A stretch of 64,000 nt of DNA, taken from the NCBI GenBank assembly GCA_024402135.1, contig JAKSJN010000003.1, positions 1 to 64,000 of the forward strand. The letters run 5' to 3'. The DNA is from Bacteroidales bacterium. Its GTDB lineage: Bacteria; Bacteroidota; Bacteroidia; Bacteroidales; UBA932. Under the pieces are notes generated by a model. That model did not search any database and had not been told where the DNA came from. It saw nothing but the letters and a program-made list of their open reading frames with translations. This document shows, piece by piece, positions 1 to 64,000 of this stretch (its first letter is position 1; every line of letters begins with the position of its first letter). The position numbers were made by a program, and so were the translations under genes.

Positions 1-109
1 TACAAAATTTTGAGGATTTTTGCAATAGTAAATATCTAATAATCAATAAGTTAAGACACTTTCTTCGAGAATTTGTCATGTACTAAACGGCTCAGTATAA
101 ACTCATATT

Positions 110-148
110 CGAACCGAAATCACATTGCTGTGATAACCATTGACTGCT
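110..148. repeat. 39-bp direct repeat, copy 1
   Basis: The 39 bases from CGAACCGAAATC to TTGACTGCT are identical to 2771-2809. Similarity continues weakly downstream (TTATGCCGCC against TTATGCTGCC). This copy abuts the premature stop of rmlA, and the second abuts the stop of the ugd remnant. The repeat therefore marks the 3' junction of both broken genes. Confidence 0.85.
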
Positions 149-190
149 GATTTATGCCGCCATGAGCTTACGCAGGGAACGCTGGTTGAT

Positions 191-213
191 CCTTCGACTT
201 CGCTCAGGACAGG
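191..213. repeat. Short dispersed repeat CCTTCGAC-n6-CTCAGG, copy 1 (inside rmlA)
   Basis: The copy has invariant arms CCTTCGAC and CTCAGG around a variable 4-6 nt centre. On the rmlA coding strand it encodes CPERSRR and interrupts the conserved EIT/NQ junction. Related copies lie at 299-323, 353-377 and 2694-2714, with a degraded one at about 950-970. Multicopy repeats of this look are common in Bacteroidota and other environmental genomes; that statement is general knowledge and was not tested here. Confidence 0.8.
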
Positions 214-275
214 CTCTGGTGATCTCGTATTCGCCTCGGGCAGATGGCTGGATGTGGGCTGCTACATCGACCACC

Positions 276-377
276 TTGTTCGGGTAGAAGTAGAGTCTCC
301 TTCGACCTTGCTCAGGATAAACTTTCACTTTGTTCGGGTAGAAGTAGAGTCTCCTTCGACTGAACTCAGGATAAACT
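276..377. repeat. Tandem 54-bp duplication carrying dispersed-repeat copies 2 and 3 (inside rmlA)
   Basis: Two units, 276-323 and 330-377, are identical over 31 bp (from TTGTTCGGG to CCTTCGAC), differ in a 6-bp centre (CTTGCT against TGAACT), and are identical again over CAGGATAAACT. The offset is 54 bp, or 18 codons, so the rmlA frame is kept and LYFYPNKV is encoded twice. The differing centres suggest two separate repeat insertions, or a duplication followed by change in the centre. Confidence 0.85.
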
Positions 378-1064
378 CTGGCATAGTTGCTCTTGGGATG
401 TGCGGGCTTCTCTTCGATGCTGAGGCAGTTGCCTTCACGGTCGAACTCCGCCACTCCATAGCGCTCAGGGTCGCTCACCCAATATCCAAACACAGTTGCC
501 TTCTTCTCTTCGTCTGCAGTACGAACCGCCTCCTTCAGCCTCTTAGTAAATCCAGCACCTTGGAAGATGTTGTCACCAAGAACCAGACAAGCCGAATCAT
601 CGCCAATGAAGTCCTTACCGATGGTGAAAGCCTGTGCAAGACCATCAGGTGAAGGCTGTTCTGCATAAGTGAACTCTACACCATAGTCACTACCATCTCC
701 CAAAAGGCGCTTGAAACCAGGGAGATCGTAAGGAGTACTGATGATGAGAATCTCACGGATTCCAGCAAGCATTAATACTGAGATGGGATAATACACCATC
801 GGTTTGTCATAGATGGGCATCAATTGTTTACTAATGCCTTTCGTTATCGGGTAAAGTCTGGTACCCGATCCACCAGCGAGGACGATTCCTTTCATATGAT
901 TATTTGTTGATTTATTTGCTTAGTATCGCGTAATGGTATCGAACCGTTTCCTTTGACTCCACTCAGAAGCCAGAATCAACCTGTGCACGCGGTAAACCAT
1001 TAGGCATGGTATTCTAGTGTCACTAAACCAATCTATACCTCTTTATCTTTTATTGTCGGCATTC

Positions 1065-2525
1065 TTATAGCATCTGTTTTTTTAAGAATGCGACCAACTT
1101 ATCTAAAGAGCTATCATTATTATCGAACAAATACTTAACTATAAAATCTGTAATAGCTTTTCTATCTTCTCGAAGATTCTGGAGTTCCGATTCTATCATT
1201 CCATAAAACCTCTTTCCGTCCTTATCTTCGCTTGTATCAGTTCTTTTATAATCCGCTACTATATCATCCAAACTCTTGCCATGGAAAACATAGTCATTCA
1301 GTTCACGGAATAGTTTCTGGTCAACACATTCAAAGAGTCTCTGCTTGAGATACTTTTCCAGACTCTCAATAGGCAGATAATTCAAAGGAATATTGTTCTT
1401 AATACCCCTCTTGTTCATATAATTCTGGCTTCTCTCTTTTACATCACCATCAAGAATAATCGAAACAGAAGCTTTTCTTCCTAACAAATTGAATCTCACA
1501 ACATCGTTTGCCAGATCAATAACATTTGTATAGCCACCACATGGAAGGACATGGACAAGCTTACTATTCATAAGGTGATTGTCACGTAGAACCTTATCAA
1601 CAATTGCCTTTGCCAAATCGTCTTCAACCAGAATTACTTTATCGTAACCACTGTGATCATACAATATACGCGTTGCATAAGCAGGGTAACAAGGATTGAT
1701 TACTTCTATTGCATTGTCGGCATGACGTTCTACATAAAAAATGTTGCTTGGTTTAATATTCCCAACCAATTCAATCGAATGGGTAGAGAAATAGATAGCA
1801 TAATTGTATTCAACAGCCATATCCTCCAAAAACTGAAGAAGTCTCTTTAATGATGAAGGATGCAGAGCAAGTTCTATTTCATCAAGAAACAATAGACATG
1901 GTTTTGTTAAACTCGCACGATCATTATTCCTAATATATAGAGAATTAAGAATGCTGACTAGCAAGTTTTCGCCTGTGGACATATGAAATTGGCTAATTCT
2001 TTTCCCATTCTTTTCATAGAAGAAAATGTTGCCTTTGAATTTGTCATAATGGTTTGAAACCATCCAGAGTTTCTCATAATATGTCTCATCACCCTGTAGT
2101 ATTAATCCAAGATTCTTGCGGATGAATTCACTTGCTTCTATTAGTCTTTCCTGCTTAATCGATTCTAGGGCATTTATGTTATCATACGTCATGTCTTTGA
2201 ATCTATTGCCGTAAATAAGACTTCCTTCAAAGAAACCCTTAATATTCATAATTGGTCCTTCCGAGCTCTTCATCCATGCACCATTTACCTGCTTCCATGC
2301 TCTAGAAGAATCGCCTAGTTTGAACTCTATATAAGCATCATCATCTGTCTTCCCAAAGTACTGTTTCATAGGAAGGTTAAAAAAGACGCTTGATGCACAC
2401 GCAGTTATGGTACTCTTTCCAGAACCGTTTTGCCCTGTAATTGCATACAAGCCCTTCTCAATAGGTAAAGAAATGCTAAAATCATCAATACACTTGATGT
2501 GGTGAATTGTAACCTCAAGATTCAT
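1065..2525 (-). CDS. OLD-like ATP-dependent nuclease (AAA ATPase plus TOPRIM)
   Basis: A 486-residue protein with an ABC/SMC-type ATPase half and a TOPRIM half. Visible motifs are Walker A GQNGSGKST (about 31-39), a signature-like HMSTGENLLVS, Walker B CLLFLDEIELALHP (about 210), an H-motif FSTHS, then TOPRIM elements VILVEDD (about 305) and IILDGD (about 360). OLD-family proteins couple ATP binding to DNA or RNA cleavage, and many act in phage defence alone or with partner genes. No partner such as a UvrD helicase or reverse transcriptase lies beside it. The gene is clearly more AT-rich than its flanks and sits between two broken sugar-nucleotide genes, which suggests acquisition. The exact OLD class is not resolved; a PARIS-like fused ATPase/TOPRIM is an alternative. 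Confidence 0.8.
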   Translation of the reverse strand: MNLEVTIHHIKCIDDFSISLPIEKGLYAITGQNGSGKSTITACASSVFFNLPMKQYFGKTDDDAYIEFKLGDSSRAWKQVNGAWMKSSEGPIMNIKGFFEGSLIYGNRFKDMTYDNINALESIKQERLIEASEFIRKNLGLILQGDETYYEKLWMVSNHYDKFKGNIFFYEKNGKRISQFHMSTGENLLVSILNSLYIRNNDRASLTKPCLLFLDEIELALHPSSLKRLLQFLEDMAVEYNYAIYFSTHSIELVGNIKPSNIFYVERHADNAIEVINPCYPAYATRILYDHSGYDKVILVEDDLAKAIVDKVLRDNHLMNSKLVHVLPCGGYTNVIDLANDVVRFNLLGRKASVSIILDGDVKERSQNYMNKRGIKNNIPLNYLPIESLEKYLKQRLFECVDQKLFRELNDYVFHGKSLDDIVADYKRTDTSEDKDGKRFYGMIESELQNLREDRKAITDFIVKYLFDNNDSSLDKLVAFLKKQML

Positions 2526-2693
2526 GTCTTCTATGTCGTTTTATATTTAGTTCAAAAATCATATATGTTCAATAGTTCACAATTGTCTGATGACAAGAGA
2601 ACTATCTCCTCCTTTCTGTAAAAAAGTGAAATATTACCAGCCTTTGTCGCATTAGCGTATCATAACGATAGACCATATGAACTCTTTCCGACC

Positions 2694-2714
2694 CCTTCGA
2701 CTTGCTCAGGATAA
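2694..2714. repeat. Short dispersed repeat, copy 4
   Basis: CCTTCGACTTGCTCAGGATAAG matches the repeats inside rmlA. It lies in the non-coding stretch between the OLD-like gene and the ugd remnant, close to the junction of the remnant. Confidence 0.75.
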
Positions 2715-2770
2715 GTTCCAGGAGGAATGTGTGCGTGGGGCTGTTGTCATATTGTGCTAATCTTCGGAAT

Positions 2771-2809
2771 CGAACCGAAATCACATTGCTGTGATAACCA
2801 TTGACTGCT
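2771..2809. repeat. 39-bp direct repeat, copy 2
   Basis: Identical over 39 bases to 110-148. It begins five bases past the stop codon of the ugd remnant in the transcription direction of that remnant. Confidence 0.85.
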
Positions 2810-2813
2810 ATTG

Positions 2814-3137
2814 TTATGCTGCCACTCCATTTGAGTTTATCCAGGAATTGGACTTCATGGTCAGACGATACACTCCAATCACGCACTCCTTCTCCTTGCT
2901 CGAATCCCAATGGGCATTGTCTGAATAGTAGCCAGCCTTGCGAAGTACGGCATCGGCATAGTTGGCGAGCAGCTGCTTGGTGTCCTTCGGCAGGCAGTAG
3001 CCTCCATAACCGAATGATGGATTGTTGTAGTGGGTGCCGATACGTGGATCAAGACCAACGCCCGAGATGATTGCCTGGGTGTCGAGTCCCTTTACCTCTG
3101 CGTATGTATCGAGCTCCGGTTTCTCGGCATAGGTGAA
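2814..3137 (-). pseudogene. ugd: Chimeric remnant: rmlA scrap fused to UDP-glucose 6-dehydrogenase fragment
   Basis: Read on the minus strand, one open frame gives a short rmlA-like piece (VEFTYAEKP) joined to a Ugd segment. The Ugd segment includes [31 protein letters not shown] and [16 protein letters not shown], which carries the catalytic cysteine loop. It then jumps by an internal deletion of roughly 20 residues to [17 protein letters not shown] and [13 protein letters not shown], and ends after about ten unrelated codons at 2814-2816. Ugd oxidises UDP-glucose to UDP-glucuronate, the substrate of the epimerase at 4424-5488. Only about a quarter of the enzyme remains, so this is a dead fragment. 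The rest of the 5' part is replaced by the small-RNA cluster. Confidence 0.8.
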
Positions 3138-3145
3138 CTCGACTC

Positions 3146-3175
3146 TTGCTTTTCCCGTTCTTATTCGTACCTTTG
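3146..3175 (+). promoter_or_regulatory. Promoter of small RNA 1
   Basis: TTG (3146-3148), 19 nt, TACCTTTG (3168-3175). This fits the Bacteroidota -33/-7 consensus exactly. Confidence 0.75.
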
Positions 3176-3181
3176 CGATAG

Positions 3182-3269
3182 GTTATACAATGAAGTCTGG
3201 GGTATTCGCTAAGCAAGACAGGCTTCCATCATCATAGGACGTTTTATCATTTGATAGGACGTCCTTTTT
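3182..3269 (+). ncRNA. Small structured RNA 1 of the AGCAAG cluster
   Basis: This unit of about 88 nt lies between a consensus promoter and a terminator (GGACGT 3237-3242 pairing with ACGTCC 3259-3264, then five T). It contains an outer stem GAAGTCT/AGGCTTC, an apical ATTC (3204-3207) and the conserved AGCAAG (3212-3217). No ORF of useful length starts within it. It is nearly a sequence duplicate of RNA 2. Function is unknown. The 5' end is predicted from promoter spacing only. Confidence 0.65.
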
Positions 3270-3282
3270 GTGTCCTCAACTC

Positions 3283-3312
3283 TTGCGGATCCGGTTCTTA
3301 TTAGTACTTTTG
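3283..3312 (+). promoter_or_regulatory. Promoter of small RNA 2
   Basis: TTG (3283-3285), 19 nt, TACTTTTG (3305-3312). The spacer is nearly the same as in promoter 3. Confidence 0.75.
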
Positions 3313-3318
3313 CAATGA

Positions 3319-3409
3319 GATTTATTAGGAAAGTCTGGGGCATTCGCTAAGCAAGACAGGCTTCCATCATCATAGGACGTTTTATCTTCACTGATAGGGC
3401 GTCCTTTTT
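3319..3409 (+). ncRNA. Small structured RNA 2 of the AGCAAG cluster
   Basis: Same plan as RNA 1. An outer stem GGAAAGTCT/AGGCTTCC carries one bulge, ATTC lies at 3342-3345 and AGCAAG at 3350-3355. The terminator hairpin pairs GGACG with CGTCC and is followed by TTTTT (ending about 3409). The core from AAGTCTGGGG to the terminator is almost identical to RNA 1, while the 5' leader differs. Confidence 0.65.
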
Positions 3410-3422
3410 GTATCCTCGACTC

Positions 3423-3452
3423 TTGCAGATCCGGTTCTTATTCGTAACTTTG
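3423..3452 (+). promoter_or_regulatory. Promoter of small RNA 3
   Basis: TTG (3423-3425), 19 nt, TAACTTTG (3445-3452). This is a perfect consensus match. Confidence 0.75.
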
Positions 3453-3458
3453 CATTAG

Positions 3459-3548
3459 CTATTAGGTAAGAAGTCATAGGCAATCGCCTTAGCAAGGTGA
3501 CTTCCAAATATTTAGGACGTTTATCAGTGATGATGGGCGTCCTTTTTG
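3459..3548 (+). ncRNA. Small structured RNA 3 of the AGCAAG cluster
   Basis: The outer stem GAAGTCA (3470-3476) pairs perfectly with TGACTTC (3498-3504). The inner hairpin is AGGC-AATC-GCCT (3478-3489) and is followed directly by TAGCAAG (3490-3496). The terminator pairs GGACG with CGTCC before TTTTT. Stem bases differ from RNAs 1, 2 and 5 while pairing is kept, so this copy is diverged rather than a recent duplicate. Its 5' segment (3458-3469) is complementary to the leader of the micro-ORF at 3630. Confidence 0.65.
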
Positions 3549-3552
3549 TGTC

Positions 3553-3563
3553 CTAACGGATGG
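3553..3563. repeat. CTAACGGATGG boundary repeat, copy 1
   Basis: The 11 bp recur at 4276-4286. In each case they are followed at a distance by the 48-bp repeat listed separately (231 bp away here, 37 bp away at the second copy). Here they are also partly inverted at 3786-3797 (CCATCCGTCTTA), so the micro-ORF segment is bracketed by imperfect inverted repeats. Confidence 0.55.
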
Positions 3564-3629
3564 GCTACTCTTTCCATGAGCCCCAATGACCGAACGTCTA
3601 GACTTACCAATTACCTAATAGCAAAGAAA

Positions 3630-3770
3630 ATGGAAGTCACTATTGCATTTTGCGGTCTCAAGCTGAAAGTCAGCTATGAGCCAGTTCGTAAACCTGTTCT
3701 CGTCAGGGGCCACTTCCGTGTGGTCAACGGCAAGAAGGTTTACGTGAAGCCTCACTTCCGCAGGAAGTAG
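3630..3770 (+). CDS. 46-residue basic micro-protein, unknown function
   Basis: I do not recognise a characterised family. The protein is short and cationic and ends with VRGHFRVVNGKKVYVKPHFRR. Arg/Lys/His-rich tails of this type (GHF/GHY, VNGK, VxPHxR) recur in small Bacteroidota proteins often found near mobile or accessory DNA; that is from memory. The start at 3630 is preferred over an upstream ATG at 3546, because the extra 28 residues overlap the terminator of RNA 3 and are not protein-like. The gene lies between small-RNA units, and its leader TTACCTAATAGC is the exact reverse complement of the 5' part of RNA 3. No good promoter is seen directly upstream. The gene may be a toxin or a regulator, or the frame may be spurious. 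Confidence 0.5.
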   Translation: MEVTIAFCGLKLKVSYEPVRKPVLVRGHFRVVNGKKVYVKPHFRRK

Positions 3771-3794
3771 GGCTTGATCTGCTCGCCATCCGTC

Positions 3795-3842
3795 TTAGTC
3801 AAGGGGAGGTTCCTGCTTCGGCAGGGGCCTCCCTGCGAGTAT
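3795..3842. repeat. 48-bp hairpin repeat, copy 1
   Basis: TTAGTCAAGGGGAGG, then a TTCG-capped stem CTGC/GCAG inside a longer GGGAGG/CCTCCC stem, then CTGCGAGTAT. It is identical to 4324-4371 except for one base. A strong GC hairpin is present but no T-run, so it is not a typical intrinsic terminator. Confidence 0.7.
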
Positions 3843-3843
3843 T

Positions 3844-3873
3844 TTGTAGTTCTGCTATCATTCACTATCTTTG
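3844..3873 (+). promoter_or_regulatory. Promoter of pseudoknot RNA 4
   Basis: TTG (3844-3846), 19 nt, TATCTTTG (3866-3873). This is a perfect consensus match. Confidence 0.75.
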
Positions 3874-3879
3874 CCTAAG

Positions 3880-4008
3880 ACAAAAAGGCGCTCAAGCACG
3901 TTGAGAAAGATAGATATTTGAATCGGCAGTGAGAGATAAGCGCCTCACATAATGCCGAATCAGAGATTAGAAAGTGCACTTGCCCGGGATGGGTCGGTGC
4001 ACTTTTTT
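3880..4008 (+). ncRNA. Small RNA 4, candidate pseudoknot RNA
   Basis: This unit of about 129 nt ends in a strong terminator (AAGTGCA 3972-3978 with TGCACTT 3998-4004, then T-run). Two 6-bp stems cross: AGGCGC (3886-3891) with GCGCCT (3940-3945), and TCGGCA (3923-3928) with TGCCGA (3953-3958). An extra small hairpin CTCAA/TTGAG lies at 3891-3905. No downstream gene follows, because promoter 5 begins 5 nt after the T-run, so a cis riboswitch is unlikely. It lacks the AGCAAG motif of its neighbours. Identity is unknown. Confidence 0.6.
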
Positions 4009-4012
4009 ATTC

Positions 4013-4042
4013 TTGCTTATTCCGGTCTTAGTCGTAACTTTG
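4013..4042 (+). promoter_or_regulatory. Promoter of small RNA 5
   Basis: TTG (4013-4015), 19 nt, TAACTTTG (4035-4042). It begins only a few bases after the T-run of RNA 4. Confidence 0.75.
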
Positions 4043-4048
4043 CATCAG

Positions 4049-4146
4049 CAATTGATAGGAAGGTCATTGGAGATTCCTCCAATAGCAAGAATGACTTTCG
4101 ACACATAGGACGTTTATCAGTAATGATGAGCGTCCTTTTTGTTTTT
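4049..4146 (+). ncRNA. Small structured RNA 5 of the AGCAAG cluster
   Basis: The outer stem AGGTCATT (4061-4068) pairs with AATGACTT (4090-4097). An inner hairpin, up to ATTGGAG/CTCCAAT around the loop ATTC (4073-4076), is followed by TAGCAAG (4083-4089). The terminator pairs GGACG with CGTCC before a T-run. Both stems differ in sequence from RNA 3 but pair at the same places, which is compensatory change. Confidence 0.65.
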
Positions 4147-4153
4147 CCAACTC

Positions 4154-4182
4154 TTGCGGATCCAAAAATAATCGTATCTTTG
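4154..4182 (+). promoter_or_regulatory. Promoter of small RNA 6
   Basis: TTG (4154-4156), 18 nt, TATCTTTG (4175-4182). Confidence 0.7.
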
Positions 4183-4188
4183 CATCAG

Positions 4189-4272
4189 AAGTAAATGCAT
4201 TGCGAGAGTTAGCAAGCCTCGCACGACTTAAATAGAGTATTTTCGTGAAAACGGGGGTGCTCTATTTTTTTT
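4189..4272 (+). ncRNA. Small RNA 6, simplified member of the AGCAAG cluster
   Basis: A single stem TGCGAG (4201-4206) with CTCGCA (4218-4223) presents TAGCAAG (4210-4216) in its loop. The inner hairpin of RNAs 1, 2, 3 and 5 is missing. The terminator is different too: AATAGAG (4231-4237) pairs with CTCTATT (4260-4266), followed by eight T. It shares the promoter type and the motif but is the most diverged of the five related units. Confidence 0.55.
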
Positions 4273-4275
4273 GCT

Positions 4276-4371
4276 CTAACGGATGGTTGTCTTCTCTGAG
4301 GAAGCCGCCTGCGGGCCGCTTCGTTAGTCAAGGGGAGGTTTCTGCTTCGGCAGGGGCCTCCCTGCGAGTAT
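4276..4371. repeat. Second copy of the CTAACGGATGG / 48-bp hairpin repeat pair
   Basis: CTAACGGATGG (4276-4286) and the 48-bp hairpin repeat (4324-4371) bracket only 37 bp here, with no ORF. In the first copy (3553-3842) the same two elements bracket the micro-ORF. This arrangement fits gain or loss of the micro-ORF segment between fixed boundaries. Confidence 0.65.
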
Positions 4372-4423
4372 CTGGGGCAATGGGGCTGCCCTCCCCTGCA
4401 TTATGGTCTGTCCCCGTGCGTCA

Positions 4424-5488
4424 CTATTCGGCGGTGCCGTAGTAGCGGGCGTACCACTGGGCGAAGGCTCTCAATCCATCCCTGAGTGGGGTGGCGGGCT
4501 TGAAGCCGAAGTCCTCTTCGAGTGGTGTGGTGTCGGCATAGGTGACGGGCACGTCTCCGGCCTGCATCGGCACGAGTTCCTTGTGCGCTTCGAAGTCGTA
4601 GTCGGCCGGAAGTACCTTGGCCGCTATGAGTTCTTCCTGGAGGATGGTGACGAAGTCGAGGAGGTTCTCAGGGCTGTTGTTGCCGATGTTGTAGACCTTG
4701 TATGGCGGGATCGGGAGGCCGTCTTCTCCATTCTGCTTCTCTGGGGCGTGCTGCATGACGCGTACTACTCCCTCCACGATGTCGTCAACGAAGGTGAAGT
4801 CGCGTTTGCAGTTACCATAGTTGAAGATCTGGATGGTCTTGCCCTCGCGAAGTTTGTTGGTGAAGCCGAAATATGCCATATCCGGACGGCCGGCTGGTCC
4901 GTAGACGGTGAAAAAGCGGAGGCCGGTCGATGGGATGTTGTAGAGCTTCGAGTACGCATGGGCCATGAGCTCGTTGCTTTTTTTGGTGGCTGCATAGAGG
5001 CTGACCGGATTGTCGACTTTGTCATCGGTGGAGTATGGGACCTTCTTGTTGGAGCCGTAGACGCTTGATGATGAGGCGTATACAAGGTGCTCAACTTCGT
5101 TGTTTCGGCAGGCTTCGAGGATGTTGTAGAAGCCGATGAGGTTGGACTCGATGTAGCTGCCAGGGTTGGTGATGCTGTAGCGGACGCCTGCCTGTGCGGC
5201 AAGGTTGACGACTACTGCAAAGTGCTCTTCCTCAAAGAGTTGGTCGATCGTTGCTTTGTCGGCAAGGTTGGCTTTGACGAATCGCCAGTCGCGATTGAGT
5301 GCTTCGATTTCGGCGAGTCGTTCGTGTTTGATGTTGACGTCATAGTAGTCGGTGATGCTGTCGAGGCCGACTACTCGGATGTTCTTTACGTCCTGGAAGA
5401 GTCTCTTGACGAGGTTGCTTCCGATGAATCCTGCAGCTCCCGTGACGAGAACTGTCTTTCCTTCGAGGTTTACGTTGAATGTCACCAT
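4424..5488 (-). CDS. UDP-glucuronate 4-epimerase
   Basis: This extended-SDR epimerase interconverts UDP-glucuronate and UDP-galacturonate for capsule or exopolysaccharide. Visible motifs are the NAD-binding GAAGFIGSN (about residues 17-25), NLAAQAGVRYS (typical of the glucuronate-epimerase group), and the catalytic Ser/Tyr/Lys set in SSSSVYG and YAATKKSNE. LRFFTVYGP and RDFTFVDDIV follow. Length (354) is normal and the gene appears intact. Its expected substrate supplier, Ugd, is only a fragment here (2814-3137), so an intact copy must lie elsewhere if this enzyme is used. It is downstream of upxY on the same strand, as expected for a polysaccharide locus, but a plus-strand gene separates them. 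Confidence 0.9.
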   Translation of the reverse strand: MVTFNVNLEGKTVLVTGAAGFIGSNLVKRLFQDVKNIRVVGLDSITDYYDVNIKHERLAEIEALNRDWRFVKANLADKATIDQLFEEEHFAVVVNLAAQAGVRYSITNPGSYIESNLIGFYNILEACRNNEVEHLVYASSSSVYGSNKKVPYSTDDKVDNPVSLYAATKKSNELMAHAYSKLYNIPSTGLRFFTVYGPAGRPDMAYFGFTNKLREGKTIQIFNYGNCKRDFTFVDDIVEGVVRVMQHAPEKQNGEDGLPIPPYKVYNIGNNSPENLLDFVTILQEELIAAKVLPADYDFEAHKELVPMQAGDVPVTYADTTPLEEDFGFKPATPLRDGLRAFAQWYARYYGTAE

Positions 5489-5512
5489 ATCTGTTTGTCG
5501 TTTATTTCTAGT

Positions 5513-5604
5513 GTTAAATGTTAAAATGTTAAGCGTTAAATTTCAGGTTTTAGTTATTAAGCGCTGAACGTTAAGCGTTAAGCGTTAAGTGTTAAGTGTT
5601 AAAT
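5513..5604. repeat. GTTAAGC heptamer array
   Basis: Five contiguous heptamers lie at 5570-5604 (GTTAAGC twice, GTTAAGT twice, GTTAAAT), with four more units of 7-8 bp at 5513-5541. The array lies upstream of the epimerase start at 5488. The remainder of this 322-bp gap (to 5810) is very AT-rich with many TATA-like words and no feature I can name. Confidence 0.7.
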
Positions 5605-5810
5605 CTTGACGCTTATATATTATACTTAGATATATACTTAAATATATCTGGTATATGTTATTACTTAATGTATAAGTAATTGTATATCTGTTATTTAAGT
5701 GCGGAAAACTTTCGATTCGGGCAATAGCGTCCCGCCTTGAAATTGCACTTTCTTCGCCTCACCTTTGCAGCAGTCTATAGAAACTGTTGATTTGAGGCGA
5801 ATGAAAGACT

Positions 5811-6359
5811 ATGAGTAAACGCGAACTTGACGAGCTGCGAGACCGAATTGAACAACTGTTTGTTGACTCAGTGGATGGCAAACTGGACAACAAAGCTATT
5901 TCAATCGGTAAGTTGACCGAATCCGGTCGTATATTTCTTTCAATACTATCAGGATTGGAGTTCAAAAATGAAATCCAGTTCTATGTGCACCCAGATGACC
6001 TGATTCATATTTACAAGGGCCATATAGGCAAGAATGAAGACGATATCTCAAATCTGATTCCTCTTACAATTGATGATATCCGCGGGATAGTGGACGTATT
6101 GTATCATCCCGATGCAATCGCCTATTTGGGCGAAGACAGTAAAGGAAAGAAGTTCGTTTTCTTCCGGGAGGGCGAGATCGGTTGTTTCAATCTTATTGAC
6201 GTTTATGCCATGAGAAGAGGCAAACTGACAGTCAAGACCTACTATCATACAAAAAAGGGCGTATCCCAAAGTGCAATGACACTCCTTGCACAGACGTCCG
6301 AAACGTATGGGGCAACCCTTTCAGTCGCAAATATACCAATTCTTTTAGAATCCAAATAA
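5811..6359 (+). CDS. Orphan protein with PBECR-like (barnase-EndoU-ColicinE5/D-RelE-like) domain
   Basis: A 182-residue cytoplasmic protein with no signal peptide. The N-terminal third is a helical, charged segment. The C-terminal part has the look of a PBECR nuclease domain: HIYKGHIGK (about residues 66-74), LTIDDIRGIVDVLYHPDAI, KFVFFREGE, and an YAMRRGKLTVKTYYH strand. In such domains the conserved His and late Ser/Thr/Tyr residues form the RNase site. These domains usually end phage MuF heads or polymorphic toxins, so a stand-alone copy is unusual. No antitoxin-like gene is adjacent. The gene is AT-richer than the core genes and runs against the strand of its polysaccharide-locus neighbours. 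Family assignment is by resemblance only. Confidence 0.5.
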   Translation: MSKRELDELRDRIEQLFVDSVDGKLDNKAISIGKLTESGRIFLSILSGLEFKNEIQFYVHPDDLIHIYKGHIGKNEDDISNLIPLTIDDIRGIVDVLYHPDAIAYLGEDSKGKKFVFFREGEIGCFNLIDVYAMRRGKLTVKTYYHTKKGVSQSAMTLLAQTSETYGATLSVANIPILLESK

Positions 6360-6407
6360 TTATGTCAAACTTCAATTCTTTTTCCGCGGTTCTGGGGCTG
6401 GCCTGTC

Positions 6408-6887
6408 TTATTCTATGTCTTCCAGATGTTCCCTGGGGATGTATGGGGTGGCGACAGCTGCTCGATCGTTGAGTTTGACAATGAGCCTGCGTTCGCCTTT
6501 GATGCGTCTGATGATGCCTTCGCATCCTTTGAAGATGCCCGAGATTACTCTTTTGCGCTTTCCTTCGAAGAAGCTCGGGTCGTCAACGGGGAGGTAGATG
6601 ACCGGCTCGTCGTGGTAAGGGGCCATAACGAAGAAGGTTTGCATGACGTTGTCCGGAATGGGCTGGGGCTCTCGGTTTTTTGCGTCACGATAAATCAGGA
6701 GTTTGTCGTATAACTCGAACTTGAGCCTGTGGATGACCGCATCTGTGCACTGGATGAAGTATAGCGTCCTCAAGTCGTTGATGCCGACATGGCGTATGCC
6801 TTCGTACTCCAGGACTTGGAGGACGTAGGACTTTTCACGTATCGTGCGTGTGGCGAACCACTTCAGTTGTGCATCCTGCTTTTGCAT
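6408..6887 (-). CDS. UpxY-family NusG-like transcription antiterminator
   Basis: UpxY proteins are NusG paralogues that bind RNA polymerase on a specific leader and let it read through long capsule operons. The 159 residues start with a NusG-like strand KWFATRTIREKSYVLQVL. The end resembles a KOW motif, with RVISGIFKGCEGIIRRIKG, KLNDRAAVATPYIP and REHLEDIE. The start at 6887 is chosen because the 41 residues before it (frame open from 7010) are Cys/Arg-rich, unlike the family, and overlap the structured leader. It is the first gene of the polysaccharide locus on this strand. Regulation probably acts through the leader at 6888-7088. Confidence 0.85.
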   Translation of the reverse strand: MQKQDAQLKWFATRTIREKSYVLQVLEYEGIRHVGINDLRTLYFIQCTDAVIHRLKFELYDKLLIYRDAKNREPQPIPDNVMQTFFVMAPYHDEPVIYLPVDDPSFFEGKRKRVISGIFKGCEGIIRRIKGERRLIVKLNDRAAVATPYIPREHLEDIE

Positions 6888-7088
6888 AATCGGTGCTGTT
6901 CTGGCGGGTCTGTTACCCGTCTGTATGGGACTAGTTCTCCCCCTCCCCGTCTTGTGCTTGCATTGCCGGCATACAGACGCGACAATGCAGAAGCGGGTCA
7001 GCTCCGGCATTCAGCTATGTCTCTGAAGTGTTCCGCCCTAGTCCCTAGTGACAAAAACACGGCCTTCGGGAATGTTACCACTCCCTGG
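6888..7088 (-). promoter_or_regulatory. Structured 5' leader of upxY with crossing stems
   Basis: Two long perfect complementarities cross each other. CGTCTGTATG (6918-6927) pairs with CATACAGACG (6970-6979), and GGGACTAG (6927-6934) pairs with CTAGTCCC (7038-7045). The 6970-6979 segment also lies in the loop of a hairpin GCATTG/CAATGC (6960-6965, 6983-6988). Segment 6918-6927 partly overlaps a local hairpin CGGGT/ACCCG (6905-6919). The leader can therefore adopt a pseudoknot or alternative local folds about 30 nt before the start codon. No convincing alternative gene is present. Confidence 0.55.
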
Positions 7089-7094
7089 ATGCCA

Positions 7095-7127
7095 CAAAGG
7101 TACTGAATCGTTTGATATATAGGGCAA
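7095..7127 (-). promoter_or_regulatory. Candidate upxY promoter
   Basis: On the minus strand TTG (7127-7125), a 22-nt spacer, then TACCTTTG (7102-7095). The spacer is longer than the 19 nt seen in the best promoters of this window, so this is a moderate match. It predicts a leader of about 200 nt. Confidence 0.45.
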
Positions 7128-7181
7128 AATAAATGACGAAATGACGCGAAGGCTCACCCTACACGTCACTCACAACCGTCA

Positions 7182-9041
7182 TTACAGGTAGTATTTGAGA
7201 TTTTCGAACTGGACTTCCTGGTCGAGATCCTTGAGGAAGTCGTCGAGAGTTTCACGGGTGACGTCTCCGAGTTCGTATTCCTTGAGGGCGTCTTTGCGGA
7301 TTTCGGCGATCCATGCTCGTCGTGCTGCAATATAGTCGCTTTCGATCTTGGCCGCTATCTCGGGGGTGATGTCGCCTTCGAAGCCGTAGTATTCATGGAT
7401 GAGCCTGTATGACCAAGCCCAGCGGTACTCGTTGTAGTTGTCGTTTGCGGCAGAGAGTTCGTCTCGAATAGCTTGGACGTCATTGAGCCGGCCGCTCCGG
7501 ATGGCTTCGACAATGCGGTTTTCTTCGCTGACCGGTATGAGCAGGCCGCTGAGGTCGCTCCATTTGCCTGTGCCGACCTTGCTCTTCGGTTCCTCGATAC
7601 GATGGCGCTTGAGGACTGCTCCCATGTAGATGCGAAGGGCTATGTCGTAATATTTGATGCCTTTCTTGAGGGAGGAGTTCTTTATGATGTAGTCGTGGTA
7701 GTTGTATGATTCGACGTCTCCGGATACTTCGAGAAGGGCTTCGAGAGTGCGTTTTGCGTTCATGATGCCTCCGACCGAGAATGGACTGAGCCAGTCGTAG
7801 TTGATTATGGAGTTCTTTGCTCCTTCGGGACGTCTGTCGCGCTTAGGCCATTTGCGGATGTCTCGGTACAGGCCGACAGTGGTGAGGTTGCGGCCTGGGA
7901 TGATGTACATGTCTTCTCCGTAGGCTATGAGGTAGCTGAACGGGAGGTTGTGGGTGTCCGGATGGTGCATGAGCTTGCCGAAGCAGACACTGAATGTTCC
8001 GATCCTTGCGGGAAGGAGTATGTATGAGCCGCTGGCGGTCTTGGTTCCGCGTTCGAGCGTGCCCCAGTGCAGCGGTCCCATCTTGTATGCATGGTTGCTG
8101 AAGTTGGTAGCTGAGCCGGCGTTGTAGAAGGAGAGCTCGGTTCCGATGAGGAGCGAGCATTTGTGGTGGCTGGCGGTGAATGGGCCGCAGAAGGCGGCAC
8201 AGGCCTCTCCGTTACTCATGTAGTTGTTGGCGAAGAACAGGCTGTTTTCGGCGGTGAAGCCGTCGACGATCTTGCAGGCTTCTCCGACGAAGCAGCCTTC
8301 GAGCTTGGCGTTGTTGTCGATATTGGATCCGTTATAGACGACTGTGTTTTCACAGATGACTCCCGTTCCGATGTGGACCGGTGCCTCGGGAAGGCTCCTG
8401 AGGGTGCATTCGCGCAGATGCTGGGCTCCGTCGACGACACAGTGGTTGCCGATGTGGCAGTTGATGATTTCTCCGGTGTTGACGATACGTACCTTGTGAT
8501 GGATGCTGCCGATGCCTTCGGCTTTCTTTCTGCGGTCGGCTATATAGTCGCTGATGACTCCCCTGATGGCCGTTGTGAACTCTTTGTCCTGTTCATATTT
8601 GACCATGAGGCTGGCGAGCTGGGAGGACAGGCCGTCGAAGATCATGACGTTGCCGTCCCCTACTTCGTTGAGCACAGGGATGACGGTTCCTTCGCCGAAG
8701 GAGGCATTTTCGGTGGTTTCGATGCAGTGGACGTTGCTGATAAGGCAGTCGTTGCCGATGCGGTAGTTGTTGATGTATCCGCGGACGTTTTCAATGAGAC
8801 AGCCGTCTCCGATAGTGACGTTCCTTAGGGTCGCGTTGTAGATGCCGCAGTTCTTTCCGAAGCCTTCGGTGACTTCGATGGTTCCTTCGTTGGAGCCGAG
8901 GGTGACGTTGCCGTAGAAGGCTGTGTTCTTTACTCGCTGTGCGTCAAATCCTTGGTCGGCTACGGTTATGCTGTTCCAGTCCTGGGCAGTGCAGCCGGAC
9001 ATGGTCATGATATATATTTCTTCCTGTGTAAGTATTCTCAT
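7182..9041 (-). CDS. DUF4954 family protein with left-handed beta-helix repeats
   Basis: A 619-residue protein with runs of hexapeptide-like turns through the first half (for example GNVTLGSNEGTIEV, NVTIGDGCLIENV, YRIGNDCLISNV, VHIGTGVICENTVV). This is the fold of acyl/nucleotidyl-transferase trimers. The second half is helical, with many Tyr and charged residues. Sequence and size match the Bacteroidota DUF4954 family, whose substrate is unknown to me; a sugar or acyl transferase role is an inference from the fold. The start at the second Met (9041) is preferred because MRxLT begins the family. deoD (9083) lies upstream on the same strand, 41 bp away, and may be co-transcribed. Confidence 0.85.
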   Translation of the reverse strand: MRILTQEEIYIMTMSGCTAQDWNSITVADQGFDAQRVKNTAFYGNVTLGSNEGTIEVTEGFGKNCGIYNATLRNVTIGDGCLIENVRGYINNYRIGNDCLISNVHCIETTENASFGEGTVIPVLNEVGDGNVMIFDGLSSQLASLMVKYEQDKEFTTAIRGVISDYIADRRKKAEGIGSIHHKVRIVNTGEIINCHIGNHCVVDGAQHLRECTLRSLPEAPVHIGTGVICENTVVYNGSNIDNNAKLEGCFVGEACKIVDGFTAENSLFFANNYMSNGEACAAFCGPFTASHHKCSLLIGTELSFYNAGSATNFSNHAYKMGPLHWGTLERGTKTASGSYILLPARIGTFSVCFGKLMHHPDTHNLPFSYLIAYGEDMYIIPGRNLTTVGLYRDIRKWPKRDRRPEGAKNSIINYDWLSPFSVGGIMNAKRTLEALLEVSGDVESYNYHDYIIKNSSLKKGIKYYDIALRIYMGAVLKRHRIEEPKSKVGTGKWSDLSGLLIPVSEENRIVEAIRSGRLNDVQAIRDELSAANDNYNEYRWAWSYRLIHEYYGFEGDITPEIAAKIESDYIAARRAWIAEIRKDALKEYELGDVTRETLDDFLKDLDQEVQFENLKYYL

Positions 9042-9082
9042 TGGCATTCGGGGGTGGGCAGGAGTGGTTGTCGCGCGTCAGA

Positions 9083-9787
9083 TTACATTATTGCGGCATC
9101 GAGGGCGATCTTCATCATCTGGGTGAAGTTCTTCTGGCGCTCCTCAGGGGTTGTGATGGTGTCTTCGACGAAGGAGTCGGAGATGGTGAGGAGGCAGGCT
9201 GCATTCTTGCCGAGGACCTGGGCGTTGGCGAAGAGGGCGAATGATTCCATTTCGACTGCCACACAGCCTTTGGCATGGATCTCTTCGAGGTAGTCGGATG
9301 ATTCGCGGTAGAAGACGTCCGATGAGTGGATGAGGCCTTCCTTGATGTCGATCTCGAGGGCCTTGGCTGCTGCACGGAGCTTGTCGTTAAGGGCGGCCGA
9401 CGGGAGTGTAGTGTCGCCTTCGAAGCCGCTCTGGGTCTTGGCGTAGGTGCTTTCGCTGTAGGCTGCTGTCGCGAGGACTACATCATAGACGTGAACGTCC
9501 TTGACATATGAGCCGGCCGATCCGATGCGGATGATGTTCTCGACTCCGTAGTCGCGGTAGAGTTCGTATGAGTAGATGCCTATCGACGGCATGCCCATTC
9601 CGCTGGCCATTACGGTCACCGGCTGACCCTTCCATGTGCCGGTGTAGCCCTGGATGCCGCGGACGTCATTGACTAGCACGGGATTCTCGAGGAAGGTTTC
9701 AGCGATGAATCTGGCGCGGAGCGGATCACCTGGCATGAGGACGGTCTTGGCGATGTCGCCGGGTTTTGCGGAATTATGGGGTGTCAT
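9083..9787 (-). CDS. deoD: Purine-nucleoside phosphorylase, DeoD type
   Basis: DeoD cleaves purine (deoxy)nucleosides with phosphate to the free base and (deoxy)ribose-1-phosphate in purine salvage. At 234 residues it matches the hexameric bacterial form. Visible motifs are the phosphate-binding MPGDPLRARFIAETFLE near the N terminus, VMASGMGMPSIGIYSYEL, IIRIGSAGS, the ribose-site VAVEMESFALF, and the base-site TISDSF. The start follows from the conserved TPHNSAKPGDIAKTVLMPGDP opening. It is divergent from the Fur-family gene at 9881. Confidence 0.93.
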   Translation of the reverse strand: MTPHNSAKPGDIAKTVLMPGDPLRARFIAETFLENPVLVNDVRGIQGYTGTWKGQPVTVMASGMGMPSIGIYSYELYRDYGVENIIRIGSAGSYVKDVHVYDVVLATAAYSESTYAKTQSGFEGDTTLPSAALNDKLRAAAKALEIDIKEGLIHSSDVFYRESSDYLEEIHAKGCVAVEMESFALFANAQVLGKNAACLLTISDSFVEDTITTPEERQKNFTQMMKIALDAAIM

Positions 9788-9880
9788 ATCGTGTATCGGT
9801 TAAAAATTTGACATTGCTTGTTCAGCGTAAAGATAGGAATTATGCAACAAAAAACTAAATTTGTGATAATTCAACAGACA

Positions 9881-10315
9881 ATGGCAGAAAACGAGATAGT
9901 CGAGCTCATGCGTGCTCATGAAGTGCGCCCTACCGCTAACAGGATAATCGTTGCCGAGGCTCTTGCGGCCGCGGGCAGGCCTCTGTCGCTCATGGAGCTG
10001 GAGGACAGGATCGAATCCATTGACAAGTCGGGCATTTTCCGCAGCCTGATGCTGTTTAAGGAGAAGCACATGCTGCACACGATCGAGGATGGAAGCAATG
10101 GTGTCCGCTACGAGCTCTGTCACAGCCACAGCGACGAGCATGATGACGACGGCCACGCGCATTTCTTCTGTACCGAATGCCACAGGACCTTCTGCCTCAA
10201 CGACGTGCCGACCCCGGACGTAGCCCTTCCGGACGGATTCTGGAAGGAGTCGGTCAACATTGTCATAAAGGGCATCTGCCCGGAGTGCAGCAGGTCGGCC
10301 GGCCAGAAACAGTAA
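9881..10315 (+). CDS. Fur-family metalloregulator
   Basis: A 144-residue winged-helix repressor of the Fur/Zur/PerR type. The DNA-binding half has RPTANRIIVAEALAAAGRPLSLMELEDRIESIDKSGIFRSL. A His/Asp-rich hinge (HSHSDEHDDDGHAH, about residue 85) provides the regulatory metal site. The structural zinc site is CTEC, paired with CPEC near the C terminus. The start at 9881 is chosen because the 21 upstream in-frame residues are not Fur-like. The metal sensed cannot be told from the sequence; Zur or Fur are both possible. It diverges from deoD, and a LOG-like gene follows on the same strand. Confidence 0.85.
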   Translation: MAENEIVELMRAHEVRPTANRIIVAEALAAAGRPLSLMELEDRIESIDKSGIFRSLMLFKEKHMLHTIEDGSNGVRYELCHSHSDEHDDDGHAHFFCTECHRTFCLNDVPTPDVALPDGFWKESVNIVIKGICPECSRSAGQKQ

Positions 10316-10375
10316 GATACCATAAAAGCTGTTCACGGAACATCATCCAATAGACAACCACGAACTCAGTAACCG

Positions 10376-11485
10376 ATGAAACCATATTTCGAGATTGAAT
10401 CCATCAAGGAACTTAAGGAAGTGATGTCCGAAATGGGCAGCGACCACGTATTCAGACACATTGCATTCCAGGATATTGATCTTATGGCTGTCAATCTCGA
10501 GGGGTATTCCTTTGCCGATTGCATCTTCATGAGCTGCAATATGACAAGAGACATCGAGAACAGGATGGATTCTAGGTGCACGATCTTCCCGGGCATCGAG
10601 CTGCCGTTCAGGATGTTCCAGAACCGGCTCTATGATGCTTCTTCGCTGTATGGAAACTGGGAGGACAGTGAGAAATGGTCTTTCGAGAAGTGCTATGATA
10701 CTGAGGTTTACCGCCATTACAAGGAGGAGGGCAATCCTGCTCCGGACATCAAGGAGGCGTTCGGCCGTTCGACCCATGATTTTTCGATGAGTGACGCGCT
10801 GGTTGATTTTCTCAGCGGCTACGATCCGAAGAGTGTCGTTGCCGTAATGGGCGGCCATTCGATTTCCAGGGCGGACGATAGCTATTCCAAGGTTGCGAAG
10901 ATCAGCAAGAAGCTGACCGAGGAGGGCAAGCTGATGGCTAGCGGTGGCGGTCCTGGTGCCATGGAGGCGACTCATCTTGGTGCCTGGATGGCAGGAAGGT
11001 CTTCCGATGAGCTGGAGGATGCGATCAATATGCTGAAGCCCTTCCCTACTTTCAGGGATGGTGGATGGCTGGAAGCGGCTTTCGAGGTGATGAAGAAGTA
11101 TCCTAGGGGCAATTACGAGAGTTTGGGCATTCCGACCTGGTTCTACGGCCACGAGCCTGCGACTCCTTTCGCTTCCAAGATTGCGAAGTATTTCGATAAC
11201 AGCATTCGCGAGGATACTCTCCTTGCGATATCGAAGGGTGGTATCATCTATACTCCGGGAAGTGCCGGCACAATGCAGGAGGTTTTCCAGGATGCCGCCC
11301 AGAATCATTATGAGACCTGGGATCATTCGAGTCCTATGGTATTCCTCGGGGAATCGTTCTTTACCCAGAAGGTGCCGGTCTACAGCCTTCTTGCCGAACT
11401 TTCGGATCGTGGCGTTTACAAGAACCTCATTCTCTCAATAACCGACGACCCTAAGGAGGTCGTGGAGAACATCATCAATTGGTAG
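10376..11485 (+). CDS. LOG/TIGR00730-like Rossmann protein with N-terminal extension
   Basis: A 369-residue protein whose C-terminal two thirds carry the lysine-decarboxylase-like Rossmann fold: AVMGGHSISR (about 160), ASGGGPGAMEA (about 187), and PGSAGTMQEVFQ (about 298). In LOG enzymes the GGGxGxM and PGGxGTxxE motifs bind nucleotide and catalyse release of cytokinin-type bases from nucleotide monophosphates. Here PGG is PGS and AGT follows, a variant seen in longer bacterial homologues. The first 120 residues are outside the usual LOG domain and contain a pentapeptide-like stretch (AFQDIDLMAVNLEGYSFADCIF). Activity on purine nucleotides would suit the adjacent guanine-deaminase-like gene, but this is inference. 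Confidence 0.75.
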   Translation: MKPYFEIESIKELKEVMSEMGSDHVFRHIAFQDIDLMAVNLEGYSFADCIFMSCNMTRDIENRMDSRCTIFPGIELPFRMFQNRLYDASSLYGNWEDSEKWSFEKCYDTEVYRHYKEEGNPAPDIKEAFGRSTHDFSMSDALVDFLSGYDPKSVVAVMGGHSISRADDSYSKVAKISKKLTEEGKLMASGGGPGAMEATHLGAWMAGRSSDELEDAINMLKPFPTFRDGGWLEAAFEVMKKYPRGNYESLGIPTWFYGHEPATPFASKIAKYFDNSIREDTLLAISKGGIIYTPGSAGTMQEVFQDAAQNHYETWDHSSPMVFLGESFFTQKVPVYSLLAELSDRGVYKNLILSITDDPKEVVENIINW

Positions 11486-11531
11486 ATGACGTCAGGGTTC
11501 AAAACCTATACGTCACAAAACGACGAAGATT

Positions 11532-11987
11532 ATGAACAAGTACATGAAGTCAGCGATACGCGAGGCGTATTCAGGCATTAGGGCTGGTCATGGCGGCCCG
11601 TTCGGCAGTGTGATAGTCAAGGACGGCAAGGTTGTCGCCAGGGGACACAACAGAGTTCTTTTGAAGCATGATCCGACCTGCCATGGGGAGATGGAGGCTA
11701 TCCGTAGCGCATGCCGCAAACTGGGCACCAATGACCTGAGCGGATGCGAACTCTATACCACTGCTGAGCCTTGTCCTATGTGCCTTGGTGCCATCATGTG
11801 GTCGAATATCAAAAAGGTCCACTATGGCTGTACCATTAAGGATACCGACTCGATCGGTTTCAGGGATGACCGCTTCTACAACCACCTCAGCGGCAAGGTT
11901 CAGGTTCTCGAGATGGACGAGGTCGACCGTGTTGAGTGCCTTGAACTGTTCAGCGACTACTCCGGAATGGAGCATGACTTATACTAG
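11532..11987 (+). CDS. Guanine deaminase-like nucleoside/base deaminase
   Basis: A 151-residue zinc-dependent deaminase of the cytidine deaminase fold. The zinc and catalytic motif is CHGEME (His and Glu, about residue 54) with PCPMCLGAI (two Cys, about residue 83). GHGGPFGSVIVKDGKV near the N terminus and the late FRDDRFY segment resemble small bacterial guanine deaminases more than tRNA adenosine deaminases. Guanine deamination to xanthine would feed purine salvage together with deoD nearby. A tRNA-adenosine deaminase (TadA) role is less likely, given the C-terminal sequence. It has its own terminator downstream. Confidence 0.8.
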   Translation: MNKYMKSAIREAYSGIRAGHGGPFGSVIVKDGKVVARGHNRVLLKHDPTCHGEMEAIRSACRKLGTNDLSGCELYTTAEPCPMCLGAIMWSNIKKVHYGCTIKDTDSIGFRDDRFYNHLSGKVQVLEMDEVDRVECLELFSDYSGMEHDLY

Positions 11988-11988
11988 A

Positions 11989-12017
11989 AAAGGCCGACCT
12001 TGATGGTCGACCTTTTT
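11989..12017 (+). terminator. Terminator after the deaminase gene
   Basis: AAGGCCGACC and GGTCGACCTT form a stem with one mismatch and a short loop, followed by TTTTTT. Confidence 0.75.
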
Positions 12018-12046
12018 TGTTGCGGAGGGTCTGTTCCCTCGCGTCA

Positions 12047-12730
12047 CTAAAGTCCTTCGCCTCCGTCGCCCTTGAGGACTGGGAGGTGCCATTTGTATTT
12101 TACTGCAAGTACACGGATGACGATGACGACGATGATGGATATCATTGCCGAGAGCTCCGCGGTACCGCCCAGGTCACGGATGAAGACGTACGCTATACCT
12201 CCGGCTATACATGCCATTGCATAGATCTCGCTGCGGAAGATGAGCGGAATCTCGCGGAGAAGGACGTCTCGGATGACACCGCCGCCGGCTCCAGTGATGC
12301 AGCCCATGATGATGGCGGTCCAGCCCGGGAAGCCCATGGTGAGCGTCTTTTCGATTCCGATGACGTTGAAGAGCGCCAGTCCGATTGTATCGAAGAGGAA
12401 CAGTGTATAGCGGGTATGGACGATCTGTTTCTTGAATACGATGGTCAGCAGGAGGCTGAGTGCACAGCACCAGAAATAGACACTGTTGGTCAGCCAGAAT
12501 GGAGGGATGCCGAGCATGAGGTCGCGCATGGTTCCGCCACCGATGGCTGTGGCCATGCCGACGACGTAGGCTCCGAACCAGTCGAAGCTCTTGCTGGATG
12601 CGAGACGGATGCCGGAGATGGCGAAGGCCAGGGTTCCGACGAACTCGACGATGACGAATGGAGCCGGAATGCGGAGCATCGCTCCCATGTCCGACAGCAG
12701 CTTGAGGATGTCTTGCCAGATGATTTCCAT
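12047..12730 (-). CDS. TRIC-type (UPF0126/YadS) inner-membrane channel protein
   Basis: A 227-residue integral membrane protein with about seven hydrophobic segments. Both glycine-rich repeat motifs of the family are present: TAIGGGTMRDLMLG (about residue 62) and GAGGGVIRDVLLREIP (about residue 148), reflecting its internal duplication. Homologues are trimeric cation (K+) channels; some bacterial members are only known as UPF0126. It follows a HAD phosphatase by 6 bp, so the two are probably co-transcribed. Confidence 0.88.
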   Translation of the reverse strand: MEIIWQDILKLLSDMGAMLRIPAPFVIVEFVGTLAFAISGIRLASSKSFDWFGAYVVGMATAIGGGTMRDLMLGIPPFWLTNSVYFWCCALSLLLTIVFKKQIVHTRYTLFLFDTIGLALFNVIGIEKTLTMGFPGWTAIIMGCITGAGGGVIRDVLLREIPLIFRSEIYAMACIAGGIAYVFIRDLGGTAELSAMISIIVVIVIRVLAVKYKWHLPVLKGDGGEGL

Positions 12731-12736
12731 TTCAGG

Positions 12737-13570
12737 CTACTTTGAGAGTCCGGCGAGAACATAGTCCGCCTTTATCTTGTCGATGATGGCGCATACGACC
12801 TTGAAGGTGCGGCTGTCCGGTGTATAGATGGCCGGGGTGTGGAAGTTGACGCGTCCCTGGCGCTTGAGCTTTTCGGCTGCCTTGCGCTTGCGTTCGTTTG
12901 CCGGATCATAGACTGCTATCGAGTGACCGCCGAACATGTTGACGATCTTCATGCATGGGACGTCTGTGTCTCCGTCTCCGAAGTAGATCATGTGGTTGAA
13001 CGGGATGCGTTTCTTGTCGTCCGCCATGCTTTCGTTTACCATCTTGTTGTCGCGTGAGCTGAGGATGCCCTTGCTGATCTTGAACAGGAACTGGGTCTTT
13101 GCGGTATAGTCGACCGCCATTCCCGGCCACTGGGCATCTCCGTTGTCGTCGTACATGAATGAGCCGGCGAAGACGTGCTTGAATTCGTGCGCGATCGGGC
13201 TGCCCTCGATGATTTCCTTGAGGCCGGACGAGTTGATGTAGTGCTCGACGATGACGCCGTGCTCGCGTCCGTAGCGGTTGACAGCCTGGAACCATTCGCG
13301 GACACCTTCGAAGAGCTCAATGTCGGCACCGAAGCCGCGGAAGGATTCGCGACGGAGAGAGATACCGTTCTTGCGGGCCTCGTCGAACATCATCTTCATG
13401 TACGCAAGGACGTTGCTGGCATCCTGACCTGTCGCCAGGGTGTCGCTCATTGTCCAGAACTGTTCAGGGGTCTTGCCGACCGCCTGGATGAAGCCGAATT
13501 CCTGCATGTTTCCGGGCGACAAGGTGCCGTCGAAATCATAGATCAAGGCTGCTATGGGTTGCTTTTTCAT
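12737..13570 (-). CDS. HAD-superfamily hydrolase
   Basis: A 277-residue phosphatase-like protein. HAD motif I is YDFDGTLSPG (about residues 11-20), motif II/III is in the KTQFLFKISKGI region, and motif IV is IYFGDGDTDVPCMK (about 218). The cap segment between motifs I and II is helical (QAVGKTPEQFWTMSDTLA onward). The substrate is not predictable. The start is the Met before KKQPIAALIYDFDG. It is divergent from the acyl-CoA synthetase gene. Confidence 0.85.
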   Translation of the reverse strand: MKKQPIAALIYDFDGTLSPGNMQEFGFIQAVGKTPEQFWTMSDTLATGQDASNVLAYMKMMFDEARKNGISLRRESFRGFGADIELFEGVREWFQAVNRYGREHGVIVEHYINSSGLKEIIEGSPIAHEFKHVFAGSFMYDDNGDAQWPGMAVDYTAKTQFLFKISKGILSSRDNKMVNESMADDKKRIPFNHMIYFGDGDTDVPCMKIVNMFGGHSIAVYDPANERKRKAAEKLKRQGRVNFHTPAIYTPDSRTFKVVCAIIDKIKADYVLAGLSK

Positions 13571-13726
13571 AAGAATTTCACCACTTAATTCGCAATTTCA
13601 CCACATTGGGCATTTTTTGCCCCGTTATATTTGGTTTTACAAATATACGGACAAAATTCGATTGCATATCGAAGGGCAAAAAGTTAAATTTGGAAAAGAA
13701 ATTGAACAACAAAATACACAATCGAT

Positions 13727-15370
13727 ATGCAGCATTATTTCAAAAGCCTTGAGAGCGCTATCAAGAACAACTGGAGCGCTCCTGGAATCGGAACCTATCA
13801 GGCCGAGGATTTCACCTATGGCGAGGTAGCGACTTTTATCGAGCGCTTCCATATCCTCATGGAGGCTGCCGGCGTGAAGAAGGGCCAGAAGGTTGCTCTC
13901 TGTGCAAAGAACAGCGGCCGCTGGGCTATCGCTTACCTTGGCATCAATACTTATGAGGCCGTGGTTGTCCCTATCCTCGACAACTTCACCCCTGAGAACA
14001 TCAACAGTCTCGTTGACCATTCGGAGAGTGTCATGCTCTTCACCAACAAGGATCTGTGGGCAAAGCTCGACATCGAGAAGATGCCTAATATCTGCGGTGT
14101 TGTCGGCATGGAGGACTTCGGTATGCTCTATGCGAAGGACGAGACCGTAAAGGCTGCCTTCGAGAACCTTGACGCAAACTTTGCAGCAAAGCATCCGGAT
14201 GGCTTCGGCCCGCAGGATGTATGCTACCCTGACGGAAACGACAAGGATCTTGCAGTCATCAACTATACATCGGGTACCACCAGCAGCCCTAAGGGCGTGA
14301 TGCTCCGTTACGAGAGCTTCTCCGCAATGGTTGATTTCGCTCAGCGCGTTCTTCCTTGCGGCCCTGGCGACACCATCATGTCGATGCTGCCTATGGCGCA
14401 CATGTACGGTATGGTATTCGACTTCCTCTTCCCTGTCTGCAGCGGCGTGCATGTACGCTTCTTCGGCAAGACCCCTTCTCCTACCCTCCTTCTCAAGGCG
14501 ATGAAGGAAGTGAAGCCTTTCATGGTTCTCAGCGTTCCTCTGGTCATGGAGAAGATCTACAAGTCTTCTATCAAGCCTGTGCTCAGCAAGCCTGCGATGA
14601 AGATCCTCACCAAGATTCCTGGTGTAAACAGCATCATCTACAAGAAGGTCGGTGCAAAGATCTGCGAGGCTTTCGGTGGCAATGTGAAGCATTTCATCAT
14701 GGGTGGTGCTCCTCTCAATCCCGAGGCTGAGGCTATCTTCAAGAAGATCGGCCTTCCTTATACCGTAGGTTATGGCATGACCGAGGCCTGCCCTCTTCTC
14801 GCATATGAGGATAACCATCGCTATGTCCAGGGTTCATGCGGAAAGCTCATCGACGTCTGCGACCTCCGTATCGATTCCGAGGACCCTCAGCGTATCGCCG
14901 GCGAGATTCAGGCCAAGGGCATCAACGTCTGCATGGGTTACTTCAACAACGAGGAGGCCAGTGCCAACGCATTCACCGAGGATGGATGGCTCCGTACCGG
15001 CGACCTTGGTATCATCGATGCCAACAACAACGTCTTCATCCGTGGCCGCAGCAAGAGCATGATCCTTTCGGCAAACGGCCAGAACATCTATCCCGAGGAG
15101 GTCGAGGCTATCGTCAACAATCAGTCCTATGTTGCCGAGTCGGTTGTAGTTGACCGCTCAACCAAGCTCGTCGCTCTCGTTTACCTCGATCAGGAGGGCA
15201 TGAAGAAGGATGGCCTGGATGACGAGGCAATCGCCGACATTCCGGAGAATGTAAGGGTTGCAGCCAACCGTCAGCTCCCTAACTACAGCCAGATCACCAA
15301 GGTCGAGGTTGTTTCCGCTCCTTTCGAGAAGACTCCTAAGATGAGCATCAAGAGATTCCTCTATAAATAG
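13727..15370 (+). CDS. AMP-forming long-chain acyl-CoA synthetase-like enzyme
   Basis: An ANL-superfamily ligase of 547 residues that activates a carboxylic acid as an acyl-AMP, probably a fatty acid for acyl-CoA. Motifs are the P-loop INYTSGTTSSPKGVM (about 180), VGYGMTEACPLL (about 346), GWLRTGDLG (about 421), and the hinge/catalytic Lys region near the C terminus (FEKTPKMSIKRFL). Length and motif order fit the bacterial FadD-like group of Bacteroidota. The specific acid is not evident. A strong terminator follows. Confidence 0.87.
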   Translation: MQHYFKSLESAIKNNWSAPGIGTYQAEDFTYGEVATFIERFHILMEAAGVKKGQKVALCAKNSGRWAIAYLGINTYEAVVVPILDNFTPENINSLVDHSESVMLFTNKDLWAKLDIEKMPNICGVVGMEDFGMLYAKDETVKAAFENLDANFAAKHPDGFGPQDVCYPDGNDKDLAVINYTSGTTSSPKGVMLRYESFSAMVDFAQRVLPCGPGDTIMSMLPMAHMYGMVFDFLFPVCSGVHVRFFGKTPSPTLLLKAMKEVKPFMVLSVPLVMEKIYKSSIKPVLSKPAMKILTKIPGVNSIIYKKVGAKICEAFGGNVKHFIMGGAPLNPEAEAIFKKIGLPYTVGYGMTEACPLLAYEDNHRYVQGSCGKLIDVCDLRIDSEDPQRIAGEIQAKGINVCMGYFNNEEASANAFTEDGWLRTGDLGIIDANNNVFIRGRSKSMILSANGQNIYPEEVEAIVNNQSYVAESVVVDRSTKLVALVYLDQEGMKKDGLDDEAIADIPENVRVAANRQLPNYSQITKVEVVSAPFEKTPKMSIKRFLYK

Positions 15371-15396
15371 TCAACATACGAACTTGACACTGTTTC

Positions 15397-15426
15397 GGGG
15401 TGGCCTTCGGGTCGCCCCTTTTTTTG
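15397..15426 (+). terminator. Terminator of the acyl-CoA synthetase gene
   Basis: GGGGTGGCC, TTCG loop, GGTCGCCCC, then seven T. The stem includes two G-U pairs. Confidence 0.85.
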
Positions 15427-15466
15427 GCAAGGATGGCCGAGGGGGGCATGCCGTTCTTGCGGCTTA

Positions 15467-15481
15467 CTGACATTATGTCAG
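15467..15481. promoter_or_regulatory. Palindrome upstream of htpG, candidate operator
   Basis: CTGACAT and ATGTCAG are perfect 7-bp arms around a single T, about 90 nt before the htpG start. Its position upstream of a chaperone gene suggests a stress-regulator site; this is inference. No promoter element is obvious nearby. Confidence 0.35.
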
Positions 15482-15572
15482 CACAAGCGGGTTGGAACAG
15501 CTTTTGATTTATCATGGGATGTGGCCGGAATGATACGGCCCGGGAAAAAGATAACGACAAAAAGACAACAAT

Positions 15573-17426
15573 ATGGAAAACAGAGGTAAAATCGGAGTAA
15601 CTACCGAGAATATATTCCCGGTCATCAAGCAGTTCCTTTATTCGGATCACGAGATCTTCCTTCGCGAGCTCGTTGCCAACGCAGTTGACGCAAGCCAGAA
15701 GATGAAGGCTCTTGCTGCAAGCGGCGAATATGCCGGCAACGTTGATGAGATCGGTGTCAGGATCGAGCTGGACGAGACTGCAAAGACCCTTAAGATCATT
15801 GATGATGGTATCGGCATGACCCGTGAGGAGGTTGATAAGTATATCAATCAGATCGCGTTCTCGTCAGCCGGAGAGTTCCTTGAGAAGTACAAGGACCAGA
15901 TCAACGGCATCATCGGTCATTTCGGTCTCGGCTTCTATTCGGCTTTCATGGTTTCCGAGAAGGTTACCATTGAGACTCTTTCTTGGAAGGATGGTGCACA
16001 GGCAGTCAAGTGGAGCTGTGATGGCTCTCCTGAATACACCCTCGAGGATTGCGAGAAGGATGGCCGCGGTACCGTCATCACCCTCTATCTTGACAAGGAT
16101 TCGGATGAGTTCGCATCGAAGGCGCGCATCCTCTCCCTCTTGAACAAGTACTGCAAGTTCATGCCTGTTCCTGTCATCTTCGGCAAGGAGCATGAGTGGA
16201 AGGACGGCAAGGATGTCGAGACCGACAGGGACAACATCATCAACAAGACCGAGCCGATCTGGGCAAAGACTCCTTCAAGTCTCACCGAGGAGGATTATCA
16301 GAACTTCTACAGGGCTCTCTACCCTATGGACGAGGATCCTATGTTCCATATCCACCTGAACGTGGACTATCCGTTCAACCTGACCGGTGTGCTCTACTTC
16401 CCTAAGATCAAGGAGCGCATGTCGATCAACAAGAACAAGATCCAACTGTATTGCAACCAGATGTTCGTCACCGATCATGTGGACAATATCGTTCCTGACT
16501 TCCTTACATTGCTTCATGGTGTGATCGATTCTCCGGACATTCCGCTGAACGTAAGCCGCAGCTACCTCCAGAGCGACGCGAACGTGAAGAAGATCTCTGG
16601 CTACATCACCCGCAAGGTTGCCGACAGACTCGACGATATCTTCAAGGAGAACCGCCAGGACTATGAGTCAAAGTGGGACAATATCAAGCTCTTCATTGAG
16701 TACGGCATGCTCAGTGACGAGAAGTTCGGCGAGAGAGGAATGAAGTTCGCGCTCCTCAAGAACACTGACAGCAAGTACTTCAGCCTGGATGAGTACAAGA
16801 CAGCCGTAGAGCCTCAGCAGACCGACAAGGACAAGAAGGTTGTCTGCCTCTATGCAACCGACAAGGATGCTCAGTACAGCCAGATCGAGGCTGCGAAGAA
16901 CATGGGCTACGACGTACTCCTCATGGACTGCGAGCTTGATTCACACTTCATCAACCTGCTCGAGCAGAAGATGGAGAACGTAAGATTCGCACGCGTCGAC
17001 AGCGACAGCATCAGCAATCTCATCCCTAAGGAGGACGTGAAGAAGCCTGAGCTCAGCGACGACGAGAAGAAGGAGATCAGCGAGCTCATCAAGGGCGCGT
17101 TCCCTGAGGGCAACGACTATATGGTGGAGCCTCAGAATCTCGGCGAGAACGGCGCTCCTATCGTCATCACCCAGAGCGAGTTCATGCGTCGTTACCGCGA
17201 GATGAGCGTACTCGGTGGCGGCATGAACTTCTATGGCGAGCTTCCTGCTTCATACAACCTGATCGTCAACATGGAGAACCCTCTGATCAAGAAGATCGTG
17301 GAGAGCAAGGACGCTGCAAGTCCGCTTCTCCGTCAGGTTGCCGATCTTGCACTGCTGTCTAACGGCATGCTGAAGGGCAAGGAACTCAGCGATTTTATCG
17401 CACGCAGCTACGATATTATCAAATAA
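15573..17426 (+). CDS. htpG: Hsp90-family chaperone HtpG
   Basis: An ATP-dependent homodimeric cytosolic chaperone. The GHKL ATP-binding domain is at residues 1-220, with FLRELVANAVDAS, IDDGIGMT and GHFGLGFYSAFMV. The middle domain contains NVSRSYLQSDANVKKI (about 323-340). The C-terminal dimerisation domain follows. NAVDAS replaces the usual NASDA. The 617 residues are close to the E. coli size. It stands as a single gene with a palindrome upstream and a strong terminator downstream. Confidence 0.95.
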   Translation: MENRGKIGVTTENIFPVIKQFLYSDHEIFLRELVANAVDASQKMKALAASGEYAGNVDEIGVRIELDETAKTLKIIDDGIGMTREEVDKYINQIAFSSAGEFLEKYKDQINGIIGHFGLGFYSAFMVSEKVTIETLSWKDGAQAVKWSCDGSPEYTLEDCEKDGRGTVITLYLDKDSDEFASKARILSLLNKYCKFMPVPVIFGKEHEWKDGKDVETDRDNIINKTEPIWAKTPSSLTEEDYQNFYRALYPMDEDPMFHIHLNVDYPFNLTGVLYFPKIKERMSINKNKIQLYCNQMFVTDHVDNIVPDFLTLLHGVIDSPDIPLNVSRSYLQSDANVKKISGYITRKVADRLDDIFKENRQDYESKWDNIKLFIEYGMLSDEKFGERGMKFALLKNTDSKYFSLDEYKTAVEPQQTDKDKKVVCLYATDKDAQYSQIEAAKNMGYDVLLMDCELDSHFINLLEQKMENVRFARVDSDSISNLIPKEDVKKPELSDDEKKEISELIKGAFPEGNDYMVEPQNLGENGAPIVITQSEFMRRYREMSVLGGGMNFYGELPASYNLIVNMENPLIKKIVESKDAASPLLRQVADLALLSNGMLKGKELSDFIARSYDIIK

Positions 17427-17475
17427 ATTTCGTTAAATTTGTCCAGACAGGGCAAGTTGAAACCCGAAAATATGC

Positions 17476-17504
17476 GCCCCGTCCGCTTTGGACGGGGCTT
17501 TTTT
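17476..17504 (+). terminator. Terminator of htpG
   Basis: GCCCCGTCC (17476-17484) pairs perfectly with GGACGGGGC (17490-17498), followed by six T. Confidence 0.92.
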
Positions 17505-17526
17505 ATAACCCAATAATTAAGTACAC

Positions 17527-18849
17527 ATGGCACAGTCAGTTCTTCAGGATGTCTATGATGTCCGCACGCTGGGACGCAGCAAAACCTTGATTCTCGGTCT
17601 CCAACACATGTTCGCAATGTTCGGTTCGACCATTCTTGTACCTGCCATCACCGGACTCTCGGTTTCAGCGACCTTGCTCTTCGCAGGTCTCGGAACCCTG
17701 CTGTTCCACCTCCTTACAAAGATGAAGGTACCTGCTTTCCTCGGATCATCGTTCGCTTTCCTCGGAGGCTATGCAGCCGTGTGCCAGATGGGCGCAGAGA
17801 AGGGCCTGGACCTTGCAACTTCCCTCCCTTACGCATGTATCGGCGTGTTCTGCGCCGGACTCATGTACTTCGTGCTCGCCGGCCTGTTCGCAGCCTTCGG
17901 TGTAAAGAAGGTCATGAGGTTCTTCCCTCCTATCGTGACCGGTCCTATCATCATCGCCATCGGTCTTACCCTGTCAGGTTCAGCTATCCAGAGTGCGTCA
18001 AGCAACTGGTGGGTGGCTATCCTTGCCATCGCTATCATCATCGTCAGCAACATCTGGGGAAAGGGCATGATCAAGATCATCCCTATCCTTCTTGGTGTAG
18101 TCGGCTCTTATATCGTTGCCGCATGCTTCGGTCTCGTTGACTTCTCTCCTGTCAAGGATGCCGCATGGATCGGATTCCCATTCAAGATGAAGGATACCGC
18201 ATTCGCCGTATTCGCAAACCCTGACTGGAGTCTCATCATCGCTGCCATCATCGCGATCCTCCCTATCTCGCTCGCTACCATGGTGGAGCATATCGGAGAC
18301 ATCTGCGCGATCTCTTCTACCACCGGCATCAACTATCTCGAGGATCCAGGTCTGCATCGTACCCTCATGGGTGACGGTTTCGCTACCGCTCTCGCTTCAA
18401 TGTTCGGCGCTCCTGCAAACACTTCTTACGGAGAGAACACCGGTGTGCTCAACCTTACCAGAGTATTCGACCCACGCGTGATCCGCATCGCTGCAGTCTT
18501 CGCTATCATCCTTTCATTCTGTCCTAAGTTCGCGGCTCTCATCTCTGTGATGCCTTCGGCTACCATCGGCGGTGTCAGCCTCGTACTTTACGGTATGATC
18601 TCGGCTGTCGGTGTCCGCAATGTTGTCGAGAACCAGGTTGATTTCACCGCCTCACGCAACGTGCTCGTTGCTGCCATCATCCTCGTGCTTGCAATCGGTA
18701 TCAAGTACGGTGCGAACGATGCCCTCTCTATCGGCTTCACCAGCCTCAGCGGCCTTGCAGTGGCAGCCATCGTCGGCATCGTCCTCAACGCTGTTCTCCC
18801 AGGCAAGGACTATGAGTTTGACACCAAGGTCGACAAAGCTGAAAAGTAA
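17527..18849 (+). CDS. uraA: Uracil/xanthine permease (NCS2 family)
   Basis: A 440-residue inner-membrane nucleobase transporter with about 12-14 hydrophobic segments. Family features include LQHMFAMFGSTILVP near the start, FLGSSFAFLGG, the substrate-region segment LATMVEHIGDICAIS with its conserved Glu (about residue 256), and SYGENTGVL (about 305). These match uracil permeases better than xanthine or urate carriers. It is 3 bp upstream of uvrB, so the two are probably co-transcribed, although their functions are not obviously linked. Confidence 0.9.
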   Translation: MAQSVLQDVYDVRTLGRSKTLILGLQHMFAMFGSTILVPAITGLSVSATLLFAGLGTLLFHLLTKMKVPAFLGSSFAFLGGYAAVCQMGAEKGLDLATSLPYACIGVFCAGLMYFVLAGLFAAFGVKKVMRFFPPIVTGPIIIAIGLTLSGSAIQSASSNWWVAILAIAIIIVSNIWGKGMIKIIPILLGVVGSYIVAACFGLVDFSPVKDAAWIGFPFKMKDTAFAVFANPDWSLIIAAIIAILPISLATMVEHIGDICAISSTTGINYLEDPGLHRTLMGDGFATALASMFGAPANTSYGENTGVLNLTRVFDPRVIRIAAVFAIILSFCPKFAALISVMPSATIGGVSLVLYGMISAVGVRNVVENQVDFTASRNVLVAAIILVLAIGIKYGANDALSIGFTSLSGLAVAAIVGIVLNAVLPGKDYEFDTKVDKAEK

Positions 18850-18852
18850 CAG

Positions 18853-21018
18853 ATGAAGTTCAAGCTTGAATCGCCATACAAGCCTTCAGGCGATCAGCCG
18901 GAGGCTATCCGCCAGATCTGCTCCGCCCTCAGGGACGGAGTAGATGGTGTTACGTTGCTCGGTGTAACCGGATCCGGCAAGACCTTCACGATGGCGAATG
19001 TCATCCAGGAGCTCCAGCGTCCTGTTCTGGTCCTCAGCCACAACAAGACACTGGCGGCCCAGCTGTACGGCGAATTCAAGTCATTCTTCCCTCATAATGC
19101 GGTCGAGTACTTCGTGTCGTACTACGACTACTACCAGCCGGAATCATACATTCCGACTACTGACACGTATATCGAGAAGGACCTCAGCATCAACGATCAG
19201 ATCGAGAAGCTCCGTCTCAGTGCCGCCAGCTCGCTTCTGAGCGGCCGCAGGGACGTCATCGTGGTCGCCAGCGTGTCCTGTCTGTACGGTATCGGCAATC
19301 CTGATGATTTCCATGCCCAGACCGTCAACATCGTCCGCGGCGAACAGCGTTCCCAGACCCGACTGCTCTATCAGCTGGTCGATGCCCTCTACAACCGTAC
19401 TGCGGCCGAGTTCACCCGAGGCTCGTTCAGGGTCAGCGGAGACACTGTGGATATCTTCCCGGGAGGCTCGGACACTGCCGTCAGAGTCGAGTTCTTCGGT
19501 GACGAGGTGGACGGCCTCAGCCTTATCGATCCCGTTACCGGTGCACGTCTGGAGGACATCGAGGAGATATCGATCTTCCCTGCGAACAACTACGTCACCA
19601 CCAAGGAGAGAAGCATCCAGGCTGTCAGCCAGATCCAGGACGACATGATGCAGCAGGTCGAGTACTTCGAGAGCATGGACCGTGGACTCGAGGCCAAGCG
19701 ACTGAAACAGAGAGTCGAGTACGACCTTGAGATGATCAAGGAGATGGGTTATTGCCCGGGCATCGAGAACTATTCAAGATACTTTGACGGACGTCGGGAA
19801 GGCCAGAGACCTTTCTGTCTCATCGACTATTTCCCGGACGATTTCATAACCTTCGTGGACGAGAGCCATGTCACCCTTCCGGAAGTGAAGGCTATGGCGG
19901 GCGGCGACCGTTCGCGAAAGCTGAACCTCATAAACTATGGTTTCAGACTGCCTGCAGCAGCCGACAACCGTCCTCTGACCTTCCAGGAATTCGAGGCTGT
20001 CACACACCAGTGCGTCTATGTCAGCGCGACCCCGGCCGAGTATGAGCTGGACCGCTGCCAGGGACTGATCGTGGAGCAGGTGGTCCGTCCTACCGGTCTG
20101 CTTGACCCTCCTATCGAGGTGCGTCCGGCTGCCAGTCAGATGGATGACCTTATGGAGGAGATCCGCAAGCGTGCGGAGAAGGACGAGCGCGTCATGGCCA
20201 CCACCGTTTCGAAGCAGTTTGCCGAGAAGGTGGACGATTACTGCCGCAAGATGGGCATACGCAGCCGCTACATCCACTCCGATGTGGACACCACCGAGCG
20301 CGTGGAGATCATCGAGGATTTCAAGAACGGCATGTTCGATGTCCTTGTGGGTGTCAACCTCCTGCGTGAAGGTCTGGACATCCCAAACGTGTCGCTGGTG
20401 GCTATCCTTGATGCCGACCATGAGGGTTTCCTGAGAAGCAATACCGCCCTCACCCAGACCGCCGGCCGTGCCGCACGTAACGTGAACGGACTCGTCATCA
20501 TGTATGCAGACACGATCACCAAGTCAATGGACGAGACCATACGCGAGACCCGCAGGCGCCGCAAGAAGCAGATCGAGTACAACGAGGAGCATGGCATCGT
20601 GCCTCAGCAGGTGCAGGTGAAACACAATACACTGGCGCTGGAGATCAGCAAGAAGGGCAGCCAGACGAGACTCCCGAATGGTGTCAACCGTCTCAGCGCA
20701 CCGAACTCATACGAGAGCCCGGTATTCATTCCGGATCCGAGCGATCTTGGCCAGGGAAGCATCTCGGTGGATCTTGGACTGGATTCAAGAAGAGAGAAGG
20801 ACAGTGCTTACGTGGACGGCTACGTAAGGGCGGATCTCGCCGCAGTGCTCCAGGATCCTGTCATACGCTCGATGTCGCGTCCTATGGTCGAGAAGCTGAT
20901 CGAAGAGGACCGCAAGAAGATGAAGGAGTCGGCAGCCGACCTCGACTTCACCCAGGCAGCCCGCTATCGCGACGAAATGTGGGCATTGGAACAATACTTG
21001 AAGGTTTGGAAAGACTAG
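18853..21018 (+). CDS. uvrB: UvrABC excinuclease subunit B
   Basis: UvrB is the damage-verifying helicase-like core of nucleotide excision repair. Motifs over 721 residues are Walker A GVTGSGKTF (about 39-47), the beta-hairpin YYDYYQPESYIPTTDTYIEK (about 92-111), DESHVTLPE, LLREGLDIP (about 505), QTAGRAARN, and a C-terminal UVR/UvrC-binding helix (VEKLIEEDRKKMKESAADLDF). Length is slightly above the usual 660-680 because of an extended linker before the UVR motif. It sits between uraA and rel. Confidence 0.95.
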   Translation: MKFKLESPYKPSGDQPEAIRQICSALRDGVDGVTLLGVTGSGKTFTMANVIQELQRPVLVLSHNKTLAAQLYGEFKSFFPHNAVEYFVSYYDYYQPESYIPTTDTYIEKDLSINDQIEKLRLSAASSLLSGRRDVIVVASVSCLYGIGNPDDFHAQTVNIVRGEQRSQTRLLYQLVDALYNRTAAEFTRGSFRVSGDTVDIFPGGSDTAVRVEFFGDEVDGLSLIDPVTGARLEDIEEISIFPANNYVTTKERSIQAVSQIQDDMMQQVEYFESMDRGLEAKRLKQRVEYDLEMIKEMGYCPGIENYSRYFDGRREGQRPFCLIDYFPDDFITFVDESHVTLPEVKAMAGGDRSRKLNLINYGFRLPAAADNRPLTFQEFEAVTHQCVYVSATPAEYELDRCQGLIVEQVVRPTGLLDPPIEVRPAASQMDDLMEEIRKRAEKDERVMATTVSKQFAEKVDDYCRKMGIRSRYIHSDVDTTERVEIIEDFKNGMFDVLVGVNLLREGLDIPNVSLVAILDADHEGFLRSNTALTQTAGRAARNVNGLVIMYADTITKSMDETIRETRRRRKKQIEYNEEHGIVPQQVQVKHNTLALEISKKGSQTRLPNGVNRLSAPNSYESPVFIPDPSDLGQGSISVDLGLDSRREKDSAYVDGYVRADLAAVLQDPVIRSMSRPMVEKLIEEDRKKMKESAADLDFTQAARYRDEMWALEQYLKVWKD

Positions 21019-21036
21019 ATTTTTGACTGTATTACT

Positions 21037-23163
21037 ATGATAAACGAACTGTTCCCTCAGTACGACGAAGCCGGAAGAGAACTGATCCGTAAGGCATACG
21101 ACATTGCAGCCCAGGCTCTGGCCGAGGATATGCGAAGCAATAACCATCCGTTCATCGAGCATCCTCTCGGTGTGGCGCGCATCGTCTGTGACGAGATCGG
21201 TCTCCAGGCCGAGTGTGTTGCGGCCGTGTTCCTCCATGAGACCGTCCGCTTCCATCCCGAGGTGGATATATTCCAGTATGGATTCCCCGAGGACGTCTAC
21301 ACCATGGTGGACGGCCTCAACAAGATATCGTCAATCAAGCCGAAGGATACCAGGCTCGAGGCAGAGAACTACAAGAAGCTCATCGTCCAGTATTCTAAAG
21401 ACCCCAGAGTCACAGTGATCAAGATCGCGGACAGGCTCGAGGTCATGAGGAACCTTAATATATTCCCTAGGGCTTCGCGCGAGAACAAGCAGCTTGAGAC
21501 CCTCATGCTGTACATTCCTCTCGCCCACCAGCTCGGTCTTTACAACATCAAGGGAGAGCTTGAGAATATCTACTTCAAGTTCGCGGAGCCTGAGCAGTAC
21601 AGGCTCATCACCAACAAGCTCAAGGCCGGCGAGAAGGACCGCCAGAGACTGACGGACGAGTTCATCCGCCCTCTCGAGCAGCGTCTGCATGAGTCAGGAA
21701 TCAAGTACAAGCTCAAGGCGAGAACCAAGTCGGCTTACTCCATCTACAAGAAGATGGTGGTCCAGAAAGTGCCTTTCGAGGGCGTGTACGACGTGTTCGC
21801 CATTCGTTTCATAATCGATTGTGACGAGGATGTCAAGACCGAGCAGCATCTTTGCTGGCAGGTCTATTCTTATGTGACCGAGGAGTACGAGGCCGATCCA
21901 AAGCGTTTCCGCGACTGGCTCAGCCAGCCAAAGCCTAATGGCTATGAATCCCTCCATATCACTGTCAAGAACCGCCAGGGCGCCTATCTCGAGGTCCAGA
22001 TCCGTACCAAGAGAATGGACGACATCGCCGAGAACGGCCATGCCGCACACTGGTCATACAAGGGCGTGAAGCATGAGGTCACCATTGACAACTGGCTTCA
22101 GTCTGTTCGATACAATCTGGAACACCAGATAGTCAGCCAGCCCGAGGACATGCCTCAGCCGCCTTCAAAGGAGATTTTCGTATTTACCCCTACAGGCGAG
22201 TTGAAAATACTCCAGACCGGTTCTACCGTGCTGGATTTCGCATTCAACATCCATTCCGGACTGGGAGCGCACTGTATCGGCGGCCGCGTGAACGGAAAGT
22301 CTGTTTCTATCCGCGAAAAGCTCAACACAGGAGACGTGGTGGAAATCATGAGCGGCAAGAACCAGAAGCCGTCGGCAGACTGGCTCAATTTCGTTGTCAG
22401 TTCGAAGGCAAAGAGCCGTATCAAGCACGAGCTCAGCGAAATGGAATTCAAGAAGGCTGCCGAGGGCAAGGAGATTCTTGAACGACGACTGAAGAACTGG
22501 AAGCTGGAGCTGCCTATGGACATGCTGACGGAGTTCATGAAGAAGCAGAAGTATTCTACCCTGAATGCTTTCTTCGCGGCTCTCGGCGAGGAGAAGGTAG
22601 ATATCAATGCCATCAAGACGTTCATACTTGCAAAGGCTGAGAACCGCCAGACCCAGCAGGAGGATACCGTTGTCCAGGCGGAGGAATGGAAGGGCAACAG
22701 CGGCAAGGACGACATCCTTGTGCTCAACGCAAGGGACGTGAAAGGCATCGACTACAAGATGTCCCTCTGCTGCAATCCTGTCCTGGGCGACGATGTATTC
22801 GGCTTCGTGACCAGGGATGCGGGTATCAAGATACACAGAATGTCCTGTCCAAATGCAAGCCGTCTGATGGACAAGTACCCTTACAGGATCCAGAAGGTCC
22901 GCTGGTCGGAGACTCCTGGCACAGGTGACTTCCTCTGTACCCTTAAGATCACTACGGACATGGAGCATTCAGTGCTCGGCAAGATCATGGAGGTAATCAC
23001 TTCGTTCAAGGCTTCCCTGCGTTCATTCAACGTCAACGAGGACAAGCGCAACGGACTGTTCGAGATTTCGGCACGAATACTCGTCCCATCCAACATGGAG
23101 CTGGACAAGGTCGTGTCCCAGCTGGGACACCTCAAGCATGTCGCAAAGGTGAAGCGAATCTAA
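21037..23163 (+). CDS. RelA/SpoT homologue, synthetase intact, hydrolase site degenerate
   Basis: A long Rel protein (708 residues) with HD, synthetase, TGS and ACT domains. Synthetase residues are in place: TKSAYSIYKKM, GVYDVFAIRFI, NGYESLHITV, EVQIRTKRMDDIAENGHAAHWSYK. The hydrolase half keeps His42 (EHPLGVA), His67 and Asp132. However, the HD pair is His-Glu (LHETVRF, where LHDxxED is usual) and ADRLHNM has become ADRLEVM. TGS starts near IFVFTPTGELKIL, and ACT is the last 80 residues. It probably makes (p)ppGpp but may not degrade it, so another enzyme may do so. It converges on mltG with 3 bp between stops. Confidence 0.9.
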   Translation: MINELFPQYDEAGRELIRKAYDIAAQALAEDMRSNNHPFIEHPLGVARIVCDEIGLQAECVAAVFLHETVRFHPEVDIFQYGFPEDVYTMVDGLNKISSIKPKDTRLEAENYKKLIVQYSKDPRVTVIKIADRLEVMRNLNIFPRASRENKQLETLMLYIPLAHQLGLYNIKGELENIYFKFAEPEQYRLITNKLKAGEKDRQRLTDEFIRPLEQRLHESGIKYKLKARTKSAYSIYKKMVVQKVPFEGVYDVFAIRFIIDCDEDVKTEQHLCWQVYSYVTEEYEADPKRFRDWLSQPKPNGYESLHITVKNRQGAYLEVQIRTKRMDDIAENGHAAHWSYKGVKHEVTIDNWLQSVRYNLEHQIVSQPEDMPQPPSKEIFVFTPTGELKILQTGSTVLDFAFNIHSGLGAHCIGGRVNGKSVSIREKLNTGDVVEIMSGKNQKPSADWLNFVVSSKAKSRIKHELSEMEFKKAAEGKEILERRLKNWKLELPMDMLTEFMKKQKYSTLNAFFAALGEEKVDINAIKTFILAKAENRQTQQEDTVVQAEEWKGNSGKDDILVLNARDVKGIDYKMSLCCNPVLGDDVFGFVTRDAGIKIHRMSCPNASRLMDKYPYRIQKVRWSETPGTGDFLCTLKITTDMEHSVLGKIMEVITSFKASLRSFNVNEDKRNGLFEISARILVPSNMELDKVVSQLGHLKHVAKVKRI

Positions 23164-23166
23164 ATC

Positions 23167-24219
23167 CTATCTGGAGCGCTTGTTAAGAGCGCTCTGGAAT
23201 TCAGCCGCATTCTTAAGATGCTCTCTGTAGCTGGCCGCGAACTTATGCGACCCGCTGAAATCGGCATTTGCACAGAAGTACAGATATCCGTCCTTGGTGT
23301 CAGGGTTGAGAACAGCATCCAGACAGGCCTTTGTCGGCACATAGATAGGTCCTGGGGGCAGTCCTGCATGGAGGTAGGTATTGTATGGGGATTCTATCTC
23401 CAGGTGTCTCAACAATATTCTATTGACCTTGTAATCGAGGATATAGGCAATGGTAGGATCAGCCTGCAGACGCATGCCTGTTCTCAGCCTGTTGATATAG
23501 ACACCTGCGATCTTTGGAAACTCAGGCTCGTAATTAGACTCTCCTTTTACAATCGATGCAATGATAGAGACTTCTTCTTTCGTGAAGCCCTGGGCCTTTG
23601 CCTTTGCGAGCCTTTCCTCTGTCCAGAAAGCGTCATATGCCTTCTTCTGGACGTCCAGGATCTCTTCCGGAGTAGCTGTCCAGTAAATCTTGTATGTGTC
23701 CGGAATGATCATCGAGAATACATTGACCGGTGTGAATCCGTACTTCGCGAGAAGCTCCTTGTCATTGAGCGCCTGATGCACGCTAGCAGAATCGACCAGA
23801 AGCTGGGAGGCTATCTTGCGTGCTATCGCCCCCTTCTGGCGCATTGTACCAGACAGTGTCAGGCTGACAGGAGTCTGCCATCCGTTGTTGAGCATACGGG
23901 CGATATAGACGCTGGAGTGCTGAGGATTGATCTCGTAGCAGCCTGGTTTCATATAGTCAGCGACCTTCTTGTCTTCGAAGGCGCGGCGGAGGCTGCGCGG
24001 GCGCACTACCTGAGCCGAGTCGATCAGCCAGTCTACGACCTGCTGTGGGGTTGTATCCGGATACACGTACAGTGTTGCGTCACGGCGGAAGTTGCCGAGG
24101 CGGTTGTCACATATCCAGTTCCATGCAAATGTGCCTGCAATGAGCGCTCCTATGGCGATGACGCCAAGCGCAGACAGGAAGACTGTCTTCTTCGAGCCCT
24201 TTGTGTTCTTTCTCATCAT
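23167..24219 (-). CDS. mltG: Endolytic murein transglycosylase
   Basis: MltG is a membrane-anchored lytic transglycosylase that cuts nascent peptidoglycan strands and sets their length. It has one N-terminal membrane helix (about residues 13-33) and a periplasmic LysM-like and YceG domain. The catalytic-site region reads IIASIVKGESNYEPEFPKIAGVYINRL (Glu at about residue 219), and LQADPTIAYIL and YNTYLHAGLPPGPI follow as in the family. At 350 residues it is typical. It is the last gene of the rpsA-rnz-glucosaminidase-mltG run, separated by 3 bp from the preceding cell-wall hydrolase. Confidence 0.93.
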   Translation of the reverse strand: MMRKNTKGSKKTVFLSALGVIAIGALIAGTFAWNWICDNRLGNFRRDATLYVYPDTTPQQVVDWLIDSAQVVRPRSLRRAFEDKKVADYMKPGCYEINPQHSSVYIARMLNNGWQTPVSLTLSGTMRQKGAIARKIASQLLVDSASVHQALNDKELLAKYGFTPVNVFSMIIPDTYKIYWTATPEEILDVQKKAYDAFWTEERLAKAKAQGFTKEEVSIIASIVKGESNYEPEFPKIAGVYINRLRTGMRLQADPTIAYILDYKVNRILLRHLEIESPYNTYLHAGLPPGPIYVPTKACLDAVLNPDTKDGYLYFCANADFSGSHKFAASYREHLKNAAEFQSALNKRSR

Positions 24220-24222
24220 TCC

Positions 24223-25440
24223 TTAGCGGAGGAGTATGGTGTCGCCTTCATAGAGTTCACGTCCATTGGCGAATCCGTTCAACTTTTCAATAGCCTGCTG
24301 CTTGACGGCGAAGCGCTGGCAGATATCCCAGAGTTTCTCACCGTCCTCTGATACGATATACTTTTCGAGACCCTTTGGAGCCTGCTTCTTCTTTGACTGG
24401 ATGAACACCATCTCGCCGGCGTTGAGCGGGCGTACTGACTTCACGTCGTTGAATCCGAGGATCTCCTTGAGGAAAAGATGATAGTCTCTCGCGATGGATT
24501 CGAAGGTCTCTCCTTCGATTGCGTACACGAATGCGACTCCGTTACGCATATAGGTAGGGCGGCTGAGGTTGAACTGGAACTGCTCCAGACCGCTTTTGTC
24601 CATCTGTACCGACTCCTCGATAGAAAGCGGTGAGGATGGGAGCTCCTGGAACTCAGTCTCAGATTGGCTGCTCTTTGCGCGGGTCTTGGTCCTTGAAGTG
24701 GATTTCTTCTTCTGGGCCTCCTTTTCTGCCCTCTCTCTTGCCCTTCTATCCTTTGCGCTCTCCTTGTCCTTGAGCTTCGCAGAGGCTACCTTGTCCGAAT
24801 CTCTTCTGGTCTTGGTCCTTTCTCTGGTCTCCGACTTCGGCTCGGTCTTCTGGCTGTCCTTGCCGTCATCCACCTTGGCTTCGGTCTTCGAGTCCATCTT
24901 TGACTGCTCTTCTACGTATTCCTCGACCTCTTCCGAATTCTTCATCGTATCGTACTCATAGAGCTTGTAGTTCTCGATGATGCCGATGAGCTTCTGGCCA
25001 TATGTAGGGTCAGTTGCATAGCCTGCCTGCCTGAGGCCAAGTGCCCAGGACTTATAGTCGGTGATGTCGTACTCGAAGAGGAACTTGTAGCGGTCCTTGT
25101 ATCTGAGGAAGTCCGAATGGTCGCGGAATGACTGGTCGGCGCTTCCGTACGCACGGAAGCACTCGTTCTTCTCGTCATCGTCGGCATAGATCGTCTTGCC
25201 GGTCCAGTCACGGTGGCACTTGATTCCGAAGTGGTTGTTACCCTCAGACGCAAGCCTTGATTCGCCATAGCGGGACTCGAGCAGTCCCTGGGCGAGGGTG
25301 ATGCTGGCAGGAACGCCACTGCGGTACATTTCACGTACAGCGGTCACTGCGTACTTTTCAATATATAGCTGCTGAGGGGTCTTGTCTGAGGCTGCGGTGA
25401 AGATGACTGCAGCGAGAAGAATGATGAGAAGTCTTTTCAT
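24223..25440 (-). CDS. Secreted N-acetylglucosaminidase with C-terminal LysM repeats
   Basis: A 405-residue peptidoglycan hydrolase (glucosaminidase/FlgJ type). A signal peptide opens MKRLLIILLAAVIFTAAS. The glucosaminidase domain follows at about residues 25-160, with ITLAQGLLESRYGESRLA (catalytic Glu) and NNHFGIKCHRDWTG. A long Lys/Glu/Asp/Ser-rich linker (about 175-270) follows, then two LysM-like modules at about 305-350 and 360-405. The start at 25440 is chosen because it begins the signal peptide; the longer frame (25515) overlaps rnz. Together with mltG it forms a wall-remodelling pair in the ribosomal operon. Confidence 0.88.
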   Translation of the reverse strand: MKRLLIILLAAVIFTAASDKTPQQLYIEKYAVTAVREMYRSGVPASITLAQGLLESRYGESRLASEGNNHFGIKCHRDWTGKTIYADDDEKNECFRAYGSADQSFRDHSDFLRYKDRYKFLFEYDITDYKSWALGLRQAGYATDPTYGQKLIGIIENYKLYEYDTMKNSEEVEEYVEEQSKMDSKTEAKVDDGKDSQKTEPKSETRERTKTRRDSDKVASAKLKDKESAKDRRARERAEKEAQKKKSTSRTKTRAKSSQSETEFQELPSSPLSIEESVQMDKSGLEQFQFNLSRPTYMRNGVAFVYAIEGETFESIARDYHLFLKEILGFNDVKSVRPLNAGEMVFIQSKKKQAPKGLEKYIVSEDGEKLWDICQRFAVKQQAIEKLNGFANGRELYEGDTILLR

Positions 25441-25477
25441 AATGTGCGAAGATAAGAAAAAAGTCGGGGATTGGGGC

Positions 25478-26407
25478 TCAATCCACGACTTTGTCCAGCG
25501 GAATATCAAATACATCTCCGTCCGAGGCGGTATATGTCTCAGGGAAGACCTCTCGGCACTCGTTGAGATATTTGTCTATGTTCTTCTCACGGGATGAATA
25601 ATGTGCCACCACAAGCTTGCCTGCACCGGCTTCCAAGGCACACTGCGCAGCCTGGTGCGTGGTCGAGTGGTGACGTTTCTCAGCCAGGTCGGCGTTCTCC
25701 TTGAGATATGTAGCCTCGTGATAGAGAATATCTACACCCTTGACCCAGCCGGCAAGTTCAGGGAACGGAGCGGTGTCGCTCACATAGGCGAAACTGCGTG
25801 GCTTATAAGGCATATATGTCAGCTCATCGCACTTGAGAATCTTGTCATCACGAACCACGTCTTCCCCGCGTTTCAGTGTACCGATCTCCGTCAGGCTAAG
25901 TTCATAGCGCATGATAAGGTACTTATGGACATTACGCTGAGGGGTCTTTTCACGGAACAGGAAGCCGTATGTCTCGATCTTGTGATTGAGCGGGAAAGCG
26001 AAAGCCTCCACAGAGCTGGTGTGGAAGATTTCTTCCGGCTCCTTCATATCCAAGACCGTAAACTTTATCTCGTAATTGAGTCCTTCTCCATAGTACGAGA
26101 GGAAGAACTTGAGTATCGGTCCGAATGACTGGGGCGCATAGATGTTGAGTGGAGTGCTCCTTCCAAGCAGTCCCATTGTGGACAGGAGTCCGAAGATGCC
26201 GAACACATGGTCTCCATGAATGTGTGAGATACAGATGGTATCAATCTTCTGGATGGAAACATGATTGGCGATAAGCTGCTTCTGGACGGCCTCTCCGCAG
26301 TCAATCAAAAACAAGCGCCCGTGCACTGAAAGTACCTGGGCGCTCTGATTTCTTCCAATAACGGGCATGGCCGAAGCCGTGCCCATTATCTTTAGTGTAA
26401 AGTCCAT
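25478..26407 (-). CDS. rnz: Ribonuclease Z
   Basis: A metallo-beta-lactamase endonuclease that trims tRNA 3' trailers. It has 309 residues. The zinc motif is ISHIHGDHVFGI (about residue 60), PLNHKIETYGF is the family His region, SDTAPF provides the bridging Asp, and HHSTTHQAA is the late His region. The opening FTLKIMGTASAMPVIGRNQSAQVL is characteristic. It starts 2 bp after the rpsA stop, consistent with translational coupling. Confidence 0.93.
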   Translation of the reverse strand: MDFTLKIMGTASAMPVIGRNQSAQVLSVHGRLFLIDCGEAVQKQLIANHVSIQKIDTICISHIHGDHVFGIFGLLSTMGLLGRSTPLNIYAPQSFGPILKFFLSYYGEGLNYEIKFTVLDMKEPEEIFHTSSVEAFAFPLNHKIETYGFLFREKTPQRNVHKYLIMRYELSLTEIGTLKRGEDVVRDDKILKCDELTYMPYKPRSFAYVSDTAPFPELAGWVKGVDILYHEATYLKENADLAEKRHHSTTHQAAQCALEAGAGKLVVAHYSSREKNIDKYLNECREVFPETYTASDGDVFDIPLDKVVD

Positions 26408-26409
26408 TA

Positions 26410-28191
26410 TTACTCGCCCTTCTCGAGCTTAGCCTTGAGTGCTGCGAGTGCGTCGATGTCACCGAGGGTGGTCTTCTCGACGTTAGAGTTGATCTTCTTG
26501 ACTACCTTCTTGGTGTTGTCAACCTCAGCTGCTGCTGCACGCTCCTTAGCCTCAGCGTAAGTTCTTACGTGTGAGAGAAGGATGCGGCGGGTGCTGCGAC
26601 GGAGCTCGATAACCTTGAAGTCAAGAGTCTCGCCAGCCACTGCTGCCTTACCGTCTTCCTTGACGATCTCGCGGGTGAATGCGAAGCCCTCAGCCTCTCC
26701 CTCGAGGGTGATGGTAGCGCCCTTGTCGGTGATTGCTGCGATGGTACCCTGGATGGTAGAACCAACGGTGTACTTAGCCTCAACCTCGTCCCATGGGTTG
26801 GTAAGAAGCTGCTTGTGGCCGAGTGAAAGCTTGTGGTTAGCCTCATCGAAGTCAAGGATCTGTACCTCGATGCTGTCACCAGCTGCTACAACCTCTGAAG
26901 GATGCTTGATCTTGTTCCAAGAAAGGTCGCTGATGTGAACGAGACCCTCTACGCCGTCCTCAAGCTCAGCGAATACGCCGAAGTTGGTGATGTTGCGTAC
27001 GGTAGCGGTCTGCTTGCTGCCTACTGGATACTTCTCGCGGATGTTCTCCCAAGGGTTGACTGAAAGCTGCTTGAGACCGAGTGACATCTTGCGGTTCTCA
27101 CGGTCGATGGTGAGTACCTGTGCCTCAACCTCGTCGCCAACCTTGAGGAAGTCCTGAGCTGAGTGGAGTCTTGGAGACCAAGACATCTCTGATACATGGA
27201 TGAGACCCTCTACGCCTGGAACGATCTCTACGAATGCGCCGTAGTCAGCGATGAGGATTACCTTACCCTTGACCTTGTCACCTACCTTGAGGTTCTCGTC
27301 GAGGTTATCCCATGGATGTGGGGTAAGCTGCTTGTAACCGAGAGCGATTCTCTTCTGCTGCTCGTTGAAGTCGAGAACTACAACGTTGATTACCTGGTCG
27401 AGCTGAACGAACTCCTCTGGGTGGTTTACGCGGCCCCAAGAGAGGTCGGTGATATGGATGAGACCGTCAACACCGCCGAGGTCAACGAATACACCGTAGT
27501 TGGTGATGTTCTTGACAGTTCCCTGGAGAACCTGACCCTTCTCAAGCTTGTTGATGAGCTCGCTTCTCTTCTGCTCCTGCTCTGCCTCGAGGAGAGCCTT
27601 GTGTGAAACGACAACATTGCGGAACTCTGGGTTGATCTTTACGATCTTGAAGTCCATGTTCTCGTTTACGAACTGATCGTAGTCGCGGATTGGCTTGATG
27701 TCGATCTGTGAACCAGGAAGGAATGCCTCGATGCCGAATACATCCACGATCATACCGCCCTTGGTGCGTGACTTCACGAAACCCTTTACGATCTCATTGT
27801 TGTTATATGCCTCGTTGACCTTGTCCCATGACTTGAGCTGACGAGCCTTCTTGTGTGAAAGGACGAGCTGGCCCTTTCTGTCCTCAGCAGACTCTACATA
27901 AACCTCAACCTTGTCGCCTACTGCGAGCTCAGGGTTGTAGCGAAACTCAGGAGCTGAGATGACACCCTCGCTCTTTCCACCGATGGTAACGGTAACCTCT
28001 CTCTTGTTGATAGCGGTAACCTCACCCTCAACAACTTCGTTTTCTACGACCTTTGAGAGGGTCTTGTCATAAGCGGCCTCGATAGACGCCTTGTCCTCGT
28101 TGCCGTAAAGGCCATTGCCCTCAAATGCATCCCAGTCGAACGCCTCTGGCGCTACGGATGCGTTAAGAACAGATTTTTTTACTTCTTCCAT
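26410..28191 (-). CDS. rpsA: 30S ribosomal protein S1
   Basis: S1 helps the 30S subunit bind and unfold mRNA. It has 593 residues with six S1 (OB-fold) repeats, recognisable by recurrent GVFVDLGGVDGLIHITDLSW-type cores at about 235, 320, 405 and beyond, after two more diverged N-terminal repeats. The acidic N terminus and the KKINSNVEKTTLGDIDALAALKAKLEKGE tail resemble Bacteroidota S1. The start at 28191 (MEEVKK) is preferred to the Met six codons upstream. It has its own consensus promoter at 28277-28306 and heads the rnz/glucosaminidase/mltG run. Confidence 0.95.
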   Translation of the reverse strand: MEEVKKSVLNASVAPEAFDWDAFEGNGLYGNEDKASIEAAYDKTLSKVVENEVVEGEVTAINKREVTVTIGGKSEGVISAPEFRYNPELAVGDKVEVYVESAEDRKGQLVLSHKKARQLKSWDKVNEAYNNNEIVKGFVKSRTKGGMIVDVFGIEAFLPGSQIDIKPIRDYDQFVNENMDFKIVKINPEFRNVVVSHKALLEAEQEQKRSELINKLEKGQVLQGTVKNITNYGVFVDLGGVDGLIHITDLSWGRVNHPEEFVQLDQVINVVVLDFNEQQKRIALGYKQLTPHPWDNLDENLKVGDKVKGKVILIADYGAFVEIVPGVEGLIHVSEMSWSPRLHSAQDFLKVGDEVEAQVLTIDRENRKMSLGLKQLSVNPWENIREKYPVGSKQTATVRNITNFGVFAELEDGVEGLVHISDLSWNKIKHPSEVVAAGDSIEVQILDFDEANHKLSLGHKQLLTNPWDEVEAKYTVGSTIQGTIAAITDKGATITLEGEAEGFAFTREIVKEDGKAAVAGETLDFKVIELRRSTRRILLSHVRTYAEAKERAAAAEVDNTKKVVKKINSNVEKTTLGDIDALAALKAKLEKGE

Positions 28192-28249
28192 AATTGTGTA
28201 ATGATACAAACTAGGGGTTTAACAATATTTCATGAGCCCGGACGGGTAC

Positions 28250-28277
28250 AAAAAAGCACGCCATCGCAAAGGCGTGC
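28250..28277 (-). terminator. Intrinsic terminator downstream of corA, overlapping the rpsA promoter
   Basis: On the minus strand GCACGCC (28277-28271 region) pairs with GGCGTGC (28262-28256), followed by six U. The first base of the stem is the last base of the rpsA -7 element. Confidence 0.85.
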
Positions 28278-28306
28278 AAAGATAGGAAAATAATTTCTTA
28301 TAACAA
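28277..28306 (-). promoter_or_regulatory. rpsA promoter
   Basis: On the minus strand TTG (28306-28304), 19 nt, TATCTTTG (28284-28277). This is a perfect consensus. The predicted start site falls within the terminator loop, so rpsA transcripts would lack its 5' arm. Confidence 0.8.
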
Positions 28307-28322
28307 GCGCAAAATACGCGGT

Positions 28323-29270
28323 TTACAGCAACTTTCTACGCTTGAATATGAACCAGATGCCGACCACCAGCAGAATCATCATTCCGATGATCAGGATCCA
28401 TGCATACTCGAGGTCATCCCATGGCAGGCTGACGTTCATTCCATAGAAGCTTGCGATCAATGTCGCAGGCATCAGGAGCACGGAAACCAGGGTGAAGATG
28501 GTCATGATCCTGTTCTGGTCGAGATTGATCAAACCGAGGACAGTATCCTGGAGGTACTCGAGACGCTCGAAGTTGAAGTTGGTATGGTTGATGAGAGACG
28601 CGATATCCTGCAGAAGGACGGACAGCCTGGGCTCCATCTCCTCCGGGCAGTTGTCGCTCTTGAGCAGGTTTGATATGAGTCGCTGCTTGTCGACAACACT
28701 CTCGCGGAGCATCATGGTATTCTCCTGGAGCTGGTTGATGTCCAGGAGGAAATCTTCGTTGATGTCTTCCTGCTGATTGATTCTCTTTGAGAAACGGGCG
28801 GTCTCCTTCGAAAGGATCTCAACGATGTCCGCGTCAAGGTCGACTCTCTGGTCGAGGATTGCAGCGAAGACCGCGAAACCCGACTTGAAGAGGGCCGGAC
28901 GTGCCATCATCTTCATCTGGAGGCTGTTGAAGCTTCGCAGCGGCACTTCCCTGAGGGTAGCAAGGACATTGCCGACCAGTGTGAACGAAACCGGATCGGA
29001 GGTGTACTCGTCGCCGGCAGGGGTCAGGTAGTTGGTATTGGCATATACTGCGTTGCCGCGCTCGAAGAAGCGTGATGAACTCTCGATCTCTTCAGCCTGC
29101 GCACGGCTCTGGATATCAGCCTTGAGGAAGGCCTCGGTGGCTTTCTTCTCCTTTCCTTCAGGATCGAGCAGATCAATCCAGAGCACTTCGTCCAGAGTTA
29201 CACGGGCGAAGTCCTTTTCTGACTGAAAGTAATCGATGTTACCTTCATTCTTGTAGAAGATCCTGATCAT
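28323..29270 (-). CDS. corA: CorA-family Mg2+/divalent cation transporter
   Basis: A 315-residue pentameric inner-membrane channel. It has a large N-terminal cytosolic domain, a long helix (about 190-250), and two C-terminal membrane helices. The signature at the end of TM1 is FYGMNVSLPWDD (about residue 278), containing the selectivity motif GMN. A basic tail (FKRRKLL) follows TM2. The substrate is probably Mg2+, though Co2+ or Ni2+ transport is known in the family. Its terminator overlaps the rpsA promoter. Confidence 0.92.
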   Translation of the reverse strand: MIRIFYKNEGNIDYFQSEKDFARVTLDEVLWIDLLDPEGKEKKATEAFLKADIQSRAQAEEIESSSRFFERGNAVYANTNYLTPAGDEYTSDPVSFTLVGNVLATLREVPLRSFNSLQMKMMARPALFKSGFAVFAAILDQRVDLDADIVEILSKETARFSKRINQQEDINEDFLLDINQLQENTMMLRESVVDKQRLISNLLKSDNCPEEMEPRLSVLLQDIASLINHTNFNFERLEYLQDTVLGLINLDQNRIMTIFTLVSVLLMPATLIASFYGMNVSLPWDDLEYAWILIIGMMILLVVGIWFIFKRRKLL

Positions 29271-29364
29271 GTGCGCACGATTAGACAGGACGCTACGCGC
29301 CCCATATTCGGCAAATGTAGGTATTTATTTCAGAAACGCAAGGAAAACAAGCGTAAAAGACTCA

Positions 29365-29913
29365 TTATATAAGTATTGTGACGCCAATTGCCAACAATAC
29401 GATACCGCCGGCGATCTCAGCCCAGCTTCCGAATTTCTCTCCGAGCTTCCTGCCGCCGGTGATGCCTGCCAGTACTGACAAAGCAGTCACGATGAAAACG
29501 AAGAGGAACAGCATCCACAGGTCAGCGAAACCGAGTCTCTCCATGGACAGGGAAATTCCGACTGCAAGAGCATCGATGCTGGTCGCGATTCCTCCGATGA
29601 TGACGTTCCGCCATCCGTTCAGATCCTTGCTCTCCGACTCACCCTTTATGCCCTCGAGGAGCATGCCGCCGCCAACATAAAGGAGAAGCAGGAATCCGAT
29701 GATATGCGAGATCTTCTCCACAAGACCGACGAGAGCCCAGCCGAAAGCCCAGCCGATCATGATGAAACCGGCCTGGATAACAGCAAAAGCCAGCATGACT
29801 CTCACAAGAGCACGGGCATCGATCTTCTTCAGGGTCGTGCTCGAGCAGAGCGAAACCGCGAAGCAGTCCGCACAGAGGGAAACAGCAAATACAAGTGATG
29901 TAATAAAGTTCAT
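29365..29913 (-). CDS. mntP: Manganese efflux pump MntP
   Basis: A 182-residue inner-membrane exporter with six predicted helices in two three-helix repeats. The acidic transport motifs are SLCADCFAVSLCSS (about residues 12-25) and IGGIATSIDALAVGISLS (about 108-125), the usual DxxxVS-type pair. MntP relieves Mn2+ excess in other bacteria. It is 4 bp downstream of recR in the kinase-murQ-recR run. Confidence 0.9.
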   Translation of the reverse strand: MNFITSLVFAVSLCADCFAVSLCSSTTLKKIDARALVRVMLAFAVIQAGFIMIGWAFGWALVGLVEKISHIIGFLLLLYVGGGMLLEGIKGESESKDLNGWRNVIIGGIATSIDALAVGISLSMERLGFADLWMLFLFVFIVTALSVLAGITGGRKLGEKFGSWAEIAGGIVLLAIGVTILI

Positions 29914-29917
29914 ACGG

Positions 29918-30544
29918 CTACGGCTTGAAGGTCTGACGATTGATGATTGAGCGGCCGAGTGTCAGCGAATCAGCGTACTCCAGGTCGTCGCCGAATCCAA
30001 GGCCACGCGCCAGAGTCGATACCTGCACGTCCAGTCCGGCGAGCTGTCGATAGATGTAGAAGGATGTCGTCTCGCCCTCGACATCACCACTCAGGGCCAG
30101 GATGACCTCCGGCTTGGCACCCTCCCCTGCCGAAAGCGCCTTCATACGCTCAACCAGCTGACGTATGGTCAGGTCTGACGGTCCAATTCCGTTGATCGGA
30201 GAAATGATTCCTCCCAGTACATGATAGACGCCGCGGTACTGACCGGTCGCCTCGATGCTCATGACGTCTCGCACGGTCGCCACCACACATACTGTCCTGT
30301 GGTCACGGGTACGGTCGGAACAGATGCTGCAATGGTCCGAGTCGGAGATCATCATGCATTCGTTGCAGTAGCGGACCTCATCGACAAGACGGTTGATTGC
30401 ATTGGTGAAATGATGGACATGATCCTTCGGCTGCGCAAGAAGGTGCAGGGCAAGTCTGAGCGCGCTCCTGTTTCCGACTCCGGGGAGCGAGCTGATGGCA
30501 TCGACTGCGTTCTGCAGCAGTTCCGATGGATACTGTTCCTTCAT
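29918..30544 (-). CDS. recR: Recombination mediator RecR
   Basis: RecR works with RecO (and RecF) to load RecA on SSB-coated DNA. At 208 residues it has the family order: helix-hairpin-helix SSLPGVGNRSALRLALHL (about 18-35), a Cys4 zinc finger CNEC...CSIC (about 58-75), and a TOPRIM domain VCVVATVRDVMSIEATGQYRGVYHVLGG. The Walker-B-like C-terminal segment TTSFYIYRQL is also present. It starts at the base immediately after the murQ stop. Confidence 0.95.
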   Translation of the reverse strand: MKEQYPSELLQNAVDAISSLPGVGNRSALRLALHLLAQPKDHVHHFTNAINRLVDEVRYCNECMMISDSDHCSICSDRTRDHRTVCVVATVRDVMSIEATGQYRGVYHVLGGIISPINGIGPSDLTIRQLVERMKALSAGEGAKPEVILALSGDVEGETTSFYIYRQLAGLDVQVSTLARGLGFGDDLEYADSLTLGRSIINRQTFKP

Positions 30545-31363
30545 CTACTGTCTTTCCTCTCCTGATTCGTATGCCTCTACCGCCGCGCGTACCTGACCAT
30601 ACTTGAGGAGCAGCGACTTGGCGTACTCATAGTCAGCAATATCTGTCTCGCCCATGATCATGCGGGTTCCGCGATCCACGAGCTTCTTGTTGGTCAGCTG
30701 CATGTCAAGCATCTTGTTGCCTTTCACGTGGCCGAGACGGATCATGGTAGCGGTTGAGATCATGTTGAGAACGAGCTTCTGGGCGGTACCGGCCTTCATG
30801 CGTGTGCTTCCGGTAACAAACTCGGGGCCCACAACGACCTCGATAGGGATGTCACATGCCTCGGCTACCGGAGAACCGGCGTTACAGGTGATGCAGGCCG
30901 TGAGCATGCCGCGGCTACGCGCTTCCTCGAGTGCACCGACCACGTATGGAGTGCCTCCGGAGGCTGCAATTCCCACGACGACATCGTTGACTGTAGGCTC
31001 ATATGGCTGCATGTCATCCCATCCGCCGACCTTCTTGTCCTCTGCCGACTCCACTGCCTTGCGGATTGCGGTATCGCCACCTGCAATCAAGCCGATGAAC
31101 AGGCCGTCGACACCATAGGTAGGAGGGATCTCGGAAGCGTCAACTATGCCCAGGCGGCCGCTGGTACCGGCGCCGAGATAGAAGATGCGGCCACCCTTGG
31201 GAACGCGCTCGACGATGCCGTCAACGAGCTTCTCGATCTGCGGAATCGCCGCTGCGACTGCTACCGGGACCTTTGTGTCCTCAGTATTGATGTTGACAAG
31301 GAGTTCCTTTGTGGAAAGGGTCTCGAGATTATTGTAGAGGGATGACTGTTCAGTGGTTCTCAT
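30545..31363 (-). CDS. murQ: N-acetylmuramic acid 6-phosphate etherase
   Basis: MurQ removes the lactyl ether of MurNAc-6P to give GlcNAc-6P during peptidoglycan recycling. The 272-residue SIS-domain protein shows GAGTSGRLGIVDASEIPPTYG (about 64-84), the catalytic AVESAEDKKVGG region (about 105), GIAASGGTPYVVGAL, and EVVVGPEFVTGSTRMKAGTAQK. It is 6 bp downstream of a sugar kinase, forming a compact amino-sugar salvage pair. The nearby mltG and glucosaminidase could generate such turnover products. Confidence 0.94.
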   Translation of the reverse strand: MRTTEQSSLYNNLETLSTKELLVNINTEDTKVPVAVAAAIPQIEKLVDGIVERVPKGGRIFYLGAGTSGRLGIVDASEIPPTYGVDGLFIGLIAGGDTAIRKAVESAEDKKVGGWDDMQPYEPTVNDVVVGIAASGGTPYVVGALEEARSRGMLTACITCNAGSPVAEACDIPIEVVVGPEFVTGSTRMKAGTAQKLVLNMISTATMIRLGHVKGNKMLDMQLTNKKLVDRGTRMIMGETDIADYEYAKSLLLKYGQVRAAVEAYESGEERQ

Positions 31364-31369
31364 ATGCTT

Positions 31370-32236
31370 CTACCTGATACCTGTGTGATACTTTACAAGA
31401 CCCTCGATAGGGGCTGCGATGATGTCGCTGAAACGGATGCCGTACTCGGCGGCAACCTTGCGAAGCTTGTCCTGCTGATGGAAGCCGAAGCCGCCTACGA
31501 CTCCGACCGGATAGTTTGCGATGTCGTACTGCTTGAGCGCACGCTCGATGAAGCTGCGGAAGTTTGTATCGACCAGATTGCGCACATACTCGCAGCGGTC
31601 ATAACGCTCGAGAATCCACGGAGCGAACTCTCCAAGATACTTTGAAGGAGCCTCGCTGCGATATACATTCTTTACGACTGTCATGTAATCCACCTCGAAC
31701 TCAGATGCGAATTCGGATGACACCGGTTCAGGGACAAGGCCCTTGAAGAAATCAGCCATGAAGAGCTTGCCCAAGCAGGCACCGCCACCCTCGTCGCCGA
31801 GAATGAAGCCTGCGGAACGCACGTTCTTCACGATCTTCTCGCCGTCATAGAAGCAGCTGTTCGATCCTGTTCCAAGGATGACAGCGATGCCAGGCTCATG
31901 ACCACATACCGCGCGTGCAGCATCCAGCAGATCCGAGGCATACTCCATTTCTGCATCAGGGAAGAAAGACCTAAGTTCCTTGTCCAGGTTTATTGCGGAT
32001 GCAGGAACCTTCTCTCCTTCAGGAACGATCAGTCCTGCAGCATAGAAATGTACTTCTGTAACGCTTTCTCCGGCAGGATTGAGCTGTGATGCGGCCTCGG
32101 CGATGATCTTGTTGATTGCCTCTGCCGGCATCGTAGCCACGTTCATGCCGGCGGTCTTGACTTCCACCAGACTGCCGTCCTGCTGTACGGCGCACCAGTC
32201 AGTCTTGGTAGCACCGCTTTCTACAATTATTATCAT
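31370..32236 (-). CDS. BadF/BadG-family amino-sugar kinase
   Basis: A 288-residue ASKHA-fold kinase similar to N-acetylglucosamine kinases. The phosphate-1 motif is IIIVESGATKTDW (residues 2-14), ILGTGSNSCFYDG (about 117) and GFILGDEGGGACLG (about 137) form the phosphate-2 and sugar-binding regions, and VGVVGGFGF is the adenosine motif. Placement directly upstream of murQ suggests that it phosphorylates MurNAc or GlcNAc. The substrate is inferred from context. The start at 32236 (MIIIVESG) is chosen because the 12 extra residues of the longer frame are not family-like. Confidence 0.82.
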   Translation of the reverse strand: MIIIVESGATKTDWCAVQQDGSLVEVKTAGMNVATMPAEAINKIIAEAASQLNPAGESVTEVHFYAAGLIVPEGEKVPASAINLDKELRSFFPDAEMEYASDLLDAARAVCGHEPGIAVILGTGSNSCFYDGEKIVKNVRSAGFILGDEGGGACLGKLFMADFFKGLVPEPVSSEFASEFEVDYMTVVKNVYRSEAPSKYLGEFAPWILERYDRCEYVRNLVDTNFRSFIERALKQYDIANYPVGVVGGFGFHQQDKLRKVAAEYGIRFSDIIAAPIEGLVKYHTGIR

Positions 32237-32350
32237 ATCGAGTAATGTTGCAAAAAATTCCGTCCCGACCATGCGGAACAGAATTGCAAATATAAGAAGT
32301 TGTTTTGAAGAATCATTTCAAAACAAGCCCAAAGGCTGCTTTGCCGGGAC

Positions 32351-33061
32351 CTATGACCGAAGGACAATATCGAGCATTGATACGCAGCGGTTCCTGAGGG
32401 CCTCCCTGTTATGCTCTGCGACAGCCTTGACAGCAGATGCACTGTTCTGCGAATGTGTCCTGGCGAGTACCATTCCGCCACCCAGGAAGGCACAGACATA
32501 AAGTCCGGAGCAGAATGATGCGACTCCAGCTGCGATGACAGCTCCATTGAGAGCCAGATGACCGATGCCCTGGACAGGCTTGCCGGCATAGAGATGACCG
32601 AGTCCAGGCACAGCAGACAACAGAAGAGCGGCATCTTCATTCCTCAGTCTGACGGGATGGGAAGCCATGAATGATTCTAGCTCGGTGCATGTTTCTCCGC
32701 TGAAGATCTGCATCAGCATCGCTTCGTTCAGCGTCGTTTCGAATTCCTCGTAGAGACCTGAATTGAGCTGGCAGCGCAAGATTCCGGACGTAACATCTCG
32801 CCTGGATTCACCATCCAGAAAGAACATCGGAATCCGGCCATACGTCTCAAGCGCTTCCGTCCAAAGTCCTGCGGTCTCCTGGCATGAAGCCTTTGCCATA
32901 AGAAGGCTGACTGCGTCTTCCGATGCACCGTCGTACAGCTGCAGTTCATATTCCGCAGCGGCAAATGCAAGACTGTCCAGGTCCTGCGCGTCAGCGGCCG
33001 AGATACTGAGGAATAGGCATGCTGACAGTAAAAAGAACAGCTGTTTTCCTTGCATTGTCAA
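32351..33061 (-). CDS. Secreted helical-repeat protein with C-terminal glycine-rich membrane hairpin
   Basis: A 236-residue protein with a signal peptide (FFLLSACLFLSISAADAQ). A TPR-like helical middle includes KASCQETAGLWTEALETYGRIP. A C-terminal hydrophobic pair begins LLLSAVPGLGHLYAGKPVQGIGHLALN. The PGxGxxYAGxxxxG motif also occurs in the next gene upstream (PGSGKIYAGNLREG). This suggests two diverged paralogues in tandem. The function is unknown to me; such pairs are typical of Bacteroidota envelope loci. It overlaps the upstream gene by 71 bp. Confidence 0.65.
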   Translation of the reverse strand: MTMQGKQLFFLLSACLFLSISAADAQDLDSLAFAAAEYELQLYDGASEDAVSLLMAKASCQETAGLWTEALETYGRIPMFFLDGESRRDVTSGILRCQLNSGLYEEFETTLNEAMLMQIFSGETCTELESFMASHPVRLRNEDAALLLSAVPGLGHLYAGKPVQGIGHLALNGAVIAAGVASFCSGLYVCAFLGGGMVLARTHSQNSASAVKAVAEHNREALRNRCVSMLDIVLRS

Positions 33062-33815
33062 TCAGTGTTTCTGTTGCGGAAACGCTCAGATAGCTTCCGT
33101 AGATATTTGCAGCATAGAAAAGACCGCTCACGGCAGCGAGACTGATGCTGCGCCAGTCCCCTGCCCCTTTCTTTGAAATGCACTCGGCAGTCATGCCTGC
33201 CAGAGCGCCGACTGTTATCAATGCCGACACTCCCTCGCGGAGATTTCCGGCATAGATCTTTCCTGATCCGGGAATTATCGCGGACATGGCCGCTGCCAAA
33301 GCCGGAGAATGATGTCGCCCGCTTTCGCTGTCCATCTGCCTTATCCCGTCCAGGATCCGGGCGGCATATGAAGCATATGGGGACGATTCCGGGACTGAAG
33401 CCATATAGGATTCCGCCTTTTCAACCTGCCTGACCGAAAGCGAGGCACATCCACGAAGGAAAGCAAGAGTATCGGATGGCGGGTACAGACCCTCGGCAAA
33501 GAGAAGAGGAAGGGCATCGATACTGCGTCCTCCCGAAATCATGTCACACAGGTAGTCGTAATCGATGCTGACTGCCCTTGGTCCCACACCTTCAGGGACG
33601 GCGAAGGACGGAATTTCCGCTAATGGAGTCAAGCCTGCGGCGGCAGCTCTGATACTCTCCATACGTCCTCCCTGCGAAATGCGGTTGGTGGACATTAAGC
33701 GGTCCGACATATAGAGCGGACCTTTTATCTTAGGCTGTGCAGAGACATTGACGACGAACCCTGACAACATCATGAATGCCGCCAGAATCACACATATGTA
33801 CCGCCCCTGCCTCAT
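32991..33815 (-). CDS. Secreted protein paralogous to the 32351 gene product
   Basis: A 274-residue protein. A signal peptide ends near VVNVSAQ. The middle is helical with TPR-like periodicity (FLRGCASLSVRQVEKAESYMASVP). The C-terminal hydrophobic segments open with AAAMSAIIPGSGKIYAGNLREGVS. It shares size, order and the PGxGxxYAG motif with its downstream neighbour but little else, so the pair is old or fast-evolving. The large overlap with the next gene (71 bp) implies translational coupling. No function can be assigned. Confidence 0.65.
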   Translation of the reverse strand: MRQGRYICVILAAFMMLSGFVVNVSAQPKIKGPLYMSDRLMSTNRISQGGRMESIRAAAAGLTPLAEIPSFAVPEGVGPRAVSIDYDYLCDMISGGRSIDALPLLFAEGLYPPSDTLAFLRGCASLSVRQVEKAESYMASVPESSPYASYAARILDGIRQMDSESGRHHSPALAAAMSAIIPGSGKIYAGNLREGVSALITVGALAGMTAECISKKGAGDWRSISLAAVSGLFYAANIYGSYLSVSATETLIDNARKTAVLFTVSMPIPQYLGR

Positions 33816-34559
33816 TTATTTTCTTCCGGAATCCACCACTTTCGCTCCAGATGGAACATCATAGTGAAACATCGGATCATCCACATCTACCTTAAGGTTC
33901 GAATAGATGTCGAGTTTCACGGTAGAATCGTTCTTCTCCTTGCCATAGGTAACCTCGGTTACACGCATAGGGAAAGCGAACGTGCCCTTCTTGGTGTACT
34001 GCGAGAAATATGTCTTGGTGATGACCTTGTCTTTCTTGTCGTAATATGCCGCGAAAACGGGAAGAAAGTCCTTGTATGCAATCTCGACTCTCTCGCATTT
34101 GCTTCCCGACTTGGTCGCCACATAGTTGCGGACGATGTATTCATCATCTTTTTTAGTGTCCTTGAGACGGAAGCCGTACTCTGACAGGCCAAGATCCTGG
34201 GCACCGCCGGTCGTGAAGACATACAGGAGTTCATCCTTTGGAGAGAACAGTCCCTGGGTGTCGGTCATGGCCTCATTGGACTGAGGGACATATACCCTGG
34301 TCACTCCGAGACGGTTGCTGATGATATAGAATTCGCCGCTGACAGACTTGTAATGCGACACGAAACCACCGTCATTGCGGCAGAATATGTTCTTGCTGAT
34401 GACAGTCTTCTTTCCTGCAGTCACCTGGCTTGTCTGGACATCTGCACTGACAAGCCTCTGAGCGTTGCCGATGCCGGTATTGAGCAGCAGCACGCACAGA
34501 ATCACGAGATAATCAAAAGGGCGACCTTTGCGGGCCGCCCTGTCTGTTCTTTCAACCAT
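33816..34559 (-). CDS. Secreted LolA-like protein (tentative)
   Basis: A 247-residue exported protein. A hydrophobic segment (YLVILCVLLLNTGIGNAQ, about residues 17-34) follows a basic start and probably acts as signal peptide. The rest is beta-rich: FYIISNRLGVTRVYVPQSNE, LLYVFTTGGAQDLGLSEYGF, VEIAYKDFLPVFAAYYDKKDKVITKTYF, then MRVTEVTYGK and MFHYDVPSGAKVVD. The last two resemble the final strands of LolA-fold carrier proteins. That fold binds lipoprotein acyl chains or other lipids. Assignment is by resemblance, not by a firm motif. Tight spacing with the two paralogues downstream suggests one operon. Confidence 0.5.
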   Translation of the reverse strand: MVERTDRAARKGRPFDYLVILCVLLLNTGIGNAQRLVSADVQTSQVTAGKKTVISKNIFCRNDGGFVSHYKSVSGEFYIISNRLGVTRVYVPQSNEAMTDTQGLFSPKDELLYVFTTGGAQDLGLSEYGFRLKDTKKDDEYIVRNYVATKSGSKCERVEIAYKDFLPVFAAYYDKKDKVITKTYFSQYTKKGTFAFPMRVTEVTYGKEKNDSTVKLDIYSNLKVDVDDPMFHYDVPSGAKVVDSGRK

Positions 34560-34562
34560 CGG

Positions 34563-34964
34563 CTAGAGCCACATAATGAATGAAGGGTTACCGATGTATG
34601 AAGCACTGCCCTCAACGATATCGAGAAGCAGCATGATCCAGTCTACGAGAGGAATGATGCCGAAGATACCACCAAAGGTGATGATGTAAAGCAGTACGTT
34701 GATCGCTCTGGTACCAAGGATAAGACGATGGATACCGAAACCGCCGAGACCTACAGTGTCAAGAACAAAGGCTACGATAGTCTTGGTCTGACCGTCTGAT
34801 GATGAAAGGCCTGCAGCAGCGGTAGCGCTGGTTGCAGCTGGAGCAACCATCTCAGCCTCTGCGAAGAGTGCGTCAACAGATGCGTCGCTGATCTCATAAG
34901 ATGCAGCCTTGGCAGCGAAAGTGAATGCCACCATTGCAACGAGGATTGCGAAAATCTTCTTCAT
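34563..34964 (-). CDS. Small secreted/membrane protein with TM2-like domain
   Basis: A 133-residue protein. The signal peptide (MKKIFAILVAMVAFTFAAKA) is followed by a short Ala/Ser-rich linker and a TM2-type hairpin: KTIVAFVLDTVGLGGFGIHRLILG, then LYIITFGGIFGIIPLVDWIMLLL. The usual TM2 motif GxxGxHRFYxG appears as GGFGIHRLILG. TM2 proteins have no single known function. It lies 26 bp after the FKBP start region on the same strand and may be co-transcribed with the LolA-like gene. Confidence 0.7.
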   Translation of the reverse strand: MKKIFAILVAMVAFTFAAKAASYEISDASVDALFAEAEMVAPAATSATAAAGLSSSDGQTKTIVAFVLDTVGLGGFGIHRLILGTRAINVLLYIITFGGIFGIIPLVDWIMLLLDIVEGSASYIGNPSFIMWL

Positions 34965-34990
34965 ATCTTAAAAATCTAGGGTTAATCAGA

Positions 34991-35596
34991 TTAAAGAACC
35001 TCGAGGAGTTCAACCTTGAAGACAAGAGCTGCACATGGAGGAATGCTGCCGTGAGCGCCAGTCTCACCGTAAGCGAGCTGGTAAGGGATATAGAGCTCCC
35101 ACTCTGAGCCCTCAGCCATGAGCTGAAGAGCCTCGGTCCAGCCAGCGATTACCTGGTTTACACCGAATACGGCTGGTTCTCCGCGCTTGATAGAGCTGTC
35201 GAAGATCTGACCGTCGGTGAAAGTACCCTCGTAATGGCAGCGCACCTTTGAAGTGCGGCCCGGCTTCTTGCCGTTGCCCTCCTTGAGAACCTTGTACTGC
35301 AGACCGCTCTCGAGCACTACAACGCCGTCCTTCTTGGCATTGGCTGCGAGGAAAGCCTCACCTTCAGCCTTCATGGCGCTTGCCATCTCAGCCTGTGCGG
35401 CAGCCTCAGCGGCTTCTGTCTCCTGGAAGAACTTTGTGAGAACCTCGTTTGCCTCCTCGAAAGAGATGGCAGGCTGTTTTCCCTCAAGTCCATCCTTCAC
35501 TGCAGCAGCGAAGTCATCGCAATTGAGATTGCTGACTCCTGACTGAAGCAGGTTCTGGGCGATGCTCATGCCCAATGCGTAACTGAGCTTATCCAT
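34991..35596 (-). CDS. FKBP-type peptidyl-prolyl cis-trans isomerase (Mip-like)
   Basis: A 201-residue protein with the Mip/FkpA arrangement. An N-terminal helical dimerisation segment (DKLSYALGMSIAQNLLQSGV) and a long Ala/Glu-rich helix end near residue 105. The FKBP domain follows: VRCHYEGTFTDGQIFDSS, VIAGWTEALQLMAEGS and IPYQLAYGE. No signal peptide is visible, so it may be cytoplasmic, unlike FkpA. It is encoded 12 bp after the fba stop on the same strand. Confidence 0.88.
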   Translation of the reverse strand: MDKLSYALGMSIAQNLLQSGVSNLNCDDFAAAVKDGLEGKQPAISFEEANEVLTKFFQETEAAEAAAQAEMASAMKAEGEAFLAANAKKDGVVVLESGLQYKVLKEGNGKKPGRTSKVRCHYEGTFTDGQIFDSSIKRGEPAVFGVNQVIAGWTEALQLMAEGSEWELYIPYQLAYGETGAHGSIPPCAALVFKVELLEVL

Positions 35597-35608
35597 TCCG
35601 GAAATGAA

Positions 35609-36607
35609 TTATGCCTGGTCGTTTGAACCGAGAACCTCCACGATCTTGTGGATGTACATCTTCTTCATGTTGTCACGTGCAGGGGTGAGGTACTGACGTG
35701 GATCGAAGTGTGATGGGTTCTCAGCGAGGTGCTTGCGTACTGCAGCGGTCATTGCAAGACGTGAGTCAGAGTCGATGTTGATCTTGCATACTGCGCTCTT
35801 TGAAGCCTCACGGAGTTGCTCCTCAGGAATACCTACTGCATCAGGAAGCTTGCCGCCGAATGCGTTGATGGTGTCAACCTCGTCCTGTGGAACTGATGAT
35901 GAGCCGTGGAGAACGATAGGGAATCCAGGAAGCTTAGCCTCGATCTCGTGGAGAACGTCGAATGCGAGTGGAGGTGGAACGAGCTTGCCGGTCTTAGGGT
36001 CACGGGTGCACTGCTCTGGAGTGAACTTGTAAGCACCGTGTGAGGTACCGATAGAGATTGCGAGTGAGTCGCAACCGGTACGGGTAGCGAAGTCGATAAC
36101 TTCCTCTGGCTTGGTATAGTGTGACTCAGCTGCAGAAACCTCGTCCTCAACACCTGCGAGAACGCCGAGCTCAGCCTCTACGGTTACGTCGAACTGATGA
36201 GCGTACTCAACCACCTTCTTGGTGAGAGCGATGTTCTCCTCGTATGGAAGGTGAGAAGCGTCGATCATTACTGAAGAGAAACCAGTGTCAACACAGTCCT
36301 TGCAGGTCTCGAAGCTGTCACCGTGGTCGAGGTGAAGAACGATCTGTGGGTTCTCCCAACCGAGCTCCTTTGCGTAAGCGACTGCACCCTCTGCCATGTA
36401 GCGGAGAAGAGTAGCGTTAGCGTACTTGCGTGCGCCCTTTGATACCTGGAGAATAACTGGGGACTTGGTCTCAGCTGCAGCCATTACGATAGCCTGGAGC
36501 TGCTCCATGTTGTTGAAGTTGAATGCAGGGATTGCATAGCCACCCTTCACTGCCTTTGCGAACATATCTCTGGTGTTCACGAGGCCGAGTTCTTTGTAAG
36601 AAACCAT
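35609..36607 (-). CDS. fba: Class II fructose-bisphosphate aldolase
   Basis: A zinc aldolase of glycolysis/gluconeogenesis that splits fructose-1,6-bisphosphate. It has 332 residues from the chosen Met (MVSYKELGLVN). Zinc and catalytic motifs are QIVLHLDHGDSFETCKDCVDTGFSSVMID (about 80-108), TVEAELGVLAG, LAISIGTSHGAYKF, and FPIVLHGSSSVP. The 15 residues of the longer frame (to 36652) overlap the divergent gmk promoter region and are not conserved-looking. Confidence 0.93.
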   Translation of the reverse strand: MVSYKELGLVNTRDMFAKAVKGGYAIPAFNFNNMEQLQAIVMAAAETKSPVILQVSKGARKYANATLLRYMAEGAVAYAKELGWENPQIVLHLDHGDSFETCKDCVDTGFSSVMIDASHLPYEENIALTKKVVEYAHQFDVTVEAELGVLAGVEDEVSAAESHYTKPEEVIDFATRTGCDSLAISIGTSHGAYKFTPEQCTRDPKTGKLVPPPLAFDVLHEIEAKLPGFPIVLHGSSSVPQDEVDTINAFGGKLPDAVGIPEEQLREASKSAVCKINIDSDSRLAMTAAVRKHLAENPSHFDPRQYLTPARDNMKKMYIHKIVEVLGSNDQA

Positions 36608-36684
36608 AATTGTTATTTGTTTAAGATTTTGTGTTCGTTTAAATCTTGGCAAATTTAACTATTTTTGTGGAAAATTCAGCAAAC

Positions 36685-37254
36685 ATGGCCAACAAAACAC
36701 TTATATTCTCCGCTCCTTCAGGCTCCGGAAAAAGCACCGTGGTAAACCACATACTCTCGCTGCATCCAGAGGTAGAATTCTCTATCTCAGCGACATCCCG
36801 GGCTCCTCGTGGAGAAGAGAAGAACGGTGTGGAATATCATTTCTTCAGCACGGAAGAGTTCCGTGAACTCATCGAGAAGGACAGCTTCGTAGAATACGAG
36901 GAAGTGTATCCAGGCCGTTTCTACGGCACTCTCAAGTCCGAAGTCGAAAGAATATGGAGCAAGGACCATGTGATCATCTTCGATGTCGATGTCAAGGGTG
37001 GAGTGAACCTCAAGAAGTACTTCGGAGAAACCGCGCTTTCAGTATTCATCCAGGCGCCATCGGTAGAAGTGCTCCGCGAGAGGCTGATCGGCCGCGGGAC
37101 GGACAGCATGGAGGAAATCGAGAAAAGAGTCGCAAAGGCATCCGAAGAGATGACCTATGCCGACAAGTTTGACTACGTGCTTATCAATGACGACCTCGCA
37201 ACCGCATTCGCGGAGATAGAGAAAGTTGTTGACGACTTCCTCGCCGACCACTGA
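36685..37254 (+). CDS. gmk: Guanylate kinase
   Basis: Phosphorylates GMP to GDP with ATP. It has 189 residues, starting MANKTLIFSAPSGSGKST with the P-loop at 8-16. SISATSRAPRGEEKNGVEYHF is the GMP-binding region, followed by EVYPGRFYGT, VIFDVDVKGG and the lid region RLIGRGTDS. The start at 36685 is chosen over an in-frame ATG 39 bp upstream, because homologues begin just before the P-loop strand. A -7-like TATTTTTG lies at 36660-36667. It ends in TGA immediately followed, in the same frame, by nadD. Confidence 0.93.
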   Translation: MANKTLIFSAPSGSGKSTVVNHILSLHPEVEFSISATSRAPRGEEKNGVEYHFFSTEEFRELIEKDSFVEYEEVYPGRFYGTLKSEVERIWSKDHVIIFDVDVKGGVNLKKYFGETALSVFIQAPSVEVLRERLIGRGTDSMEEIEKRVAKASEEMTYADKFDYVLINDDLATAFAEIEKVVDDFLADH

Positions 37255-37821
37255 AGGCCAAAGAAGAGGATCGCAGTCTATTCCGGTTCCTTCAATCCGT
37301 TGCATACAGGCCATCAGGCCATAATGGAGAGGCTGACGGGCGAAGGCGGCTTCGACTGGGTATATCTCATTGTCTCGCCACAGAATCCGTTCAAGTCAGC
37401 CGAGAACAACCTGACCGGCCGCGACCGCTATGAGGCAGCAGTCCAGGCTGTCTGCAGGCATCCGGAGCTTCGCGTATGGGTTGACGACATCGAGCTCGGC
37501 ATGGAGCCACCTCATTATACCATCCGAACATTGGACGCTCTCCGCGAAAGAGAGCCGGAATGCGAATTCACCCTCGTCATCGGTGCCGACAACCTCGTCC
37601 GTTTCGCGAGCTGGAAGGAGCACAGCAGGATTCTTCTTGAATACGGAATAGCCGTGTTCCCTCGCGAAGGATTCGACATGGACTTCTATATCGGTCAGCT
37701 TATGCAGGAGAACCCGGAGTACCGTATCAGAAAGGTGGAGGCTCCTCTCGTAACGATCTCCTCGACCGAGATAAGGGACGGCCTCGCCGAAGGACGCGAC
37801 ATGTCGGACTGGCTGATGTAA
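37255..37821 (+). CDS. nadD: Nicotinate-nucleotide adenylyltransferase, no normal start codon
   Basis: NadD adenylates nicotinic acid mononucleotide in NAD synthesis. The nucleotidyltransferase signature GSFNPLHTGH lies within the first 20 codons after the gmk stop. FEYTxVIG-like FTLVIGADNLVRFASWKEH and the C-terminal ISSTEIRDGLAEG complete the family pattern. No ATG, GTG or TTG lies between the gmk TGA (37252-37254) and the signature. The first codon after the stop is AGG (37255), one base from ATG, and would give MPKKRIAVYSG. The first available TTG (37300) is inside the signature and would remove GSFNP. So the gene is initiated at a rare codon, read through from gmk, mutated, or miscalled by one base. 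Confidence 0.8.
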   Translation, partial: RPKKRIAVYSGSFNPLHTGHQAIMERLTGEGGFDWVYLIVSPQNPFKSAENNLTGRDRYEAAVQAVCRHPELRVWVDDIELGMEPPHYTIRTLDALREREPECEFTLVIGADNLVRFASWKEHSRILLEYGIAVFPREGFDMDFYIGQLMQENPEYRIRKVEAPLVTISSTEIRDGLAEGRDMSDWLM

Positions 37822-37829
37822 AAAATAAC

Positions 37830-37861
37830 GAAAGAGGGAGCGCTTTGGCGCTCCCTCTTTC
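37830..37861. terminator. Bidirectional terminator between nadD and dnaK
   Basis: A perfect 14-bp stem GAAAGAGGGAGCGC/GCGCTCCCTCTTTC with a TTTG loop. A-rich and T-rich flanks serve both convergent genes. Confidence 0.9.
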
Positions 37862-37878
37862 GTCTACATATGTTGATC

Positions 37879-39768
37879 TTACTGCTCATCTGGTGCCTCA
37901 GGACCGTTTGATGGTCCCTGTGGGCCGCCCTGGAATGGGCCCTGAGGGCCTGCCTGGCCAGCCTGCGCAGCCTTTGCCATGTCCTCTGAAGCAGCATGCC
38001 ATGCAGCCTCGAGCTCTGCATTGTACTTGTCGATGTCTGCGAGGTTCTTCTCGTCAACAGCCTTCTTGAGGTTCTGGTTGGCAGTCTCGATGGCAGACTT
38101 CTTCTCTGCAGGAATCTTGTCGCCGTACTCCTTGAGGTTCTTCTCGGTCTGGAATACCATTGCGTCAGCGTTGTTGATCTTCTCTACGCGCTCCTTGGCC
38201 TCCTTGTCGGCAGCCTCGTTAGCCTTTGCCTCGTCACGCATTCTCTGGATCTCGTCATCGCTGAGACCTGAAGAAGCCTCGATGCGGATGTTCTGAGCCT
38301 TGCCTGTAGCCTTGTCGGTAGCGGAAACATTGAGGATACCGTTGGCGTCGATATTGAAGGTCACCTCGATCTGAGGTATTCCACGTGGAGCAGGTGCGAT
38401 GCCGTCGAGGTTGAACTCGCCGATGAGCTTGTTGTCCTTAGCCATCGGACGCTCGCCCTGGAGGACACGTACCTGTACTGAAGGCTGGTTGTCAGCTGCG
38501 GTCGAGAATACCTGTGACTTCTTTGCAGGGATGGTGGTATTTGACTCGATGAGCTTGGTCATCACGCCTCCGAGGGTCTCGATACCGAGTGAAAGCGGAG
38601 TCACATCAAGGAGGAGGACATCCTTCACGTCACCTGCGAGGACACCACCCTGGATTGAAGCACCGATAGCGACAACCTCATCCGGATTCACGCTGCGGTT
38701 AGGCTCCTTGCCGAAGAACTGCTTTACAATCTCCTGTACCTTAGGGATACGGGTTGAACCTCCTACGAGGAGTACCTCGTCAATGTCTGATGAGTTGAGA
38801 CGGGCATCTGCGAGAGCCTTGCGGCATGGCTCGATACATCTCTGGAACAGGTCGTCGCAGAGCATCTCGAACTTTGCGCGGGTAAGTGTCTTGACAAGGT
38901 GCTTAGGAACACCATCAACAGGCATGATGTAAGGAAGGTTGATCTCTGCCGAACTCTGGCTTGAGAGCTCGATCTTTGCCTTCTCGGCAGCCTCCTTGAG
39001 GCGCTGGAGAGCCATAGGATCCTTCTTGAGGTCGATTCCGCCGTTCTCCATTGCGAATTCGCGTGCGAGCCAGTCGATGATAGCCTGATCGAAATCGTCA
39101 CCGCCAAGATGGGTGTCACCGTTGGTTGAACGAACCTCGAATACACCGTCGCCGAGCTCGAGGATAGAGATATCGAAGGTACCGCCACCGAGGTCGAATA
39201 CTGCGACCTTGCAGTTCTGGTCCTTCTTGTCAAGACCGTATGCGAGAGCTGCTGCGGTAGGCTCGTTGATGATACGCTTTACATCGAGACCTGCAATGCG
39301 GCCGGCCTCCTTGGTTGCCTGACGCTGGCTGTCGCTGAAGTATGCAGGCACGGTGATGACTGCCTCGGTAACGTCCTGACGGAGATAGTCTTCTGCAATC
39401 TTCTTCATCTTCTGGAGAATGATTGCCGAGATCTCCTGTGGAGTGTAGAGACGGCCGTCGATGTCTACTCGTGGAGTATTGTTGTCACCCTTCACTACCT
39501 TGTAAGGGACGCGTGCGATCTCGGCCTGAACCTGATCGTAGGTCTCACCCATGAAACGCTTGATAGAGTAGATGGTGTTGTGAGGGTTGGTGATTGACTG
39601 ACGCTTTGCAGGGCTTCCTACCTTGCGCTCGCCGCCTTCTGCGAAAGCAACGACTGAAGGAGTGGTTCTCTGACCTTCATTGTTGATGATGACGGTAGGC
39701 TGATTGCCTTCCATTACGGATACACATGAATTGGTAGTACCCAAATCGATTCCAATGATCTTTCCCAT
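37879..39768 (-). CDS. dnaK: Chaperone DnaK (Hsp70)
   Basis: Hsp70 ATPase that binds exposed hydrophobic peptides with DnaJ and GrpE. It has 629 residues. The opening [20 protein letters not shown], the ATPase motifs [33 protein letters not shown] and [14 protein letters not shown], and the linker [18 protein letters not shown] are present. The tail is Gly/Pro/Gln-rich ([13 protein letters not shown]) instead of the usual EEVD-like acidic end. The start codon is clear. dnaJ and grpE are not adjacent. Confidence 0.97.
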
Positions 39769-39882
39769 GATTCTTATACTGTTTTGTTTCTTTTCAAACC
39801 AACCCGGTTCCTTGACCGGGACACATGAGAAATATCAAAAGATTTGCCATTCGGTCATCACTGACAAAATGGCAGAAAAGAT

Positions 39883-40593
39883 TTATTCAACGCCCTTCCA
39901 GGCTGACGGAACCGGCGCAGTTATGTCAATTTCGACCTTCTTCACCGGGTGTATGAAGCGGACATTGCGAGAATGCAGGCTTATGCCACCGTCCGGATTG
40001 GAACGCGGTGCACCGTATTTGAGATCACCTTTGATGGCACAGCCCATGCCGGCCAGCTGGCAACGTATCTGGTGATGGCGGCCGGTAAGCAGCTCGACCT
40101 CAAGCAAGTGATATCGGTCGGTGCTGCGTAGGTAGCGCCAGTTCAGCTTGGCGAGCTTGGTCTCGCTGCCGGGTTTCGGTCCCTTTACGATAAAGGACTT
40201 GTTCATCTTCTCGTTCCTCTGCATCCAATTTTCGAGATGGCCGGACTCGGCGGCGGGCCTGTCACAGCAGAGAGCCCAATAAGTTTTATGGACATCGGAA
40301 CTGCGGAACATCTCAGAGAGTCTTTCGAGAGCCTTGCTGGTCTTGGCGAACATGGTGATGCCGCTCACTGGCCTGTCCAGACGGTGAGGGATGCCCATGA
40401 ACACCTTGCCCGGCTTGGAATCACGCTGAGCGATGAACGCCTTCAGCGTATCCGCCAGGCACTCGTCCCCGGTCTTGTCCCCCTGGACGATCTCCCCCAC
40501 TCTCTTGTTGATGATGAGAATGTGATTGTCTTCGTACAGAATGCGACTTTCCAGGTCAGCGTATTCTTCTTTTCCGAGTGTTCTGTATTCCAT
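39883..40593 (-). CDS. RluA-family RNA pseudouridine synthase
   Basis: A 236-residue enzyme that isomerises uridine in rRNA or tRNA. The catalytic motif reads HRLDRPVSGITMFAKTS (about residue 70), the family's HRLDxxTSG with Val for Thr; the catalytic Asp is present. LLTGRHHQIRCQLAGMGCAIKGDLKYGA is the second signature. There is no S4 domain, so it resembles the short RluA/RluC-like group of Bacteroidota. The target site is unknown. A TAATTTTG -7-like element (40605-40598 on the minus strand) lies right before the start, so the transcript could be nearly leaderless. Confidence 0.88.
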   Translation of the reverse strand: MEYRTLGKEEYADLESRILYEDNHILIINKRVGEIVQGDKTGDECLADTLKAFIAQRDSKPGKVFMGIPHRLDRPVSGITMFAKTSKALERLSEMFRSSDVHKTYWALCCDRPAAESGHLENWMQRNEKMNKSFIVKGPKPGSETKLAKLNWRYLRSTDRYHLLEVELLTGRHHQIRCQLAGMGCAIKGDLKYGAPRSNPDGGISLHSRNVRFIHPVKKVEIDITAPVPSAWKGVE

Positions 40594-40687
40594 ACGGCAA
40601 AATTACACATTTTTCTATTACGTACGCACGCTATGGCTTGATAATTGAGGCGCCATGGAACCTTGGAAAAACCAATCAACCATCATA

Positions 40688-41293
40688 ATGAAAAAGAGAA
40701 TCATTACAGTCATCGCTACCATGATGGTAGCTGGTCTGGCCGCTTTCGCGCAGCCAGGCGGATTCGGAGGTGGAATGCCTCCTATGTTCAACATGGGCAA
40801 CAGCTCGGAGGAAACACTTTCTCCAAAGGAGCGTGCGACTCAGGAGACTGATGCGCTCAAGGCAAGGCTCGGTCTCGACGACAAGCAGTACAAGAAAATC
40901 TTCACTATGCTGAAGAACGAATATACAGCGGAAGCTAACCGCAGCTCGATGGGCGGCGGCTTCGGAGGCGGAATGCCGATGGGTGGTGGAATGCCACCGA
41001 TGGGCGGCGGCGGTTTTGGCGGCGGCATGCCGATGGGAGGCCCTATGGGTGGAGGAAGCTTCAACCCGTCAGACATGGCCAACACAGCATTCGACGCCAC
41101 CATGCAGCGCGAAGCCAAGAAGAATGAGGCACGCGCAAAGAAGTTCTCCAAGATTCTCACTCCTGAGCAGTTCAAGCAGTGGGAGCTCTATAACGAGGAA
41201 GTCCTTCAGCAGAAGGCCGAAGAGGCACGCCAGAACGCTGTAGAGATGCAGAAGCAGATGGAAGAGTTCCGCAAGCAGTTCGAAGGTCTTTAG
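40688..41293 (+). CDS. Secreted Met/Gly-rich protein, DUF4890/Spy-like (tentative)
   Basis: A 201-residue protein with a signal peptide (KKRIITVIATMMVAGLAAFAQ). An N-terminal helical segment KERATQETDALKARLGLDDKQYKKIFTML recalls DUF4890/Spy-like helices. The middle Gly/Met/Pro-rich region (about residues 85-125) has repeated GGGMPMGG units, and a charged helical end follows (NEARAKKFSKILTPEQFKQWELYNEEV, then Gln/Glu/Lys-rich). Spy-like proteins are periplasmic chaperones. The Met-rich middle could bind Cu or Ag, or could be a flexible spacer. The same GGGMPMGGG words occur in the tail of the OMP at 49549. It converges with the AraC gene and overlaps it by 4 bp. Confidence 0.6.
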   Translation: MKKRIITVIATMMVAGLAAFAQPGGFGGGMPPMFNMGNSSEETLSPKERATQETDALKARLGLDDKQYKKIFTMLKNEYTAEANRSSMGGGFGGGMPMGGGMPPMGGGGFGGGMPMGGPMGGGSFNPSDMANTAFDATMQREAKKNEARAKKFSKILTPEQFKQWELYNEEVLQQKAEEARQNAVEMQKQMEEFRKQFEGL

Positions 41294-42393
41294 TCTCTCC
41301 TGGGGCGCAGATTCTCGACCTTGACGCGCTCCTGATATTCCCGTGGGTTTTCCCCACATTGGCGCAGGAAGGCAGCCTCGAAGGTCTGGTGGGTGCGGAA
41401 GCCGCATTCTATCATGACATCGGCAAGCTTCATCTCCGGATGCTCTTTTATCAATGCCTTGGCATCCTCGATCCTGTACCAGTTCAGGAAATTACGGAAA
41501 TTGCAACCGGCCATCATGTTTATGGTTCTGGACAGGTAGACTTTGTTCGTGAGCAGCATGGACGCAAAGTCCGGCAGTGAGAACAACTCGTCCCTGTACG
41601 GTTTATCCTTATCCATGATGGCCTTGGCGCGTTCAAACAGGCGCATCATCCTGCGGTCATCATCAGGAGCCGCACCCGCGCGTTCATAAAGACGTCCCTG
41701 GATTGCATCCTTGATACATATCTCCACATCCTTGCCTGCCAGCAGACCGGTATCGTCAGTAACCCTGATATAGCAGGCTACATACAGTGCGCATAGGATC
41801 GCGTCGGCGGCTGCAGCGCAGAAAACGCCTCCATGAATAACCAGACTCAGGGCCAGGGACAGTCCCATGGCATAGACGAATCGCGACATATCGCAGGCAC
41901 CATGCCATACCGCCAGATTGCTGAACAGTTTGCGCACATTGCCATAACGCATGTAAGTACGCCGTACAAGATACCACAGCAGCAAGCCCTGCCCGGAGAG
42001 CACGGAGACCATCATCTTGGCATCGGCAAGCCCATCGTTCACAAAGATTCCGGCAACCGACAACGACATCTGAATCCAGAACAACAGTCTGGCATAGCGA
42101 TATGACATTGCAGCCTTCTCATGTCTTGCCGGACACAGCAGAAGTATCAGAGGGCCAAGAGCCAGATCAGCCACAACCATGGCTGCACACTGCATTCCCT
42201 TGCCGGCCAGGACGTCCATAAGCGCAAGCACCACAGGAACGGCAGCCGAGCTGAAACGCATGCGGCAATCATAATAACGAAGCCTGTACCCGCCGTTCCT
42301 GGATTCACGGATGATCATTCCGACAGCCGCGACCAGAAAACTCACAAAAGAAAAGATAATAACAATCCGCATAGGTTTTAAAGAATCTGTCAT
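41290..42393 (-). CDS. AraC-type regulator with N-terminal membrane domain
   Basis: A 367-residue protein in two parts. Residues 1-210 contain about six hydrophobic helices (IVIIFSFVSFLVAAVGMII onward). The C-terminal 130 residues are an AraC/XylS DNA-binding domain with two helix-turn-helices: LPDFASMLLTNKVYLSRTINMMAGCNFRNFLNWYRI and KLADVMIECGFRTHQTFEAAFLRQCGENPREYQ. Such fusions are common in Bacteroidota and are thought to sense membrane or envelope signals. The start at 42393 (MTDSLKP) is a choice among three in-frame Met (42441, 42414, 42393). Targets are unknown. Confidence 0.8.
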   Translation of the reverse strand: MTDSLKPMRIVIIFSFVSFLVAAVGMIIRESRNGGYRLRYYDCRMRFSSAAVPVVLALMDVLAGKGMQCAAMVVADLALGPLILLLCPARHEKAAMSYRYARLLFWIQMSLSVAGIFVNDGLADAKMMVSVLSGQGLLLWYLVRRTYMRYGNVRKLFSNLAVWHGACDMSRFVYAMGLSLALSLVIHGGVFCAAAADAILCALYVACYIRVTDDTGLLAGKDVEICIKDAIQGRLYERAGAAPDDDRRMMRLFERAKAIMDKDKPYRDELFSLPDFASMLLTNKVYLSRTINMMAGCNFRNFLNWYRIEDAKALIKEHPEMKLADVMIECGFRTHQTFEAAFLRQCGENPREYQERVKVENLRPRRD

Positions 42394-42446
42394 ATGGTTT
42401 ATGTTTTTGTACATTGACTGTTCCCATGCGAATATGAACAAATAAT

Positions 42447-42476
42447 CCCCTCCCAGACGGGTCTGAGAGGGGGTTT
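42447..42476 (-). terminator. Candidate terminator after yitT-like gene
   Basis: CAGAC/GTCTG extended by CCCCTC/GAGGGG with one mismatch. The T-run on the minus strand is weak (ATTATTTG), so termination could be partial. Confidence 0.5.
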
Positions 42477-42513
42477 AAAAAAAGATTTATCGGTTTCTTA
42501 CCTTTCCGGAAGA

Positions 42514-43458
42514 TTATTTCCTGGCTTTAATGCCCTTGATGGTGTCAAATCCCAATCCATATACAGCTGAGGCCGATGATACAGACAGGAAGGCATCTGG
42601 GTCGATGGACTTCACTGCGCGGAGAATCATCTTAAGATCAGCCCTTCGGACGATGACAAGAAGGATCTTGGAATCAGCCCTGGTATACCATCCCTGTCCG
42701 TCAAGCGCAGTCACTCCTCTGTGAAGTTCATTGACTATGCAGTCAGCGATTTCCTCGTATTTCCTAGAGATGATGAAAACCTGGGAGGACTGGCGGGATC
42801 CGGAAATATACAGATCGACCACGTTGCCAACGATGATGGTGAGCACCATACCATACATCACATTGGTGATCTTGGTCATCAGAGGGACCAGTTCCCCGCT
42901 ATGGGTGTATGACGGAAAGAGAAGCGACGAAGACACGATGACGACATCAAGCATAAGGATTACCTTGCCTGGAGGCATGTTCCTGTACTTGTTTATGATC
43001 AGCGCTATGATGTCTGTGCCACCGGTGCTGCCGCCCTGATCCATCGAGATTCCTACTCCGATACCTGACAATATGCCGCCCATGATGACACAGATCAGGT
43101 TACCGTTCTCATACGCAAGGGATTCGACGATGGATTCCGGGATAAGGTCCTGTCCGACATTGAGCATTACCGATGACAGTATGATGGCGTATATGGTCTT
43201 GAAACCGAAGCCTTTGCCAAGCACCAGCATCGACAGGATGAGGAGGAATACGTTGATCACGAAGTAGGAGTAACCCATAGGGATCGCTCCCTTGGTCGCA
43301 TACTGGATGATTGATGACATACCTGTCACCCCACCACCGATGAGATTGCACGGTACCAGAAATATCAGCCAGCCAACCACATACACCACACAACCGACCG
43401 TGATGAGGGAATACTCCTTCATCACGGTCAGTAAGTTGAAGCCACGCTTCTGTGCCAT
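42514..43458 (-). CDS. YitT family membrane protein (DUF161 plus DUF2179)
   Basis: A 314-residue protein with five to six membrane helices in the first 215 residues (SLITVGCVVYVVGWLIFLVPCNLIGGGVTGMS; VFLLILSMLVLGKGFG). A cytosolic DUF2179 domain at the C terminus (QVFIISRKYEEIADCIVNELHRGVTALDGQGWYT, then ILLVIVRRADLKMILRAVKSIDP) follows. The DUF2179 domain may bind a nucleotide or metal. The transported substrate is unknown. Its start overlaps the leuS stop by one base. Confidence 0.9.
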   Translation of the reverse strand: MAQKRGFNLLTVMKEYSLITVGCVVYVVGWLIFLVPCNLIGGGVTGMSSIIQYATKGAIPMGYSYFVINVFLLILSMLVLGKGFGFKTIYAIILSSVMLNVGQDLIPESIVESLAYENGNLICVIMGGILSGIGVGISMDQGGSTGGTDIIALIINKYRNMPPGKVILMLDVVIVSSSLLFPSYTHSGELVPLMTKITNVMYGMVLTIIVGNVVDLYISGSRQSSQVFIISRKYEEIADCIVNELHRGVTALDGQGWYTRADSKILLVIVRRADLKMILRAVKSIDPDAFLSVSSASAVYGLGFDTIKGIKARK

Positions 43459-46226
43459 TATTTAATGACGATATTGACGATCTTTCCAGGAACAACGATC
43501 ATCTTGACGATGGTCTTGTCTGCAACATACTTGGCAGTCTGATCCATCTCGCGGACCTTTGCCTCGACCTCTTCCTTGGACATTGCCTTAGGAAGCTCTA
43601 CGGTGAAGCGGGTCTTTCCGTTGAATGAAACAGCGTAGGTACAGTTGTTCTCGACAGTAAGTTCTTCCTTGTACTCAGGGAATGAAGCATAGCTGATTGT
43701 GCCAGCCTCATGACCGAGCTGCTCCCAGAGTTCCTCACAGATATGAGGAGCGAATGGAGAGAGAAGGATAACGAGCGGTTCAAGGATCTCCTTCTTGTGG
43801 CAATCAAGTGCAGTAAGCTCATTGAGAGCGATCATGAACGCACTGATAGTGGTATTGTAAGAGAATGACAGGATGTCAGCCTCTTCCTTGCCGATGAGCT
43901 TATGGAGAGACTTGAGCTCTTCCGGAGTAGCCTTCTCGTCAGTAACGATCCAGTTGTCACGGTCGTGGAACAGTCTCCAGAACTTCTTGAGGAAGCGGTT
44001 CACACCATCGATGCCCTTGGTATCCCAAGGCTTTGACTGCTCTACAGGTCCGAGGAACATCTCGTAAAGACGGAGTGTGTCAGCGCCGTAGGTGTCACAG
44101 ATGAGATCCGGGTTGACAACGTTGTACATTGACTTGCTCATCTTTTCGATTGCCCAGCCGCAGACATACTCGCCGTTCTCGAGGATGAACTCGGCGTCAT
44201 TGAATTCCGGACGCCATGCCTTGAATGCCTCGAGGTCGAGTTTGTCGTTGCGGACGATGTTGACATCCACGTGGATCTCGGTGGTCTCATACTGATCCTT
44301 GAGGCCGAGAGACACGAAGGTATTGGTGCCGACAACGCGATAAACAAAGTTCGAACGGCCCTGGATCATACCCTGGTTGATGAGCTTCTGGAATGGCTCC
44401 TGCTCACATACATAACCGAGGTCATAGAGGAACTTGTTCCAGAAACGTGAGTAGATGAGGTGACCGGTCGCATGCTCGGTTCCACCGATATACAGGTCTA
44501 CGTTCTTCCAGTACTCATCAACCTTCTTGTCCACGAGAGCCTCATTGTTGTGAGGATCCATGTAGCGGAGATAGTATGCGCTTGATCCGGCGAAGCCAGG
44601 CATTGTGCTGGTCTCGAGAGGATATCCCTTGTATGTCCAATCCTTTGCGCGTGCAAGAGGTGGCTGTCCGTCAGGAGATGGCTTGAATGACTCGATCTCA
44701 GGGAGTACAAGTGGAAGGTCCTCCATTGGAACAGGGGTCGGGATGCCGTCCTTGTAGTAGATAGGGAATGGCTCGCCCCAGTATCTCTGGCGTGAGAAGA
44801 TGGCGTCGCGGAGACGGTAGTTGGTCTTGCGGCGGCCAAGTCCGTTAGCCTCGGCATAATCCTTTGCAGCCTCGATAGCCTCCTTGACATCCATGCCGTT
44901 GAGGAAACCTGAGTTGCACATCTTTCCTTCCTTTGCGTCATAGCTCTCCTCGCTCACGTCACATCCCTCGATGATAGGAACTATAGGAAGATCGAACTTC
45001 TTTGCGAATGCATAGTCACGGCTGTCATGAGCAGGAACCGCCATGATGGCACCGGTACCATAACCTGCGAGAACGTACTCGGAAATCCAGATCGGAACCT
45101 TCTCTCCGGTAAGAGGATTGATTCCGTATGAACCTGAGAATACGCCGGTGACGCTCTTTGTCTCTGCGATTCTCTCGCGCTCGGTCTTCTTGCGGACCTC
45201 GCTTACATATGCGGCAACGGCCTCCTTCTGGTCCTCCGAAGTGAGGATATCGACGAGCTCGCTCTCCGGAGCAAGTACCATGAAGGTAACGCCGAAGATA
45301 GTATCGACACGGGTTGTGAAGATTGTTATTGGATACTCCTTGTCGCCGTTCACTGTATTGAAGACAACCTCGGTACCGGACGACTTGCCGATCCAGTTGC
45401 GCTGCATTTCCTTGAGAGAGTCGGTCCACTGAAGATTCTCGAGCGAATCGAGGAGACGTCCTGCGTATGCAGAAACGCGAAGCTGCCACTGGGTCATCTT
45501 TTTCTGCTCCACAGGGAAGCCGCCACGTACTGAAAGACCGTCCTTGACCTCGTCGTTTGCGAGTACGGTTCCAAGGCCCTCGCACCAGTTAACAGAGGTC
45601 TCTCCCTGGTAAGCGATGCGCCAGTTCATGAGGGTAGCAGACTTCTCCTTCTCGCTCATTGCGTTCCACTGATCAGCGGTAAGCTCGATCTCGCGGGTGC
45701 ATGCAGCATTGAGTCCCTCGGTACCCTTGGTCTCGAGGCGAGCCACAAGCTCAGAGATAGGACGTGCCTGGTTGCAGTCATTGCAGTACCAGCTGTCGAA
45801 CATCTTGAGGAATGCCCACTGGGTCCACTTGTAGTACTCAGGATCGCAGGTGCGGAGCTCGCGGTCCCAGTCGTATGAGAAACCGATGCGGTCGAGCTGC
45901 TGACGGTAGCGGTTGACGTTATTGGTGGTGGTAACCTCCGGGTGCTGACCGGTCTGGATCGCATACTGCTCTGCAGGAAGGCCGAATGCATCATATCCCA
46001 TTGGATGGAGTACATTGAATCCCTTCAGACGCTTGTAGCGTGAGAAGATATCACTGGCGATATATCCGAGAGGATGACCGACATGAAGGCCTGCCCCTGA
46101 AGGGTACGGGAACATGTCGAGTACATAATACTTTGGCTTGGAGTTATCCTCCACTGACCTGAATGTCTTGTTGGCAGCCCACCAGGCCTGCCATTTGGTC
46201 TCAATTGATTTGAAATCGTATTCCAT
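43458..46226 (-). CDS. leuS: Leucyl-tRNA synthetase
   Basis: Class I synthetase that charges tRNA-Leu. It has 922 residues. The HIGH signature is [14 protein letters not shown] (about 42-55), and the KMSKS loop is [14 protein letters not shown] (about 700). The CP1 editing domain spans about 230-420 and includes [20 protein letters not shown] and [23 protein letters not shown] (editing Asp retained). The C terminus includes FPEYKEEL and ends in [12 protein letters not shown]. It is the third gene in a lipoprotein / M28-like / leuS / yitT run. Confidence 0.97.
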
Positions 46227-46233
46227 ATATGGC

Positions 46234-47565
46234 TTATTTTTTCTTTTTCAGTCTGAAGTCCACCCATACCGATATCTCGGACTTTACCTTCTTTCCTGCA
46301 AGGCGACCAGGCTTCCAGTCCGGTGACGCGCTTATGACTCTCACGGCCTCGTCGTCAAGAAGGTCATGGACGCCTCGGAGCACCTGGACATTGGTGACCT
46401 TTCCCTTCTCATCGATGACAAAGTCCACGAGTACACGTCCCTGAAGTCCCTGTGCTACCGCAGCCTCAGGATATCTCAGATAAGCGTATACCCACTTCTT
46501 GAGAAAGGTTTCCGGGTTGTTGCTTCCAAGGAAGGTAGGACGGTAGTCGCAATCATAATAAGGTACGACATCCGATCCATGGCCGCCCATGCGGTTTTTC
46601 TGTTCCTTGTTAGGATTGAAGACAGGACGCTGTCCATTGATGAGTTCGATGGAATAGTTGTATATGTATTCCAGTTCCCTCTCCATCATATCGTACTCGA
46701 TGATGCTCTCGACATCACGGTCGCTGCCGTACTCGGGATACGAGCCGGTAGAAAAGAGAATCGATGGGATTTCCTTGTCATAGAAGGCCCTGTGGTCTGA
46801 AGGGAAAGGCTCTTTCAGTGTAAGTTCCGGATGAACCGGCTGAAGAGTGCCCTTCAGGTTGCGGACAATTACGGACATGTCCTCGTTTGCCGAAGTATAG
46901 GCATAAAAACCGGAATTTCCGGTGCCGAGGATATCCAGGTTTATCATTGCATCGATCTTGTCGGCATCCTTGAACGAGCGGTTAAGGAAGTACCATGAAC
47001 CGGCAAAGGACTCAAGTGACGATCCGAACGCCACGAGCAGGACAGAACGCTTCAGCATAGGAGAATTGAGTTGGAGACGCTTCGCGAGTTCAAGCATCAT
47101 GGCAAGACCGGAGGCATTTCCGTTGGCTCCATTGTAGATTCTTGTCTTTACCTCTCCATTGATTGTGACATCACGCGTTCCGATATTGTCAAGACGTGCT
47201 CCGATCACGATATATCTGTCACGGAGTGCCGGGTCATAACCGGGAATGAATCCGATGACATTGCGGGATACGAGTGTATCTCCGGCAGGTCGTTTCATAC
47301 CGAATATATCTCCGTCCACAGGACTCAGAAGATCGACGCCATAGCTGCCGAGAGTCTCTCCGACATACACGGCGGCATCAGTTTCGCCCTCCGAGCCGGC
47401 GGCTCTGCCCTCCAGCGCCATTGACGCAATATAGCTGATATGGTTGCGAAGAGCCGATATGGTCTCTCCGTCCTGAAGGTCGGAATATGACGGCGTCCTG
47501 AACTGAGCCGAAGCGGCCAGCCAGAAGAAAACGAGGATGAATGCTGAAATGAATCTCTTCACCAT
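46234..47565 (-). CDS. Degenerate M28-like peptidase fold fused to a TonB C-terminal domain
   Basis: A 443-residue exported protein with a signal peptide at 1-20. Residues 30-320 follow the M28 aminopeptidase pattern, but four of its metal or catalytic residues are replaced. GAHxD is GARLD (Arg124), GAxDNASG is GANGNASG (Gly149), and the EE pair of the FxxEE motif is Ser183-Leu184 (AFGSSLES). The NLD Asp and the SDH His remain. The last 95 residues ([34 protein letters not shown] to [10 protein letters not shown]) form a TonB-type C-terminal domain. It is likely a pseudoenzyme that binds a ligand or partner and is not a protease. No membrane anchor other than the signal segment is visible. 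It overlaps its upstream gene by one base. Confidence 0.8.
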
Positions 47566-48101
47566 TATTCAGCGACCTTCTTGAGAATCCATGCATCGGG
47601 ACGGCAGAAGCTCTGTCCCTTTACCTTCTCCATGAACTGGATAAACTCCACAGGGTCATCGGTCGCACATGTGCCAAGCGCCACCGCACCTGAGAAATAT
47701 CTGATTACATCAGTCGGAAAGCCTTGTTCCCTGATGCTCTCGGCAAGCTTTTCAGCATTGTCGACATTGTGGTATGTTCCTATCATCAGACTGTATGCAT
47801 GTTCAAGTCTTATGCCATTGAGCGACTTGACCTGATCTGAAGGACGGACGATGTAACCGAGAGTCTCGATGGATGCGGCTGCGGCTTTCCTGGCCTCCAG
47901 CGCCTGCTGGACGGCTGCGACGGAATCCTTGCGGGCCTGCTCTTTACGGACATTCTCCTCATGCTGGGCAATTCTTTCTGCGCGGGCTGCTATGTCCGCA
48001 GATGTCGGACGGCCTGCAATGACACGGAAGAAATCACAGCCGGTAAGACTGAGCATAAGAAGCACGAATGCGCTGATTGTTAATATACGGGACTTCATCA
48101 C
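47565..48101 (-). CDS. Lipoprotein with SPOR-like C-terminal domain
   Basis: A 178-residue lipoprotein. The lipobox LSLTGCDFF places the acylated Cys at about residue 22. A charged Ala/Glu/Lys/Arg helix (about 32-78) leads to a C-terminal alpha/beta domain with HAYSLMIGTYHNVDNAEKLAESIREQGFPTDVIRYFSGAVAL. This resembles SPOR domains, which bind denuded glycan strands of septal peptidoglycan. The domain call is by resemblance. It diverges from phoH and heads the run that includes leuS. Confidence 0.7.
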   Translation of the reverse strand: MMKSRILTISAFVLLMLSLTGCDFFRVIAGRPTSADIAARAERIAQHEENVRKEQARKDSVAAVQQALEARKAAAASIETLGYIVRPSDQVKSLNGIRLEHAYSLMIGTYHNVDNAEKLAESIREQGFPTDVIRYFSGAVALGTCATDDPVEFIQFMEKVKGQSFCRPDAWILKKVAE

Positions 48102-48120
48102 GGTTCTATTTCACAATCTG

Positions 48121-48159
48121 CAAATTTAATGATATTTCCTTGAATTTCATTTATCTTTG
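48121..48159. promoter_or_regulatory. Divergent -7 elements for the lipoprotein operon and phoH
   Basis: TATCTTTG (48152-48159, plus strand) ends 5 nt before the phoH ATG at 48165. TAAATTTG (minus strand, 48128-48121) faces the lipoprotein gene. -33 elements are weak in both. The phoH mRNA would be leaderless or nearly so. Confidence 0.5.
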
Positions 48160-48164
48160 TGGGC

Positions 48165-49121
48165 ATGAAGAAAACTATCCGACTGGAAGCCATCGACCCC
48201 GTGGAAATCTACGGAGCAGGCAACAAGATACTTGAGGAATTCTGCCGCTATTACCCTGACATGAAGGTAGTAGCCCGCGGCACTGACATAATCCTGGACG
48301 GCAAGCCTGAGCAGGTCGAAGATTTCGAGACGAAGTTCGCGCAGCTTGTCGAGGTACGTCAGCACAAGACGAAGCTTACCCTTTACGATGTCGAGGACAT
48401 ATTCGACGGCGAGACCTCTGCGGATAAGTTCAAGCTGGACGGCGACGCAACCATAGTCTACAACACGGAAGGCAAGCCGATCAAGGCAAGAAACCGTACA
48501 CAGCAGGACATGGTCAAGGCATATTTCGAGAACGACCTCATATTCGCGCTAGGCCCTGCAGGAACAGGAAAGACCTATATCGCCATAGCCCTGGCAGTAC
48601 GCGCACTGAAGAACAGGGAGATCAAGAGAATCATCCTTACACGTCCGGCCGTTGAAGCAGGAGAACGTCTCGGCTTCCTCCCGGGTGACCTCAAGGACAA
48701 GCTCGACCCGTATCTCCAGCCTCTCTACGATGCTCTTGGAGACATGATTCCTTCTCGCAGGCTCCAGGAATTCATCCAGGAGGGCACGATCCAGATCGCA
48801 CCTCTCGCCTACATGCGCGGACGTACCCTCGACCGCGCCTGCGTCATACTGGACGAAGCCCAGAACACCAATCTTGGCCAGCTGAAGATGTTCCTTACCC
48901 GAATGGGCTGCAACGCAAAATTCATTGTGACCGGCGATGCAAGCCAGGTCGATCTCCCTAACCGCAACGATTCAGGCCTCCTTCGCGGCATATCCCTTGT
49001 CAAGGACATCAAGGGTGTAAGCGTAATCGAGTTTACCAACGAGGACATCGTACGACACCCTCTGGTATCAAAGATCGTCAAGGCTTTCGACAATAATAAG
49101 GGGGAGACTCTCCCCCTGTAA
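48165..49121 (+). CDS. phoH: PhoH-family ATPase
   Basis: A 318-residue cytosolic P-loop NTPase related to RNA helicases. An N-terminal KH-like segment (about residues 1-60) precedes the ATPase: Walker A FALGPAGTGKTYIAIALAV (about 126), LTRPAVEAGERLGFLPGDL, PLAYMRGRTLDRACVILDEAQNT (Walker B), and IVTGDASQVDLPN. Some family members combine with YbeY or RNases in RNA metabolism. The tail NNKGETLPL is encoded by the start of the repeat region at 49092, so the repeat encroaches on the 3' end of the gene. Confidence 0.92.
   Translation: MKKTIRLEAIDPVEIYGAGNKILEEFCRYYPDMKVVARGTDIILDGKPEQVEDFETKFAQLVEVRQHKTKLTLYDVEDIFDGETSADKFKLDGDATIVYNTEGKPIKARNRTQQDMVKAYFENDLIFALGPAGTGKTYIAIALAVRALKNREIKRIILTRPAVEAGERLGFLPGDLKDKLDPYLQPLYDALGDMIPSRRLQEFIQEGTIQIAPLAYMRGRTLDRACVILDEAQNTNLGQLKMFLTRMGCNAKFIVTGDASQVDLPNRNDSGLLRGISLVKDIKGVSVIEFTNEDIVRHPLVSKIVKAFDNNKGETLPL
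49092..49111. repeat. Inverted 20-bp element at the phoH 3' end (partner at 49531-49550)
   Basis: AATAATAAGGGGGAGACTCT here and its inverted partner (AATAACAAGGGGGAGACGCT on the minus strand, 49550-49531) match at 18 of 20 positions. Both begin at the 3' ends of convergent genes (phoH and the OMP). They flank the tandem repeat block. Confidence 0.7.
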
Positions 49122-49432
49122 CCCCCACGGCCTTTCCACCTTTCCGTATTTGTTCGTAAACTCACAAATACACGGCACGGCCGATTTGCTGATGCAAATT
49201 CGCTTCGCGAGAAAAAGCGACTACCCTGTAACCCCTACGGCCTTTCCACCTTTCCGTATTTGTTCGTAAACTCACAAATACACGGCACGGCCGATTTGCT
49301 GATGCAAATTCGCTTCGCGAGAAAAAGCGACTACCCTGTAACCCCTACGGCCTTTCCACCTTTCCGTATTTGTTCGTAAACTCACAAATACACGGCACGG
49401 CCGATTTGCTGATGCAAATTCGCTTCGCGAGA
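49114..49432. repeat. Three tandem copies of a 110-bp repeat
   Basis: Copies start at 49114, 49224 and 49334 (CCCTGTAACCCC) with an exact period of 110 bp and almost no differences. The third is cut at about 49432. Each copy contains hairpins: CCGTATTTGT against ACAAATACACGG, ATTTGC-TGAT-GCAAAT, and TCGCTT against AAGCGA. No ORF of note crosses the block. A diverged copy in inverse orientation lies at 52844-52936. Confidence 0.9.
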
Positions 49433-49450
49433 TTTAGATACATGAATAAA

Positions 49451-49490
49451 AAGAACGACCCAAGGTGTTTTGCCTGAGTCGTTCTTATTA
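49451..49490. terminator. Bidirectional terminator between phoH and the OMP gene
   Basis: AAGAACGAC (49451-49459) pairs perfectly with GTCGTTCTT (49478-49486), then ATTAATTTT. A second hairpin GGGGGAG/CTCCCCC (49506-49543) with inner CTCCA/TGGAG follows toward the OMP gene. Confidence 0.75.
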
Positions 49491-49548
49491 ATTTTATGAG
49501 GATCAGGGGGAGTTTCTCCACCTTTTATGGAGCGTCTCCCCCTTGTTA

Positions 49549-52524
49549 TTAGAATCTGCCGCCGCCGAAGCCGCCCATGCCGCGACCACCACCCATGCCG
49601 CCGCCCATGCCACGACCGCCGCCCATAGGCATGCCGCCGCCCATTCCGCCACGGTTACCACGGCCGCCCATGCTGCCGAAACGCCAGGTGAATGAAAGGA
49701 TGATATAACGTCCGAGAGTATTGCTGAGTGTTTCAGTGTGCGCACTGCTACTGTCACTTACAGTGAAAGTCTTTGACTGACCGAGGATATCGACCGCACG
49801 GAGAGCCATGGTCACTCTGTTCTTGAGGATGAGCTTGGTGATCTCGGCATTCCAGATGCACTCTGGATCGACTGGAGTGGTGTAACCAACGTACCAACGA
49901 TAGTTCACGTCAGACTGGAGTGACATTCCGGTAAGAGACCAGTTCCATGTAAGAGATCCGGTAGCGGTATTGTTCCAGTTCGAGATGTTGGTCTTTGTAT
50001 CGATTGAATTTGTGGTATTCGAATATCTGGTTGAAATGCCGACCTGCGCCTCGATTGCATCAGCACGATAGGTAAGGCGGAATCTCTCGTTGAAACTTCT
50101 TGAAACCATGTCGTTGACGGTAAAGTCCTTTGACTTGGTGAAATCAGGATAGTCACGGAAGAAACTGTTGTAATCGAATTCACCATTGTTGTAGTACTTG
50201 GTTACATCAAGATCCCTGTTGCCTTCGTATGAAGAAGAGGTCGATGAATTGAATCCGAGATCGTTCGAAATCGAGAAGTTCGACTTGGCGATAGGCAGGT
50301 TCACCATAGTGTTACCACTGTAGTTGTAGGTATTCTTTCCGTTGAAAGGAATTGAATATCTGGTGTTGCCGGCGCCATAAAGAGTAGCGTTGGTGATAGG
50401 ATCCTGGGTGAAGCCTCCGTTCAGTCTGATGTTGAATGACGAGAATGTCCTTCTGTTGTTGTAGCGATACTCACCACCGAAGTTATGGCTGAAGTAAGGA
50501 GCAAGCGATGGGTTACCAAGGGTCTGGCTCATAGGGTTCGAGTTGTCAGGAACCGGCATGAGCTGGTTGATCGATGGCTGGCTTGAGTTACCACGATAGT
50601 TGAGACGGATATTGTTGTTGTCATTTGGTTCCCAACGTACCTGAGCCTGTGGAGACCAGTTAACAACATTGATTGTGGTATCCAGCTGGTAATTTGCCCT
50701 CTCGGTATCATTGCGCATCTTGGTAGGGATGAGGCTCACACCAACCTGGGCACGAAGCTGATCGCTCTGGTAGAGCATGTTGAGTCCCATGGTCTGGCGT
50801 GTGGTCTCGTTGATGATATTATTTGAATAAACACCATTGAACACCTCGCCCGCTGTATTATAGAACAGATTGTCCTTGCTGAAACCTGTATTGTCAAGAT
50901 TGTCCCAAGCCTTCTTCTCTGAAACGGTCTTGCTCCAGTTGAATGCATAGTTTGCCTCTGCGTAGAAATGGTTTCCGAGTGGCTCGGTGTAAGTCGCGTT
51001 GGCATTCATGGAGTATGACTTGCTGTTCTGGAAAGTACGCTGGTTGGTGATTGACGAGATCGACTTGTCACCAATGAAGGTATTCATGATCGACTGGGTA
51101 TAACCATCTGTATCAGAATTGCTGAAATTAGGACGGATGGTTGCAGTCAATGTACGTCCAGGAAGGCCAAGACGCTGACGCAGCATGAGGGAACCGCCTA
51201 TGCTGGTGCTCTTGCCATCGCTGATATTGCTGCTGAAGCTGTCGCTGGACTTGGTTCTGTCTCCGTTTGACTTGAGCTGATTAAACGAAGTCTGATCCTG
51301 GATACGGTCGCTATGGCTATTGTTGAAGCTGATCTGAGGCTGGAATACGATAGATGTGTTCTTTGAGAACTCATGGGTGAGACGCATTCCGAAACTCTCG
51401 CCATAGTTGTTCGAGTTGCCGAGGCTATGGGTCTCGTCGAAAATATCGTAATCGCCCTGGCGCTTGGTCAGCTTGTTGACGTCTGAACGCGAATCGGTAC
51501 GTGAGCCGTTGAGCTGTCCATTTCCGGATACCTCCATACGGTCATCGAAGAAGTTGCCGCCAGCATTGAGGCCGAGCATGCCGGACGTGGTGATTCCGCC
51601 ACCGCCGCCCATGCCGCCGCCACCGCCGCCGAAGCGCTGGTTGTTCGCATTGTTAGCGTTTGCAATGATGCTGAGCTGGGTGTCAGACTTGAAGTTTCCG
51701 AGGAATACGTTGCTCTGGAAACGATAGTCATCGTATGCGGAAGCCTGTGCAGGAAGGTCATGTCCACCTCCGAGCTGAGCGTTACCGATAAGTCCGTTCA
51801 TCATGCCCTGCTGAACTGTAAGGTCGAGCACTGTGGTCTCCTGACCATCGTCGATACCTGTGAACTCCGCCTGGTCTGACTTCTTCTGGACAACCTTCAC
51901 CTTCTCGACAATCTTTGCAGGGATGTTCTTGGTCGCGAGGTTAGGGTCATTGAGGAAGAAAGTCTTACCGTCGATATACACCTGGGTGATGGTCTGTCCA
52001 TTTACAGTGATAGAACCGTCATCGCCCACGATAACGCCCGGAAGCTTTTTCAAGAGGTCCTCGAGAACATCATTCTCAGTTGTCTTGAAAGCAGTAGCAT
52101 TATACTCGATGGTATCCTTCTTGACTATGACAGTGTTACCGACTGCTGATACCTTGGCGGCGTCGAGGACCTTCTGGTCAGGTTCCATCTTTGCCTCTCC
52201 GAGGTTGAGGTTCTGGGAAGCCTCGAGCTGGATTTCCTTAGTGTAGGCCATATAGCCCATCATCTCAGCCTTGAGATTGTAAGTGCCAGCCTTCAGTTTT
52301 TCAAATTTTGCAACGCCGTCGCCGTCACTGAGGGCATATTTGTATGCCTTATCCTCACCTGGAATGATGAGCTGTACGGTAGCGAAACCGACGGGGTCGC
52401 CGGTCATTGCATCAGTCAACGTAACGGTAATCGTTGCGTCAGTCTTTGCTTTCTGCGCGAAAGCATTGTCCGAGAATGCCAGAACCAGCAGCACGCTGGT
52501 AAGCATGATTAGTAATTTCTTCAT
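49549..52524 (-). CDS. Outer-membrane beta-barrel protein (CarboxypepD_reg, plug-like, OMP barrel) with Gly/Met-rich tail
   Basis: A 991-residue outer-membrane protein. The signal peptide ends near AFAQ (about 24). An N-terminal carboxypeptidase-regulatory-like domain (TVTLTDAMTGDPVGFATVQL, about 30-115) precedes a plug-like domain (EDLLKKLPGVIVGDDGSITVNGQTITQVYIDGKTFFLNDPNLATKNIPA, about 155-215). A long barrel of Asn/Ser/Tyr-rich strands follows, with no SusC-type TonB box seen. A glycine-rich loop (GGGGGGMGGGGG, about 305) and a tail of GGMGGGMPMGGGRGMGGG type end the protein. The family (outer-membrane beta-barrel family, TonB-receptor-like) has unknown cargo here. The tail lies beyond the last aromatic barrel residue (SFTWRFGSMGG), so it probably extends into the periplasm or outside. 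Confidence 0.85.
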   Translation of the reverse strand: MKKLLIMLTSVLLVLAFSDNAFAQKAKTDATITVTLTDAMTGDPVGFATVQLIIPGEDKAYKYALSDGDGVAKFEKLKAGTYNLKAEMMGYMAYTKEIQLEASQNLNLGEAKMEPDQKVLDAAKVSAVGNTVIVKKDTIEYNATAFKTTENDVLEDLLKKLPGVIVGDDGSITVNGQTITQVYIDGKTFFLNDPNLATKNIPAKIVEKVKVVQKKSDQAEFTGIDDGQETTVLDLTVQQGMMNGLIGNAQLGGGHDLPAQASAYDDYRFQSNVFLGNFKSDTQLSIIANANNANNQRFGGGGGGMGGGGGITTSGMLGLNAGGNFFDDRMEVSGNGQLNGSRTDSRSDVNKLTKRQGDYDIFDETHSLGNSNNYGESFGMRLTHEFSKNTSIVFQPQISFNNSHSDRIQDQTSFNQLKSNGDRTKSSDSFSSNISDGKSTSIGGSLMLRQRLGLPGRTLTATIRPNFSNSDTDGYTQSIMNTFIGDKSISSITNQRTFQNSKSYSMNANATYTEPLGNHFYAEANYAFNWSKTVSEKKAWDNLDNTGFSKDNLFYNTAGEVFNGVYSNNIINETTRQTMGLNMLYQSDQLRAQVGVSLIPTKMRNDTERANYQLDTTINVVNWSPQAQVRWEPNDNNNIRLNYRGNSSQPSINQLMPVPDNSNPMSQTLGNPSLAPYFSHNFGGEYRYNNRRTFSSFNIRLNGGFTQDPITNATLYGAGNTRYSIPFNGKNTYNYSGNTMVNLPIAKSNFSISNDLGFNSSTSSSYEGNRDLDVTKYYNNGEFDYNSFFRDYPDFTKSKDFTVNDMVSRSFNERFRLTYRADAIEAQVGISTRYSNTTNSIDTKTNISNWNNTATGSLTWNWSLTGMSLQSDVNYRWYVGYTTPVDPECIWNAEITKLILKNRVTMALRAVDILGQSKTFTVSDSSSAHTETLSNTLGRYIILSFTWRFGSMGGRGNRGGMGGGMPMGGGRGMGGGMGGGRGMGGFGGGRF

Positions 52525-52687
52525 GTGTAACACGACTTACAGTTTTATAAACACGAGTCAAAAAAGCGCACAAACATTGTGCCCAAACGCCATTCGAGCC
52601 GTGAAAAAATGTTATTTCTGTTCACAAATATTGGATTCCTGTTACATTTTTTAAGTTGAGCCCGAAAACAGCCCAGGAATCCGCACA

Positions 52688-52722
52688 CAAAAAAACAGGT
52701 CAAGCCCGAACGGGCATGACCC
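52688..52722 (-). terminator. Terminator of the tRNA-Gln transcript
   Basis: On the minus strand GGTCATGCCCG pairs with CGGGCTTGACC around a TT loop, followed by a T-run (TGTTTTTTTG). Confidence 0.8.
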
Positions 52723-52769
52723 CATAGCTTCTATCAATCCGGTTCAATCTTAGCCCCCAATTGCAAAAA

Positions 52770-52840
52770 TCCGCATCAAAGTCCGAATCAGCTAAAAATC
52801 TTTTGAGCGAAGCGAGGTCCGCATCAAAGTCCGCATCAGC
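52770..52840. repeat. 23-bp direct repeat pair
   Basis: TCCGCATCAAAGTCCG-x-ATCAGC occurs at 52770-52792 and 52818-52840 with one mismatch. It lies beside the inverted copy of the 110-bp repeat and downstream of the tRNA-Gln gene. Confidence 0.7.
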
Positions 52841-52843
52841 GGA

Positions 52844-52936
52844 CCGGCCGTGCCCGGGTATTTGCGAGCATACGCGAGCAAATACGGAAAGGGTCTTGAG
52901 GCCGAGGGGGTTGCAGGGGGAGCGAAGCGCCCCCTT
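52844..52936. repeat. Diverged inverted copy of the 110-bp repeat
   Basis: Read on the minus strand, this matches the tandem repeat at 49114-49432: AACCCC, GGCCT, CCTTTCCGTATTTG, then CAAATAC and GGCACGGCC. Roughly two thirds of positions align by eye, and the hairpin GTATTTG/CAAATAC is retained. Together with the tandem block it brackets the OMP gene in inverted orientation. Confidence 0.65.
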
Positions 52937-52945
52937 ATGGTCTAG

Positions 52946-53016
52946 TTGAGGTACCAGGACTCGAACCTGGACTGGAGGAACCAAAATCCCATGTGCTGCC
53001 ATTACACCATACCTCA
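52946..53016 (-). tRNA. tRNA-Gln (anticodon UUG)
   Basis: The 71-nt cloverleaf has acceptor stem TGAGGTA/TACCTCA, D stem GTGT/GCAC, anticodon loop TTTTGGT with TTG at positions 34-36, and T arm CCAGG-TTCGAAT-CCTGG. CCA is not encoded. The anticodon stem is imperfect, with a T27-C43 mismatch and a G28-T42 wobble. It lies 75 bp downstream of infB, on the same strand, after a GC hairpin (53050-53067). Confidence 0.93.
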
Positions 53017-53049
53017 GTACCAGGCAGACTCAGCTGCCATATCGTAAAC

Positions 53050-53089
53050 CCCGCACGGATGCGGGGCTGCAAAGATAATCAAAAAAACC
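53050..53089 (-). promoter_or_regulatory. Hairpin and -7-like element between infB and tRNA-Gln
   Basis: On the minus strand TATCTTTG (about 53078-53071) is followed at once by CCCCGC-ATCCGT-GCGGGG and only three T. It may be an infB terminator overlapping a tRNA promoter, as at rpsA. No -33 TTG is found at the right distance. Confidence 0.4.
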
Positions 53090-53091
53090 GA

Positions 53092-56019
53092 TTAGAGAGT
53101 TCTCTTGATCTCTACAACGTGGAATGCCTCGATGATATCGCCTTCCTTGAGATCATTGAATTTCTCGATACCGAGACCGCACTCCATTCCGGCACCAACC
53201 TCCTTGGCGTCGTCCTTGCCACGCTTAAGCGAGCTGAGCTCACCAGTGTAGATGACGATACCGTCACGGATTAGGCGTACAGAACCCTTGGTCATCTTGC
53301 CATCGCGTACCAGACAGCCGGCGATTGTTCCGACCTTGCTGATCTTGAAGGTCTGCTTGACCTCGGCTGTTGCAGTGATCTCCTCCTTCTTCTCAGGCTC
53401 GAGCATACCCTCGATACCATCCTTGACCTCATTGATACAGTCGTAGATGACTGAGTAAAGACGGATCTCGACACCCTCTCGGTCTGCCGCCTTGCGGGCC
53501 TCGACTGTAGGACGCACCTGGAAGCCGACGATTACGGCATCGGATGCCTCTGCAAGCAGTACGTCTGACTCGGAGATACCGCCGACAGCCTTGTGGATGA
53601 CATTCACCTGTACCTCCTCGGTAGAGAGCTTGATCAGCGAATCTGAAAGTGCCTCCACTGAACCGTCCACGTCACCCTTGACGATAATATTGAGCTCCTT
53701 GAAGTTGCCGATCGCAATACGGCGTCCGATATCCTCGAGGGTTGTATGCTTCTGGGTCTTGATACCCTGGATGCGGATAAGCTGCTCACGCTTGTTGGCA
53801 ATGTTCTTCGCCTCGCGCTCATCTGCCATTACGACGAACTTCTCACCTGCAGCCGGAGCTCCGTTGAGACCAAGCACCGATACAGGGGTCGAAGGACCAG
53901 CCTCGGTAACCTTCTGACCACGCTCGTTGAACATTGACTTCACGCGGCCATAGTTGCTGCCCGACAGAATCACATCTCCTACATGGAGGGTTCCGTTCTG
54001 GACGAGGATGGTCGCGAGATATCCACGGCCCTTGTCAAGAGAAGACTCGATAACGGCACCAGCTGCAAGTCTGTCAGGATTTGCCTTGAGCTCGAGCAGG
54101 TCTGTTTCGAGCAGAACCTTCTCGAGGAGGAGATCCACATTGAGACCCTTCTTGGCCGAGATTTCCTGGCACTGGTACTTGCCGCCCCAATCCTCGACGA
54201 GGATGTTCATTTCGGAGAGCTGACGGCGGATGGTGTCAGGGAATGCGCCTGGCTTGTCGATCTTGTTGATCGCGAATACCATCGGCACACCTGCAGCCTG
54301 GGCATGGTTGATAGCCTCGATTGTCTGCGGCATGACTGCATCGTCAGCAGCAACGATGATGATTGCAAGGTCAGTCATCTGGGCACCACGGGCACGCATT
54401 GCGGTGAAGGCCTCATGACCCGGGGTATCGAGGAAGGTGATATGACGGCCGTCCTCAAGCTTCACACTGTACGCTCCGATATGCTGGGTGATACCACCGG
54501 CCTCGCCAGCGATGACATTGGACTTGCGGATATAGTCAAGGAGGGAGGTCTTGCCATGGTCTACGTGACCCATTACGGTGATTACAGGTGGGCGAGGTAC
54601 AAGATCCTCTTCGCGGTCCACCTCATTTCCACCGATCTCCTCGGAGATCTCAGCGGTCACGAACTCAACCTTGTAGCCAAATTCCTCGGCAACAAGAACG
54701 AGGGTCTCGGCATCGAGGCGCTGGTTGATAGACACCATGAGACCGAGGCTCATGCAGGCACCGATGACCTTGACGACAGGGGTGTTGTTCATAAGGGTGG
54801 CAAGGTCGTTCACGGTAACGAACTCGGTTACCTTGAGAACCTTCTTCTCTGCTGCAACCTGCTCCATCTCCTCCATTGCCTTCTGGGATGCAAGCTCACG
54901 CTTCTCCTTTCTGTACTTGGCTCCGAAGTTGTTCTTCTTGTTGTCATTCATCTTGGCGTAGGTCTCCTTGACCTGCTTCTGAATCTGCCTCTGCTGTTCT
55001 TCCTGTTCAGCTTCGGTCAAAGCAGGCTTGGTGAAGCGATCCTGTCCCTTCTTGCCCTTTCCGCCCTTGCCCTGCTGGTCGTGACGAGCGTTAATATTAT
55101 TGTTGTTGCCGTTACGTCCGCCGTTGGCATTGCCGTTATTGTTATTCTTGCCGTTGTTGTTATTGCTGTTGCCATTCTTCTGCTTCTGCGCAGGCTGAGC
55201 CGCACCAGCCTTGGTAACATCAACTTTCTGGCTTCCCTTTGCGATTCTCTCACGCTTCGACTTTTTCTTGTCAAACTGTGAGAGGTCGATCTTGCCGACC
55301 ACCTGTAGACCACCCTGCTGGGCAGGAGCGGCCGCAGTAACCACAGTCGCAGCTGCAGGGGTCACAACCTTCACAGGTTCCGCCTTTGGCGCAGGAGCAG
55401 GCTCAGACTTTGCCACAGGTTCCGGCTTTGCAACCGGCTCAGGCTCAGTCACAGGCTCTGCAGGCTTTACATCCGTAGCAGGTTCCGGCTTTGCCACAGG
55501 TTCCGGTTTTGCTACTGGCTCTGGCTCAGCCACAGGCTCGGCAGGTTTCACCTCCGGAGCAGGTTCCGGCTTTGCGACAGGCTCAGGCTTTGTCACAGGC
55601 TCAGGTGCAGTCACAGGTTCAGCAGGCTTTACCTCAGGAGCAGGCTCAGGCTTTGCTACGGGCTCAGGTGCAGCCACGGGCTCCGGTTCGGCCTGGACAG
55701 CCTTGCGGTTGATGTCCGTGAGCATGCTGCTCTTGATGATGGTTTCCTGGTAAGGCTCGAAGTCCTCGGTCTCAGGTTTTTCCTGCTTGCGACCGGATTT
55801 TTCGAGAATCTCCGCCAGCTTGATGTCCACCTTCTCAGCCTTCTCCTTCATTTCGAGATCCTTGCTGAAATGGCGGTCAAGAGCGGGAACGAAATCTTCC
55901 GAAACTTTGGCGTTAGGGTTGTTGTCAACCTGTGCTCCCTGCTTCTGAAGGAAATCCACCAGCTCACTCAAGCCGACGTTATATTTCTTTAAGAGTTTAT
56001 TTATTCGGATTTCTGCCAT
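53092..56019 (-). CDS. infB: Translation initiation factor IF-2
   Basis: IF-2 is a GTPase that places fMet-tRNA on the 30S subunit and drives subunit joining. It has 975 residues. The IF2_N domain is [21 protein letters not shown] (about 4-24). A Pro/Glu/Ala/Val/Lys repeat region spans about 105-230, and an Asn/Gly/Lys-rich stretch about 280-325. A second IF2_N-like domain sits near 390. The GTPase has G1 [14 protein letters not shown] (about 483), G3 DTPGHEAF and G4 NKIDKP. Domains II-IV reach the end. The low-complexity N-terminal linker is usual in Bacteroidota. It is the last protein gene of rimP-nusA-infB. Confidence 0.96.
55355..55690. repeat. Internal [15 protein letters not shown]-type coding repeat of infB
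   Basis: About eleven imperfect units of five to fifteen codons encode [17 protein letters not shown] and TAPEPV variants. The DNA is repetitive and G+C-skewed, so copy number may vary between strains. Confidence 0.75.
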
Positions 56020-56035
56020 ATCGTTCCTTTAAATG

Positions 56036-57298
56036 TTAGTCTTCAAATTCCTTTCTGAGGATATTGATTACATCCTCGACGGTCTCGTCTTCGAGGTCAG
56101 CACGCTTTGCGATATCCTCCGGATCGAGTGCAAGGACTCCTCTTGCAGTGTCGCAGCCGATTGACTGGAGCTTCTCGATTACCCATCCATCGATCTCATC
56201 GCTGAAGTCGCTGAGGAGTACATCTTCCTCGTCTGCACCGCTGTCCTGAGAGAGACGGTAAACCTCGATCTCACGATCGATGAGCATGCCGGCAAGCTGT
56301 ACGTTGATACCGCCGCGGCCGATACCCTTCTTCACCTCCTCCTGATCCATGAACACCTTCACCTTGTTGTCGATACCGTTGCCCATGTCGATTGAAGACA
56401 CTCTTGCCGGAGCGAGGGCTCTCTGGATGAGAAGCTGAGGATTTCCGGTCCACTGGAGGACGTCGATATTTTCGTTTCTGAGCTCACGTACAATGCCGAT
56501 GATACGTCCACCCTTGACACCGATACATGCTCCGATAGGATCGATACGCTCATCGTATGACTCGACTGCCACCTTTGCACGCTCACCAGGTACACGTACG
56601 ACCTTCTTGATGGTGATGAGACCATCCATGATCTCAGGAACCTCAGCCTCGAAAAGACGCTCGAGGAACTCGCTTGAAGTACGTGAGAGAACGATGTATG
56701 GAGTGGTGTTGTTGCGCATCTCGACCTTCTTGATGACTGCCCTTACGCTGTCACCCTTCTTGAAACGCTCGCCAGGGATCTGCTCCTCCTTAGGTATATG
56801 GAGCTCGTTGCCTGCATCGTCAAGGATGAGGACCTCCTTTGACCAGGTCTGATAAACCTCGCCGGTGAAGAGCTCGCCTTCCTTCTCCGAGTACTTCTTG
56901 AAGACATTTGCCTTCTCGATATCCATAATGCGGCCCTGGAGGTTCTGGCGGATATTGAGGATTCCGCGGCGGCCGAAGTCCTTGAGCGCGTATGGTCTTG
57001 TATAGGTATCGCCGATCTCGTAATCGGTGTCGCCGGTTTCCTCGGCAACCTCCTCTACGGTCATCTGGCAGTTCTCGTCCTCGACCTCCTCCACAATCTC
57101 GAAGTTCTGGTAGATCTCGCAGGTTCCCTTGTCAACGTTTACAATCACGTCGAAGTTATCTGCAGTTCCGTAGGTCTTGGCAAGCTGGGTAAGGAATACA
57201 TCCTTGAGCACTCCCATCATGACAGGTCTGTCGATGTTCTTCTCGTCCTTGAACATCTTGAACGCATCGACAAGAGTCATTACATTTTCTTTTTCCAT
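56036..57298 (-). CDS. nusA: Transcription elongation/termination factor NusA
   Basis: NusA binds RNA polymerase and modulates pausing, termination and rRNA antitermination. It has 420 residues from the chosen Met (MEKENVM). The N-terminal domain is about 1-130. The S1 domain is near IMDIEKANVFKKYSEKEGELFTGEVYQ. KH domains include VPGERAKVAVESYDERIDPIGACIGVKGGRI and GRGGINVQLAGMLIDREIEVYR. A helical acidic tail (WVIEKLQSIGCDTARGVLALDPEDIAKRADLED) ends the protein. The 22 extra residues of the longest frame overlap rimP and are rejected. Confidence 0.94.
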   Translation of the reverse strand: MEKENVMTLVDAFKMFKDEKNIDRPVMMGVLKDVFLTQLAKTYGTADNFDVIVNVDKGTCEIYQNFEIVEEVEDENCQMTVEEVAEETGDTDYEIGDTYTRPYALKDFGRRGILNIRQNLQGRIMDIEKANVFKKYSEKEGELFTGEVYQTWSKEVLILDDAGNELHIPKEEQIPGERFKKGDSVRAVIKKVEMRNNTTPYIVLSRTSSEFLERLFEAEVPEIMDGLITIKKVVRVPGERAKVAVESYDERIDPIGACIGVKGGRIIGIVRELRNENIDVLQWTGNPQLLIQRALAPARVSSIDMGNGIDNKVKVFMDQEEVKKGIGRGGINVQLAGMLIDREIEVYRLSQDSGADEEDVLLSDFSDEIDGWVIEKLQSIGCDTARGVLALDPEDIAKRADLEDETVEDVINILRKEFED

Positions 57299-57314
57299 GA
57301 TTTCTATATGTTTT

Positions 57315-57791
57315 TTATTTCTTATCCGAGAATTCAATGTGATAACGTACAGCATTGACATCACTGAGCTGGAGAACCTCTTCGTGCTCGACCATCTGCT
57401 TCTTCTTGCTTCCTTCCACAGCCTCCTTGGCGCTGTACCTGACGGTTATCGACCCCTCCTCAGCTGCGACGAGGGTCGCGATGAGCTTGCGACCACCCTT
57501 GACGAGGACCTCGACTGCGCTGCCGAGAGCCTTGGTGTACTGGCGCTGAACCTTGAATGGCAGATCCAGCCCGGCAGAGGTGACGGTAAGGGCAAAATCC
57601 TCAACGTCACGATCGAATGCATCAAGCACGGCATCATTGACCGCGATGCAGTCATCCATGTCGACAGATCCGGACTCCTTCTCGATGATGACGGTCACAT
57701 CGTTGTCTGAACTGACTGAGATGTCGACGAGGAAGCAGTTTCTCGACTCGAGAACCTTCTCCACAGTTTCGTTCAAAAGCTTTCTATCCAT
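57315..57791 (-). CDS. rimP: Ribosome maturation factor RimP
   Basis: RimP assists 30S subunit assembly. It has 158 residues starting MDRKLLNETVEKVLESRNCFLVDISVS. The family core VTVIIEKESGSVDMDDCIAVNDAVLDAFDRDVEDFALTVTSAGLDLPFK (about 32-80) is followed by a C-terminal SH3-like domain with GSAVEVLVKGGRKLIATLVA. TSAGLD stands where many homologues have SPGLD/SPGVD. It heads the rimP-nusA-infB operon and has a perfect promoter. Confidence 0.92.
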   Translation of the reverse strand: MDRKLLNETVEKVLESRNCFLVDISVSSDNDVTVIIEKESGSVDMDDCIAVNDAVLDAFDRDVEDFALTVTSAGLDLPFKVQRQYTKALGSAVEVLVKGGRKLIATLVAAEEGSITVRYSAKEAVEGSKKKQMVEHEEVLQLSDVNAVRYHIEFSDKK

Positions 57792-57845
57792 GAGTAAAAC
57801 ATTAAAAAAAGATAGAGAACTGCTGTCCCCTATCCTTCGCACATG

Positions 57846-57875
57846 CAAAGATACCTAAATAATGATGAATTACAA
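57846..57875 (-). promoter_or_regulatory. rimP promoter
   Basis: On the minus strand TTG (57875-57873), 19 nt, TATCTTTG (57853-57846). The predicted leader is about 50 nt. It is interleaved with the lpxD -7 element TACTTTTG (57885-57892, plus strand), whose -33 is poor. Confidence 0.75.
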
Positions 57876-57936
57876 AAAATATCGTACTTTTGCACCCTAA
57901 CAAGGCACCACGGACAACGCCCACTAAACTCAGACA

Positions 57937-58929
57937 ATGGAATTTACAGCAAAACAGCTGGCCCACATCCTCAACGGACGCGTCGAGGGAGACGAGAACG
58001 CAAAGGTCAGCTCATTCGCCAAGATCGAACATGGCAAGGCAGGTCAGCTCTGCTTCTTCGCAAACCCGAAATACGAACAGTACGTCTATACCAGCAAGGC
58101 AAGCATCCTGCTGGTCAACGAGAGTTTTGAGCCAAAGCAGCCGGTTGCTCCGACCATGATCCGTGTAGCCGACGCATACAGCGCGATCGCAACTCTCCTC
58201 AAATACGTTTCGGACCAGAAAAAGAGCCATCGCAGATACCGCGGATGCTTCTGCCACATCGCGTTCAGCGCCAAGATCGGCAAGAAGGTCTATGTCGGAG
58301 ACTACACACGCATCGGAGCGAAGTGCCGAATCGGCGACGGCTGCCATATAGCTGACCACGTCAGCGTTGGCGACGGTACCGTCATCGGCAGCAACTGCAT
58401 AATCTATCCGGGAGTCCGCATTTATCCAGGCATGGTTATCGGAAACAACGTTATCCTTCACGCCAACTGCGTCATCGGATCCGACGGTTTCGGCAATGCA
58501 CCTCAGCCTGACGGCACATGGGAGAAGATCGAGCACCTCGGAAACGTAATCATCGGCAACAATGTCGAAATCGGCGCGAACACCACCGTAGACCGCGCTG
58601 AAATGGAGTCCACCATCATCGGCAACGGCGTCAAGATCGACAATCTCTGCCAGATAGCGCACAACGTTGTCGTCGGCGACAACACCGTAATGGCCGCCCA
58701 GACCGGAATTGCAGGCTCCACCAAGATAGGAAAGAACTGCATTCTCGCCGGACAGGTCGGAATCGTCGGTCACCTCACCATCGCCGACAACACGACCGTA
58801 GCTGCCAAGACCGGCGTGATCGGCCATGTCAAGGAGTCCGGCAGGACGCTCTTCGGAACCCCTGCAATCGACCACAGGACATACATGCGCAGCTACGCTC
58901 TGTTCAAGAGAGCAGGAGAAAACAGGTAG
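57937..58929 (+). CDS. lpxD: UDP-3-O-acyl-glucosamine N-acyltransferase LpxD
   Basis: The third committed step of lipid A synthesis. It has 330 residues. The N-terminal uridine-binding domain ([19 protein letters not shown], about 1-100, with [12 protein letters not shown]) precedes a left-handed beta-helix of hexapeptide repeats ([41 protein letters not shown]). The catalytic His lies in the [23 protein letters not shown] segment. The C-terminal helices end the protein. It is the first gene of the lipid A cluster lpxD-lpxC-lpxA-wbqC. Confidence 0.95.
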
Positions 58930-58972
58930 TTTATTTCTTTTTTTAAGCATTTTATCCGAAATGGCTTCAAAA

Positions 58973-59003
58973 TTGGTTATGAACATTATTATGCCTATCT
59001 TTG
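58973..59003 (+). promoter_or_regulatory. lpxC promoter
   Basis: TTG (58973-58975), 20 nt, TATCTTTG (58996-59003). The start codon is at 59020, so the leader would be about 10 nt. This gives lpxC its own promoter inside the lipid A cluster. Confidence 0.7.
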
Positions 59004-59019
59004 TAAGCTATTAGGAAAA

Positions 59020-59925
59020 ATGAAACAGAAGACTTTAAAGACAAGCTGCCGATTCGAAGGCAAGGGCCTTCATACCGGTGGTTTTGCCCATATGACGGTC
59101 AACCCTGCCCCTGCGGGCAGCGGAATCGCCTTTCATAGAACGGACCTCGGCTCCGACGCCATCATACAGGCCTCGGCATCGAACGTAAGCAATACCGCTC
59201 GCAGCACCACCATTTCCAATGGCGACGCATCCGCTGTCACCATTGAGCACGTAATGTCAGCCCTTACCGGACTGGGCATCGATAACGCTTTGATTGAAAT
59301 CGACGGACCCGAGATACCTATTCTCGACGGTTCGGCAAAGCCATATGCAGAAGCCTTCACCAAGGCCGGCATCATCGAGCAGGATGCAGACCGCATCTAT
59401 ACCACCATCAGCGAGACCATCGAGGTCAGGGACGAGAAGAGTGGTTCATGGATCAGGATAGAGCCTGCGGATGAGCTTACTTACGACATCACACTTGACT
59501 TCAATTCAAAGGTCCTCGGAGAGCAGGTCATCAGATGGGACGGTTCGAAGGAATATGCTTCGGAGATCGCGCCTTGCCGCACCTTCGTATTCTTCCATGA
59601 ACTGGAGTTCCTTTTCAACAACAATCTTATCAAAGGTGGAGATGTTGATAACGCCATCGTCATCGTCGAGCACCCTGTAAGTGAAGCTCAGCTGGACAAC
59701 ATCTGCTCACTCCTCAACAAGCCGAAGCTTCAGGTCAATGCGAATGGATACCTCAACAACCTTGAACTCCATTTCAGCGACGAGTGCGGAAGACACAAGC
59801 TTCTGGACCTCATCGGCGACCTCAGGCTCTGCGGATTCCTCAAGGCAAAGGTCAGCGCCTTCAAGCCAGGCCACAGCCTCAACACAAGAGCAGCAAAAGC
59901 AGTATTAGAATCAATAAGCAAATAA
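59020..59925 (+). CDS. lpxC: UDP-3-O-acyl-N-acetylglucosamine deacetylase LpxC, not fused to FabZ
   Basis: The zinc deacetylase that commits the cell to lipid A. It has 301 residues. Zinc motif one is TIEHVMSALTGLGIDN (about 73-88), and the second zinc region is ECGRHKLLDLIGDLRLCG (His and Asp, about 255). The late catalytic His is in FKPGHSLNTR (about 283). GKGLHTGGFAHMTVNPAP opens the protein as in the family. In many Bacteroidota LpxC carries a C-terminal FabZ dehydratase (total about 460 residues). Here the protein stops after LESISK, three bases before lpxA, so the fusion is absent. Confidence 0.95.
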   Translation: MKQKTLKTSCRFEGKGLHTGGFAHMTVNPAPAGSGIAFHRTDLGSDAIIQASASNVSNTARSTTISNGDASAVTIEHVMSALTGLGIDNALIEIDGPEIPILDGSAKPYAEAFTKAGIIEQDADRIYTTISETIEVRDEKSGSWIRIEPADELTYDITLDFNSKVLGEQVIRWDGSKEYASEIAPCRTFVFFHELEFLFNNNLIKGGDVDNAIVIVEHPVSEAQLDNICSLLNKPKLQVNANGYLNNLELHFSDECGRHKLLDLIGDLRLCGFLKAKVSAFKPGHSLNTRAAKAVLESISK

Positions 59926-59928
59926 TAT

Positions 59929-60744
59929 ATGAACAAGATACATCCAATGGCGGTGGTCAGTCCAGACGCCAAACTCGGAGATAACGTAGAGATCGGTCCA
60001 TACGCATACATCGACGCGAACGTAGAGATCGGTGACGGATGCAAGATCCACCCTCATGCCGTAATATACTCTTATGTAAAGATCGGCAAGGACTGCGAGG
60101 TATTCCCAGGTGCAGTCGTAGGTGCAGTGCCACAGGACCTGAAGTTCGACGGAGAAATCACCCACGTGGAAATCGGTGACCGCGTAACAATCCGCGAGTG
60201 CGCAACCATCAACAGAGGCACCAAGGCCAGCGGAAAGGGCATTACCAGCATCGGCAGCGACACCCTCGTCATGTCGTACGTGCACGTTGCCCATGACTGC
60301 AAGGTCGGCTGCCACTGCATCCTTGTAAGCTATGTCGGACTTGCAGGAGAGACTGATGTAGACGACTGGGCAATCATCGGCGGCGGCACCAAGGTTCATC
60401 AGTTCAGCCATATCGGAACTCACGCGATGGTAGGCGGTGCCTGCAAGGTCAACAAGGACATTCCACCTTACTCACTCTGCGGCCGTGACCCTATCAGCTA
60501 TGCCGGCGTAAACATCGTCGGTCTTCGCAGAAGAGGTTTTGAATCAGACGTCATCAGAACCATCAAGGACATCTACGACGTGATCTATTTCCAGGGTTAT
60601 AACTTCTCTGACGCCTGTGACAGGGTGGCTGCAGGTTTCCCTCAGTCAGTCGAGAAGGATACAATCCTCAGCTTCATCAAGAATTCAAAGAGAGGTATCG
60701 TAAGAGCTAACGATCCTCGCGACAAGGGCTCGATCGACATCTAG
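59929..60744 (+). CDS. lpxA: UDP-N-acetylglucosamine acyltransferase LpxA
   Basis: The first step of lipid A synthesis, adding a hydroxy-acyl chain to UDP-GlcNAc. It has 271 residues. The beta-helix repeats begin NKIHPMAVVSPDAKLGDNVEIGPYAYIDANVEIGDG. The catalytic-His region is VMSYVHVAHDCKVGCHCILVSYVGLAGETDVDDWAIIGGGTKVHQFSHIGTHAMVGG. The helical C terminus includes GLRRRGFESDVIRTIKDIYDVIYF. Spacing to lpxC (3 bp) indicates coupling. Confidence 0.96.
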   Translation: MNKIHPMAVVSPDAKLGDNVEIGPYAYIDANVEIGDGCKIHPHAVIYSYVKIGKDCEVFPGAVVGAVPQDLKFDGEITHVEIGDRVTIRECATINRGTKASGKGITSIGSDTLVMSYVHVAHDCKVGCHCILVSYVGLAGETDVDDWAIIGGGTKVHQFSHIGTHAMVGGACKVNKDIPPYSLCGRDPISYAGVNIVGLRRRGFESDVIRTIKDIYDVIYFQGYNFSDACDRVAAGFPQSVEKDTILSFIKNSKRGIVRANDPRDKGSIDI

Positions 60745-60748
60745 GAAC

Positions 60749-61408
60749 ATGCTGCTTTCGACAGCATATTTCCCGCCGATCGAATACTTTGCGGCTATAG
60801 CTGAAGGCATGCGTCTGTCGGAAGACAACGTCATGCCTTCTGTCGTATACATCGAGGCCTGCGAGAATTACCAGAAGCAGTCCTACCGCAACCGCTGCCG
60901 CTTCTACGCCGAGAACGGAATCCAGGATCTGAGGGTCCCGATCATACACGAAGGCGGCACCCACACACTCCCTATCACTACAATAAAAGTAGACTGGTCA
61001 ACGCCGTGGCTTATCCAGACAGAAAGAGCCATATCGTCAGCATACGACTCTTCGGCCTACTTTGAATACTACAAGGACGAACTGTTCGCAGTACTGGAAA
61101 GCAAGCCGGAAACTTTGTTCGGCCTCAACATGGCCATTCTGGACTTCTTCCTGCGAAAGACAGGAATTTCCGCCGACATCAGGTTGACCGAGAGTTTTAC
61201 ACCGAAAGATTCCGGAATATACGGCAAGGACCTCAGGGAGACCATCCATCCAAAGCGTAAGAACACGATTCTCGAAGCCCTGGATCTGAAAAAGCCGTAC
61301 TTCCAGGTATTTGCCAGGAAGCACGGCTTCATATCAAATCTTTCCATCATGGACCTTCTGTTCAATGAAGGTCCTGACTCCATTTCTTACCTTCTCAGAC
61401 TGACTTAA
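60749..61408 (+). CDS. WbqC family protein
   Basis: A 219-residue protein of the WbqC family, found in O-antigen and glycolipid gene clusters. The opening LLSTAYFPPIEYFAAI, and YQKQSYRNRCRFYAENGIQDLRVPII (about 35-60), are typical. A helical C-terminal half includes DILLFNEGPDSISYLLRL-like residues. Its reaction is unknown to me; some members are thought to be glycosyltransferase-like or aminotransferase-associated. It is 4 bp after lpxA and overlaps the convergent FadL-family gene by 4 bp. Confidence 0.85.
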   Translation: MLLSTAYFPPIEYFAAIAEGMRLSEDNVMPSVVYIEACENYQKQSYRNRCRFYAENGIQDLRVPIIHEGGTHTLPITTIKVDWSTPWLIQTERAISSAYDSSAYFEYYKDELFAVLESKPETLFGLNMAILDFFLRKTGISADIRLTESFTPKDSGIYGKDLRETIHPKRKNTILEALDLKKPYFQVFARKHGFISNLSIMDLLFNEGPDSISYLLRLT

Positions 61409-63003
61409 AATCTGAATCCAAGAGTGAGTGCGATATCAAATGTGGTCTTGGTCGCACGGATTTCCGGAGTATATTCGCAGCTGTCCGAGATACAGTCAGT
61501 ATATGGGGTGAAGTATGAATCTGGATGATTGGTCATACGTACGACGTAGTCCATGAAGAATGAGCCAGGTGAAGAATATCCCACGCCGAACGCATATGAA
61601 CGGGTTGCGGCCTTGAAGTCAACCACTGAATTTGACATCTGGGTATAACCGCCACGGATTGCGAATGCCTGGACAGGCTTGAACTCGACACCCGCACGAA
61701 GCATCGACTGAGCCGCGCCGTGCTCTCTCATATATTCGTTTGTCTTTGGAAAATCTCCGTTGACATAGGTACCGTCATATGGAAGATCATCATACTTCAT
61801 GCGTCCATAGTTTGCACGCTCGTAATCCACGCTGACAAGAGCCGAACGGCCGATGGTATATGCAGCTCCGACATTGAAGCGTGAAGGAGCGTAGAGGTAG
61901 TATGAATACTCACCTACTGGAGACTGGGCATCATAATAATCCCGAAGGCCACCCTGTCCACGCATGATGACGGTTGAGCCAGACACCTGATACTTCTCCT
62001 CGATCTCGAACTGGGTAGGAGTCTGGTACGCAGCACCTAGTCTGAGTCCTTTGAACGGAAGCCAGATAATACCGAACTTTGCGTAGATTCCGGTAGCGGA
62101 CGCCCTGTAGGAGTAATCCTTCCTTGCTTCGCTGAGGAATACCGTGCCCATGTCGTCATAGTCAAAGGAGAATTCCTCCTTATTGACAGGGTTCTCGCGA
62201 TATCCTTCATCAAGAGCATACTCGAATGTTGGCATACCCAGGTTGACTCCAAGGAACAGGCGGTCGTCGAAATTCATTCCGAAGTTCATAACGATATCCT
62301 GCTTTGTACCGGCAGTTCTTCTGCCGTAACCCTGCTCGAGGATTCCCGGAACCTTGAAGTCAAGCGAACCGTCAGGCAATCCGGTGACGATCTCGGTTAC
62401 GCCGACATAGTCATCTGTACCGCTGACCTTGCTGATAAGGCCGGACTGGTAAGCGACAGAATAGTCCCATGGAGCTGAGCTGCTGAAAGAGTTAAGCATG
62501 TCCGGAGTATAGCCCCATGCGTCATAAGCGTACGTCTGGAACATCGAGGAGTTGCCATTCTCTCCCCAAGATGACATATTACTGTTATAATTGCGTGTGG
62601 TGTTTGAGATGAAACCGAACGCCATCGATTTCAAGCCGTGCTTGCGATAGGTATCCCAGACAAAGTTGAAACCGATGTTCGGCATGGTGAACTTGGTCCT
62701 GGACGCTTCCACCGCACCGTAATGGTCAGTATATACATCAGGCGAGTATGACGATGTCATCGCGCTCATCGAGATGGACGGCGTGATCGTGAACTGTGAA
62801 AAGTTTGAGACTGCCGATCCTGCAGGATTGATGCCGATTGAGCCAAGGTCTCCACCAAGGGCGGTCATGGCATTGCCAAGCGCCATGGAGCGTGCTGTTC
62901 CTTCGTAGTGATTCTCACTGAAAGTGAGAGCATCATCCATATTCTGTGCATTGGCGCAGATGGCGGCCGAAACAAGCAGCGCCGATATGATTGTTTTCTT
63001 CAT
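61405..63003 (-). CDS. Outer-membrane protein of the OmpP1/FadL/TodX family
   Basis: A 532-residue outer-membrane barrel thought to pass hydrophobic compounds such as fatty acids. The signal peptide is KKTIISALLVSAAICANAQ. The N-terminal hatch-like sequence GTARSMALGNAMTALGGDLGSIGINPAGSAVSNFSQFTITPSIS carries the family NPA motif. The barrel strands continue through TPTQFEIEEKYQVSGST to the terminal aromatic residue in LTLGFRF. The substrate is not evident. It stands alone on the minus strand upstream of the partial Tyr-rich gene. Confidence 0.87.
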   Translation of the reverse strand: MKKTIISALLVSAAICANAQNMDDALTFSENHYEGTARSMALGNAMTALGGDLGSIGINPAGSAVSNFSQFTITPSISMSAMTSSYSPDVYTDHYGAVEASRTKFTMPNIGFNFVWDTYRKHGLKSMAFGFISNTTRNYNSNMSSWGENGNSSMFQTYAYDAWGYTPDMLNSFSSSAPWDYSVAYQSGLISKVSGTDDYVGVTEIVTGLPDGSLDFKVPGILEQGYGRRTAGTKQDIVMNFGMNFDDRLFLGVNLGMPTFEYALDEGYRENPVNKEEFSFDYDDMGTVFLSEARKDYSYRASATGIYAKFGIIWLPFKGLRLGAAYQTPTQFEIEEKYQVSGSTVIMRGQGGLRDYYDAQSPVGEYSYYLYAPSRFNVGAAYTIGRSALVSVDYERANYGRMKYDDLPYDGTYVNGDFPKTNEYMREHGAAQSMLRAGVEFKPVQAFAIRGGYTQMSNSVVDFKAATRSYAFGVGYSSPGSFFMDYVVRMTNHPDSYFTPYTDCISDSCEYTPEIRATKTTFDIALTLGFRF

Positions 63004-63046
63004 GATTTCTCTATTTATGTTTAAGTCCGGTTATACTGACGAAGTT

Positions 63047-64000
63047 CTATCTGCGGCCTGCACTGCTGCCACCGCTGCTGCGGCTGGCTCCGCCACCCGA
63101 GTTGCCGCCTCCGGAGTATCCTCCTCCGCTGCTGCTGCGGCTGGCACCGCCAGAATAGCCGCCGCCAGAAGAAGACCTGTTCATGCTTGAACTGTTGCTG
63201 TTGTTATACCATGCGTTATTGTTGCTGCGGCTACTTGCGCTCGAGTTACGTGATGAAGCACCTGATGATACACCGGCATTTCCGTTGGCAGGTGCGGATG
63301 AACTTCTTCTATAGCTGTTTGACGAGCTTGATGCTGCGCTGGTACGGGCTGCAGAGCTTCTTGAGACTGCACTGCCGGTCTCTGCCGAAGACGTGCCGCG
63401 GCTTGCAACGGATGCGCGGGTTGCAGCTGACGCTGACTGGCGGCTTACCGATGCTGACTGACGGGTCGCTGAGGCTGATGAGCGGGTTGCGGCACCGGCC
63501 GAGCTGCGGGTTGAAGCTGAAGAGCGGGATACTGAACCGGCCGAGGTCCTTGCAGCCGCGCCGGCAGAAGCGCGGGTAGAGACGCCCGAGCGGGTTGTGC
63601 CAGGAGAGCGGCGGCTTGCACCGCCTGAAACTGTGCCGTTAGCTATGTTTCTCTCACGTGAGCCCCATGAATGGCCGGCACCCATACCGTGAGATCCATG
63701 GCCTCCGTGGATGTGTCCAGGATGGTAATAGTGGTCGTAATACCAGTCATAGTAGAATGGATCATAGCCCCAGTATGGACCACCGTACCAGAATGGATCG
63801 TAGCCCCATCCATACCAGCCGGAGTAATATGGTCTGCCATAATACCATGGGTCATAGAACCCGCCATAACGGTACCAAGGGTCCCAATAGAACGTGCTGT
63901 GGTATCCATAATAATATGGGTTCCATGGATGGTACCATGTATCGTAGAACCATGGATCATAACGGAATCCATAGTAATGATAGTACGGAGAGTAATACGG
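63047..64000 (-). CDS. Low-complexity Tyr/Trp-rich and Ser/Arg-rich protein, partial (5' end beyond window)
   Basis: The frame is open from 63047 to the window edge, giving at least 317 residues with the N terminus missing. The first 105 visible residues are rich in Tyr, Trp, Pro, Gly and His (PYYSPYYHYYGFRYDPWFYD; YDPFWYGGPYWGYDP). They are followed by about 150 residues of Ser/Ala/Arg/Thr-rich repeats (SRSSASTRSSAGAATRSSAS) and end in Gly/Ser/Tyr blocks (GGGYSGGASRSSSGGGYSGG, then GRR). No catalytic motif is visible. Tyr/Trp-rich proteins of this look in Bacteroidota are thought to be surface- or envelope-located; this is inference, since the signal sequence is outside the window. A Met at 63685 exists but the upstream frame is clearly coding. 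Confidence 0.65.
   Translation of the reverse strand, partial: PYYSPYYHYYGFRYDPWFYDTWYHPWNPYYYGYHSTFYWDPWYRYGGFYDPWYYGRPYYSGWYGWGYDPFWYGGPYWGYDPFYYDWYYDHYYHPGHIHGGHGSHGMGAGHSWGSRERNIANGTVSGGASRRSPGTTRSGVSTRASAGAAARTSAGSVSRSSASTRSSAGAATRSSASATRQSASVSRQSASAATRASVASRGTSSAETGSAVSRSSAARTSAASSSSNSYRRSSSAPANGNAGVSSGASSRNSSASSRSNNNAWYNNSNSSSMNRSSSGGGYSGGASRSSSGGGYSGGGNSGGGASRSSGGSSAGRR

What the first reader, a model, noticed from the sequence alone, without database searches (positions are those of the whole stretch)
3146..4272. Tandem cluster of six tiny promoter-RNA-terminator units, five sharing an AGCAAG motif and four of these a covarying hairpin
Seen in sequence: units at 3182, 3319, 3459, 4049 and 4189 each have TTG-N18/19-TAnnTTTG, 84-98 nt of non-coding sequence and an intrinsic terminator. 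Units 1, 2, 3 and 5 share an outer stem, an inner hairpin with ATTC or AATC at its tip, and AGCAAG just 3' of it. The inner stem is AGGC/GCCT in unit 3 and GGAG/CTCC in unit 5, which is compensatory change; it is weaker in units 1 and 2. Inference: these are dedicated small RNAs under selection for structure, and they expanded in tandem. I know of no named family with this plan.
Basis: partly seen in the sequence, partly recalled or inferred. Interest (0 to 1): 0.82.

Follow-up and report, generated by a model that had tools for sequence, protein, structure and literature searches.

The report
Antisense RNA array controlling tiny protein
A row of tiny RNA genes in a Bacteroidales bacterium looks like a set of antisense switches: the RNA beside a 46-residue protein gene matches the start of that gene so as to block its translation, a toxin-antitoxin-like layout that the searches made here did not find described.

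Summary
In detail: six promoter-RNA-terminator units at 3146-4272, five with AGCAAG. The interpretation changes because unit 3 is followed by a 46-aa ORF (3630-3770). A profile of this protein family finds 88 of 232 genomes of the genus (probably Cryptobacteroides). Most copies share one layout: sigma-ABfr promoter, short RNA, terminator, ORF, with no second promoter of that type. The RNA's 5' part is complementary to the ORF's start region: p<=0.05 in 59 of 72 modules fetched after the idea was formed, against 2 of 66 control ORFs. Sequences differ between loci while pairing is kept. AGCAAG and part of the 'covarying hairpin' are a second antisense arm. Best explanation: a compact, mobile, type-I-toxin-antitoxin-like module with a same-strand upstream antisense RNA. 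Complementarity is strongly supported by sequence; transcription, repression and toxicity are inferred. It is not FopS/GibS and fails two features of canonical type I systems.

The parts
3146..3175 (+). sigma-ABfr-type promoter of unit 1 (TTG-N19-TACCTTTG)
   Evidence: sequence
3178..3271 (+). unit 1: orphan antisense RNA; 5' arm TAGGTTATACAATG (3179-3192) is the perfect complement of the start region of the orthologous ORF in L020/L044; terminator from 3236
3283..3411 (+). unit 2: promoter 3283-3312, RNA from about 3318, terminator 3374-3411; second arm shared with unit 1; no 5'-arm target found
3423..3452 (+). sigma-ABfr-type promoter of unit 3
   Evidence: sequence
3456..3549 (+). unit 3: cognate antisense RNA; arm 1 3458-3469, arm 2 3491-3505, terminator T1 from 3514
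3556..3563 (+). segment b (ACGGATGG), complementary to b'
   Evidence: this module alone p 0.20; 40 of 93 modules at p<=0.05
3611..3646 (+). a': region before the start codon (3611-3622, pairs with arm 1) and start codon to codon 6 (3632-3646, pairs with arm 2)
3630..3770 (+). small basic ORF, 46 aa; family of more than 100 members among the fetched loci
3786..3793 (+). segment b' (CCATCCGT)
3795..3842 (+). 3' end of the module with hairpin; 98% identical copy at 4324-4371
4276..4371 (+). apparent remnant of a second module: b-like AACGGATGG and the module's 3' end without an ORF between

Best explanation
Each unit is (or was) the antisense-RNA half of a compact two-part module. One sigma-ABfr promoter makes a short RNA that ends at an intrinsic terminator. 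Its 5' part is antisense to the start region of a gene for a 43-60-aa basic protein just downstream on the same strand. That gene has no promoter of this type of its own, so its mRNA is expected to be a terminator read-through product. The read-through RNA begins with the antisense sequence and is predicted to close its own start region in cis. A processed mRNA without the leader would be more open, and would be held by the more abundant terminated RNA in trans. This is the logic of a type I toxin-antitoxin system with the layout of an AbiF/type III one. In the window only unit 3 has its cognate ORF beside it. Unit 1 and 'mid' are orphan antisense RNAs that fit ORF alleles of other genomes, probably left by duplication, ORF loss and recombination, and could act in trans. 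Shown by computation: anatomy, complementarity and its covariation, protein-level conservation, lack of a second promoter of this type. Inferred: transcription, read-through, processing, repression, toxicity, trans action.
For: Profile finds 88 of 232 genomes of the genus at >=85% completeness. 108 modules extracted, 2 weak ones dropped, 100 with full upstream sequence, 94 non-redundant. Complementarity of RNA region and start region: p<=0.05 in 78 of 94, p<=0.01 in 51 of 94; cognate score mean 25.2 against 16.6 for 8742 non-cognate pairs. Modules fetched after the idea: 59 of 72 and 39 of 72 (of these, alone 41 and 26 of 50); control ORFs of the window 2 and 0 of 66. Duplex energy, promoter chosen without knowledge of the arm: cognate -31.2, non-cognate -19.0 kcal/mol, cognate best for 50 of 86. 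In 26 modules whose RNA starts TCAT (anti-ATGA), the next four positions pair in 77% of cells against 36% (maximum 53%) in 2000 permutations. TAnnTTTG before the RNA in 86 of 94, between terminator and ORF in 2 of 94; terminator hairpin in 82 of 94. A fixed start-region stretch has unpaired probability 0.46 in read-through RNA and 0.60 without the leader, more open in 77 of 86. Median dN/dS 0.25 over 258 preselected, non-independent pairs. Unit 1 fits the L020 start region (3 of 200 shuffles reach its score), 'mid' fits L021/L023 (2 of 200).
Against: No expression data. 16 of 94 modules miss p<=0.05; three (L061, L096, L144) show no pairing at all. Units 2, 4 and 5 of this report have no better-than-chance target among 105 start regions. 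Specificity inside the array is not sharp: predicted duplexes with the window ORF are -28.5, -30.8 and -29.7 kcal/mol for units 1, 2 and 3. Arms 1 and 2 of unit 3 lie in an order that cannot form one continuous duplex with the start region, so both cannot pair in the simple way at once. The protein is basic (median pI 11.4, GRAVY -0.56; a membrane-helix-like stretch in 3 of 99), unlike usual type I toxins. Nothing shows toxicity. b/b' pairing reaches p<=0.05 in only 40 of 93.
Confidence: 0.72

Rival explanations
1. Cis-acting leader only: the 5' segment folds back on the start region of the read-through mRNA as an attenuator of an ordinary small, perhaps RNA-binding and autoregulated protein; the terminated RNA is a by-product and there is no toxin. 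(Not exclusive: cis and trans action can both hold.)
For: Cis pairing predicted at >0.5 in 39 of 83 modules (the paired stretch there was chosen from the same complementarity test); protein small and strongly basic; no toxicity evidence; full-length extra units are near only 4 of 94 modules.
Against: Orphan units with promoter and terminator but no ORF persist in the window, one of them 93% identical to a cognate unit elsewhere; patchy, mobile distribution is more like an addiction or defence module.
Confidence: 0.3
2. Type III-like (AbiF-like) system: the upstream RNA neutralises the protein by binding it, and the complementarity is secondary.
For: Same layout as AbiF-RCd22 of C. difficile: one start site, RNA of about 100 nt, terminator, read-through into the gene (PMC12373285, abstract and section 7); protein is basic and could bind RNA.
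Against: The match to the start region is kept while the RNA's sequence and fold differ between subfamilies.
Confidence: 0.12
3. Trans-acting sRNAs of a FopS/GibS-like regulatory family with distant targets such as susC mRNAs; the small ORF is only a neighbour.
For: FopS is a multicopy, sigma-ABfr-driven short sRNA family of Bacteroidaceae (PMC11697453, passages and section 8).
Against: No Rfam hit at gathering score except tRNA in the window and 18 fetched loci; the 5' arm varies with the adjacent ORF, whose start region is a far better partner than others.
Confidence: 0.08
4. Chance or repeat artefact: tandem duplications of a terminator-rich intergenic stretch without function.
For: The locus is rearranged (rmlA pieces); units 2, 4, 5 lack identified targets.
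Against: Complementarity in modules fetched afterwards, 59 of 72 against 2 of 66 controls; compensatory changes.
Confidence: 0.03

Closest known systems
Type I toxin-antitoxin systems (hok/sok, tisB/istR-1, shoB/ohsC, zor/orz, dinQ/agrB, timP/timR)
   Same: small protein whose mRNA is matched by a short antisense RNA; full-length mRNA predicted more closed than one without its 5' leader; multicopy and mobile here
   Different: the RNA lies upstream on the SAME strand and seems to share its promoter with the protein gene, whereas PMC12390103 (abstract and passages) describes own promoter and opposite strand, and reports the class only from Proteobacteria, Firmicutes and Tenericutes (itself proposing a cyanobacterial one); protein not hydrophobic; toxicity unknown
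AbiF-RCd22 and type III systems
   Same: promoter, short RNA, terminator, then the protein gene on the same strand
   Different: there the RNA binds the protein (PMC12373285, abstract); here it is antisense to the start region; protein is 43-60 aa without an Abi_2 match; no abiF-motif (RF03085) hit in the sequences scanned
FopS / GibS sRNAs of Bacteroides (bound by RbpB)
   Same: multicopy short sRNAs; FopS has sigma-ABfr promoters
   Different: shared conserved seed for distant susC mRNAs, single-stranded 5' stretch plus terminator, no pairing with a neighbouring small ORF reported in the passages I read; Rfam GibS gives 23.6 bits against a cut-off of 115
phrog_21154 (47-aa phage protein family of unknown function)
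   Same: C-terminal part: E 6e-6 for the L027-type protein, 2e-4 for the L029-type
   Different: function unknown; the window protein scores only E 0.67 (and E 0.0076 to phrog_10678, 214 aa, unknown)

Membership tests
Type I toxin-antitoxin | protein of about 60 aa or less | tested here: met
   median 47 aa, range 43-60, 99 proteins, starts chosen by rule
Type I toxin-antitoxin | RNA complementary to the toxin mRNA | tested here: met
   78 of 94 at p<=0.05; after the idea 59 of 72; controls 2 of 66
Type I toxin-antitoxin | antitoxin RNA from its own promoter on the opposite strand | tested here: not met
   same strand, upstream; TAnnTTTG between terminator and ORF in 2 of 94
Type I toxin-antitoxin | hydrophobic toxin (usual, not universal) | tested here: not met
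   GRAVY median -0.56, membrane-helix-like stretch in 3 of 99
Type I toxin-antitoxin | protein toxic when made without the RNA | not testable with these tools
   needs expression
Type III / AbiF | RNA upstream on the same strand with promoter and terminator | tested here: met
   promoter motif 86 of 94, terminator 82 of 94; read-through itself not testable here
Type III / AbiF | endoribonuclease or Abi_2 protein | tested here: not met
   four representatives: nothing above cut-off in Pfam, nothing in NCBIfam; window protein nothing in PADLOC
Type III / AbiF | RNA neutralises the protein by binding it | not testable with these tools
   needs binding assay
FopS/GibS | match to the Rfam family at its curated score | tested here: not met
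FopS/GibS | seed R1 targeting susC-like mRNAs | not tested
   seed letters are in a figure, not in the text read

The most novel reading that the evidence does not exclude
A new class of single-promoter toxin-antitoxin modules in Bacteroidota: the antisense RNA that silences the protein in trans is also the 5' leader that keeps its own read-through mRNA closed in cis. In the window the antitoxin half has multiplied into a tandem array whose orphan members keep older or foreign specificities, an RNA-based immunity to incoming alleles of the module.
Probability: 0.33. Interest if true: 0.88.

Novelty: new variant of a known kind. Interest (0 to 1): 0.75.

Why it matters
A 2025 paper reports type I toxin-antitoxin systems only from three phyla and proposes a cyanobacterial one (PMC12390103, abstract and passages). 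My searches of an open-licence library (listings) showed none in Bacteroidota. Here is a small-protein family whose four tested representatives match no Pfam or NCBIfam model above cut-off, present in 88 of 232 genomes of one genus, with antisense control legible in sequence across about 100 loci. The same-strand, one-promoter layout would be a new way to build such a system, easy to miss for searches that look for hydrophobic peptides and opposite-strand RNAs. The orphan array makes testable whether spare antisense RNAs protect against related modules.

Tried and rejected
Rfam: nothing at gathering score apart from tRNA; GibS at 23.6 bits rejected as chance. A covariance model of five copies (R1) found strong matches in 61 genomes only to its own five input copies; four weak ones in three other genomes were inspected and look like bare terminators, and a further own-genome match is the reverse strand of a terminator. 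Hairpin covariation alone: weak. Small protein: four representatives against Pfam and NCBIfam, nothing above cut-off (zf-C2H2_2 at E 0.08 for one, below its cut-off); window protein against PADLOC, nothing; PDB sequences, nothing below E 0.37. tblastn of two proteins (L027- and L085-type) against 50,697 phage records and of the window protein against 72,556 plasmid records: no match. Viral contigs: none confirmed with A4, two with A6. Order sample of 294 genomes: outside the own genus three weak matches, E 5e-4 to 1e-3, two with inner stops. hok/mok-like upstream ORF: 27 of 42 modules of one class have GGGGAGGT after b, but only 12 of 42 a small ORF ending within 12 nt of the main start, so not claimed. 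b/b' pairing: significant in fewer than half, kept as secondary.

Dropped before counts: L088 and L089 (weak, other families); 6 modules lacking full upstream sequence and 6 redundant ones (to 94); modules without TAnnTTTG in range (87, 86); also long or short cases (83); one with a short 3' end (93). All modules come from a profile seeded with 21 proteins, so the set leans to close relatives. Searches used choices informed by the pairing; repeat them without that and agree (one search's 0.37 against 0.64 becomes 0.46 against 0.60). Checking changed one count: of the 7 rows only 4 (L008, L027, L028, L055) are full-length extra units; two rows are the two complete modules of L147 seeing each other, one (L074) a lone terminator. 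I left the odds as they were.
Full report
What is there. The window lies in a 2.61-Mb genome in 34 contigs (G000). At 3146-4272 six short units follow one another on the + strand, each with a sigma-ABfr-type promoter (TTG, 18-19 nt, TAnnTTTG) and an intrinsic terminator. Units 1, 2, 3 and 4 repeat one another; 'mid' and 5 differ. AGCAAG is in all but 'mid'. Rfam has nothing at its curated scores.

The missing partner. A DNA search of the own genome with unit 3 gave a terminator-sized match on contig C12; reading there showed a whole unit directly before a small ORF. The window has a homologous ORF (3630-3770, 46 aa, 50% identical) directly after unit 3. A single-sequence search of the genus found it in 22 of 250 genomes. 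A profile of 21 members found it in 88 of 232 genomes of at least 85% completeness, with two or more matches in 32 of the 88 by my count of the rows. In a sample of 294 genomes of the order only three weak matches lay outside the genus. Named records with the protein are Bacteroidales MAGs, some titled as from horse faeces, cattle colon or buffalo omasum; names differ (Rikenellaceae, Bacteroides sp.), one is Candidatus Cryptobacteroides aphodequi, so the genus is probably Cryptobacteroides (inference).

The pairing. Reading 14 loci I saw that the 5' part of the RNA before the ORF is complementary to the ORF's start region in several of them, although both differ from locus to locus. A first test on 24 loci put 21 at no more than 3 of 200 shuffles. 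I then fetched further loci (stretches) and ran one fixed test on all: best local complementarity between the region 420 to 150 nt before the conserved core and the region 140 to 10 nt before it, against 200 dinucleotide shuffles. Of 94 non-redundant modules 78 reach p<=0.05 and 51 p<=0.01; cognate pairs score 25.2 on average, non-cognate ones 16.6; the cognate start region is strictly the best of 94 for 47 and within the top three for 65. By source at p<=0.05: first loci 19 of 22; loci fetched after the idea 59 of 72 (7 of 7, 11 of 15, 41 of 50). Sixty-six mechanical ORFs of at least 150 aa from the window gave 2 at p<=0.05 and 0 at p<=0.01. Duplex energies agree: -31.2 cognate, -19.0 kcal/mol non-cognate, cognate best for 50 of 86 with the RNA start chosen without knowledge of the arm (one search gave the same picture). 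In 26 modules the RNA begins TCAT, the complement of ATGA at the ORF start; at the next four positions 77% of cells are Watson-Crick pairs against 36% when start regions are permuted (maximum of 2000: 53%), with several pair types per position. This is covariation between the RNA and the neighbouring gene.

The window itself. Arm 1 of unit 3 (3458-3469) is the complement of 3611-3622, just before the start codon; arm 2 (3491-3505, with AGCAAG) pairs with 3632-3646, codons 1-6. In the fixed test this module reaches p 0.015. The two arms lie in an order that does not allow one continuous duplex, so which pairs first, or whether they alternate, is open. In the read-through RNA the arm-1 target is predicted unpaired with probability 0.18, in an RNA starting after the terminator 0.75. 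Over 86 modules, for a fixed stretch, 0.46 and 0.60, more open without the leader in 77.

Orphans and history. L044/L020 (a horse-faeces MAG) carries the orthologous module in the same neighbourhood (rmlA fragment on one side; stretches matching window 6404-7112 and 9083-9789 on the other), with an 89% identical ORF but one RNA unit. That unit is 93% identical to window unit 1, and its 5' arm matches its own ORF perfectly. So the window ORF is matched by unit 3, while unit 1 keeps the other 5' arm. Against shuffles over 105 start regions, unit 1 (3 of 200) and 'mid' (2 of 200; L021/L023-type) have a credible partner; unit 3 scores 18 of 200 in this diluted test; units 2, 4 and 5 have none (192, 68 and 78 of 200). 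Duplex energies blur this: with the window ORF units 1, 2 and 3 give -28.5, -30.8 and -29.7 kcal/mol; with the L020 ORF units 1 and 2 give -34.6 and -36.9 (they share arm 2); 'mid' gives -32.8 with the own genome's C12 ORF. A 48-nt copy of the module's 3' end after unit 5 suggests a module that lost its ORF. Full-length extra units lie near 4 of 94 modules (L008, L027, L028, L055).

Other anatomy. TAnnTTTG occurs before the RNA in 86 of 94, between terminator and ORF in 2 of 94, in a background stretch in 9 of 94; a terminator hairpin follows the RNA in 82 of 94. So the ORF seems to depend on read-through, unless another promoter type is used. A segment after the terminator (b) is complementary to one after the ORF (b') in 40 of 93 at p<=0.05 and 21 at p<=0.01, with variants such as CCGAGGGGA/TCCCCTCGG and CTGAGGGGA/TCCCCTCAG; a/a' and b/b' cross, so both cannot form a nested fold in one molecule. 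The ORF is under protein-level selection (median dN/dS 0.25 over 258 pairs, preselected for 60-97% identity and not independent). Proteins are 43-60 aa, median pI 11.4 and net charge +11, not hydrophobic. Two near-identical IMG/VR contigs carry a complete module; L150 shares with L036, a genome of the genus, only about 470 bp at 95.5% identity. tRNA genes lie upstream of 12 of 106 modules where about 1.9 would be expected from 39 tRNAs in the own genome. Both suggest mobility.

Mechanism. Most likely the short RNA is an antisense repressor of the ORF's translation, in trans on mRNA that has lost its leader and in cis on full-length read-through RNA. Small size, patchy multicopy occurrence and mobility make a toxin-antitoxin role the best guess for the protein (about even odds; inference). 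AbiF-RCd22 shows by experiment that one start site, a terminator and read-through can serve such a pair (PMC12373285, abstract and section 7), though there the RNA binds the protein. PMC11228461 (outline with abstract and opening) describes two-step control of type I toxin mRNAs.

Comparison. Not FopS/GibS (PMC11697453: passages, outline, section 8): no Rfam match, and the 5' arm follows the neighbouring ORF. Type I by mechanism, but it fails the opposite-strand/own-promoter feature and the usual hydrophobic toxin (PMC12390103, passages; PMC4147584, passages). I do not file it as a type I system; it works like one if the inference holds. Searches of an open-licence library for anything like it in Bacteroidota (listings) showed nothing.

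Noticed in passing
window 1065-2525 (-): AAA ATPase with a TOPRIM-like C-terminus; best PADLOC model ATPase-Toprim_I-B (E 5.6e-38), a possible defence gene beside the array.
   Followed up: partly
window 152-895 (-) and 3123-3145: rmlA-like gene with repeated segments near its end; 23 nt just before unit 1 match the rmlA fragment of L044 exactly, so the locus is rearranged.
   Followed up: partly
window 5811-6359 (+): PBECR3-domain protein (phage-associated nuclease-like; E 7.6e-11) near the array.
   Followed up: no
L037, L080, L086, L096, L100, L102, L106, L118, L120, L131, L137, L148: A tRNA gene lies upstream of the module in 12 of 106 modules, about six times the number expected.
   Followed up: partly
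modules of the CCGAGGGG class, e.g. L086, L134, L148: GGGGAGGT, a strong Shine-Dalgarno-like word, follows segment b in 27 of 42, odd for Bacteroidota (recalled); b' would cover part of it.
   Followed up: partly
L150, L151 (IMG/VR contigs): Nearly identical contigs with a phage-type DNA methyltransferase gene (tested in L150) carry a complete module.
   Followed up: partly
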